This document shows, piece after piece, positions 1 through 39,159 of a stretch of DNA of 39,159 nucleotides. The first letter of the stretch is position 1; each line of letters starts with the position of its first letter. Position numbers and translations under genes: made by a program. This DNA is from Roseofilum acuticapitatum BLCC-M154 (lineage in GTDB: Bacteria; Cyanobacteriota; Cyanobacteriia; Cyanobacteriales; Desertifilaceae): the NCBI RefSeq assembly GCF_030068475.1, contig NZ_JAQOSP010000154.1, positions 1-39,159 of the forward strand. Reading direction: 5' to 3'. Under the pieces are notes generated by a model. That model was not told where the DNA came from, searched no databases, and was given only the letters and a program-made list of their open reading frames with translations.

Positions 1-140
1 AAGCGGAAATACCCTAATTAAAAATCCAGGGAGCAAGATGCTCCCACTCCAGTCATATCAAAGAATTCGAGGAGTGCGGGCATCTTGCCCGCTTCTTAAC
101 AAATTTTCATGTCCGCTTGCGGAAACCGGACTTGATATCA
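1..140 (-). repeat. Dispersed paired-hairpin repeat, copy A (cut by window edge)
   Basis: Read on the minus strand, this copy starts with the terminal sequence TGATATCAAGTCCGG (126-140). It then has a TCCGC/GCGGA hairpin near 113-122, hairpin 1 (76-92; GCGGGCA stem, AGA loop on the minus strand), a short ACTCC/GGAGT pairing, hairpin 2 (29-45; GGGAGCA stem, TCT loop on the minus strand) and an AT-rich tail. The same order recurs at 28369-28498, 31279-31742 and 39019-39159. The TGA stop codon of the neighbouring histidine kinase gene (138-140) lies inside the element's terminal sequence. Confidence 0.9.
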
Positions 141-1445
141 TGAGTTTTCGATGTTGTTTTTCATGGGTAGGCTGATGGTAAAGGTGGTTCCTTGTTGGGG
201 AATCGAGTGACATTCGAGGAGACCCTCATGGTGTTGAATGATTTGATGAACGATCGCCAATCCTATTCCTGTGCCTTTTCCGGAGGGTTTGGTGGTGAAT
301 TGATAGTCAAAAATTTTATCTTGAATGTCTTCAGGGATACCGAGTCCGTTATCAGTAATGCGAATTTGGATGAGGGAGCGATCGCGGATAAATTCGGTTT
401 CGATGGTAATCTCACAAGTCTCTTCTGACGAGTCGGTTTGTTTTTCGCAGCGTTCATCTAAAGCATCAATACTATTGGCCAACAGATTCATAAACACTTG
501 ATTGAGTTGTTCGGGATAACAGAGGATAGGGGGCAGCTCTTGATAGTGTTTTATGACTTCAATCTCTCTTCGATTACTATTACTTTTCAGACGATGTTTG
601 AGAATTAGTAGGGTACTTTCGAGTCCATCATGAAGATCGGATTCTACGGGCTTATCGTTATTTTTGCGCGAAAATTTACGCAAAGAAAGACTCAGTTTTT
701 GGATGCGATCGCTACCGATTTTAATCGAATCCAGAAGACTGGGCAAATCTTCTAACAAATACTCTAAATCAATCGTTTCTGAATGTTCAACAATAACTTC
801 TGTGGGTTGGGGATATTCCTGCTGATAGAGTTTCAGATGCTCCATTAAACTCTCGACTCCTTCTTGGGCAAATTGGAGATTATTAGTAATAAATCCCAAG
901 GGATTATTAATTTCATGGGCAATCCCGGCAACCAGTTGTCCTAAAGTCGCCATTTTTTCACTTTGAACTAACTGAACTTGAGTATTTTGTAAGCTTTCAA
1001 AAGCGCCCAATAGAGCAGCCGTTCGTGCTTCAACTTTTTGTTCTAACTTAAAGGTTAAGTCCCGAATTGTTAATTGATTTTTTACTCTGGCTAAAACTTC
1101 TTCACACTGAAAGGGTTTACTAATATAATCTACACCACCAACTTGAAAGGCTTTCACCTTATCAATAACATCATCTAAAGCACTAATAAAAACCACTGGA
1201 ATTTCAGCCGTCTCTGGATTATCTTTTAAGCGTTCACAGACGGTATAGCCATCTAAATCCGGCATTTTAATATCCAGAATCACTAAATCTGGAGGATCGG
1301 CTTGACAAGAGTTTAAGGCCATTTCTCCATTGAGGGCTTTACGAACTTTATATCCTTGTTCGGCTAACATCGTGGAGAGTAAGCGAATATTATCTGGGGT
1401 ATCATCGACAATTAAAAGGCTTTTTGAATCTAAGTTATTAACCAT
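138..1445 (-). CDS. REC-domain sensor histidine kinase (response regulator fused to HisKA/HATPase)
   Basis: The 435-residue protein begins with a receiver domain (about 8-125): acidic pair VDD at 14-16, phosphoacceptor Asp58 in VILDIKMP and conserved Lys110 in ISKPF. A coiled-coil linker (about 128-165) leads to a HisKA segment with His177 in AGIAHEINNP. The HATPase domain follows, with an N-box (MNLLANSIDAL), G1 (DNGLGIP) and G2 (GKGTGIGLAI). This REC-first, sensor-less layout is common in cyanobacteria, where such soluble kinases receive phosphate from another kinase or protein partner. It probably works with the REC-GGDEF and hybrid kinase genes immediately upstream on the same strand (45-bp gap). 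The stop codon TGA at 138-140 belongs to the terminal sequence of a dispersed repeat, so the original C-terminus may have been slightly altered. The signal it senses cannot be told from sequence. Confidence 0.93.
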   Translation of the reverse strand: MVNNLDSKSLLIVDDTPDNIRLLSTMLAEQGYKVRKALNGEMALNSCQADPPDLVILDIKMPDLDGYTVCERLKDNPETAEIPVVFISALDDVIDKVKAFQVGGVDYISKPFQCEEVLARVKNQLTIRDLTFKLEQKVEARTAALLGAFESLQNTQVQLVQSEKMATLGQLVAGIAHEINNPLGFITNNLQFAQEGVESLMEHLKLYQQEYPQPTEVIVEHSETIDLEYLLEDLPSLLDSIKIGSDRIQKLSLSLRKFSRKNNDKPVESDLHDGLESTLLILKHRLKSNSNRREIEVIKHYQELPPILCYPEQLNQVFMNLLANSIDALDERCEKQTDSSEETCEITIETEFIRDRSLIQIRITDNGLGIPEDIQDKIFDYQFTTKPSGKGTGIGLAIVHQIIQHHEGLLECHSIPQQGTTFTISLPMKNNIENS

Positions 1446-1490
1446 AAGGATAGATATAAAATTAACAGGTTTTTGGGCGACAATTCAGGG

Positions 1491-2489
1491 TTATCGATAA
1501 ACCGAGTTTCTGCCTTTCTGTTTGGCATAATAGAGAGATTGATCCGCACTAGCAATTAAGTCTTCAGGGGATAAATCGGAATCTGGAAACCGACAGGCAA
1601 CACCCAAACTAACGGTAACATAGGAACTCACTTTAGATTGACTATGGGCAATTTGTAGGGCTTCAATTTCTAAGCGAATGAGTTCGGCTACTTGTAGGGC
1701 ATAGTCGGAGGAAGCATTGGGTAAAATAATGGCAAATTCTTCCCCACCATAGCGGGCAACTAGAGCGCCAGAGTGGGTAACGACTCCTTTCATGGCTTGA
1801 GCAACCCGTTGTAAACATTGATCGCCTTGTAGGTGGCCATAGGTATCATTATAAAGTTTAAAATAATCGACATCTGCTAAAATCAAAGATAGGGATTGGG
1901 GATATCCTCTGCTATAAGAGGGCAGAGAAAATAAGCGTTTCCATTCTTGTTGAAGATAATCATTAAAATGGCGACGGTTACTGAGTTGGGTGAGTTCGTC
2001 TAGGGTGACTAACCGTTCTAAGTTTTGTTGAGTTTGCTGTCGTTGACTGACCTCTTGTTTGAGTTGTTGTAGTTCTTCTTTGAGTTTTTTCTGTTGACCA
2101 CAGAGGCTGAGTTGGTGTTGTACCCTAGCGAGGACTTCTTCGACTTGGAAGGGTTTGGTGATGTAGTCGAGTCCACCGGATTTGAAGGCCTGTAACTTGT
2201 GGTTGGCTTCGTCTAAGGCACTTAAGAAAATAACGGGAATTTCGGCAGTCAGAGGAGAAGATTTGAGGGCATCACAGACTTGATAGCCATTCATGCCGGG
2301 CATATTAATATCGAGAAGGATGAGATCGGGGGGTTGGGCGGTGCAGGAGGCGATCGCCATTTCTCCGTTGATCGCTTTTCGCACTTTATACCCCTGCTGG
2401 GTCAACATTTGGGAGAGTAGACGCAGGTTATCGGGCAGATCGTCCACAATTAAGATATTGTCTCCCTTGAGTTCCGATTGTGCGATCAT
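1491..2489 (-). CDS. REC-GGDEF response regulator (diguanylate cyclase)
   Basis: The 332-residue protein has an N-terminal receiver domain (about 10-128; Asp60 in LILLDINMPG, Lys112 in ITKPF). A Gln/Lys-rich coiled coil (about 130-160) precedes a GGDEF domain (about 162-332). The active-site signature is GGEEF at 248-252 in RYGGEEFAIILP, so it should condense two GTP to cyclic di-GMP. The usual RxxD inhibitory site just upstream of the signature is not evident, which suggests weak or no product inhibition. Its start codon overlaps the stop of the upstream hybrid kinase by 4 bp (ATGA, 2486-2489), so the two are translationally coupled and the kinase is its likely phosphodonor. The receiver domain closely resembles that of the next gene downstream (shared DDxPDNxRLLS and GYKVRKAxNGEMA), pointing to domain duplication. 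Confidence 0.94.
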   Translation of the reverse strand: MIAQSELKGDNILIVDDLPDNLRLLSQMLTQQGYKVRKAINGEMAIASCTAQPPDLILLDINMPGMNGYQVCDALKSSPLTAEIPVIFLSALDEANHKLQAFKSGGLDYITKPFQVEEVLARVQHQLSLCGQQKKLKEELQQLKQEVSQRQQTQQNLERLVTLDELTQLSNRRHFNDYLQQEWKRLFSLPSYSRGYPQSLSLILADVDYFKLYNDTYGHLQGDQCLQRVAQAMKGVVTHSGALVARYGGEEFAIILPNASSDYALQVAELIRLEIEALQIAHSQSKVSSYVTVSLGVACRFPDSDLSPEDLIASADQSLYYAKQKGRNSVYR

Positions 2490-4957
2490 GGCTTTACCTT
2501 TGCAATTAACGACACCACACAGTCAAAGCGAAAATTATGGGCCCATTCTGATAATTGTTGGGACAGGGGATTTAAGGATTCGGGAATTTCGTCAATGAGT
2601 AAAACCATTTCATCGTCAAATCCTTTAATGGCGGTTTGATAGAGTTCCTCAATCCACTCTGGTTTCATTTCTGCGAGATAGTCTTCTAGGGGACGGGTTA
2701 GAGGTTTCTCGTCTGGAGAGGGCGAAGGCTCATTCTCTTGATAAAGATACTCAATTCCGAGATGATGGGCAATTTTTTCTAATAGGACGTTTTCTCGAAA
2801 GGGTTTACGCAAAAATTCATCGCATCCGGCACTGAGGACTAAATTGCGTTCTTCTTCAAAGGCACTGGCAGTGAGGGCAAAAATGAGGGTACTGCGACCT
2901 TTAGTGGTGCTTTTAATCTGTCGGGTGGCTTCGTAACCGTCCATGATGGGCATTTGCATGTCCATGAGGATTAAATGGGGATACCATTTTTTCCAGATGG
3001 CGATCGCCTCTTGGCCATTAGAAGCGACTTCAACATCAAAGCCCAAATTACCTAGAAGTTGTAGCAATAGCATCCGACTTTCTTGGCGATCGTCTACGGC
3101 TAAAATTCGCTTGCACTCTTGTCCGGGGGCTAATCCCTTGACCTTACGAGTCGGAATAGAGGACTCAATTTCACTGGGGTCTACCTGTTTCACCTGGATG
3201 GAAAATTTAAAGGTTGAGCCGCGATCGATTTGGGAAGTGACGGTTATATCCCCTCCCATTAATTGTACAAACTGGCGACTAATGGGTAATCCTAATCCGG
3301 TTCCCTGTTGGGATTTGCGTCCGGTTTCGGTTTGGGTAAAGGGTTCAAACAGGTGTTCTAATTCTTCTGGGGCAATGCCTGGGCCGGTATCGTCGATCTG
3401 AAACTCGATGGCGATCGCTTCTTGCACCGTCTCTGGGGCTTTTCTATGGACTCTTAAGGCTACCCCCCCATCTTGAGTAAATTTAATGGCATTCCCCAGT
3501 AAATTAATTAAAACTTGGCGCAGTTTCCCTTCATCTCCAGCAATAAATTGGGGAACATTTGAGTCCCATTCAAAGAGCAGGTGTAAGCCTTTAGAGGTGG
3601 CTTTAAGCTGAAGCATTTCTTCAATACTTTTGAGCAGGCGATAGAGATCGAAGTTACTGGGATTCAGGGTGACTCGACCGGCTTCTATTTTGGACATCTC
3701 CAAAATATCATTAATTAACTCTAGGAGATGTTCGCCCGATCGCCCAATAATCTCTAAATTTTCTTGGTGTTCTCGTTTGAGCGAAGCGTCTCGACTCATA
3801 ATTTGGGTAAAGCCGAGGATGGCATTTAAGGGGGTGCGTAGCTCATGGCTCATGTTTGCCAAAAATTCACTTTTGGCTTTATTGGCATGTTCGGCTGCTT
3901 CTTTGGCTTGAGCGAGGGCTTCTTCTGCTTGTTTGCGTTGAGTGATATCGTTGGTGACTGAGAGTAAACAATCTTCTCCCCTGAGTTTAATGATATCGGC
4001 CGAGAGTAAAGTAATCCGACGCTCTCCGGATTTGGTGCAAAATTCAAATTCGTAATCCCGGATAAAGCCTTGATTAACCAAGGTTTCAAAGAGGTTGACT
4101 CTCTGTTCCATTTTTGTCCAGAGTTGCAATTCTACGGCGGTGCGTCCAATCACTTCTTCATTAGTGTATCCGGTGGTTCTCAGGAAGGCATCATTGACTT
4201 CTAGATGTCGCCCATCTTTCATGGAGGTGATGGTGATGGGGTGGGGAGTACACTGAAAAACGATGGAAAATTTGTCTTCTGAGGCTTGTTTATCGGTTTC
4301 CGCTAAGGTGCGATCGCTGATTTCTTGTTCAAGTTGCCTCGTTTTGGTTTCTAACTCTTGGGTTCTCGATTGAACTTGGGCTTCTAGGGTTTGATTTAGG
4401 TGTGTGAGTTGGGTAGAAAGAGAAGCGAGTTTTTGGCGATGTTCTTCTAGGGTTTGGATTTCCTGGAAGGAGCGTAAATTTTTTAATAAACAGATCCCCA
4501 AAGTTTGTTGATTGAATTTCTCCTTCTGCTGATAATCATTAATATCATAATTGTGCAAGATGGAAAATTCTAAGGCTGGATCTGACTCGTTTGCACAGAG
4601 AATAATTCGATGGGATAGGTTCGCTAGATCTTCTCGAATGAATTGAACTAGCTTTAATCCTCCCCTCGGTTTTTCTAGATCGAGATCGATGAAAACCATG
4701 CTTAAATCTGGGGAGTCTGCGAGGCGATTTTGCGCTTGTTCTCTGTTCTCTATCCATTGCACCTGCAAGGGTTTTCCTTGAAATACAAACTCTTCATGGA
4801 ATTGATCCGTCAAAAGCTGATAAATTTTTGGATCTCGATCGACTACTAAAATCGACCAGCAGGGTTTTGAAGACTGGTTTGATGCACCCCGGTTAAGGTT
4901 TTCTGATGGCAAGAGTTCATCGGTTTTTCCCGGCGATCCTCTCTTTTTTTTCTTCAT
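2486..4957 (-). CDS. Hybrid histidine kinase (REC-like, PAS, HisKA, HATPase, REC)
   Basis: The 823-residue soluble protein has no membrane segment. The order is: lysine-rich start; a degenerate receiver-like domain (about 34-160, acidic DLDLEKPRGG around Asp91); a coiled coil (160-225); a PAS domain with PAC (about 225-345); HisKA with His371 in LANMSHELRTPLNAILGF; HATPase (about 470-592; DTGPGIAP and GTGLGLPIS); and a receiver domain (about 616-735; Asp666 in LILMDMQMP, Lys718 in RKPF). The tail of about 75 residues is of a kind often found at the end of cyanobacterial hybrid kinases and is not a clear HPt. The protein should autophosphorylate on His371 and pass phosphate to Asp666 and probably to the coupled REC-GGDEF protein. 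It is the first gene of a three-gene minus-strand set. The ATG start follows a T-rich stretch on the plus strand (AAGAAAAAAAA-type coding start), with no strong ribosome site. Confidence 0.93.
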   Translation of the reverse strand: MKKKKRGSPGKTDELLPSENLNRGASNQSSKPCWSILVVDRDPKIYQLLTDQFHEEFVFQGKPLQVQWIENREQAQNRLADSPDLSMVFIDLDLEKPRGGLKLVQFIREDLANLSHRIILCANESDPALEFSILHNYDINDYQQKEKFNQQTLGICLLKNLRSFQEIQTLEEHRQKLASLSTQLTHLNQTLEAQVQSRTQELETKTRQLEQEISDRTLAETDKQASEDKFSIVFQCTPHPITITSMKDGRHLEVNDAFLRTTGYTNEEVIGRTAVELQLWTKMEQRVNLFETLVNQGFIRDYEFEFCTKSGERRITLLSADIIKLRGEDCLLSVTNDITQRKQAEEALAQAKEAAEHANKAKSEFLANMSHELRTPLNAILGFTQIMSRDASLKREHQENLEIIGRSGEHLLELINDILEMSKIEAGRVTLNPSNFDLYRLLKSIEEMLQLKATSKGLHLLFEWDSNVPQFIAGDEGKLRQVLINLLGNAIKFTQDGGVALRVHRKAPETVQEAIAIEFQIDDTGPGIAPEELEHLFEPFTQTETGRKSQQGTGLGLPISRQFVQLMGGDITVTSQIDRGSTFKFSIQVKQVDPSEIESSIPTRKVKGLAPGQECKRILAVDDRQESRMLLLQLLGNLGFDVEVASNGQEAIAIWKKWYPHLILMDMQMPIMDGYEATRQIKSTTKGRSTLIFALTASAFEEERNLVLSAGCDEFLRKPFRENVLLEKIAHHLGIEYLYQENEPSPSPDEKPLTRPLEDYLAEMKPEWIEELYQTAIKGFDDEMVLLIDEIPESLNPLSQQLSEWAHNFRFDCVVSLIAKVKP

Positions 4958-5103
4958 AGTTCACACCAAAACCGTAAGTCAATCGATGTACAATGAGGGG
5001 TTGGGAGTTGACCGTTGATCGGTAGTTTTATAGTCGAGTTTTTTAGATCTCGGACACTCCATAGATAACCGGTTATTATTCGCTAGGGCTGAATAATCTA
5101 CCC

Positions 5104-5109
5104 ATTATA
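5104..5109 (-). promoter_or_regulatory. Possible -10 box upstream of the signalling operon
   Basis: On the minus strand this reads TATAAT, about 147 bases before the hybrid kinase ATG. No convincing -35 hexamer sits 16-18 bases further upstream, so this is only a candidate. The rest of 4958-5191 shows no gene. Confidence 0.25.
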
Positions 5110-5191
5110 TCAAGTTTTCTTGGATCTCCCATCCCCTTAAAGACTTGTCATATTATTACTGAGTTTTATACTATACCTAAAGGGTGGAGGG

Positions 5192-6430
5192 TTAAGACGA
5201 TTGTTGGGCTAAACAGGCACTTCCATAGGCCGCTAAAGGACTGATGGAAGGGATAAAGGGAACGGATAAGTAGGTTTGCCGTAGTTTTGACCAGGTATTA
5301 CTTTTTGCACCACCTCCTGCTGTATATAAGCGTTTGAGGGGAGTGGCTCCGAGTTCGGTGAGCCGTTGATATCCAAGGGTTTCAATGCGGGCGATTCCTT
5401 GCAGGAGTCCATGGAGAAATTCTACTGGATCTGCTGGACGGGGATGGAGACGGGGGGGGAGGTTGGGGTCGTTGATGGGGAAGCGATCGCCTTTTCTCAG
5501 TAAGGGATAGTAGTCTAGATTACTTTTTTGGTGGGGATTGATTTGATTGGATAGGGTTTCTAATTCTACATCGGTAAAAAAATGTCGTAGCACTGCACCG
5601 CCAGTATTGGAGGCTCCCCCAACTAACCAGCGATCGCCAAACCGATGGCTATAAATCCCATACTGGCTATTATTCACAGGGGTTTCACTGAGCAGTTTTA
5701 ACACTAAAGTGGAGCCGAGGGAGGTCACCCCATCACCGGGAACCGATGCACCACTGGCGATAAAGGCGGCGATACTGTCAGTGGTTCCGGCACAAATGAG
5801 ACAATCGGGGGGGATGGAAAATTGTTGGGCAATTTGGGGTAAAATGGGGGCGATCGCCTCTCCCGGTGTATAAACTTTCGGTAAAGTTAGGCGATCGGGA
5901 AGGGAAGGAAACCAGTCCGGATAGCAGAGATTATGGACATCATAGCCCAGTTTCAGCGCATTGTGATAATCACTGATTCCGAGTTTACCATGGAGTAAAG
6001 AAGCTAACCAGTCTGCTTGATGAAGAAAATAAATGGAGCCATCTAAGGATAGGTTTTCGAGTCCCCAAAGGAGTTTTGCCAAGCTCGATGTGGCGCTTAA
6101 AACGAGATGATCGGAAGGGGCAAACCCTTGTATTTGAGGAATCATGGCTTTTCCCCGGTCGTCATTGTACATCAGTGGGGGGGCGATCGCCTCTCCCTCC
6201 CCATTACAAAACAAAACCGTTGCAGACGTACCATTAATCAAAATTCGGGTAATCTGTTGCCGACAGTCTAACGGCAGTTGCTCGAAGAGGGAAAATAGGC
6301 TAGTTTTCCAGACTTCGGGAAGTTGGCGATCGTAGGTGCAGGTTGCCTGAGCAAGAATGTCCCGATCTGGATTAATGGCAATTGCCCTTGCTCCCGATGT
6401 GCCAAAATCAATTCCTAACGCTAATCCCAT
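5192..6430 (-). CDS. FGGY-family carbohydrate kinase, cyanobacterial D-ribulose-kinase type
   Basis: The 412-residue protein starts MGLALGIDFGTSGARA, the N-terminal phosphate-binding loop of the FGGY kinases. Near the C-terminus GGGAKSNTW matches the second ATP-contact segment. Its length and the DFGTSGARA signature resemble the short FGGY enzymes of cyanobacteria and plant plastids (the SePSK/AtXK-1 type), reported to phosphorylate D-ribulose; substrate assignment here is by family only. A TTG three codons upstream (6437-6439) would add MLD, but ATG at 6428-6430 puts the kinase motif at the usual distance from the start. No clear Shine-Dalgarno is seen. It is monocistronic, with a 234-bp gap after it and the divergent xisHI region before it. 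Confidence 0.88.
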   Translation of the reverse strand: MGLALGIDFGTSGARAIAINPDRDILAQATCTYDRQLPEVWKTSLFSLFEQLPLDCRQQITRILINGTSATVLFCNGEGEAIAPPLMYNDDRGKAMIPQIQGFAPSDHLVLSATSSLAKLLWGLENLSLDGSIYFLHQADWLASLLHGKLGISDYHNALKLGYDVHNLCYPDWFPSLPDRLTLPKVYTPGEAIAPILPQIAQQFSIPPDCLICAGTTDSIAAFIASGASVPGDGVTSLGSTLVLKLLSETPVNNSQYGIYSHRFGDRWLVGGASNTGGAVLRHFFTDVELETLSNQINPHQKSNLDYYPLLRKGDRFPINDPNLPPRLHPRPADPVEFLHGLLQGIARIETLGYQRLTELGATPLKRLYTAGGGAKSNTWSKLRQTYLSVPFIPSISPLAAYGSACLAQQSS

Positions 6431-6511
6431 ATCCAGCAACTTTATAGCAACACAGCTCGATCTTGTACATTTTCACGAATCCTTCAAAATATCATACAAT
6501 AGTCTCTTGAA

Positions 6512-6536
6512 GTAGGGTGGGCAGTGCCCACCTTAC
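6512..6536. repeat. Short GTAGG...CCTAC-type palindrome
   Basis: A 25-base near-perfect palindrome with GTAGGGTGGGCA on one arm and TGCCCACCTTAC on the other (one G-T pair). It belongs to the same general class as the palindromes at 17750-17777 and 28532-28560. It sits exactly where recognisable XisH coding sequence stops. Confidence 0.8.
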
Positions 6537-6550
6537 CCATTAACTATAAA

Positions 6551-6655
6551 GGATTTTTTCAGCGAGAATTCACACAAATTTCCCTAGAACGATATCAGAT
6601 TAAACAAATCATTTACGATCCAGAAAAAGAGGTGATTGTCCGATGGATACCCTAG
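6551..6655 (+). pseudogene. xisH: xisH remnant (C-terminal fragment only)
   Basis: Translation in frame with 6551 gives about 34 residues containing ERYQIKQIIYDPEKEVIVRW followed by IP and a TAG stop (6653-6655). This matches the C-terminal end typical of XisH proteins, which are normally about 140 residues. The stop overlaps the start of xisI by 13 bases, as in intact xisHI pairs. Upstream the frame runs into a short palindrome (6512-6536) and a stop at 6500-6502, with no ATG, so the N-terminal three quarters of the gene are missing. The identification is from my recall of the family; the truncation is directly visible. Confidence 0.75.
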
Positions 6656-6978
6656 AACAATATCGCCAGATCATTCAGTCCATATTAACCGAATATGCTG
6701 CCATTCCCATAGCCAATGGGGAGATTGATTGCTACACTGTTTTTGATACTCAACAAGATCATTATCAAGTGGTTAATATTGGATGGGATGGCTATCGCCG
6801 CGTCTATGGTTGTGTCTTGCACCTCGATATTATCAACGGCAAGATCTGGGTGCAGCATAACATGACTGAAATGAGAATCGCTCAAGAACTGGTGAATCGA
6901 GGAGTAGCCAAAGACCAAATTGTGTTAGGCTTCCAAGACCCTAACATGCGGCAATACACCGAGTATGCGGCTATTTAA
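6643..6978 (+). CDS. xisI: XisI family protein (fdxN element excision controlling factor-like)
   Basis: The 111-residue protein shows the family pattern: an N-terminal helix (YRQIIQSILTEYA), then DxQxDHYQVVNIGWDGYRRVYG, a strand HLDIINGKIWVQHNMTE, and the C-terminal VLGFQDPNMRQYTEYA. XisI was named for its role with XisF and XisH in excision of the Anabaena fdxN element, yet the family is present in many copies in cyanobacteria without that element, so the true role of most copies is unknown. Its usual partner XisH survives here only as a fragment ending inside the xisI start, so this xisI is an orphan unless a XisH from elsewhere serves it. Start ATG 6643 lies within the xisH 3' end. Confidence 0.9.
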   Translation: MDTLEQYRQIIQSILTEYAAIPIANGEIDCYTVFDTQQDHYQVVNIGWDGYRRVYGCVLHLDIINGKIWVQHNMTEMRIAQELVNRGVAKDQIVLGFQDPNMRQYTEYAAI

Positions 6979-7062
6979 GGGAATGAGATGGCCCATTACC
7001 CGCACATTGCACTATATACTTTTGGGTAGCATAGAACCGGAGTAGAGATTAGCCGAATCACC

Positions 7063-7737
7063 ATGCCAGAACCCTTAAGACTCGATGAAGCCGTTGAATT
7101 TGCGGAGAACCCAGAACCCCGTTGTCCCTGTGTCCTCTTGCTTGATACCTCTGGTTCCATGCAAGGAGAAGCTCTTGACGCTTTACACGAGGGCTTAGAA
7201 ACCTTTCGCACTGACTTGAATAAGGATACTTTGGCTGCTCGTCGGGTGGAAGTGGCCATTATCAGTTTCAATAATGAAATTAAGGTGGAACTTGACTTTG
7301 TAACCGCCGATCAATTTGAAACTCCCAAGCTTAGAGCATCAGGAATGACCTATATGGGGAGTGCTATTAATATAGGGTTGGATTTAATTGAAGCCCGAAA
7401 AGCCGAATATCGCGCTAATGGGATTGCCTATTATCGCCCTTGGGTATTCTTAATCACCGACGGAGCGCCCCAAGGAGAACCGGAAGAGGTAATCCAGAAA
7501 GCGGCTCAACGCATCCAAAAAGCTGAAAATAATAAGCAGGTGGCGTTTTTTGCGGTGGGAGTTGAAAATGCTGATTTAGCCCAGTTAAGCGAGATTGTGG
7601 TGCGGACTCCGGTAAAATTGAAAGGACTCAATTTTGTGGAAATGTTCCTGTGGCTATCGGCTTCGATGTCGGCGGTTTCCCATTCTAAACTCGACGATCA
7701 GGTGGCGCTCCCTCCTCCCGGTTGGGGCACGGTTTAA
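7063..7737 (+). CDS. von Willebrand factor A domain protein, TerY-like
   Basis: The 224-residue protein is essentially one vWA domain. A complete MIDAS metal site is visible: DTSGSM (Asp28-Ser30-Ser32), Thr96 in SGMTYMGSA and Asp133 in LITDGAPQG. The short form with the FLITDGAPQGE segment resembles TerY proteins, which in other bacteria travel with a PP2C phosphatase and a Ser/Thr kinase; neither is present here. No signal peptide or membrane segment is seen, so it is probably cytoplasmic. It lies 84 bp after xisI and 34 bp before the 296-aa gene, with which it probably forms an operon. It most likely binds a partner protein through its metal site. Confidence 0.9.
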   Translation: MPEPLRLDEAVEFAENPEPRCPCVLLLDTSGSMQGEALDALHEGLETFRTDLNKDTLAARRVEVAIISFNNEIKVELDFVTADQFETPKLRASGMTYMGSAINIGLDLIEARKAEYRANGIAYYRPWVFLITDGAPQGEPEEVIQKAAQRIQKAENNKQVAFFAVGVENADLAQLSEIVVRTPVKLKGLNFVEMFLWLSASMSAVSHSKLDDQVALPPPGWGTV

Positions 7738-7771
7738 ATGAGTAATGAAAATGAGTCATTGAGGAAAAAAG

Positions 7772-8662
7772 ATGAGTAAAGCAATTTTTGAATTAGTGGA
7801 TGAACTGCCCACGGATAATATTACGATTAAGGCGTTGCGTGCCCTGGATTTTGTGGTTCCGGGAGAGTGGGATAATTTGGTGGGGTTTGAGAACACGATC
7901 CGCACGATTACCGGAGAGGAAGATCCGGAGATGATTCAGGCGATCGGCGATCGCGCCATTGAATTGTTCAATGATAAAAATGAAGGGTATCAGCGAGCGC
8001 TCTGGATTTATCAAACCATTAGCGGAACGGGTCGTGCCCTGGGTGCTGCTACATTGGCGAATATGGTAGGGGATAAAATTCCTTTGGTTGGGGGTTTATT
8101 AACCAGTCTGACTCCTAAACCGGTGAAGGCTCAAAGTATCGATTTATCGTTAAAAGTGGTGGGAGAATTGGTTGGGTTTTGCTCAATTAATGGTATTCCT
8201 GGCGATAGTATTGGGGATTTTGTTGGGGCTTTGGGTGATTATGGTGGCGAGTCGTTGATGCGGATGGCTGCCCTGGTTTGTTTTGATGGTTTGATTCCTT
8301 TGGGGCCAGATTTTCTAGGGGTGGTTTCGGATTGGATTGGCAATTTGTCGGCGGGAGATTTGGAGGACAACGATCAATTCCAGCAGTTGAAATCGGTGAT
8401 TCCTGGAGATAATTCAGCTAGTAAGTTGGGCTTTATTGGGGAGTCTTTTGGTTCAGTTTCGGGTTGGATGGGAGATTTTGTGAGCGATCGCGGTATTACT
8501 CCAACGAATGTGGCGAATAGTCTGCAAAACTTTGTGGAATTTACTGATGATAAGTTAGATTATCTGGGCGCATTCCTGGACATGAGTACCAATTATTATG
8601 AACATACCGGCATCCAAACTCTAGCCCATCGTTTGATTGAACGGGCAGTGGCGGAAATTTAA
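7772..8662 (+). CDS. Conserved-looking protein of unknown function, partner of the vWA gene
   Basis: I do not recognise this 296-residue protein. The N-terminal 100 residues are mixed and charged (FELVDELPTDNITIKALRAL, then IGDRAIELFNDKNEGYQRAL). The middle (about 95-190) is rich in Gly and hydrophobics, for example LANMVGDKIPLVGGLLTSL and LVCFDGLIPLGPDFLGVVSD, and could form packed helices or touch membranes, though no clean transmembrane helix is apparent. The C-terminus (245-296) is again helical and polar. No signal peptide or known catalytic motif is seen. A ribosome site (GAGGAAAAAAG) precedes ATG 7772. Being 34 bp downstream of a vWA gene suggests the two products work together. A hairpin and a long ATTCCCC array follow the stop. 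Confidence 0.8.
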   Translation: MSKAIFELVDELPTDNITIKALRALDFVVPGEWDNLVGFENTIRTITGEEDPEMIQAIGDRAIELFNDKNEGYQRALWIYQTISGTGRALGAATLANMVGDKIPLVGGLLTSLTPKPVKAQSIDLSLKVVGELVGFCSINGIPGDSIGDFVGALGDYGGESLMRMAALVCFDGLIPLGPDFLGVVSDWIGNLSAGDLEDNDQFQQLKSVIPGDNSASKLGFIGESFGSVSGWMGDFVSDRGITPTNVANSLQNFVEFTDDKLDYLGAFLDMSTNYYEHTGIQTLAHRLIERAVAEI

Positions 8663-8694
8663 TTTTTACCAGGATGGGATGGGGGAGATGGAGT

Positions 8695-8711
8695 GCGAGC
8701 ATCTTGCTCGC
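8695..8711. repeat. Solo hairpin GCGAGCA-TCT-TGCTCGC
   Basis: A 17-base hairpin with a 7-bp stem and TCT loop, preceded by GAGT as in the larger dispersed element. It is a single-hairpin relative of that element, with a G-C pair replaced by A-T at stem position 4. It lies 33 bases after the stop of the 296-aa gene and could act as an mRNA end structure. Confidence 0.8.
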
Positions 8712-8713
8712 TT

Positions 8714-8858
8714 ATTCCCCATTCCCCATTCCCCATTCCCCATTCCCCATTCCCCATTCCCCATTCCCCATTCCCCATTCCCCATTCCCCATTCCCCATT
8801 CCCTATTCCCCCATTCCCCCATTCCCCATTCCCCATTCCCCCATTCCCCCATTCCCCC
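8714..8858. repeat. Tandem ATTCCCC microsatellite, 20 units
   Basis: Twenty head-to-tail units: thirteen 7-mers (8714-8804; the last is ATTCCCT), then a mixture of 8-mers (ATTCCCCC) and 7-mers to 8858. The array ends one base before the stop codon of prmA on the opposite strand. It is open in several frames and yields spurious Pro/His/Ser/Phe or Gly/Asn/Trp/Met-rich translations. Homopolymer-tract slippage is the likely cause of the 7/8 variation. Confidence 0.95.
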
Positions 8859-8859
8859 A

Positions 8860-9768
8860 TTAATCGTCCAATTCCCGGCGGATGTTGAAACAACACCATT
8901 CTTTCCGTCGCCAAAGGGTAGCTACCATCCAACCATGCTGTTCTAAGGTGTCGGCTACGGGTTTGGCTTGGTCTAAGAGGACACCACTGATCACTCCCCA
9001 GGTAGTGGGTTTAGAGATGGCCTCAAATTTGGGAATTAAATCAATTACGACTTCAGCCAAGATATTGCACAGGATGCCATCTACGGGGCCGGGAAGGGTT
9101 TCGGTGAGTTCGTTGATACTGCCTTGGCTGGTGATGAGGCGATCGCCTCCCAAATGATTGATTTTGCCATTACAGAATGTTGCCTGAACCGCCAGAGGAT
9201 CGGTATCTACGGCATAGACTGCATGAGCGCCCAATAATAAAGCCCCAATGGATAAGATTCCTGAACCACAGCCAATATCGGCTAAAACTAAATTTTGTTC
9301 TTCTTGGGGATCTATTCCTAGGCGCATTTCTAGCGATTCTAGACACAATTGGGTGGTTGCATGGCTTCCTGTGCCAAAGGCGATTCCTGGATCTAGGTAT
9401 AAAATATGTCTATCTGGAGCTTCAGGAGGGGATAACCAAGCGGGACAGACAATGAAGCGATCGCCAATGGATTCCGGTTGCCAATATTTTTTCCAGGTAA
9501 TTGACCAATCTTCTTCCTCAATCAAGTGCCAGTGAACGCCAGGAACAGGTAGGGAAACCGTGAGAGCATCCTGACGAAAACCAATGGATAGGGCGGCTAG
9601 ATCGAGGAGTTGGGCTTGTTCTTGGGGTAAGTAGGCTTGTACTAACCGAGAGTTACCTTTGGTTTCGCTACTGGTTCCTTGACAGCCAAATTGATCTAAA
9701 CGCCAGAAGATCAGATCTTCTAAGCCTGGATCGCAGAGTATTTGAATTTCCCACCAGTGGTTTGCCAA
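8860..9768 (-). CDS. prmA: Ribosomal protein L11 methyltransferase
   Basis: The 302-residue class I SAM-dependent methyltransferase has the N-terminal recognition domain ([12 protein letters not shown]...) and the C-terminal catalytic domain. The SAM-binding motif I is [29 protein letters not shown] and [10 protein letters not shown] are the other conserved PrmA segments. It trimethylates ribosomal protein L11. The start is TTG (9766-9768): an in-frame TAG lies 10 codons upstream, there is no ATG between, and GGAGG sits 10 bases before the TTG. The 3' end abuts the ATTCCCC array. The next gene upstream, also for an RNA/ribosome methylase, is 75 bp away on the same strand. Confidence 0.95.
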
Positions 9769-9843
9769 AATGCCTGAGCCTCCGTTAACCCTGAGCTAGT
9801 TAGATGTATTCTTGACTTTATCAAAAGATGGAATTTGAGGAAA

Positions 9844-10635
9844 TCATCTATTCTTGTGCATCCATTGTCTTTGGCTTTCGTAGAGAATGAGGGCAGCCGC
9901 GATCGCCACATTAAGAGATTCTACTCCCTCCGCAATAGGAATGCTCACCTGGCGATCGGCTAACTCTAGCAGCTCTGAGGATAACCCCGCCCCTTCATTA
10001 CCCAATAGTACCCAAGTCGGTTGTGTCCAATTAATGTCCCAATAGGTTTGGGGAGCGTTAGCAGTTGTAGCGATAATTTGCATCTGTTCTTGACGGCATT
10101 GAGCGATAAAATCCGGTAAACTCGGTTGCATCGCCATGGGAACCTGAAACCAAGCGCCCGCAGAAGCACGGAGAACTTTGGGATGATCTAAATCAACACT
10201 ATCTGAACTGAGGGCGATCGCCTCTAAGCCTACCCCTGCACCGGTGCGAATGATTGTGCCCAAATTCCCCGGATCTTGAAGCGTTTCGAGGATGAGTCCT
10301 AGTCGGTTCAGTTGCGGGGAGAGGGGTTTGGGGGCATCTCTCCGCAGAGTAGCAATTACGCCATCTGGATTTACCGTAGTGGCGATCGCCTTCAAAACCT
10401 CATAGCTCACCTGCTCCACCCGTTGACAGCACTCTTGCAATTTTTCCCCTAACGGTTGATTTTTTTGCAACCATTCCGGGGTATACGCGGCACTGTCTAA
10501 AGCCGCATTCACCTGACAAGCCGCCTCCACCAGATGAGTTCCTTCTAATAAACATAATTGGGCTTGTTTGCGCCCTTTCGGTTGGTGCAACTTTCGCAGG
10601 TGTTTCACCCAAGGATTTTGAAGACTGGTTAACAT
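9844..10635 (-). CDS. SpoU/TrmH-family RNA 2'-O-ribose methyltransferase
   Basis: The 263-residue protein has an N-terminal RNA-binding-like part (LTSLQNPWVKHLRKLH, L30e-like fold expected) and a C-terminal SPOUT domain with the three motifs: QDPGNLGTIIRTGAGVG, VLLGNEGAGLS and IPIAEGVESLNVAIAAALIL. This is the family of rRNA and tRNA 2'-O-methylases; the exact target nucleotide cannot be assigned. The start is ATG 10633-10635. The open frame runs on to 10677, but those 14 codons cover the hairpin repeat at 10643-10659 and have no homology-like character, so a longer start is unlikely. The 3' end is 75 bp from prmA, which suggests co-transcription. Confidence 0.92.
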   Translation of the reverse strand: MLTSLQNPWVKHLRKLHQPKGRKQAQLCLLEGTHLVEAACQVNAALDSAAYTPEWLQKNQPLGEKLQECCQRVEQVSYEVLKAIATTVNPDGVIATLRRDAPKPLSPQLNRLGLILETLQDPGNLGTIIRTGAGVGLEAIALSSDSVDLDHPKVLRASAGAWFQVPMAMQPSLPDFIAQCRQEQMQIIATTANAPQTYWDINWTQPTWVLLGNEGAGLSSELLELADRQVSIPIAEGVESLNVAIAAALILYESQRQWMHKNR

Positions 10636-10642
10636 TAGGAAT

Positions 10643-10659
10643 GCGAGCATCTTGCTCGC
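10643..10659. repeat. Solo hairpin GCGAGCA-TCT-TGCTCGC
   Basis: Identical in sequence to the hairpin at 8695-8711. It lies in the 49-bp gap between the CYTH gene and the SpoU methylase, just ahead of the methylase ATG, and falsely extends that open frame by 14 codons. On the mRNA it would place a stable stem 7 bases before the start codon, which might lower translation. Confidence 0.8.
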
Positions 10660-10684
10660 TAGAGAAAGGAAGGGCAAAATCAGA

Positions 10685-11164
10685 TTAATGTTGCCATTGA
10701 CTATAGGGATGGCTGGCTAAATAAGAATTAAAATACCGGTAATCTTCGGATACTTCTTCACCCACCCATTCCGGTAATTGAATCTCTTGATTGGCATCGG
10801 TGAGTTCAACTTCTGCGAGGATTAATCCTTGATTGTCTCCGGCGAATTCATCGACTTCCCAAACCATGCCGCCCCAGTTAAAGGTGTAGCGGATTTTATC
10901 GATTTGGGGGCGATCGCACAAAAACTCTAGCATTTCCTGGGCATCCTCTAGGGGGATGGGATACTCATATTCTAGGCGATGAATGCCAGAAGAGCCAGAG
11001 GCTAAGGTTTTCAGGGTTAAGTAGCCCCGATCTCCGGCAATCCGCACGCGCACAGTTGCCTGATTTTCAGTGCGAATATAGCCTTGGCGATAGTGGATAG
11101 GTTTGCCTAATCCTCGCCAACTGTCTCCTGTGACTAGAAATTTGCGTTCAATTTCAATGGCCAT
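10685..11164 (-). CDS. CYTH domain protein (triphosphate tunnel metalloenzyme)
   Basis: The 159-residue protein begins MAIEIERKFLV, the ExExK signature of the CYTH/TTM superfamily. Paired basic and acidic strands follow: TVRVRIAGDRGYLTLK, RLEYEYPIP, DKIRYTF, EVDEF and LAEVEL. The length is right for the small bacterial form. Family members hydrolyse inorganic triphosphate or, less often, act as class IV adenylate cyclases or thiamine triphosphatases; in cyanobacteria triphosphatase activity is the safer inference. Separated from the downstream SpoU methylase by a 49-bp gap carrying a hairpin repeat. A longer repeat (11212-11287) lies upstream. Confidence 0.9.
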   Translation of the reverse strand: MAIEIERKFLVTGDSWRGLGKPIHYRQGYIRTENQATVRVRIAGDRGYLTLKTLASGSSGIHRLEYEYPIPLEDAQEMLEFLCDRPQIDKIRYTFNWGGMVWEVDEFAGDNQGLILAEVELTDANQEIQLPEWVGEEVSEDYRYFNSYLASHPYSQWQH

Positions 11165-11211
11165 AATGCTTAGATCGATCCATGGTTATCTATCATATAG
11201 CCTTTCTCTTG

Positions 11212-11287
11212 AGATCCCCCTAAATCCCCCTTAAAAAGGGGGACTTTCTTGACTGCCCCCTTTTTTAAGGGGGGGTTGGGGGGATCT
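11212..11287. repeat. 76-bp inverted-repeat element (AGATCCCCC...GGGGGATCT ends)
   Basis: The two ends are complementary (AGATCCCCC at 11212 and GGGGGGATCT ending at 11287). Inside are a CCCCCTTAAAAAGGGGG hairpin and a second C-run/T-run/G-run hairpin. Elements of this type are common between cyanobacterial genes. It sits downstream of urtE and could limit read-through toward the CYTH gene, but it has the look of a mobile or replicated palindrome rather than a simple terminator. Confidence 0.85.
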
Positions 11288-11301
11288 TTTGCCTCTAGCG
11301 C

Positions 11302-11307
11302 TATAAT
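11302..11307 (+). promoter_or_regulatory. Possible -10 box for the small membrane ORF
   Basis: TATAAT 39 bases before the ATG at 11346, with no clear -35 at the right distance. This would give a short leader. Candidate only. Confidence 0.25.
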
Positions 11308-11345
11308 CAACCCCGTGGACTATAGACAATACGTCAAAACTGATT

Positions 11346-11432
11346 ATGTTTAAAAACTGGACTTCTGATGATTGGATTAATCATATTGCGTTTACAGTAA
11401 CGGTAGCGGTTTTAGTCTGGTCATTTCTCTAG
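11346..11432 (+). CDS. Possible 28-aa single-pass membrane protein
   Basis: ATG 11346 opens a 28-codon frame ending in TAG at 11430-11432. The first 13 residues (MFKNWTSDDWINH) are polar and Trp-rich; the last 15 (IAFTVTVAVLVWSFL) form one hydrophobic helix. The size and shape resemble the tiny subunits of cyanobacterial photosynthetic complexes, but I do not recognise it as any of them. TATAAT lies 39 bases upstream; there is no clear Shine-Dalgarno. It converges on urtE and overlaps its stop by 4 bases. It may be real or chance. Confidence 0.35.
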   Translation: MFKNWTSDDWINHIAFTVTVAVLVWSFL

Positions 11433-12148
11433 ACGGCTAAGAATTCCTGAATCACATCTTTACTCAGTTCTGCGGTTGGCCCAGAAGCTACGATACCGCC
11501 TTTTTGCATGGCGTAATACCAGTCTGCCTGGCGGACAAAGTGCAGATGCTGTTCAACTAAGAGTACAGATATACCGGTCGTTTCAATGATTTTACGCACG
11601 GCTGCTTCAATTTCTAGGATAATCGAGGGTTGAATGCCTTCGGTGGGTTCATCGAGAACTAGGAGTTGGGGACGGCCCATGAGAGCGCGGGCGATCGCCA
11701 GTTGCTGTTGTTGTCCTCCGCTCAAGTCCCCTCCCATGCGCCATAACATGCTCTCCAGGACGGGGAATAGCTCGTAAATATAGGGGGGGATCTCCTTCTT
11801 TTTGCCTGCGCGTCCGGACTCCAAACCCAGGAGTAGGTTCTCTTTCACGGTGACTCTGGGGATAATCTCGCGACCTTGGGGAACATAGCCAATACCGAGT
11901 TTAGCGCGGCGATCGGGAGGAAGACCGACAATATTTTCGCCTTGCAAAACAATATTACCACTGCGCGGTTTTAACACCCCCATAATCGTTTTCAGCAGGG
12001 TCGTTTTCCCCACTCCATTACGGCCAATTAAACAGACCATTTGTCCGGGTCTCACCCCCAAGTCCACATTCCGCAGAATATGACTTTCTCCATAGTAAAC
12101 ATTTAATTCAGATACTTTTAAAACCGGTTTATCTTCTAGGTGCATCAT
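11429..12148 (-). CDS. urtE: Urea ABC transporter ATP-binding subunit UrtE
   Basis: The 239-residue ABC ATPase has Walker A GRNGVGKT, signature LSGGQQQQ, Walker B LLVLDEPTEG and switch His in LLVEQHLHFV. The N-terminal VSELNVYYGESHILR and the segment GYVPQGREIIPRVTVKENL are typical of UrtE/LivF-type ATPases, and the linked urtC and urtD genes support the urea assignment. It pairs with UrtD to energise urea uptake through UrtB/UrtC. GAGG lies 5 bases before ATG 12146-12148; the second Met codon is also possible. It is separated from urtD by a two-gene toxin-antitoxin-like insertion but stays on the same strand, 31 bp after it. Confidence 0.93.
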   Translation of the reverse strand: MMHLEDKPVLKVSELNVYYGESHILRNVDLGVRPGQMVCLIGRNGVGKTTLLKTIMGVLKPRSGNIVLQGENIVGLPPDRRAKLGIGYVPQGREIIPRVTVKENLLLGLESGRAGKKKEIPPYIYELFPVLESMLWRMGGDLSGGQQQQLAIARALMGRPQLLVLDEPTEGIQPSIILEIEAAVRKIIETTGISVLLVEQHLHFVRQADWYYAMQKGGIVASGPTAELSKDVIQEFLAV

Positions 12149-12179
12149 TGATTCCTCATGCAGTATTGAGTAACTACCG

Positions 12180-12527
12180 TTAGATGTAAATTACTTGATT
12201 ACTCATTTCATCTGCGGTAGTTTGATTTAAAATTTTTAGGAGTCTTTCCACTATCTTTTGATAGGGATTTCTCACAGCAATAATAATGCCATAATGAGTA
12301 ATATTATGCTCAAAATATTGTTGTGCTAATTTTTCAAAATCCCTACGATTGTGAGTCAAAATAGCAGCCTGTTTACTGACTGCATACTCTAATTGCTCCA
12401 CGTCTGTTTTTCCCAGTTGACCAGCTTGCTGTGCAGTCAGTGCCTGAAAACCGCGAGAAATTAGTAAACTCCCGACCAGGACATCAACATCTTCATCCAA
12501 GTACACTTCAATAAAAATACCTGTCAT
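12180..12527 (-). CDS. DUF5615 PIN-like protein (putative toxin)
   Basis: The 115-residue protein opens with an acidic strand VYLDEDVD (Asp11, Glu12, Asp13), followed by LLISRGFQALTAQQAGQLGKTDVEQLEYA and AAILTHNRRDFEKLA. This spacing of acidic residues and the LTHNRxDF segment are characteristic of DUF5615/Mut7-C-like PIN-fold proteins, regarded as the toxin (probable RNase) of DUF433-DUF5615 pairs. ATG 12525-12527 is 2 bases after the stop of the DUF433 gene, so translation is coupled. The pair lies between urtD and urtE. Toxicity is inferred from family and context. Confidence 0.85.
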   Translation of the reverse strand: MTGIFIEVYLDEDVDVLVGSLLISRGFQALTAQQAGQLGKTDVEQLEYAVSKQAAILTHNRRDFEKLAQQYFEHNITHYGIIIAVRNPYQKIVERLLKILNQTTADEMSNQVIYI

Positions 12528-12529
12528 TT

Positions 12530-12805
12530 TTAACGTACTCTCGGATCAATTAAGTCGTCAGGAATCGCATTATTTTGAATATATTCATTGATTTCCGTTG
12601 TGTGATCTAAGTAATAGCTTAAAGCATCAAAGACTTGGGAAAGCTTCAAGTGAGGTAATCGATGGGGAATCTCTTCCGGTGAAACACCAATGCGCCACAG
12701 TTCTACAATGGCTCGCACCGGTGTTCTAGTGCCTTTAATGACGGGTTCACCATTTAATATCAAATCATTTTTGACAATATGACAGTGTTCGGTTGTCTGA
12801 ATCAT
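12530..12805 (-). CDS. DUF433 HTH-like protein (putative antitoxin)
   Basis: The 91-residue protein carries the DUF433 signature LILNGEPVIKGTRTPVRAIVEL, followed by a helix-turn-helix-like segment (GVSPEEIPHRLPHLKLSQVFDALSYY, split here by ordinary turns) and an acidic tail. DUF433 proteins are usual antitoxin partners of DUF5615 proteins and may autoregulate by DNA binding. I chose ATG 12803-12805; a TTG seven codons upstream (12824-12826) is possible but would add a basic stretch not needed by the fold. It begins 43 bp after urtD ends, on the same strand, so it can be read from the urt promoter. Confidence 0.85.
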   Translation of the reverse strand: MIQTTEHCHIVKNDLILNGEPVIKGTRTPVRAIVELWRIGVSPEEIPHRLPHLKLSQVFDALSYYLDHTTEINEYIQNNAIPDDLIDPRVR

Positions 12806-12848
12806 AATCTTTGCCGATCGCCTCAACTCAGCCTATTTTATCTCAAGT

Positions 12849-13607
12849 TTACCCGTGATCTTCGGTTTCTGATTCTCCCAGGTACACTTCAATCACCCGT
12901 GGATCGTTTTGCACTTCTTCGATGGAACCCTCACAGAGTACAGAACCTTGGTGTAAAACCGTGACTTTCCGGGCAATTTGGCGCACAAATTCCATATCAT
13001 GCTCAATCACAATAATGGAATGACTTTCGGCTAAACTGAGCAGTAAATTTCCAGTTTGTTCCGTTTCTTCATCAGTGAGTCCCGCAACCGGTTCATCGAC
13101 TAATAAAAGATCGGGAGATTGAGCGACTAACATGCCAATTTCTAACCGTTGTTTTTCCCCATGGGATAGGAGAGCGGCTTGAATATCGCCTTTAACTGAG
13201 AGTCCGGTAATCTCTAGCAGGTGGTTTAAGCGCTGGCGATCGCTCCCTGGAGGCCGACTGAAGAGCGTCGAAAGCACGTTCTTATTCGTATTACAGCTCA
13301 GTTCCAGGTTTTCCCTAGGGGTCAAATTGAGGTAAACCCGTGGCGTTTGAAACTTGCGACCAATCCCCAAACGGGCGATCTGATGTTCCGCCAAACGACG
13401 AGTATTACGACCTTTGAAAAAAACTTGCCCTTCTGTGGGTTGAGTTTTCCCTGTAATCACATCTAGAAACGTAGTTTTTCCGGCTCCATTGGGGCCAATG
13501 ATCACCCGCAATTCCCCTGGTTCCATACTAAATGTAAGCTGATTAAGGGCCCTAAATCCATCAAAATCAACCGTTAAATTCTCAATCTCTAAAATCGCTT
13601 CCTTCAT
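12849..13607 (-). CDS. urtD: Urea ABC transporter ATP-binding subunit UrtD
   Basis: The 252-residue ABC ATPase has Walker A GPNGAGKT, signature LSHGEKQRLEIGM, Walker B LLLVDEPVAGL and the switch His in IVIEHDMEFV. The LSHGEKQ form and the opening LEIENLTVDFDGFRALNQL are typical of UrtD. It forms the ATPase pair with UrtE. The gene starts 5 bp after urtC ends. After its stop the operon is broken by the DUF433/DUF5615 pair before urtE. Confidence 0.94.
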   Translation of the reverse strand: MKEAILEIENLTVDFDGFRALNQLTFSMEPGELRVIIGPNGAGKTTFLDVITGKTQPTEGQVFFKGRNTRRLAEHQIARLGIGRKFQTPRVYLNLTPRENLELSCNTNKNVLSTLFSRPPGSDRQRLNHLLEITGLSVKGDIQAALLSHGEKQRLEIGMLVAQSPDLLLVDEPVAGLTDEETEQTGNLLLSLAESHSIIVIEHDMEFVRQIARKVTVLHQGSVLCEGSIEEVQNDPRVIEVYLGESETEDHG

Positions 13608-13612
13608 GACTT

Positions 13613-14785
13613 TTATTCAAATTCTTCCCGCTCTTGTTGCACTTCCGGATCTGTTTCTAAACTCGGATAAGTCACCAGGGTTTTCATGCCTAAACGGGCC
13701 TGTAACCAATCCCAGCCATCGGTTCTCAACCATCCCACCACCCCATTGGGCAAGACCATCACCACAATTAAGAATAATGCTCCTTGGAAAAATAACCAAA
13801 TTTCGGGAAATTGTTCGCTTAATCCACTGCGGGCAAAGTTTACTAAAAGGGCCCCTAAAATCGCACCGACTAAACTCGCTCGTCCGCCCACAGCCACCCA
13901 GATCACCATTTCAATGGAGAAAGCAATATCCATGGCTTTTGGGGAAATAATTCCGGTTTGCAGCGTAAATAATGCCCCAGCTAACCCGGCTAATCCGGCA
14001 GAAATAGCAAATACGAGAACTTTGTAACCGGTGGGATTATAACCGGAAAAGCGCACCCGACTTTCATCATCTCGAATCGCAATCAAGAGGCGACCAAAAC
14101 GACCACTCGTGAGCCAACGACAGAGGGCATAAGTGAGAGCTAAAAAGAGGATAGTAATGATATAAAATCCGACTTGAGTTTTGGGGTCATTAACGGTAAA
14201 GCCCAGGAGAGTTTTAAAATCAGTGAGGCCATTGGTTCCATTAATCAGTTTTTGTTGTCCATTGAAGAAGTTGAAAAAGACAATGGTTGAGGCTTGGGTG
14301 AGGATGGAAAAGTAAACGCCGCGAATCCGATTTCGGAAGACGAGATAGCCTAAAAATCCCCCTAATAGAGCCGGAACCAGGACAACGGCTAAAGCAGCGA
14401 TGGGAAAGGGCCCAAAGGGTTGCCAAAACCAGGGCAGTTCGGTGACTCCATAGAGGGTCATAAATTCGGGCAGTTGAATACTGGAGTCGGGGGGGATTTG
14501 CAGTTTCATATGCATGGCGATCGCATAGCCCCCTAGGGCAAAAAATACACCATGCCCCAAACTCAACAGGCCAGTAAATCCCCAAATGACATCAATACCA
14601 AGGGCAATAATGGCTAAGGCTAAAAACCGACCCAATAGGTTTAAACGGAATGGAGGAAGGATTAATGGCATGAGGATCATTAAGATTAGGGCAATCGCAA
14701 TCACTAATCCCAATTCAATCCACAGGTTGCGGCGACGCTTTTTTTGTTGAGCAATCCGACCGACTTCTAGAATAGTTTCTGACAT
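13613..14785 (-). CDS. urtC: Urea ABC transporter permease UrtC
   Basis: The 390-residue polytopic membrane protein of the branched-chain amino acid/urea permease class (LivM-like) begins with a basic cytoplasmic stretch (QQKKRRRNLW). About nine to ten hydrophobic segments follow, including LLGRFLALAIIALGIDVIWG, the conserved GLLSLGHGVFFALGGYA, and AIRDDESRVRFSGYNPTGYK, the loop that docks the ATPases. YSILTQAS and GGRASLVGAILGALLVN are further family landmarks. It forms the channel with UrtB, which is not in this window. The gene starts 6 bp after the cyanophycinase-like gene and is followed by urtD after 5 bp. Confidence 0.94.
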   Translation of the reverse strand: MSETILEVGRIAQQKKRRRNLWIELGLVIAIALILMILMPLILPPFRLNLLGRFLALAIIALGIDVIWGFTGLLSLGHGVFFALGGYAIAMHMKLQIPPDSSIQLPEFMTLYGVTELPWFWQPFGPFPIAALAVVLVPALLGGFLGYLVFRNRIRGVYFSILTQASTIVFFNFFNGQQKLINGTNGLTDFKTLLGFTVNDPKTQVGFYIITILFLALTYALCRWLTSGRFGRLLIAIRDDESRVRFSGYNPTGYKVLVFAISAGLAGLAGALFTLQTGIISPKAMDIAFSIEMVIWVAVGGRASLVGAILGALLVNFARSGLSEQFPEIWLFFQGALFLIVVMVLPNGVVGWLRTDGWDWLQARLGMKTLVTYPSLETDPEVQQEREEFE

Positions 14786-14791
14786 CTAAGG

Positions 14792-15970
14792 TTACTTTAG
14801 TTCGTCATATAAAACGGGTTTCATCTGTATGGGTTTTACCGCAGCATGGATGTTTAAAACTGTGTAGCTCGTTACTCCCAAGGCTCCGGTGTAATATCCT
14901 AGGCTATCTTGTCCTTTCCAAAAGGTAAACTTAAAGCCGAGACGGGCTTTGCGATCTGAGGATAAGGGGTTAAAGGCCAGAGCAGTGACTTCCTGTTGGT
15001 TGCTATCAATGAGGTGAGCAAGGAGGTCGTCGAGTACACTATGGGCGAGTAAATCGGGATAGAAGCGATCGCCGCTCATATAAGGATGAAAATCGGGAGA
15101 GTTGGGGTCGATTTTATCACCCTTTAATTTCAGTTCACTTAAGGTTACTTCCTTCGTTTGCAGGTGGTAGCGATCGCCTTTCCCTAAATAACTGAGTCGA
15201 ATACCATCGAGATTAAATTCAGGGAGTTTCAGGTCTTGATGGGCATGGGATAAATCCATCACTAATACACCTTGGTCACCCACCACTTCCGCTTCATCAT
15301 TTTGCACCACCAGAGCCGTATTTTCATCAATGCCAAATCCCAGTTTATAACCGATCGCTTGCATGATGACGAGCGATCGCCCCAACCGTCCCCGGACTAA
15401 AAAATGTTGATCGACAAAAAAATCTGGGCCGATAAACCCTAAACCTCGGTTAATTTCTCTTCCCCAGTGAATTCCAAATTTCATCACATCTAAAATCTCA
15501 GGAGGATGGCGAAACATAGTTGTACTCATGATGGCTGCACCTGCACTGGTTCCGGCCACCACTCCCCCTCGATGATAAATGTCCCAAATCACATCAAGCA
15601 TGGGGGTATTTTCCCCAGATTCCGTATACAAAGCTTGGGTAATATAGGATTGATCTCCCCCAGTAAAAAAGACCCCATTACACTCTCGAACCTGGGCTAA
15701 AAGTTGGGGGTCATACACCGCTTCTCGGTAATCCACATCGCGATTTTTGACCGCCACCGGAATGGCGATCGCCTCTGCACCCTGCTCCTTCAAAGCATCA
15801 ACTGTATAATTTGTTTTCTGAGGATTGCGACTTGCTGTCGGGAAAACGGCAATTTTAGCCCCTTGTCCCCCCGCTAATTCCACAATTCGCTTCCAGACTT
15901 CATGATTATTATACCGGAGCGCACCCCCAATAATCACCAGCGATCCAGTCGGTTTGGAGACTTCAGACAT
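14792..15970 (-). CDS. Cyanophycinase-family serine peptidase (S51), long form
   Basis: The 392-residue protein has the core of cyanophycinase: GSLVIIGGALRY, FFTGGDQ (102-107), nucleophile Ser142 in AGTSAGAAIMS, and the VDQHF motif (His189). Classical CphB is about 270 residues; this one has an extra C-terminal region of about 120 residues, with beta-rich segments such as RKARLGFKFTFWKGQDSLGYYT, as found in a longer cyanobacterial group. The expected reaction is release of beta-Asp-Arg dipeptides from cyanophycin. It leads a tight operon with urtC (6-bp gap), linking nitrogen-reserve use to urea uptake or recapture; that link is inference. The ATG follows AAAGGA directly. Confidence 0.9.
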   Translation of the reverse strand: MSEVSKPTGSLVIIGGALRYNNHEVWKRIVELAGGQGAKIAVFPTASRNPQKTNYTVDALKEQGAEAIAIPVAVKNRDVDYREAVYDPQLLAQVRECNGVFFTGGDQSYITQALYTESGENTPMLDVIWDIYHRGGVVAGTSAGAAIMSTTMFRHPPEILDVMKFGIHWGREINRGLGFIGPDFFVDQHFLVRGRLGRSLVIMQAIGYKLGFGIDENTALVVQNDEAEVVGDQGVLVMDLSHAHQDLKLPEFNLDGIRLSYLGKGDRYHLQTKEVTLSELKLKGDKIDPNSPDFHPYMSGDRFYPDLLAHSVLDDLLAHLIDSNQQEVTALAFNPLSSDRKARLGFKFTFWKGQDSLGYYTGALGVTSYTVLNIHAAVKPIQMKPVLYDELK

Positions 15971-16269
15971 TCCTTTACTCAGTCAGCTAACGGTCATTTT
16001 CTCGACAATACAAATAGAGAACCCATTGTACAGGAAAAAGGGATGACCCCCTTCTTCTCCTACAGACTTCAGTTAAGATTTATTACAATTTTTGAGTTTT
16101 GGCATAAAAATGACCTGATTTTTTTGAGATCTAGGTCAGAAATTTAGGGATCGTAACTTTACAAAAACTTCATGAAAATCACGGACAACTTTATCCAATC
16201 TTCATATTCCTGAAAGAAAAACAGTGATACCTTTAAAACTATTCTTTCTTCCACCCCTCTAAGTGTGCT
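15971..16269. other. Divergent intergenic region between the cyanophycinase-urt operon and the giant protease gene
   Basis: This 299-bp AT-rich region must hold promoters for both directions. I found no convincing NtcA site (GTA-N8-TAC); the nearest is GTA-N4-TAC around 16153. No hairpin or small gene was evident. Confidence 0.5.
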
Positions 16270-19200
16270 ATGAGCTGGCTTGATTTCCTCTTTAAACCCG
16301 TGTTTTCCAGTAATTCCGCCTCGAAAACTCATAAAACCTTTATCTTAGAACCCATCCTGACCCCTTCCGGTCTAGTTGATTCTCTGGATGATGGGCCAGA
16401 CTTCGATGGTGATAGCACAGAAAACACCGTAGAAAATACGGAATTAGACTTAGATAACCAGCCAACTGAAAATTTATCAGACTATACAGTTGAATCCGAG
16501 GCGCTTTTACCCGAAATCCCGGATGAAGACTTAGAGGAAATTCCGTTTATTTATGCATTAGGGGAAGAAACAGACGCAGACACTCAGCAGGAATCCTTAG
16601 AACCTACCAGCACAGAGGAGAATTCTGTCTTAATTTCCGATTCAGAAACAGAACTGGATGGGGAAATTACGCAGGAACCTGTCAAGTCCGTAAAAGCAGA
16701 AAATTCTTCTGTCTTAGCTCTAGATACAGACACTGAAGTAGATGAAGAAATCACTCAGCCAAGAGCTAAGTTAGCAACCGATGTAGAAGCGGATGGAGAA
16801 TTACCAGAGGAGTTATCCACTTTGGAGATACCCGAAGAGGTCATTTCTCAACCCAAATTTGACTCCGGTTACTTCGTGGTGGGAGAAACGGGAGAGATAG
16901 AGGTGGACTATCTTTTTGATGGCGGCAAGTATAAGGGAGAATTGGGGATTTTTAGTCTAGACGGAATGGACGAATATGACCCCGATACAGAGGATTTTAT
17001 TGCCGAAGCAGCGAGAAGATCTAACTCTAATTCAGAACTCGGTCATATTATCATCTCAGACCGCACGGAAGGCGCATATTTTAGCGGAGAACTCGGAGAA
17101 GCAGACCACAATTCCGGCGAATATCAAGGCGTAAAAACCTTCAATATGCACTCTGGGGATAGCTTCGCCATGATGCTCGTTCCTAAAGGAAGCGTGCAAC
17201 GGGTGGTGGACAATCCTGGAATTGGCGGTGCTGCGCGTCCCCTATTTTCCCTCGCGACTGCGAACCCAGAAGATGGTTTTCACATGGGACAAATTGCCGA
17301 TGTCACCGGAGAAGGCAATGTTTTTGTCTTTGAAGACTTGCGCGTAGATGGTAAATCTGACGGAGATTATAACGATCTAATTTTCCGCATCAAGGGTGCA
17401 ACTGGAAAAGCTGTACAGTTAGATAACGTGATTGATACAGCACAAGATTGGCGCGACTCAGATTTAGGACAGGAATTAATCAATTATGTGACAGGAGATA
17501 AGAGTGGGGTTGAAGAGGCTGATAATCTAGAAGATGTTACTGATACTGAAGCGGTTATTGAAAATATTCTTGTTACTGATAATCGTAGTAGCGAAGGGAC
17601 TTTCGCCCCTACATCAGAGTCGGGTGAGGGTAATAATGATACAGAATTAGAAGGCGATAAGGTTCTCCATGGCGATGAAGATCGCCCCACTACCGACACT
17701 CCCACTGAAGATATCCCCGTTGAAAATAATGGGGAAAATGACGGTAACCGTAGGGGCGAACGGCCGTTCGCCCCTACATCTACGACATTAGAAGAGTTAA
17801 AAACCGGTGAATTTATCGTTGGCGAAACCGGAGAAGTTACCGTTGATTTCCTCTTTGACGGAGGTGGATATAAAGGCGAAGTTGCCATCTTTAGCTTAGA
17901 AGGATTAGAAGATCTCGATCCTAATTCTGAAGAATTTAGAACTGAAGTCTTACAGCGCATTACTGATGAATCCGATCGCGGTCAAATCATCATTTCCGAT
18001 CGCACAGAAGGCGCGAAATTCACCGGCGAATTAGGCGAAGTTGACCGCAACTCTGGAGACTATTCTGGCCCGAAAACCGTGCAGATGGAACCGGGAGAAA
18101 AATTTGCCGTTGTCCTTGCTCCCAAAGGCAAGATTGAATGGGCTGTTGAGAATCCAGATAGACCTTTAATGTTTTCCCTAGGTTCTCAGCAGTTAGCGGA
18201 CGCGACTGGAGAAGGTCAGACGTTTGCTTGGGAAGATTTGGATGTCGAGAAGAATTCGGACAAAGATTACAATGACCTCATTTTCCGAGTCAAAGGGGCA
18301 ACCGGTAAAGCGGATCATATCGATGAACTGATTGACTCCGAAATGGTTTGGCAAGATACAGATTTAGGTCAAACTATTCTCGATTATGGAAAACCCGAAA
18401 CCCAATTAGGCAGCGCCGATCGATTGTACAATCCCACTGAACCCGTTATTATCCAGGGAAAAATCACCGATCCAGATGGACTCAATCAGATTGAAAAAGT
18501 AGAAATCTTCTTACAAAAAGATGGAGGAAAATGGATTGATGTAACTGAAGAAGTGGATATAAAAATGACTTCAGACTATCAGAAGATTAGTTACGAGAAA
18601 GAAGGCTTAGAACCCGGTCACTATGAACTGAAGATTGTGGCTCAAGACAATGCTGGCAAGGTTGCAGAGCCTACGGTTGAGCAGTTTACAGTGCTGTCGG
18701 TGAGTAAAGGGCAAGAATTGAGCGATCGCGTTAAATTTGCCATCGAAAAAGCCACCAATCTCGGCAACTACGAACCCGAACAACTCGAAAATGTTCGTCA
18801 GTGGGTTGTCAGCGTTCAAAATAGCAAATATCACCCACAATTAGCCAATAATTTAGGAGCAACTGATCTAGGAGAAACTGGCCATATTCCCCATACCTAT
18901 ATTTGGGAATTTCCAGAAAGCTTAACCGCCCAAGAAGTAGCCGAAACACTTGGCTCAGAATACAAAGTTGAGTTTGCCTATCCTCTGGTTCAGTATCAAG
19001 TCAATCAGCATTCTCCCACCAATGAACCCTTAGTCCAAAGTGGAGAGCAGTGGCACTTAACTCAATCCCAACTCTCTCAAGTTTGGGACAATCAAAATAT
19101 TCAAGGACGCGGTGTTGTAATTGGTGTGGTTGATAGTGGTTTTGAAATCAACGACCCCACTAGAAACTTACAAGGTCATCCTGATTTATTACCTAACTAT

Positions 19201-22200
19201 AACTCAGATCTAAGTTATGACTTTGACGAAGAAGACCCCTATCCCTCTCGGAAAATTGATTATGAGCTAGAAACCAACCGATCTAAATCAATTGTCAATC
19301 CCATTGGCACTCCCCTTAAACATGAATTTGCATTTCGTTCTGTTAATGATGGCATCATAGACAGTCTCGTTATTAACATGGATATTCGCCATCCCGACAT
19401 CAACAATCTAGAAGCATTCTTAGTCAGTCCTCAAGGCACTAGAATTCCCCTACCGAATCTTCAGCCTAGATCCTATTCTCTCTCTCTTCCAGAATTCCAA
19501 AATAACAGCGCCCAAGGAGAATGGACATTAGAAATTATCAATAACTCCGCAGAATCTGGAGTTTTAAGAAACTGGTCTTTAGACTTTGAAACCCGTCACT
19601 TACATGGCACTGCTGTAGCCGGAATAGCAGCAGCAAGTGGCGATAATCAGTTTGGCGGTAGTGGGGTTGCTCCTGAAGCAGAATGGGCAGGATTACGCAT
19701 GGGAGCAGATGGTACAACTGACACAGAAGTAGCCAATGCCTTGTCTCATCATCGCCAAGAGATTGACATTTATAATAACAGTTGGGGACTCGGATTCTTT
19801 CATACTTTACCCAATGCCCAAAAAGCGATGGAAGAGGGTGCTATTTTCGGGCGAGATGGTAAAGGTAATATCCAAGTATTTGCTGCTGGAAATAGCGCAC
19901 AAGCAGGTGGAAATGTCAGCTACAATAGCTTTGCCAACTCTCGTTACGCCATTGCTGTGGCTGCCATCGACAGTGAAGGAAAACACCCCATTTATTCAGA
20001 ACCAGGCGCTTCCCTTTTAGTCTCTGCCTATTCTAGCGGTACTCCAGACAAAAACATCGTCACCACAGGCTTTTATCCTGAAGGCAACCCAGAAAAAGAT
20101 TACTACATCAATAATTTTGGTGGGACTTCAGCCGCCGCGCCATTTGTGTCTGGAGTTGTGGCTTTAATGTTAGAAGCTAATCCCGATTTAACCCTTCGGG
20201 ATGTGCAGTATATTTTGGCGAAAACGGCTGATAAAAACGATCCTAACCATAAAGATTGGGTGAACAACGGCGCAGGATATCATGTTAATCACCAGTATGG
20301 TTTTGGCGCGGTTAATGCTGATGCAGCAGTGGCAATGGCTAAGACTTGGAAAGCCGTAACAGAGCTAGAAACCATCGAGGAATACTCTTATGTGGGGAAA
20401 AGAATTCCTGATGCAAATCAGAATCAAACCCCAACCACACCTGTTACCGATTCAATTTCCATTCCCTCTAACCCAGAACAGGATTTGAACCTCGAATGGG
20501 TCGAAGTTGAATTTAGTGGCAACCATCGTTATCATGGCGATTTAGAGATTGTATTGGAGCATGAATACATTAATGAACAAGGGGAAAAGGTAACCACTTC
20601 CTCCATTTTAGCCAAGCAGCATAGGAGTGATAAATACAAGCCGGATAGTCCAGAAAATAATCAGTATTATTGGTCGTTTAGTAGCGCTCGTCATTGGGGT
20701 GAACCGTCTCAAGGCACTTGGACATTGAAGGTGACGGACAAATTTTATCATGGAAGCTCGGTACACAGGGAAATAGATCCCTCTCTGTGGAATGTGTTTA
20801 CCGATTGGACATTGCGTTTACATGGTACGAATCCTAACGCAGTTCCTAAACCAAAAGTAACGATTAGTTCTCTGGATAAAGAAGCGACGGAAGAGGGGAA
20901 TGCGGCACAATTCTTGGTCACTCGCACCGGAGATACGGATGAACCGTTGACGGTGAATTATACGTTGCGCGGGAGTGCTAAAAATGGCGAAGATTATCAG
21001 ACATTAACGGGGACAGTGACGATTCCTGCGGGTAGAGAAACTGCAACTATTCCTGTGGTTCCTTTGTATGATTATGCTCTGGAAGGGACAGAAACTGTTG
21101 AGATTGAATTACAAGCAGCTTCGGGATATCAATTAGATGGTGTGGTTACTGCAACGGCAACTATTGCTGATAGTAAAACCACATCTCGTTATGGCCCGTT
21201 TGTGTATGTCAATCCTCAAAATGGTCATCAATATATTCTGTCTCAACCGGATACTTGGTTAGGCGCTCAGGAACAAGCGCAAGCTTTGGGAGGTAATTTA
21301 GTTGGGATTAACAGCGAAGCTGAAAATGATTGGTTGTATGATACCTTTGGTTCTGGTCGTAAATGGATTGGGTTAAATGATAGTGAAATTTACGGCAATA
21401 CGGAAGGGAATCATCGATGGGTAAATGGTGAGGACTTGACGTTTACTCCCAATCGTTTTCGCAAGGATAATGTTCAGCATACGCCAGACGGTGAAGACTT
21501 CTCTGAAACGAATTTCATGGAACCTGGTGGTTGGAATGATATGCCTCACGATTTGCCTTCTATCTTAGGAGAAAGTTTTGAAAATCCGGTTGGCATTATC
21601 GAAATTGACCCCAGTACCCTAGAGAAACCGATTGTCAATGTCATGGTCACCGATGATGAGGCTGGGGAAGATGGCAATGCGGGGCAAATTGTCATTACTC
21701 GCGTGGGAGATTTGACCGAGGAGTTGACGGTTCAGTACAGTCTCGATGGTGATGTCACGAATGGCGTTGATGTTGCCGAGTTGAGTGGTGAAATTACCAT
21801 TCCTGCGGGTGAGTCGTTGGTGGTGCTGCCGATTCTGGCGCTGTATGATGGCGTGTTCCAAGAAGGAGAAGAAAAGGCGATTGTTAAGCTCAGTTCTAGC
21901 GATAATTATGCCATTGGAACCCATGGGACGGGGGAAGTGAAAATTAAGGACAATCACAAACCTTTTGAACCGGAATTTGTCCATCAATGGGGAACTTCTA
22001 GCTCCGATCGCGGTCAAGCCCTAACCTCTGATGCTGCGGGTAACATCTATGTCGTTGGCGTAACCAAAGGCAACTTAGATGGCAATACCAATGCTGAGGA
22101 GGTCAGTGAATTTTCCGCAGATCCGTTTATTACTAAGTACGATGATAGCGGCAATAAACTCTGGACGAAACAACTCGGTACAACCGGATTCGATTACTAC

Positions 22201-25200
22201 ACCGAAGTTGCGGTTGATGAGAATGGTAATATCTTTGCTATTGGCTATGATGACAGTCATCCTGTGGGGACTTTAGGAGGAGGCGATCACAAGTTTGCTA
22301 AATGGGATAGCGAAGGCAATTTACTCTGGGAAAAACACATTGGTACTCCCAATCATGAGTTTTCTAGTGGATTAAAACTAGACCCTGATGGCAATCCGGT
22401 AATCTCCGGTTGGACTTGGGGAACGTTTGGCGAAACGACTCAAGCAGCAACGGATTACTTTATTGCTAAATACGACACTGATGGTAATGAAATTTGGATT
22501 CAACAGAATGGAACCGACGAAGAAGATCGCGGCCGGGATGTAGTCATTGATAGTGCCGGTAACATCTACGCGGTCGGCATTACGGAAGGCAATCTCGATG
22601 GCGAGAATGCCGGAGAATCAGATGTTTTCGTCACTAAATACGACGCTGACGGTAACGAAATCTGGACAAAACAATTGGGTACAGAAGACGATGAGAGTCC
22701 CGGAAAATACGGCGCGTATCGCAATGTGAGCGTCGATATTGACGACTCTGGCAAGCTCTATATTGCGGCTGAGAGCAAAGGTACGCTAGAAGGTCATGAA
22801 AGTCAGGGTTCAATGGATGCGCTTCTATTCAAGTTAGATGAGGAAGGCAATACCGTCTGGACGCAACAATTTGGAGGTGCAGGCAATGATCGCACCACTG
22901 GCATTAAAGTAGATCCTGACGGTAACTTCTATCTCAACGGTTGGACAAACAGCTCCATCAACGGTCAACCGGGTTTAGGCAAAAATACACCATTCTTGGC
23001 TAAATTTGACAGCGAAGGTCAGAACCTGTGGACAACCATCTACGGAACCAGCGATGCGGAAGATTTAACCTACGATATCGAAGTTGACAGCAGTGGCAAT
23101 GTCTACACCACCGGCTATACCTGGGGCGATTTTGGCGGTGAAAATGCCGGACATATAGACATTTGGCTGGCGAAATTCCCCGCCACTCCCGTACCTTCGG
23201 AACCGACCATTTACACCAATCCAGTCACCGGAAGTCAGTATTTCTTGACCACAGGGGATACCTGGTTAGGCGCACAGGAACAAGCCCAAGCTGCTGGCGG
23301 TAACTTGGTTTCTGTTAACAACGCCTCGGAAAATCAATGGTTATTCGATACGTTTGGCGGAAACATGCGCTGGCTCGGTTATACGGATAGTCCGATCTAT
23401 GGCGCTCAAGAAGGGGAATTTCAGTGGGTAAATGGCGATTCATCAACCTATAGTAATTGGTTCTATCTCTCACCCAATAATGTTCCTTTGACGAGAGATG
23501 GTAAAGACTTGCTAGAAGGTGAAGACTTTGCTCACAACAATTTCCGCTTCCCCGATCCGAATTCTCCCACAGGGTTTACTGAGTTTGGAAAATGGAACGA
23601 TTTGCCAGCAGATTACTGGAATTTAGCAGGCATTGTCGAAATTCCTGGTACTCCTGAACCGATTCCCGATAACGCTTGGATACGTCAGTTGGGAACCGAA
23701 GGGAGCGATCGCACTTCCGGAGTCACCGTTGATGATTTTGGTAACGTCTACGTCGTTGGTACTACGGACGGCAATTTAGACGGTGAGAATGCCGGACAAG
23801 AAGATGCCTTTGTCGCCAAATATGATGTCGATGGCAATCTCTTGTGGAAGAAACAACTGGGAACTGTCGCCATTGATGAAACTCGTGGTATTACCGTTGA
23901 TGAAACTGGAAAAGTTTATATTACCGGACACACTTTTGGCGATTTAGAAAGCGCCAACCAAGGACTCAGTGATGTCTTTATCCTCAAACTAGATGCCGAT
24001 GGTCAAGAATTGCTGCAAAAACAAATCGGCAGCAGCAGCGATGATTATGCCACGAGCATTACCGTAGACGAAACCGGAAATATCTATCTGTCAGGATTTA
24101 CAGGTGGAAATCTCCACGGAACTCATGCCGGAGGTTACGATCCTTGGGTGGCCAAATATGATGCTAATGGAGAACCGATCTGGAGCGATCAGTTTGCCAC
24201 CTCCAGCCATGAAGGAGCCATTGATATCGCCATCGACAGCTTAGGCAACACTTACCTCATCGGCCATACCTATGGCGCTCTCGGTGGCGAAAATGCCGGA
24301 AGTCAAGATGCCTTTATCATTAAATACAATGCTCAAGGCGTTAAAGAATGGCAAAAACAGCTTGGTACAGCAGAGTACGAAGAAGGTCATAGCCTGGCCA
24401 TTGACAGCGAAGATAATATCTACATCACTGGCAATACTCAAGGTTCCCTAGGCGGGGAAAATCAAGGCTTGCAGGATATCTTTATCACCAAATTTAATCC
24501 CCAAGGTGATGAACTCTGGCAACAGCAATTTGGCTCAATTTCTCAAGATTCAGCCTCCCGTCTGGCGATCGATCAAAATGATGTGATTCATCTGGCTGGA
24601 TTTACCACCAACACCTTAAATGATCAAACCATAACCGGGGGTCAAGATGCCTTCCTGATGCTCGTCGATAAAGAAGGCAAACATTTAGAAACCCAAACCC
24701 TGGGAACAGCGAATAATGACACAGCTCAAGATATTGTCATTGACCGCAGTGGCAACTTCTATCTCACCGGATATACAGAAGGAAATTTGGCCGCCGAAAA
24801 TGCTGGGGGCAAAGATTTTTGGGTATCTAAAAATCAAGTTCCCAACCCCGGTTATAACTGGACGTGGACATATTTCGGCGAAGACTTACACAACGGAGAC
24901 AATAACACTCGCCTAGAATCCACCCCCAATACCGATGCTGCCAAAGCCGACTTTTTAGCCAATCTCGATAACATTGAAACCATTGATTTCGAGACCTTTA
25001 ATCAAGGCGATAAACCAACCGTTCTAGACTTTGGCTCTACCAAAGCAACCGTCACCGGTTATTCAATCGTTCGCGACGTACCCACCGCAACCGATGGTGG
25101 CATGTTCCCCACCTCTGGCGACCAATTCTTGCAAAGTTCTGATGATACCCAATTAACCCTGGAATTTGACAGTCCTCAATCTGCCTTTGGATTCACAGCA

Positions 25201-27411
25201 ACGGACGCTGAAGGAAATCCTTTCACACTTATCCTCCATCATGAAGATGGCACAACCAGCGAGTTAAATATTCCCGCTCAAGCCGTTTGGCCAGAAAATT
25301 CCGGTTCTGCTTTCTTCTACGGCATCACGGATATTGATTCCCCCTTTACCAAAGTCACGTTAACTCGACCTGGAGGGACTGAACGCATTGGACTCGATGA
25401 TTTAGTCATTGGCAACCTTAAACCTGACGTTCTCCTGAAGACTTCTACCCCTCCCAATCAAACCCTCCATCTGGCTTATCACGAGGATACCCCTCTAGAT
25501 TTAAGTAACATTATGGTCACTGACCCCGATGGAGAAGCCACGGTTAAATTAACCCTGTCCGAAACCGATGCCGGAGCGCTTTCTACCGCAACATCGGGAA
25601 CCGTAACCTCAACTTACGACCCGGAAACCGGTGTCTGGACAGCAGAAGGTGCAGTTAACCACTTAAATCAACTCTTAGCCGATTTAGAGTTTAAACCCAC
25701 CGCCAATTCTGCCGAAAGCGTCACCATTGCCACGGAAATTATCGTCCAGTCGGGTCTCGTTTTAACCGGAACCATCCAGTTAACCGGACTACCGAAAAAT
25801 GATGATCCCACCATACAAGTTGAACCCACCCAAGAATGGGTACAGCAACTCGGAAGCACCGGTTATGATGCTTTAGGCGATGTCGCCACTGATGCACAAG
25901 GCAACGTCTTCATCGCCGGATGGGTACATGGCGATATCGACGGCAATGAATACCAAGGCGGTTCGGGTTTACCGAGACACACTGGCGATGGTTTGCTGAC
26001 CAAATATGACCGAGATGGCAATAAACTCTGGACAACCACATTAGGCTCGGCTGATGATGACGGATTTCATGGAGTAGACACCGATAGCCAAGGCAATGCC
26101 TATGTCGTTGGTTCAACTTTGGGTAGTTTAGACGGTCACGAACCTTTAGGAAAGAACGATGCCTTCTTTGGCAAATATGACGGTGAAGGCAACTTAATTT
26201 GGTCGCGACAAATTGGCACGAGTGAACATGATAGGTTAAGCAAATTGATTGTCGATAAAGATGACAATATCTACACCGTGGGAGCCACTTCCGGAATTAT
26301 GGAAGGGACAAATAGTCATTATGGCTATGATGCTTTAATCCAGAAATGGGATAGTGATGGCAATTTACTCTGGACACGACAAATGACTTCAACTGAAGCC
26401 AGTAGTAGTTCAGCCAGCGATGTCACCCTTGATGAAGAAACCGGAGACTTGTTACTAACTGGTTATGCTACCGGTACTCTTGATGGACAAACTCCTGTTG
26501 GTCATTGGGATACGATGGTTGCTCGATACGATAAAGACGGCAACAAAATCTGGGAGCGTCAATTTGGCACAACCGAACAGGATTTAGGACGCGCAATTGA
26601 TACGGATTCTGAAGGAAATATCTATGTTTCTGGCATGGTTACCGAAGCCTTAGAAGGGGAAACCCACGAAGGAGCAAGAGATGCTTTTGTCGCCAAACTC
26701 GATAAAGACGGTAACCTCATTTGGACAGAACAATTTGCCCAAAATGGTAGCACCGATCCCAACCGCCAAGGTGACGATCATGCCTATGGCATTGGAGTCG
26801 ATAATAATGACCAAGTTTACGTCACCGGTCATGTCGGCGGCCCCTTAGATGGCAACCCCCATGCCGGTAGTATTGATGCCTTTATCACTGGACTCGATAC
26901 GAACGGTAACCGTAGTTGGAGCCAACAATTTGGTTTCCCTGGTTGGGATGGTTTGCAGCAAATTGAAATTGATGAGGATAACAATCTCTTCATCGCCGGT
27001 GCAGTTGAGGGTGCAATGCCAGGACAAACATATAACGGTTCCCTCGATCCCATTGTTGCCAAATACAGCTTCAACCAAACCTATCAAGAAGATACCCCGG
27101 TTGAACTCAACAACATCTATATCAACGATGAAGACACCAACGAAACCCTAACCGTCACTCTCGCACTCTCCGACACCAACGCCGGAACCCTAACCAGCAA
27201 AACCAACAACGCAGCCGAAACCACCTTTGCCAACGGCACTCTCACCGTCACCGGAACCGCGCAGGATGTCAATGCCATCCTCCAGGATCTGCACTTTAAT
27301 CCCGCAACCGGTTATACCGAAACCATCACCATTGACACCTCCGTTACCGACGGCAAGAATAACCCCGTAACCGGCGCAACCCTTACCTTGAATGGAGTCA
27401 CCACTCCTTAA
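16270..27411 (+). CDS. Giant mosaic subtilisin-family protein (S8 protease, P-domains, Calx-beta, C-type-lectin-like, 21 SBBP repeats)
   Basis: The product has 3713 residues. Approximate order: acidic low-complexity start (20-190); DUF4114 (196-382 and 511-681, both ending DYNDLIFRxKGATGKA); Ig-like (718-808); propeptide-like (815-945); S8 protease (about 946-1355) with Asp955 (VVDSGF), His1112 (HGTAVAG) and Ser1287 (GGTSAAAPF); a P-domain (1018-1108) lodged between Asp and His; second P-domain (1370-1518); Calx-beta (1528-1636, 1784-1896); two C-type-lectin-like domains (1641-1781, 2311-2461) with WND calcium motifs; three seven-repeat SBBP blocks; a beta-sandwich (2861-3051); cadherin-like segments (3056-3178, 3604-3713). 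The triad is intact, so proteolysis is expected. No Sec signal, RTX repeats or sorting tail is visible, so the export route is unclear. DxDGN-type loops suggest calcium dependence. A surface or extracellular role is inferred. No strong ribosome site precedes the ATG. Confidence 0.93.
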   Translation: MSWLDFLFKPVFSSNSASKTHKTFILEPILTPSGLVDSLDDGPDFDGDSTENTVENTELDLDNQPTENLSDYTVESEALLPEIPDEDLEEIPFIYALGEETDADTQQESLEPTSTEENSVLISDSETELDGEITQEPVKSVKAENSSVLALDTDTEVDEEITQPRAKLATDVEADGELPEELSTLEIPEEVISQPKFDSGYFVVGETGEIEVDYLFDGGKYKGELGIFSLDGMDEYDPDTEDFIAEAARRSNSNSELGHIIISDRTEGAYFSGELGEADHNSGEYQGVKTFNMHSGDSFAMMLVPKGSVQRVVDNPGIGGAARPLFSLATANPEDGFHMGQIADVTGEGNVFVFEDLRVDGKSDGDYNDLIFRIKGATGKAVQLDNVIDTAQDWRDSDLGQELINYVTGDKSGVEEADNLEDVTDTEAVIENILVTDNRSSEGTFAPTSESGEGNNDTELEGDKVLHGDEDRPTTDTPTEDIPVENNGENDGNRRGERPFAPTSTTLEELKTGEFIVGETGEVTVDFLFDGGGYKGEVAIFSLEGLEDLDPNSEEFRTEVLQRITDESDRGQIIISDRTEGAKFTGELGEVDRNSGDYSGPKTVQMEPGEKFAVVLAPKGKIEWAVENPDRPLMFSLGSQQLADATGEGQTFAWEDLDVEKNSDKDYNDLIFRVKGATGKADHIDELIDSEMVWQDTDLGQTILDYGKPETQLGSADRLYNPTEPVIIQGKITDPDGLNQIEKVEIFLQKDGGKWIDVTEEVDIKMTSDYQKISYEKEGLEPGHYELKIVAQDNAGKVAEPTVEQFTVLSVSKGQELSDRVKFAIEKATNLGNYEPEQLENVRQWVVSVQNSKYHPQLANNLGATDLGETGHIPHTYIWEFPESLTAQEVAETLGSEYKVEFAYPLVQYQVNQHSPTNEPLVQSGEQWHLTQSQLSQVWDNQNIQGRGVVIGVVDSGFEINDPTRNLQGHPDLLPNYNSDLSYDFDEEDPYPSRKIDYELETNRSKSIVNPIGTPLKHEFAFRSVNDGIIDSLVINMDIRHPDINNLEAFLVSPQGTRIPLPNLQPRSYSLSLPEFQNNSAQGEWTLEIINNSAESGVLRNWSLDFETRHLHGTAVAGIAAASGDNQFGGSGVAPEAEWAGLRMGADGTTDTEVANALSHHRQEIDIYNNSWGLGFFHTLPNAQKAMEEGAIFGRDGKGNIQVFAAGNSAQAGGNVSYNSFANSRYAIAVAAIDSEGKHPIYSEPGASLLVSAYSSGTPDKNIVTTGFYPEGNPEKDYYINNFGGTSAAAPFVSGVVALMLEANPDLTLRDVQYILAKTADKNDPNHKDWVNNGAGYHVNHQYGFGAVNADAAVAMAKTWKAVTELETIEEYSYVGKRIPDANQNQTPTTPVTDSISIPSNPEQDLNLEWVEVEFSGNHRYHGDLEIVLEHEYINEQGEKVTTSSILAKQHRSDKYKPDSPENNQYYWSFSSARHWGEPSQGTWTLKVTDKFYHGSSVHREIDPSLWNVFTDWTLRLHGTNPNAVPKPKVTISSLDKEATEEGNAAQFLVTRTGDTDEPLTVNYTLRGSAKNGEDYQTLTGTVTIPAGRETATIPVVPLYDYALEGTETVEIELQAASGYQLDGVVTATATIADSKTTSRYGPFVYVNPQNGHQYILSQPDTWLGAQEQAQALGGNLVGINSEAENDWLYDTFGSGRKWIGLNDSEIYGNTEGNHRWVNGEDLTFTPNRFRKDNVQHTPDGEDFSETNFMEPGGWNDMPHDLPSILGESFENPVGIIEIDPSTLEKPIVNVMVTDDEAGEDGNAGQIVITRVGDLTEELTVQYSLDGDVTNGVDVAELSGEITIPAGESLVVLPILALYDGVFQEGEEKAIVKLSSSDNYAIGTHGTGEVKIKDNHKPFEPEFVHQWGTSSSDRGQALTSDAAGNIYVVGVTKGNLDGNTNAEEVSEFSADPFITKYDDSGNKLWTKQLGTTGFDYYTEVAVDENGNIFAIGYDDSHPVGTLGGGDHKFAKWDSEGNLLWEKHIGTPNHEFSSGLKLDPDGNPVISGWTWGTFGETTQAATDYFIAKYDTDGNEIWIQQNGTDEEDRGRDVVIDSAGNIYAVGITEGNLDGENAGESDVFVTKYDADGNEIWTKQLGTEDDESPGKYGAYRNVSVDIDDSGKLYIAAESKGTLEGHESQGSMDALLFKLDEEGNTVWTQQFGGAGNDRTTGIKVDPDGNFYLNGWTNSSINGQPGLGKNTPFLAKFDSEGQNLWTTIYGTSDAEDLTYDIEVDSSGNVYTTGYTWGDFGGENAGHIDIWLAKFPATPVPSEPTIYTNPVTGSQYFLTTGDTWLGAQEQAQAAGGNLVSVNNASENQWLFDTFGGNMRWLGYTDSPIYGAQEGEFQWVNGDSSTYSNWFYLSPNNVPLTRDGKDLLEGEDFAHNNFRFPDPNSPTGFTEFGKWNDLPADYWNLAGIVEIPGTPEPIPDNAWIRQLGTEGSDRTSGVTVDDFGNVYVVGTTDGNLDGENAGQEDAFVAKYDVDGNLLWKKQLGTVAIDETRGITVDETGKVYITGHTFGDLESANQGLSDVFILKLDADGQELLQKQIGSSSDDYATSITVDETGNIYLSGFTGGNLHGTHAGGYDPWVAKYDANGEPIWSDQFATSSHEGAIDIAIDSLGNTYLIGHTYGALGGENAGSQDAFIIKYNAQGVKEWQKQLGTAEYEEGHSLAIDSEDNIYITGNTQGSLGGENQGLQDIFITKFNPQGDELWQQQFGSISQDSASRLAIDQNDVIHLAGFTTNTLNDQTITGGQDAFLMLVDKEGKHLETQTLGTANNDTAQDIVIDRSGNFYLTGYTEGNLAAENAGGKDFWVSKNQVPNPGYNWTWTYFGEDLHNGDNNTRLESTPNTDAAKADFLANLDNIETIDFETFNQGDKPTVLDFGSTKATVTGYSIVRDVPTATDGGMFPTSGDQFLQSSDDTQLTLEFDSPQSAFGFTATDAEGNPFTLILHHEDGTTSELNIPAQAVWPENSGSAFFYGITDIDSPFTKVTLTRPGGTERIGLDDLVIGNLKPDVLLKTSTPPNQTLHLAYHEDTPLDLSNIMVTDPDGEATVKLTLSETDAGALSTATSGTVTSTYDPETGVWTAEGAVNHLNQLLADLEFKPTANSAESVTIATEIIVQSGLVLTGTIQLTGLPKNDDPTIQVEPTQEWVQQLGSTGYDALGDVATDAQGNVFIAGWVHGDIDGNEYQGGSGLPRHTGDGLLTKYDRDGNKLWTTTLGSADDDGFHGVDTDSQGNAYVVGSTLGSLDGHEPLGKNDAFFGKYDGEGNLIWSRQIGTSEHDRLSKLIVDKDDNIYTVGATSGIMEGTNSHYGYDALIQKWDSDGNLLWTRQMTSTEASSSSASDVTLDEETGDLLLTGYATGTLDGQTPVGHWDTMVARYDKDGNKIWERQFGTTEQDLGRAIDTDSEGNIYVSGMVTEALEGETHEGARDAFVAKLDKDGNLIWTEQFAQNGSTDPNRQGDDHAYGIGVDNNDQVYVTGHVGGPLDGNPHAGSIDAFITGLDTNGNRSWSQQFGFPGWDGLQQIEIDEDNNLFIAGAVEGAMPGQTYNGSLDPIVAKYSFNQTYQEDTPVELNNIYINDEDTNETLTVTLALSDTNAGTLTSKTNNAAETTFANGTLTVTGTAQDVNAILQDLHFNPATGYTETITIDTSVTDGKNNPVTGATLTLNGVTTP
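17588..17612. repeat. Degenerate GTAG...CCCCTAC palindrome inside the giant gene
   Basis: An imperfect relative of the palindrome at 17750-17777. The right arm TTTCGCCCCTAC is nearly the same, while the left arm has diverged (GCGAA pairs with TTCGC). It encodes SSEGTFAPTS, sharing FAPTS and reading phase with the second copy. Confidence 0.65.
17750..17777. repeat. Perfect 28-base palindrome inside the giant gene
   Basis: The left arm GTAGGGGCGAACGG and its exact reverse complement CCGTTCGCCCCTAC abut with no spacer. The frame stays open and encodes RRGERPFAPT in the linker between the two DUF4114 domains. It has the form of the intergenic palindromes at 6512-6536 and 28532-28560. Confidence 0.92.
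21972..23180 (+). repeat. SBBP repeat block 1 (seven repeats) in the giant gene
   Basis: Seven protein repeats of about 57 residues (residues about 1901-2304). Each begins with a W-x-(K/Q)-Q-x-GT-like strand, continues D-x-x-GN-x-Y-x-x-G and closes with KYD-x-DGN. Seven such units are the number needed to close a beta-propeller. Confidence 0.85.
23671..24845 (+). repeat. SBBP repeat block 2 (seven repeats) in the giant gene
   Basis: Seven repeats (residues about 2468-2858), opening with WIRQLGTEGSDRTSG and ending with LETQTLGTANNDTAQ plus its strands. This block follows directly after the second C-type-lectin-like domain. Confidence 0.85.
25833..27069 (+). repeat. SBBP repeat block 3 (seven repeats) in the giant gene
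   Basis: Seven repeats (residues about 3189-3600), from EWVQQLGSTGYDALG to SWSQQFGFPGWDGL plus its strands. It lies between the two cadherin-like segments. Confidence 0.85.
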
Positions 27412-27499
27412 TCACTGTTCAACTTATTCACTCACACAACCCACAAAATCATGGACAAAAACCAAAAATTCCACTTCAAGATATAAACCAAAATCCCAA

Positions 27500-27524
27500 G
27501 GAACGAAGGATTCTTCGCTCCTAC
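27500..27524. repeat. Short palindrome after the giant gene
   Basis: GGAACGAAG and CTTCGCTCC arms around a GATT-type loop, followed by TAC. In reverse it begins GTAGGAGCGAAG, so it resembles the GTAGG...CCTAC palindromes. There is no T-run after it on either strand, which makes it a poor intrinsic terminator. Confidence 0.6.
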
Positions 27525-27582
27525 CTACCATCTCTCCCAGTGGAATCTTTAACTCATATCATCACGACTTAGGAGGTCAATT

Positions 27583-28191
27583 ATGTCTTATTCTTTTTGG
27601 ATCGAAGAAACTGACTATACGGCGACTGGCAATTATGAATACATTCCACAAAACAGTGGTTATCTACAAATTCAAGACAATACTAACCCTGGTAACGAAA
27701 CCATAGAACTGCCCTTCCTCTGGTGGTTTTCCCACTGGTCCTATTACTATAATCCCTTCTTTTATTGGTGGGAAGGAGAACTGACAGCTTCGGAACCCAC
27801 TACTCCAGACTATATTAATGATTTGCAGTTTATCAAGTATGAAGACAGCAGTACCTATGGCACGGAAAACTTTTACTATTTAATTGTGCCCAAAACTGAA
27901 ACCAATTACTTCACGAATTTAGAGTTTTGGAGTGCCGATCTCGATGAATACGATCCGACGATTGATCCCTTAGCTTTTGCCTCCATTCTAGGGGAGGGCT
28001 ATGAAGTTGACAATGTTACTTATTCAGAGCTGGGATCGGAGTTAGGGATTTGTGATTTAGCGAATTGTTCCCCCGCAACTTCTGTACCGGAAGCGTCTTC
28101 AGTCATGGGTGTGTTAGCCCTTGGAGTGGCGGTTGTGGGTGTGGCAATTAAACGGAAATTTTTTCCAAAACAGGGCGCTAAAGCTTCTTGA
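27583..28191 (+). CDS. PEP-CTERM-like protein without N-terminal signal
   Basis: The 202-residue protein ends with a PEP-CTERM-like tripartite tail: motif VPEASS (PEA in place of PEP), hydrophobic helix VMGVLALGVAVVGVAI and basic cluster KRKFF. Such tails direct exosortase-mediated sorting to the cell surface, but these proteins normally also have a Sec signal peptide, and here the N-terminus is plain (MSYSFWIEETDYTATGNYEY). The start is well supported: TAGGAGG lies 7 bases before ATG. The body is rich in Tyr and Trp (PFLWWFSHWSYYYNPFFYWW) and otherwise unrecognised. It lies 171 bp after the giant protease on the same strand and may be a partner or substrate. Repeats begin right after its stop. 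Confidence 0.82.
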   Translation: MSYSFWIEETDYTATGNYEYIPQNSGYLQIQDNTNPGNETIELPFLWWFSHWSYYYNPFFYWWEGELTASEPTTPDYINDLQFIKYEDSSTYGTENFYYLIVPKTETNYFTNLEFWSADLDEYDPTIDPLAFASILGEGYEVDNVTYSELGSELGICDLANCSPATSVPEASSVMGVLALGVAVVGVAIKRKFFPKQGAKAS

Positions 28192-28267
28192 AATGATATC
28201 AAGTCCGTTGGATCAGCTATATAGCCAACCTAAATGAGTTATTTAAGGGCTGCCCCTCATCCCCCTG

Positions 28268-28293
28268 CCCCCTTCTCCCGCAGGAGAAGGGGG
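28268..28293. repeat. CCCCCTTCTCC hairpin
   Basis: A perfect 11-bp stem (CCCCCTTCTCC with GGAGAAGGGGG) around a CGCA loop. On the plus strand it is followed by AAAAAG, not T, so it is not a normal terminator for the PEP-CTERM gene. It resembles repeats seen widely between cyanobacterial genes. Confidence 0.75.
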
Positions 28294-28368
28294 AAAAAGT
28301 CAAGAATCCCGTGGGAGAGGGATTTTTCCGCAAAGCGGACATGAAAGGGAGAGGGCATTGTCTGTTTC

Positions 28369-28498
28369 ATATCAAGTCCGGTTAATTTGTTAAGAAGCGG
28401 GCAAGATGCCCGCACTCCTCAAATTCTTTGATATGACTGGAGTGGGAGCATCTTGCTCCCTGGATTTTTAATTAGGGTATTTAAGCGAACTTGATATC
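28369..28498 (+). repeat. Dispersed paired-hairpin repeat, complete copy B
   Basis: It has the left terminus ATATCAAGTCCGG, hairpin 1 at 28397-28413 (GCGGGCA-AGA-TGCCCGC), an ACTCC/GGAGT pairing, hairpin 2 at 28444-28460 (GGGAGCA-TCT-TGCTCCC), an AT-rich tail and the right terminus CGAACTTGATATC. At about 130 bp it is the best single example of the unit in this window. Inverted termini of 10-12 bp and no coding capacity make it MITE-like. Confidence 0.88.
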
Positions 28499-28531
28499 AC
28501 AACTCATTGAGACTAGCTATATAGGACTGGA

Positions 28532-28560
28532 GTAGGGGTGGGTTTGAAACCCACCCCTAC
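28532..28560. repeat. Perfect palindrome GTAGGGGTGGGTTT...CCCACCCCTAC
   Basis: A 29-base palindrome with 14-base arms around a single G. It sits 60 bases downstream of the ilvC stop (minus strand), so it could help end ilvC transcripts, but its form is that of the short GTAGG...CCTAC palindromes scattered here. Confidence 0.85.
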
Positions 28561-28619
28561 AATTAGGTTGTAGCGATCGCTTCCCGAAGGTCGCAATCAC
28601 TACTCTAATCCATCAGAAA

Positions 28620-29648
<1,029 letters not shown>

Positions 29649-29876
29649 TTATGCCAGCCTTTAAGTATATCGCGTTGTGGGCAAAATGGAAAGGTCGAGA
29701 GATGAGGGTTCGATGAGAATTAGCCCCCCATGTCCGAACTTGAGAACAACCATCAGAATCCATGGTATACAGTTACTAGGGGTCACGGTCTTGGAGTATT
29801 GAGATCGAGAGAGGGAAGCTAACACACAAGAGAAGTAATCTCTCAAGCCTCAATCGTCTTAATCAGTTGAATCATT

Positions 29877-31268
29877 ATGAATACAGATCTGCAAAACTTG
29901 CTCTCGGATTTAATCAAGCGCTATCGCTCTCAAGTCGATTTTCTGGCGATTCGTCTGGAAGAAGCAGAAGCGACTGATATCTTGCTGCGGGGGGATAAGG
30001 TAGAAACTCTCAGTGAAGGCATTTCCCTAGGGGGACAGGTGCGAGCTTGTTACAAAGGGGGTTGGGGAATGAGCAGCTTTAACCAACTGGGGGGATTATC
30101 GGAACGGATCGAAGAAGCGATCGCCTCAGCACGGTTAGTGGGACAAGAGGAAACCATCTTAGCCCCAATTCCCATTATTCAAGATAGCCGGATTTTGCCC
30201 CTAGGAGGAACCCATCCCAGGGAGATCCCATTGATCCAGAAAAAGGAATTATGCGATCGCTACGCAGAAATTCTCCACAGCACCGACTCCCAAATTGCTA
30301 CCACTTCCGTGCGCTACGGAGACTGCTGTCAACGGATGATCCTGATCACCTCAGAAGGAACCTTAATCGAACAATCTTGGGTCGATTTAGAAATGCGATT
30401 TGCCGCCACTGCTCGCCAAGGCTCCACCGTACAAACCGGGCGAGAAACCACCGGATCGCGCAATGGGTATGAAGATTTAACCCAACTCGATGACCAAGTG
30501 CGATCGGCTGCCCAGCGTGCCGTTAACGCCCTATCCCATCCTGCCATTAAAGGCAACACCTACACCGTCGTTATCGATCCCATTTTAAGCGGATTATTTG
30601 TCCATGAAGCCTTCGGCCACCTTTCCGAAGCCGATATGGCCTATGAAAACCCCGATATCCTGGAAGTGATGACCCTAGGGCGCAAATTTGGCCCGGACAA
30701 CCTGCAAATTCTTGATGGAGCAGGGCCCCAAGGTCACCGAGGCAGTTATTTTTATGATGATGAAGGAACCCCAGCAACCACCACCCAACTGATTAAAGAT
30801 GGCGTATTGGTAGGTCGTCTCCATTCGCGGGAAACCGCAGGCAAATTGGGAGAAGAACCCACCGGCAATGCTCGTTGCCTCAATTATCATTATCCCCCCT
30901 TGGTACGGATGACCAATACCTGGATCGAGCGCGGAAAAACCCCGGTCAGTGATTTGTTTAGTGGCATCAAAGAGGGCGTTTATGCCAAAAATTGGCGCGG
31001 AGGTATGACCAATGGGGAAATGTTTACCTTTAGTGCAGGAGAAGCTTGGATGATTCGCAATGGAGAACTGGCTGAACCGGTGCGAGATGTGACGCTTTCG
31101 GGCAATGTGTTTAGTACCTTAGCGGATATTGAGGCGATCGGTGATGATTTTTACTGGGATGAGTCCGGTGGTTGTGGCAAAGGGGGACAGAATGGTTTAG
31201 CCGTCGGTTGTGGCGGCCCCTCCCTACGCATCGGTAATGTGGTAGTCGGTGGAGAAAATGAGGAGTGA
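29877..31268 (+). CDS. tldD: TldD-type metalloprotease
   Basis: The 463-residue protein has the zinc motif HEAFGH (His243, Glu244, His248) and the C-terminal GGCGKGGQNGLAVGCGGP segment that supplies the Cys ligand in TldD. It corresponds to the catalytic half of the TldD/TldE (PmbA) heterodimer, which cleaves unfolded or modified peptides, including leader parts of some ribosomal peptides. The TldE partner is not in the window. The ATG at 29877 agrees with the family N-terminus (about 30 residues before the LRxGDKVE strand). The divergent neighbour ilvC is 261 bp away; that region shows no other gene. A repeat cluster begins 11 bases after the stop. Confidence 0.94.
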   Translation: MNTDLQNLLSDLIKRYRSQVDFLAIRLEEAEATDILLRGDKVETLSEGISLGGQVRACYKGGWGMSSFNQLGGLSERIEEAIASARLVGQEETILAPIPIIQDSRILPLGGTHPREIPLIQKKELCDRYAEILHSTDSQIATTSVRYGDCCQRMILITSEGTLIEQSWVDLEMRFAATARQGSTVQTGRETTGSRNGYEDLTQLDDQVRSAAQRAVNALSHPAIKGNTYTVVIDPILSGLFVHEAFGHLSEADMAYENPDILEVMTLGRKFGPDNLQILDGAGPQGHRGSYFYDDEGTPATTTQLIKDGVLVGRLHSRETAGKLGEEPTGNARCLNYHYPPLVRMTNTWIERGKTPVSDLFSGIKEGVYAKNWRGGMTNGEMFTFSAGEAWMIRNGELAEPVRDVTLSGNVFSTLADIEAIGDDFYWDESGGCGKGGQNGLAVGCGGPSLRIGNVVVGGENEE

Positions 31269-31278
31269 GTAATGAGTA

Positions 31279-31742
31279 ATATCAAGTCCGGTTTCCGCAA
31301 GCGGACATGAAAATTTGTTAAGAAGCGGGCAAGATGCCCGCACTCCTCAAATCCCTTGATATTCTTGGAGTGGGAGCGTCTCGCTCCCTAGTAACATCAA
31401 GTCCGGTTAATTGGTTAAGAAGCGGGCAAGATGCCCGCACTCCTCGAATTCTTTGATATGACTGGAGTGGGAGCATCTTGCTCCCTAGTAACATCAAGTC
31501 CGTCACTCCCGGAATCCCTTGACATCCTTGGAGTGGGAGCGTCTCGCTCCCTAGATTCGCAACTCCCCTAGATTCGCAACTCCCCTAGATTCGCAACTCC
31601 CCTAGATTCGCAACTCCCCTAGATTCGCAACTCCCCTAGATTCGCAAATTCCCTAGATTTGCAGCTTCCCTAGATTTGCAGCTTCCCTAGATTCGCAAAT
31701 TCCCTAGATTTGCAATTATGGTGTTTAAACGGACTTGATATT
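31279..31742 (+). repeat. Compound dispersed repeat: three part-copies plus a minisatellite, copy C
   Basis: The array fills most of the 487-bp gap 31269-31755. Unit 1 has hairpin 1 at 31325-31341 and hairpin 2 at 31372-31388 (GGGAGCG-TCT-CGCTCCC form). Unit 2 restarts with ACATCAAGTCCGG near 31394 and has hairpins at 31422-31438 and 31469-31485. Unit 3 restarts near 31491, lacks hairpin 1 and has hairpin 2 at 31535-31551. A 17-bp tandem repeat then replaces the usual tail, and the right terminus CGGACTTGATATT ends near 31742. Confidence 0.9.
31551..31720. repeat. 17-bp minisatellite, ten exact-length units
   Basis: Units of CTAGATTCGCAACTCCC start at 31551 and every 17 bases to 31704. The first six are almost identical; the last four drift (CTAGATTTGCAGCTTCC forms). 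The unit looks derived from the junction between hairpin 2 (CTCCC) and the CTRGATTT tail of the dispersed element. Confidence 0.95.
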
Positions 31743-31755
31743 ACCCCTTACTCAC

Positions 31756-32103
31756 CTAAATTAATGAGGGTCGTGGAGTTCCCCCTTCAACCGCTAAACG
31801 ATAAGGTTCAACATTATCGTTGTAATCAATGGGGAGGACAGCAACTACGTTCTCGTGGGGACGGGGGATAATCACCCAGGATTCTAGGGTCGCTCCATAG
31901 GCTTTCTCTACGGCATCTATGCCTGCATCCATCGCCGTTTTGACCTCGGAAACGTCTCCCCGGATGTTTACCGTAAACCGGGCACTTCCAACGCGAATAT
32001 AGCCGACTAAGGTAATCCGTCCTGCTTTTACCATTGCGTCAGCAGCAGCCAAAATACCTGGGAACCCCTTTGTCTCAATCGATCCAACAGCTTGCTGTCC
32101 CAT
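31756..32103 (-). CDS. ccmK4: Carboxysome shell protein CcmK4
   Basis: The 115-residue single BMC-domain protein contains AVGSIETKGFPGILAAADAM, the pore-region KAGRITLVGYIRVGSARFTV and the C-terminal WVIIPRPHENVVAVLPIDY. It forms hexamers that tile the facets of the beta-carboxysome shell. Length and sequence fit CcmK4 rather than CcmK1/K2. TAGGAG lies 8 bases before ATG. It follows ccmK3 by 114 bp on the same strand, the usual satellite ccmK3-ccmK4 pair found away from the main ccm operon. Confidence 0.93.
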   Translation of the reverse strand: MGQQAVGSIETKGFPGILAAADAMVKAGRITLVGYIRVGSARFTVNIRGDVSEVKTAMDAGIDAVEKAYGATLESWVIIPRPHENVVAVLPIDYNDNVEPYRLAVEGGTPRPSLI

Positions 32104-32217
32104 AATTGTCGCTCCTAATGTTAATCAATGAACCATCTCTATGCAAGACTTTATTGTAGGGGTTTAGGGGGTCAGTTGAGTCAAGAAAATGGGGAATGGG
32201 TTCTTACCACTCGCCAT

Positions 32218-32523
32218 CTAGCGAAAGGGTTCACTCACTTCTGTATAGTCAATGGGGAGGACGGCTTGCACATTTTCGGGGGGATTGGGGACAATGTAGT
32301 GCATCATCACTTGACCTCCAAAGACTTTTTCCGCTTCCCGAATGCCTGCTTCAACTGCGGGTACAACTTCCGAAGTTCCTCCCCGAATGGCAACTACAAA
32401 GTTACCACTTTCAGCGCGATCGAAGTAGACGAGGGTAACTCGCGCTGCTTTCACCATGGCATCAGCAGCAGCGAGAATGGAAGGAAATCCTAGGGTTTGG
32501 ATGACACCAACAGCTTCAGGCAC
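32218..32523 (-). CDS. ccmK3: Carboxysome shell protein CcmK3
   Basis: The 101-residue BMC-domain protein (with GTG read as Met: MPEAVGVIQTLGFPSILAAA, then YFDRAESGNFVVAIRGG and HYIVPNPPENVQAVLPIDYT) matches CcmK3. The start is GTG 32521-32523, preceded by AAAGGAG at 7 bases. The ATG 12 codons upstream (32557-32559) would add a non-BMC leader that overlaps this ribosome site. CcmK3 is thought not to form homohexamers but to mix with CcmK4, which fits the adjacent ccmK4 gene. The distinctive YFDRAESGNF in place of the usual pore segment supports the K3 call. Confidence 0.92.
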   Translation of the reverse strand: MPEAVGVIQTLGFPSILAAADAMVKAARVTLVYFDRAESGNFVVAIRGGTSEVVPAVEAGIREAEKVFGGQVMMHYIVPNPPENVQAVLPIDYTEVSEPFR

Positions 32524-32610
32524 AATGATTCTCCTTTGGGGGATGTTGAGTGAGTTCACAAGGGTGATTTCACTATTGTAGGGGAGAACGGCGATCGCGC
32601 TGCTTGAGCT

Positions 32611-33132
32611 TTAAGCTAATTTGGCTTCTAAAGATTTGAGCAACTCCGTATTCACGCCAGATTCACGGGTGAGGGCGATTTTACCGGTACGAGCAATTTC
32701 CCGAATGCCAAATTTTTGTAGCACTTGGACAATGGCCACCATTTTCCCAGGGTCTCCGACGACTTCCAAGGTGAGGGAATCTTCAGCCACATCCACCACG
32801 CGAGAGCGGAAAATGTTCGCTAACTCAATAATTTCCGAGCGACTTTGAGTTGGAGCATTCACTTTAAGCAACATTAATTCCCGTTCTACACAAGGACTTT
32901 CCGTTAAGTCTTGCACCTTAAGGACATTAATTTGCTTGTAGAGCTGTTTGGTGATTTGCTCAATAATCTTGTTATCTCCAGGAACAACCATCGTAATCCG
33001 AGAGACTCCGAGTTGTTCGGCCGGGCCGACGGCTAGACTTTCAATGTTAAAGCCGCGACGAGCAAATAAACCAGAAATGCGACTTAAGACTCCAGCTTCG
33101 TCTTCTACCAGTACAGAAAGGGTGTGTTTCAT
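32611..33132 (-). CDS. ilvN: Acetolactate synthase small (regulatory) subunit
   Basis: The 173-residue protein has an N-terminal ACT domain ([46 protein letters not shown]-like) and the IlvH/IlvN C-terminal domain ending [13 protein letters not shown]. It binds valine and tunes the catalytic subunit IlvB, which is not in this window. The ATG at 33130-33132 agrees with the family start. Its stop lies 87 bp from the start of ccmK3 on the same strand, so the ccmK pair could receive read-through, but no functional link is implied. Confidence 0.96.
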
Positions 33133-33223
33133 AGTTGCCTCATGCGCCTACGAGTGATACTATCAGGTTCTGAGTTTAGGTTTAAATCTTACACTATACA
33201 TCATAGACCCAACTATGATATGA

Positions 33224-33520
33224 GCTTTAGCTAGGCGATCGCCCCCCTATAATCCTTTCTTAAGATTAATCTGGGGGCAACTCTCCCTGTTCCTGCTCCC
33301 AGAGACTCCAAAATTCCCCAAATCCTCCCCTAGAGGCAAAAACAAGTTAAAAAATGTAGAGCAACTCAAAACTTGTCAGTTACAATGGCAGAAACCCACT
33401 CAACTTTGCCCCCATACCCGACCCAAAGGGATTCTCTGGGTAGAGAGCAAAGATCTCATTGTTCAAGCCAAGCTATTGGAGACTCAAACGGTCTACATTC
33501 TTAAAATCAGACCCAATTGA
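33224..33520 (+). pseudogene. Start-less open frame upstream of infC (possible decayed small gene)
   Basis: The frame between TGA 33221-33223 and TGA 33518-33520 has 98 codons and no ATG or GTG start. Its later part reads like a genuine protein: KNVEQLKTCQLQWQ, RPKGILWVESKDLIVQA and LLETQTVYILKIRPN, with alternating strand-like hydrophobics. I do not recognise it. It may be the 3' end of a gene that lost its start, a small gene with an unusual start codon, or chance. It lies within the 457-bp stretch 33133-33589 ahead of infC, where I see no other gene. Confidence 0.35.
33248..33253 (+). promoter_or_regulatory. Possible -10 box upstream of infC
   Basis: TATAAT with a weak TTTAGC 16 bases upstream. 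If used, infC would have a leader of about 330 bases that contains the start-less frame above. Candidate only. Confidence 0.3.
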
Positions 33521-33589
33521 GTTCTTCTGAAATCATCAGATTCCAGATCTGACTGTTGTTCTATCCCCTATTTATCATTCAAAACGCCT

Positions 33590-34123
33590 GTGGTTGACAA
33601 AAAATCAAATCGCGATCTTCCCCAAATTAACGAACGGATTAAATATCCCAAAGTGCGAGTCATCGATAGTGATGGCACTCAACTGGGCATCATGTCTCCA
33701 GTTGAAGCCCTCCAACTCGCTCAAGAAAAAGAACAAGACTTAGTGCTGGTCAGTGATAAAGCCGATCCGCCTGTATGCCGAATTCAGGATTACGGCAAGT
33801 ATAAGTTTGAGCAAGAAAAAAAAGCCCGCGAAGCTAAGAAAAAGCAGCACACAGCCGATGTTAAAGAAGTAAAAATGCGGTACAAAATTGAGGAGCATGA
33901 TTATAATGTGCGCCTCAATCATGCCAAGAAATTCCTCAAGAAAGGTGATAAAGTTAAAGCAACGATTAGCTTTCGAGGAAGAGAGATTCAGCACAGCAAT
34001 TTAGCAGAAGATTTGCTCAAGCGCTTGGCGAAGGATCTAGAAGAGGAAGCTGAAGTGCAGCAAGAACCGAAACGGGAAGGGCGCAATATGATGATGCTCC
34101 TCTCCCCGAAAAAAGAGCCATAA
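33590..34123 (+). CDS. infC: Translation initiation factor IF-3
   Basis: The 177-residue protein has the N-domain ([54 protein letters not shown]) and the C-domain ([39 protein letters not shown]). It binds the 30S subunit and controls start-codon choice. The start codon is GTG 33590-33592, giving (M)[16 protein letters not shown]; rare starts such as this are common for infC and allow autoregulation, but that is family knowledge. There is no ATG in frame nearby. A 73-bp gap separates it from the following MFS-HEAT gene on the same strand. Confidence 0.96.
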
Positions 34124-34196
34124 GTCATGCTCTTCCTAGGGAAAAGATATTAATCTTGAACCTAGGAAGAGTTTGACCCATGTAAAGTACCGAGAT

Positions 34197-37100
34197 ATGG
34201 AACTCAACTATCAGGGACGCAGCTTAAACAAGTGGGGACAAAGATTTTTCCAATGGTTTAACCTTCGACCAGACGAAAGTGAACGCACAGTTTTAATGCT
34301 GGCGTTTTATACTGCAAGTTGTGTGGGACTCAGTTGGACAGAAGCGAGTACCGCCGATTTGTTCTTGCAACGGTTTGGGGCAGAATCTTTACCCTGGATT
34401 TATATCGCCAGTGCGGTGATGGGTTCAGGATTGGGATTTTTGTACGATTGGTTACAAACCCTGATTCCTTTGCGGAAGGTGATTGTGCTGACGGCCATCC
34501 TCATGGCCATTCCCTTATTTTTACTCCGCTTAGGGTTAGATCTCGTTATTATCGCACCCATCTTAATTTTTTTGCTGCGTCTGTGGTGTGAAGCGATCTT
34601 TATCCTCAATGAACTCAATACCAGTATTTGCGCTAACCAACTGTTTAATATTCGGGAAATTAAACGGACTTATCCCTTAATTTCTAGTGGTATTTTAATG
34701 GCAGATGTGGTAAGTGGATTTTCCCTACCGGTCATCTTGACCTTCCTGCGGGTGGAAAATGTTCTGATTTGTGCCAGTGTGTTGATGTTTGTGGGGGGAG
34801 CGATCGCCTTTTACCTTACCCAAAATTATCAACAATTTTTCCCAGACACCACCAACCGCGTATCCCAAGAAGAAGCCTCAGACTTTACCCAAAGGCGCTT
34901 AGGTCGCCCAGTATGGCGCTATGTGATCCCCCTAATTCTGTTCTTTTTTGTCGCCCAAGGTTCTTTACAATTTGTCGAGTTCCAGTTCTTTGACCAACTG
35001 GAAAAAAACCTGAATTCGGGGGAAGTAGCGAGTTTCCTCGGATTCTTTAATGGGGTTTTGGGCCTGTTTGAACTGGTTCTGCAATGGTTTGTCTCTTCCC
35101 GCTTAATTGAGCGCTTGGGGGTATTTGTGGCCGCCTCCCTGCTACCGGGATTGATGGGAATCATCAGTTTGTTGTCCTTAACCCATGTGGCGGACTTGTT
35201 TTGGTGCTTGATTACCCTGAAGTTTTTTGATGATTTGTTGCGCTATACGGTGGTGTTAGGGTTGGGGCCGGCTCTGTTTCAGCCGTTGCCGGAGAGCATC
35301 CGTAATGGTATCCAGGCTTGGCGGGCGATCGCCGAACCGATCTCAACTGGGGTAACTGGCTTGCTGCTTTTGGGAACGATTTGGTTTTGTAGCCAAGTCT
35401 TTCCCCAACTGCAAGCGCGACAGTCGGATATCTTCCTATTTCAAACTATTGTCATTTCCCTGGGTTGGTTATTGGCCATTTTCTTCCTGCGCTCTGGCTA
35501 TGTGCAACTGTTAGTATCGAGTGCTAAAAGCGGCCGCTTAGGGGTCTCGGATGTGGATTTGCGATCGCTACAACGGAATGTGGCCGAAACCCTCAAACAA
35601 CCCGGAGCCGAAGAAGATAAACGCTCTTGTATCGAATTGCTCAACCGCTTTGACCCCCAAAATATCAATGAGGTACTGGTTCCCCTGTTGCCTTCCCTGT
35701 CTCCGGCTCTGCAACGGCAAAGCTTAGAAGTGCTGCTAGAACATCCCCAAACTAAGGATGTAGAAGCCATTCGCGCCCTCACCCAAACCGCGTTACTGCC
35801 GGATGTGTTGGCCCTAGCTCTGCGCTACATTTGGCTCACAGAAGCTGAACCGGATATTCGTCAGTTACGCAGCTATCTGCAACCGGCTGTCGATCCGGTG
35901 GTGCGGTCAACGGCTGCGGCCTTGATGCTCCGCAGAGGGAATGCGAAGGCGAAAGCAGAAGCGACGAATACTTTGCGACGGATGGTGACGAGCGAGCAGG
36001 AACGGGAACGGGTGATGGGATGTCGCGCTCTGGGGGAAGCGGTGTATATGCAAGCCCTGCGCCTCTATGTGCCCAATTTACTTCAGGATGACTCTCTGCG
36101 GGTGCGCTGTGCCCTCCTAGAGGCGATCGCCGCTACCCGTTTAGAAGAATATTATCCCTCTTTGCTGCGGGGTCTGTATTATCAATCTACCCGCGAAGCC
36201 GCTTGTAAAGCGCTGGTACGTTTAGGCCGTGAGTCTATTCCCCTGTTGTTAGATTTAGCCCGCGATATCTATAAACCGGATCTCGTCCGCATGTACGCTT
36301 GGATGACGATTGGGGATATTAGAACCCCAGAAGCCTTGCATGTATTAACCCAAAACTTAATCACATCTTGGGGAAGTACCCGACGTAATATCCTGAAAAT
36401 TTTGATTAAATTACCCGACGATCTGGGGATAGAAAAAGTACAGGCTGTCATGGGGCGATCGGGGATTGAATTATTGATTGACCAAGAACTGATGTTCATC
36501 GGCCAACTCTATGCAGGACGTTTAGATCTGGCCGAGGATCGGGTTTCGGGTCGGGAAGCTCAATTATTGCTGCGATCGCTTGTCGATCTAGAAACAGACT
36601 CCATTGAACGCTGTTTCTTATTGATGAAGTGCTTGTATCCCATCCAGAGCGTACAAGCGGCTTATTTTAATCTCCAGTCCAATTCTATGAGTAGTCAGGC
36701 TAAGGGATTGGAAATTTTAGACAATATTGTGGATATTCCCCATAAAAAAGCCCTGTTAACGGTTCTCGATCAGTATGCGATCGCCGAAAAAATGACCTAT
36801 CTAGAAGATTTAGTCTTATACCAACCCCTGAGTCCGAGCGATCGCCTGCGCCATCTTCTTGACCTACGCCATTTTCTCTCAGATTGGCCCTTGGCCTGCT
36901 GTTTCCATGTGGCTCAAGCCTTCCGTTGGAGTACCACCCCCGAACATATTCTCGCTGGACTGCGCCATCCTAGGGGGTTTGTCCGGGAAGCCGTCTTGAA
37001 TTATCTTAAAGTAGCAAGCCCTTCAACTTTGAGCCAATTGTTGCCTATGCTCCAAAATGATCCCGATCGCCTAGTCGCTGCCCAAGTTCAAGCCTTAATC

Positions 37101-37205
37101 GAAGAGTTTGGCCTCTCCCATACTGAGGTGTCCTCAACCTCCATCTTCGGTGAGGGTTCTTCGGATTTTGCCCTTCCCCCATTCCCCTATCCCCCATCCC
37201 CCTAA
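34197..37205 (+). CDS. MFS/nucleotide-transporter-like membrane protein with C-terminal HEAT repeats
   Basis: The product is 1002 residues from ATG 34197; a TTG eight codons earlier (34173) is also possible. The N-terminal part (about 25-430) has 10-12 hydrophobic segments, for example VLMLAFYTASCVGLSW, IVLTAILMAIPLFLLRLGL and AIFFLRSGYVQLLV, and resembles the MFS/ATP-ADP-translocase-like carriers. From about 460 to 975 follow soluble helical repeats of HEAT type, such as DPVVRSTAAALMLRRG, RVRCALLEAIAATRLEE and SLVRLG-like turns. The extreme C-terminus (FALPPFPYPPSP) is encoded by a C-rich low-complexity tract. A gene for a cyclic-nucleotide-binding protein starts 18 bp later. The substrate is unknown; a transporter or sensor whose cytoplasmic scaffold is controlled by the small partner is an inference. 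Confidence 0.85.
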   Translation: MELNYQGRSLNKWGQRFFQWFNLRPDESERTVLMLAFYTASCVGLSWTEASTADLFLQRFGAESLPWIYIASAVMGSGLGFLYDWLQTLIPLRKVIVLTAILMAIPLFLLRLGLDLVIIAPILIFLLRLWCEAIFILNELNTSICANQLFNIREIKRTYPLISSGILMADVVSGFSLPVILTFLRVENVLICASVLMFVGGAIAFYLTQNYQQFFPDTTNRVSQEEASDFTQRRLGRPVWRYVIPLILFFFVAQGSLQFVEFQFFDQLEKNLNSGEVASFLGFFNGVLGLFELVLQWFVSSRLIERLGVFVAASLLPGLMGIISLLSLTHVADLFWCLITLKFFDDLLRYTVVLGLGPALFQPLPESIRNGIQAWRAIAEPISTGVTGLLLLGTIWFCSQVFPQLQARQSDIFLFQTIVISLGWLLAIFFLRSGYVQLLVSSAKSGRLGVSDVDLRSLQRNVAETLKQPGAEEDKRSCIELLNRFDPQNINEVLVPLLPSLSPALQRQSLEVLLEHPQTKDVEAIRALTQTALLPDVLALALRYIWLTEAEPDIRQLRSYLQPAVDPVVRSTAAALMLRRGNAKAKAEATNTLRRMVTSEQERERVMGCRALGEAVYMQALRLYVPNLLQDDSLRVRCALLEAIAATRLEEYYPSLLRGLYYQSTREAACKALVRLGRESIPLLLDLARDIYKPDLVRMYAWMTIGDIRTPEALHVLTQNLITSWGSTRRNILKILIKLPDDLGIEKVQAVMGRSGIELLIDQELMFIGQLYAGRLDLAEDRVSGREAQLLLRSLVDLETDSIERCFLLMKCLYPIQSVQAAYFNLQSNSMSSQAKGLEILDNIVDIPHKKALLTVLDQYAIAEKMTYLEDLVLYQPLSPSDRLRHLLDLRHFLSDWPLACCFHVAQAFRWSTTPEHILAGLRHPRGFVREAVLNYLKVASPSTLSQLLPMLQNDPDRLVAAQVQALIEEFGLSHTEVSSTSIFGEGSSDFALPPFPYPPSP
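37171..37202. repeat. C-rich ATTCCCC-like tract at the 3' end of the MFS-HEAT gene
   Basis: A short run of CCCTT, ATTCCCC and ATCCCCC units directly before the TAA stop, coding LPPFPYPPSP. It resembles the 8714-8858 array. Confidence 0.6.
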
Positions 37206-37223
37206 ACCCGACCCGGAGAAGTT

Positions 37224-37691
37224 ATGTTAAGTAGCGTTGACCGCTTGCTATTTGTGCGAGGTGTGCCCATCTTCAAAGAGTTACGGGATGATTTTTTGGT
37301 GCGCCTCGCCTCAATTATGGATGAGCTATCGTTTCCGGCTGGGCAAACGATTTTTACCCAAGGGCAAGAGGGACGCTCTTTATATATTGTGGTGTCTGGA
37401 CGGGTACGGGTACATATTGGCGATCGCGATTTGGCTTACTTAGATAAGGGCACTACGTTCGGGGAGATGTCCCTGTTTGATGCGGAACCGCGATCGGCTT
37501 CGGTGACGGCGATCGAAACTTGCGACTGTTTGGTTTTAACTCAGCAACAACTCTATGATGCCATTGATGAAACCCCAGGCATTGCCGTTAATATTATTCG
37601 CTTGCTCTCTCGACGCATTCGCGAGTTAAACCAGAAAATTAACGCCCAAGAAAGTAAAATTCAAGAGTTACAACTCTCGAATAAACATTAG
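37224..37691 (+). CDS. Cyclic-nucleotide-binding domain protein
   Basis: The 155-residue protein is one cNMP-binding domain (about 12-125) followed by a short coiled coil ([20 protein letters not shown]). The phosphate-binding cassette [16 protein letters not shown] keeps both key residues, Glu81 (ribose) and Arg90 (phosphate), so it probably binds cAMP or cGMP. There is no HTH domain, so it is not a CRP-type regulator. GGAG lies 5 bases before ATG, 18 bp after the MFS-HEAT stop, so the two are co-transcribed and this is likely a regulatory subunit. It converges on the next gene, overlapping its stop by 4 bases. Confidence 0.92.
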
Positions 37692-38299
37692 GCGATCGTT
37701 TCCTGGCTGACGGCATAGATTAAAATTCCCAGTATTTTCGCCATTTGGTTAATATAATATTCCACTGAATCAATATAAACCGTTTTATCTTCCAGTTTCA
37801 GGAATTTCCAGATATTGCCAGAGGTGACGACCCCATAAATCACGGGAATTTCATTTCCTTCTTGTGCATTAAACACTTGAGCCGCTAACATTTCTGCTAA
37901 ACATTGACCCAAACCAGATTTTATGTCTTCTTTTTTGGCTTCCACTAGGGTAACGACTGGCGAGGTAATAAACAAATTCTCTGGAGAGAGACTGATTAAG
38001 AAGTCACATACTCCATTCAATCCTTGGGTGCTATCCACATTAAAGTCTGAACCCGAAAAGAGACTGATTTGATAGTGTTTTCTGCGTCTTAATTCCAGTA
38101 AAATCGGGGTGATAATCATCTCCGATCGCGCCTTTTCTGTATTAATACCCAGAGCTAAGGGAATACTTTCTTGCAGAAATGTGGTCAGCATTGGACTCGG
38201 CTCCGATTCTGGAATTTCTGCAAAGAGATTGAGATTTTCATGGAGTTTTAAGCCAAATTGTTTAAGGAGTTGATTGATTTTGAAGTCACTGTAACCCAT
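37688..38299 (-). CDS. PD-(D/E)XK-nuclease-like protein, paralogue 2
   Basis: The 203-residue protein keeps the arrangement Glu60 ([14 protein letters not shown]), Asp99 (GVCDFLISL), Glu120-x-Lys122 ([10 protein letters not shown]) and Gln132 ([10 protein letters not shown]), the pattern of PD-(D/E)XK nuclease folds. It ends in a helical segment ([18 protein letters not shown]). It aligns without gaps over about 190 residues to the gene just upstream, so the two are tandem duplicates. The start codon lies 14 bases inside the upstream gene, implying coupled translation. No restriction or CRISPR neighbour tells its role. Nuclease activity is inferred only from the motif. Confidence 0.8.
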
Positions 38300-38921
38300 T
38301 TTCCCTCTCCTCCTGGGACAGCAAGGATGTAATCATACTCACTAAAATACCAAGAATTTTTTCCCTTTGGTTAATGTAGTATTCCACACTATCGACATAA
38401 GCGATATTCCCTTCAAGTTTAATGAATCGCCAAGCCGTTCCTGATGTGACTGCGCCGTAAATGGTTTCAAGGTTTTTTTGTTCTTGTTGATTAAATTTCT
38501 GAGCAGCAACCAAAGTGGCAATACATTGTCCTAATCCGCCAATGATATCGTCTTTTTTGGCTTCAACAATAATTAAAACTGGAGCGTCAATGATTAATTG
38601 AGATTCAGAAAGACTGAGGAGAAAATCACAAGCTCCATTCAAGCCTTGTTCTGGTTCTACATTAAATTCTCGTCCAGAAAACAGGCTAATTCGATCGGTA
38701 ACCAATCGCCGCACTTCTAATAAGATGGGAGCAATAATCATTTCTGAGCGCGATTTCTCGGTGTTGATTTCACTGGCTAAGGGAAGATTATAGTTGAGTG
38801 TGGTCGTCAGATACTCACTCGGTGTAATGTCGGAAGTGTCGGTAAATAAATTTTGCTTATCTTTTAGGGTTAAGTGGAATTGTTTGAGAACAGAATTGAG
38901 GGTAAAGTTGCTGTACGACAT
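38286..38921 (-). CDS. PD-(D/E)XK-nuclease-like protein, paralogue 1
   Basis: The 211-residue protein has the same motif positions as its neighbour: Glu60 ([14 protein letters not shown]), Asp99 (GACDFLLSL), Glu120-x-Lys122 ([10 protein letters not shown]) and Gln132 (GLGQCIATL). The shared EYYINQxxKILGIL tail and the N-terminal SxFxxNxxLKQF helix complete the duplication. It may act as a homo- or heterodimer with the second copy; this is inference. ATG 38919-38921 is the first gene of the pair; its upstream region has an inverted repeat (38949-38990) and then a dispersed repeat. Confidence 0.8.
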
Positions 38922-38948
38922 AAAGAGAATTTAAAAAACTATAAACTA

Positions 38949-38990
38949 AACCCGCCTCTATGTCCTTATCTAGAACGATCGCGGCGGGTT
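38949..38990. other. Inverted repeat AACCCGCC/GGCGGGTT upstream of the nuclease-like pair
   Basis: Two 8-base complementary arms separated by 26 bases, 28 bases ahead of the paralogue 1 ATG on its coding strand. It could form a leader stem or an operator-like site. Confidence 0.4.
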
Positions 38991-39018
38991 CAGGGATACT
39001 GATTCTATGGTGTATCTT

Positions 39019-39159
39019 ATATCAAGTCCGGATAAAGGGTGAAGAAGCGGGCAAGATGCCCGCACTCCTCTAATCCCTTGATATTACTGGAGTGGGAGCG
39101 TCTCGCTCCCTAAATTTTTAATCATGGTATTTCCGCTTCGCGGACATGAACAATCGGAC
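39019..39159 (+). repeat. Dispersed paired-hairpin repeat, copy D (cut by window edge)
   Basis: The left terminus ATATCAAGTCCGG is at 39019, hairpin 1 at 39047-39063 (GCGGGCA-AGA-TGCCCGC) and hairpin 2 at 39094-39110 in the GGGAGCG-TCT-CGCTCCC form. The tail is AT-rich, followed by a TCCGCTTCGCGGA hairpin near 39134. The right terminus lies at or beyond the window end. Confidence 0.88.

Follow-up and report, generated by a model that had tools for sequence, protein, structure and literature searches.

The catalytic core of a large subtilase

The window, by which we mean the whole stretch of 39,159 nucleotides analysed here, carries an open reading frame of 3713 aa (16270..27411, on the + strand, as are all features below). 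Its parts follow one another in the order two DUF4114 domains, a propeptide-like segment, a peptidase S8 core with a nested P-domain, a C-terminal P-domain, Calx-beta, C-type lectin, and SBBP beta-propeller repeats. The propeptide-like alpha/beta segment (residues 815-905, 18712..18984) precedes the core and is made of helices and strands in an AlphaFold2 model. A Pfam scan of the 3713-aa product returned no propeptide domain, and a Fervidolysin_NPro-like match below the cut-off appeared in two relatives (L006 and L009).

The Peptidase_S8 core (residues 946-1346, 19105..20307; PF00082, E 1.6e-44) is interrupted by an insert, and its top matches in the PDB are furin and kexin. The triad lies on the open reading frame exactly where the original prediction had placed it: Asp955 (19132..19134) ends a strand (model residues 139-144), His1112 (19603..19605) and Ser1287 (20128..20130) start two helices (model residues 301-310 and 475-492), and the first two residues are 157 positions apart. 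The oxyanion-hole Asn1208 (19891..19893) pairs with furin Asn295. In an alignment of the window protein with 48 of its 80 named relatives, each of the four residues is conserved in 49/49 rows (24/24 with the insert and 25/25 others), which shows that the core retains all four predicted catalytic residues. The possibility that the true catalytic Asp is another one nearer to His1112 is rejected by the same invariant D955 column.

The Asp-His-Ser order, the S8 motifs and the oxyanion Asn are all those of family S8. The kexin/furin-type subtilases (S8B) are the best matches both in structure and in sequence, and share with the window protein a core directly followed by a C-terminal P-domain. However, they have a short Asp-His loop with no insert, and their acidic S1 residues are not kept in the window protein, where furin Asp258 and Asp306 pair with Phe1176 and Asn1219. 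On these substitutions, we therefore do not class the product by function as a proprotein convertase; it is probably a large kexin/furin-like subtilase, extracellular and active.

A P-domain between the catalytic Asp and His

In a phmmer search against the PDB, furin aligns in two pieces (query 116-185 with chain 13-78, then query 300-681 with chain 85-447). The gap between them delimits an inserted segment at residues about 996-1109 (19255..19596), bounds that are local alignment edges and accurate to a few residues; six furin residues, 186-191, occupy its place. A P-domain had been proposed at about 1018-1108 and is indeed found there, but the inserted segment is wider. The best P_proprotein stretch, at residues 1032-1106 (19363..19587), falls inside the Peptidase_S8 match. 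PF01483, against which the original prediction had proposed to check the insert, matches it even when it is scanned alone (E 6e-12, 45.9 bits, above the curated cut-off of 21), and an HMM built from the C-terminal P-domains of insert-less relatives gives it 28.5 bits; none of 620 shuffled inserts scores above 7.7. These matches show a P-domain nested within the catalytic core of the predicted protein. The second P-domain, expected at 1370-1518, follows the protease at residues 1388-1519 (20431..20826), with a PF01483 match at 20491-20745 and strands in the model. We call the Asp-His loop site 1, and site 2 the loop before the catalytic Ser (residues 1253-1275, 20026..20094), which has about 22 residues in the window and is filled by a P-domain in some relatives.

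The AlphaFold2 model of residues 812-1520 (709 residues) has a pLDDT of 89.6 and a pTM of 0.92, and its best PDB matches are furin and kexin (TM to target 0.82-0.87; furin 0.83-0.87). Within it, the insert consists of strands that fall in the span from model residue 184 to 298, with ten-residue blocks at pLDDT 83-96. The insert thus appears as a confident all-strand domain, which may have the beta-sandwich (jellyroll) fold of P-domains; insert profiles match P-domains whose structures are solved, and the fold search was made on the whole model. From the structural match to furin, and from the DSSP states around D955, H1112 and S1287, we infer that these three residues come together in the predicted fold. 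The pLDDT and pTM over 709 residues make a loose placement of the insert unlikely.

Distribution among cyanobacterial relatives

A search of genome contigs with a 14-sequence alignment gave 133 stretches, 94 of them confirmed, and the best 80 of these are the named relatives. An earlier search of the same contigs with a two-sequence alignment had given 68 pattern stretches, none confirmed, and a search of the same kind in viral contigs gave 208, again none confirmed. A P-domain insert between Asp and His is present in 23 of the 80, all titled cyanobacterial, while 47 have no Asp-His insert of any kind and three loci (L045, L075 and L089) are unclassed. The P-domain insert is also carried by a second gene of the same genome. 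Seven of the 30 loci with an Asp-His gap above 40 (L051, L054, L064, L072, L080, L093 and L099) were not counted as having P-domain inserts. Counts from further genomes overlap with those from the named loci (e.g. L125 and L039) and are not independent of them. In the insert-less relatives where the D motif was found, the Asp-His spacing is mostly about 30-56 residues. An HMM derived from the same alignment also finds a C-terminal P-domain in all 23 inserted loci.

At E 0.01, Pfam P_proprotein matches 19 of the 26 inserts aligned for site 1, L051 having been excluded from their alignment for its different kind of insert. With the HMM of C-terminal domains, 17 of 24 site-1 inserts score above the best shuffle, five below, and two tie with it. 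Whole-protein scans of L009 and L031 return a single P-domain stretch above the cut-off in each. Scanned singly, all three pieces of L138 and of L034 (site 1, site 2 and C-terminal) exceed the Pfam cut-off (E 6.2e-19 for the Asp-His insert of L138). The extra P-domain at site 2 occurs with or without an insert at site 1. In two relatives the Asp-His loop holds about 480 residues of short repeats instead of a P-domain, and other occupants of this loop include W-rich stretches. These data show that many cyanobacteria share the nested P-domain architecture, and that it coexists with relatives that do without it.

Comparison with known domain insertions

The original prediction knew of no described case, and among the matches listed in the open-licence literature we likewise found no description of a P-domain nested in a subtilase core between Asp and His. 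What is already known is that other domains may interrupt such cores. In S8 proteases with a PA-domain insert, this domain lies between His and Ser. It differs from the insert studied here in being a PA and not a P-domain. Like that insert, it is a foreign domain within the catalytic domain, and has been described as lid-like (PMC2605481). In CspB of Clostridium, the subtilase domain is split by a beta jellyroll some 130 aa long, which the authors regard as functionally analogous to P-domains without being one (PMC3567191). The spacing of the CspB triad (Asp126, His183, Ser494) would place the jellyroll between His and Ser, that is, like site 2 and not site 1; the window protein has its insert between Asp and His and a short site 2, whereas this CspB-like position is filled in some of its relatives. 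Profiles of the site-1 and site-2 inserts matched no Csp chain at E 1 among the PDB chains searched.

Among PDB chains, the Aeromonas sobria serine protease (3hjr) is matched best by the site-1 profile (466-590) and also by the site-2 profile (470-558). The matched region lies near the end of a 600-residue chain, C-terminal to the protease core, and is not nested. In the available portion of a survey of S8 proteases from 91 prokaryotic genomes, the same two Pfam families as in the window occur together, once with two P-domains, and the notation puts P_proprotein behind the subtilisin domain. It does the same with inserted PA domains, and could thus hide a nested P-domain.

A putative exosite or gate beside the substrate cleft

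We put at roughly 0.55 the probability that the window protein is an active kexin/furin-like subtilase in which the Asp-His loop, with its nested P-domain, forms an exosite or gate beside the substrate cleft. We favour this function because the insert replaces furin 186-191, a segment that ends with the S2 residue Asp191. From there the insert would choose or exclude substrates that are folded proteins; the usual role in folding and stability would stay with the C-terminal P-domain. Gating of the active site is plausible, and has a precedent in the nanobody Nb14 on furin, a bound module that keeps out bulky but not small substrates (PMC5037460). The furin subsite residues are Asp258/Asp306 for S1 and Asp154/Asp191 for S2 (PMC11859198). 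The Asp306 column is Asn in 22 and Tyr in two of the 24 inserted rows, and the Asp154 column is Ser in the window and Asp in 17 of them. Judging by the Asp306 column and by the Phe at Asp258 in the window, furin-like basic specificity is probably lost, and the subsite rules of furin may therefore fail to apply here.

The main rival to an exosite or gate is a structural brace that stiffens the core and aids propeptide autoprocessing, in the manner of the CspB jellyroll or of an ordinary kexin P-domain. That jellyroll is wedged between propeptide and subtilase, and its deletion increased protease sensitivity and lowered autoprocessing (PMC3567191); the rigid placement suggested by the pTM is also what a brace would show. 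However, every inserted named locus already has a C-terminal P-domain match, 47 of 80 relatives need no insert, and unrelated sequences fill the same loop in others. Moreover, of the six segments compared, conservation is lowest in the insert, with a mean identity over 276 pairs of 27%; the C-terminal P-domain reaches 46% and the core parts 52-61%. We consider a mainly structural role rather unlikely.

Such fast divergence fits an exosite or gate adapting to its substrates, but could instead reflect relaxed constraint. The insert might also be a tolerated passenger, or an adhesive or calcium-binding module with no catalytic effect, in a merely permissive surface loop. The very different contents of this loop among relatives would fit, as would the lectin-type, Calx-beta and SBBP repeat domains of the window protein. 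But binding-type lectin domains are already present elsewhere in the chain, the insert ends at a furin S2 residue, and its dN/dS of 0.09-0.48 in eight of nine close pairs (those computable) shows that the predicted domain is kept, which makes a passenger quite improbable. The chance of an artefact (misassembly, wrong Asp or fortuitous P-domain match) is negligible, given the invariant D955 column, the E-value of the L138 insert alone, and the recurrence of the insert in the second gene of the genome and in other genomes.

Whatever the exact role of the insert, its relatives provide a natural experiment, in which the same core is found empty, with a P-domain at one of the two sites or at each of them, or holding a repeat array. 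A role of the P-domain other than that of a C-terminal folding aid becomes testable, and the Asp-His loop suggests itself as a place that tolerates insertions when gated proteases are to be built.

Origin of the inserts

In a P-domain tree (101 columns, 68 rows), the 24 site-1 and six site-2 inserts stand apart from all 38 C-terminal P-domains (SH-aLRT 99); the tree has long branches, and some of these may have been joined in this grouping. On this separation, and on the comparison with PrcA-like proteases given below, we dropped the idea that the insert was recently copied from the C-terminal P-domain of the same protein. On the core tree, a single origin is rejected for site 2 (p-AU 0.0017) but not for site 1 (p-AU 0.155); site 1 falls in three clades, with at least three changes.

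The Asp-His loop and the loop before the catalytic Ser may act as ports at which one type of P-domain was placed repeatedly or moved between genes. We tentatively propose, as a possibility short of even odds, that a single P-domain lineage is a movable exosite cassette of cyanobacterial subtilases, occupying two core loops (both in some proteins), with the Asp-His port open to other modules as well. If so, these proteases would change their choice of substrates through a module swapped in beside the cleft.

Profile comparisons link the insert groups unevenly: Lyngbya-group inserts reach the C-terminal P-domain profile at E 4.7e-5, and Phormidium-group inserts barely match the Microcoleus group or their own site-2 inserts (E 0.02-0.05). 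P-domains of proteases that we take to be PrcA-like are better matches than C-terminal ones, slightly to clearly, in four of six insert groups, and worse in two.

A P-domain between the catalytic Asp and His

The 3713-aa subtilase of the window (16270-27411, plus strand) contains a Pfam Peptidase_S8 domain at residues 946-1346 and two P_proprotein stretches, the best at residues 1032-1106, together with two stretches each of DUF4114, Calx-beta and C-type lectin and 16 of SBBP. In NCBIfam the protein exceeds the cut-off of a single model, NF047494, for an SBBP beta-propeller lipoprotein (LipL53 family); a name assigned automatically could therefore reflect the repeats and overlook the protease.

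We confirmed the catalytic residues D955, H1112 and S1287 assigned by the original prediction, which had placed a P-domain between the first two. The top PDB sequence matches are furin and kexin, and the furin alignment is split in two pieces that leave window residues 996-1109 unaligned against six furin residues, 186-191 (numbered from His194, with alignment edges accurate to a few residues). Scanned on its own, the insert matches PF01483 with an E-value of 6e-12 and 45.9 bits (cut-off 21), and 19 of 26 inserts at this place (site 1) match the model at E 0.01. An HMM built only from the C-terminal P-domains of relatives without inserts gives the window insert 28.5 bits against 7.7 for the best of 620 shuffles, a value exceeded by 17 of 24 P-type site-1 inserts, equalled by two and not reached by five; the unlike insert of one relative, L051, scores -2.3. 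In profile-profile comparisons, the C-terminal domains match the window group (E 1.3e-11), the Phormidium group (9.6e-7) and, poorest of the four site-1 groups, the Lyngbya group (4.7e-5). The window group matches the Lyngbya and Phormidium groups at 9.2e-15 and 2.2e-8, and the Phormidium group hardly fits the Microcoleus group (0.022). Searched against the PDB at E 1, the insert profiles retrieve seven distinct sequences each, every one the Aeromonas enzyme or furin, and the matches fall in the part C-terminal to the catalytic core.

The AlphaFold2 model of window residues 812-1520, based on 49 aligned sequences, has a mean pLDDT of 89.6 and a pTM of 0.92, and Foldseek matches it to furin and kexin chains (target-normalised TM 0.82-0.87). 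Insert strands are predicted at model residues 184-298 (window 995-1109), with blocks of ten at pLDDT 83-96. D955 lies at a strand end and H1112 and S1287 at helix starts, as in subtilisins; from this setting and the furin match we infer that the triad comes together. Overall, a P-domain nested between Asp and His of the S8 core is confirmed (probability about 0.97).

Domain inserts in S8 cores are already known, but no description of a P-domain at this place was found among the titles and abstract starts listed from the open-licence literature, which does not prove its absence; we therefore judge it a variant of a known theme. In an excerpt of PMC2605481, PA inserts are named and P-domains are written after the subtilisin domain, a notation that would hide nesting; an excerpt of PMC9549277 makes no mention of a P-domain insert.

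Second insertion site and other occupants

The loop before the catalytic Ser (site 2) is also filled in some relatives, with about 161-177 residues from the NYN..ANSR part to the Ser motif. This concerns six named loci out of the 75 whose gap was measured (L038, L039, L040, L042, L052 and L068, of which L052 and L068 lack the site-1 insert) and six of 30 in the overlapping set L115-L144. PF01483 matches five of six scanned site-2 inserts (best E 1.5e-18). Taken separately, the site-1, site-2 and C-terminal pieces all exceed the PF01483 cut-off in L138 (E 6.2e-19, 1.4e-18 and 5.7e-24) and L034 (4.9e-5, 1.8e-18 and 7.4e-13). Whole-protein Pfam scans of L009 and L031 give a P-domain stretch only at the C-terminus; the L031 insert scanned on its own does pass (34.2 bits). 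The model of L040, with inserts at both sites (pLDDT 80.6, pTM 0.83), again has furin and kexin as top matches, and its second insert contains a stretch of pLDDT below 50 (530-567).

The Asp-His loop has other occupants. In L080 (Oscillatoria sp. HE19RPO) and L099 (Laspinema palackyanum D2a), which share the S8 core, the loop contains no P-domain but a tandem array of ELFGLSNRIRWSEDPE-type repeats about 480 residues long. By eye, the inserts of L051 (about 100 aa, helical-looking), L054 and L064 (about 60 aa, W-rich) and L072 (about 111 aa) are not P-domain-like.

Distribution and evolution

The window genome encodes two further P-domain subtilases: C63 also has the insert (Asp-His spacing 170), and in C147 the spacing is 38. 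A two-sequence profile matched 22 of 386 genomes of the phylum, the insert not being covered in every match. Within the order, 230 of 388 genomes give a match of some kind at E 1e-10. At least 39 match across the entire inserted region (at least 49 matches, running from model position 4 or below to 288 or above; up to six candidates scored per genome). Thirty loci from these whole-insert matches, window included (L115-L144), have Asp-His gaps of 122-205. Among the matches listed, three of six genomes of the genus carry the insert, counting the window's own. A contig profile scan confirmed 94 relatives, and HMM-measured gaps in the best 80 comprise 23 P-domain-size inserts, seven other, shorter or longer, 47 without insert and three unclassed. 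All 23 are titled as cyanobacteria; relatives titled Planctomycetota, Verrucomicrobiota, Pseudomonadota, Actinomycetes and one 'bacterium' fall among the 47. One inserted relative (G426:C62:5213-6364) is possibly a pseudogene, as its matched stretch contains an in-frame TAG.

In a core tree built without insert columns, site-1 inserts are spread over three clades, requiring at least three changes; a single clade is not rejected for site 1 (p-AU 0.155) and is rejected for site 2 (p-AU 0.0017). The P-domain tree, of only 101 columns with long branches and a long-branch warning, splits 24 site-1 and six site-2 inserts from 38 C-terminal P-domains (SH-aLRT 99). Over 276 pairs (253 for the propeptide), mean identity is 27% for the insert, the lowest of six segments, 46% for the C-terminal P-domain, 50% for the propeptide and 52-61% for the core parts. 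Insert dN/dS is 0.09-0.48 in the eight of nine close pairs for which it was computable.

Possible role of the insert

In furin, S1 involves Asp258/Asp306 and S2 Asp154/Asp191 (PMC11859198, in part). Since the insert stands in place of furin 186-191, it ends next to an S2 residue. The window aligns Ser, Phe and Asn with furin Asp154, Asp258 and Asp306, which makes specificity for basic residues unlikely. Among inserted rows, the Asp154 position is Asp in 17 of 24 and the Asp306 position Asn in 22 and Tyr in two; Asp occupies the latter in 10 of the 25 other rows.

Our main reading, to which we give roughly even odds, is that the insert would act as an exosite or gate, presumably beside the cleft. 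According to part of PMC5037460, a nanobody bound to the furin P-domain stops bulky and spares small substrates, so an adjoining module would be capable of such selective exclusion. The insert might instead be a structural brace, as favoured by the precedent of the CspB jellyroll (PMC3567191, in part).

Immediately downstream of the protease, a 202-aa ORF (27583-28191) ends in what we take to be a PEP-CTERM-like sorting tail and is possibly another exported protein. On the minus strand at 37688-38921, neighbouring ORFs of 203 and 211 aa look alike by eye and may be a tandem duplication.
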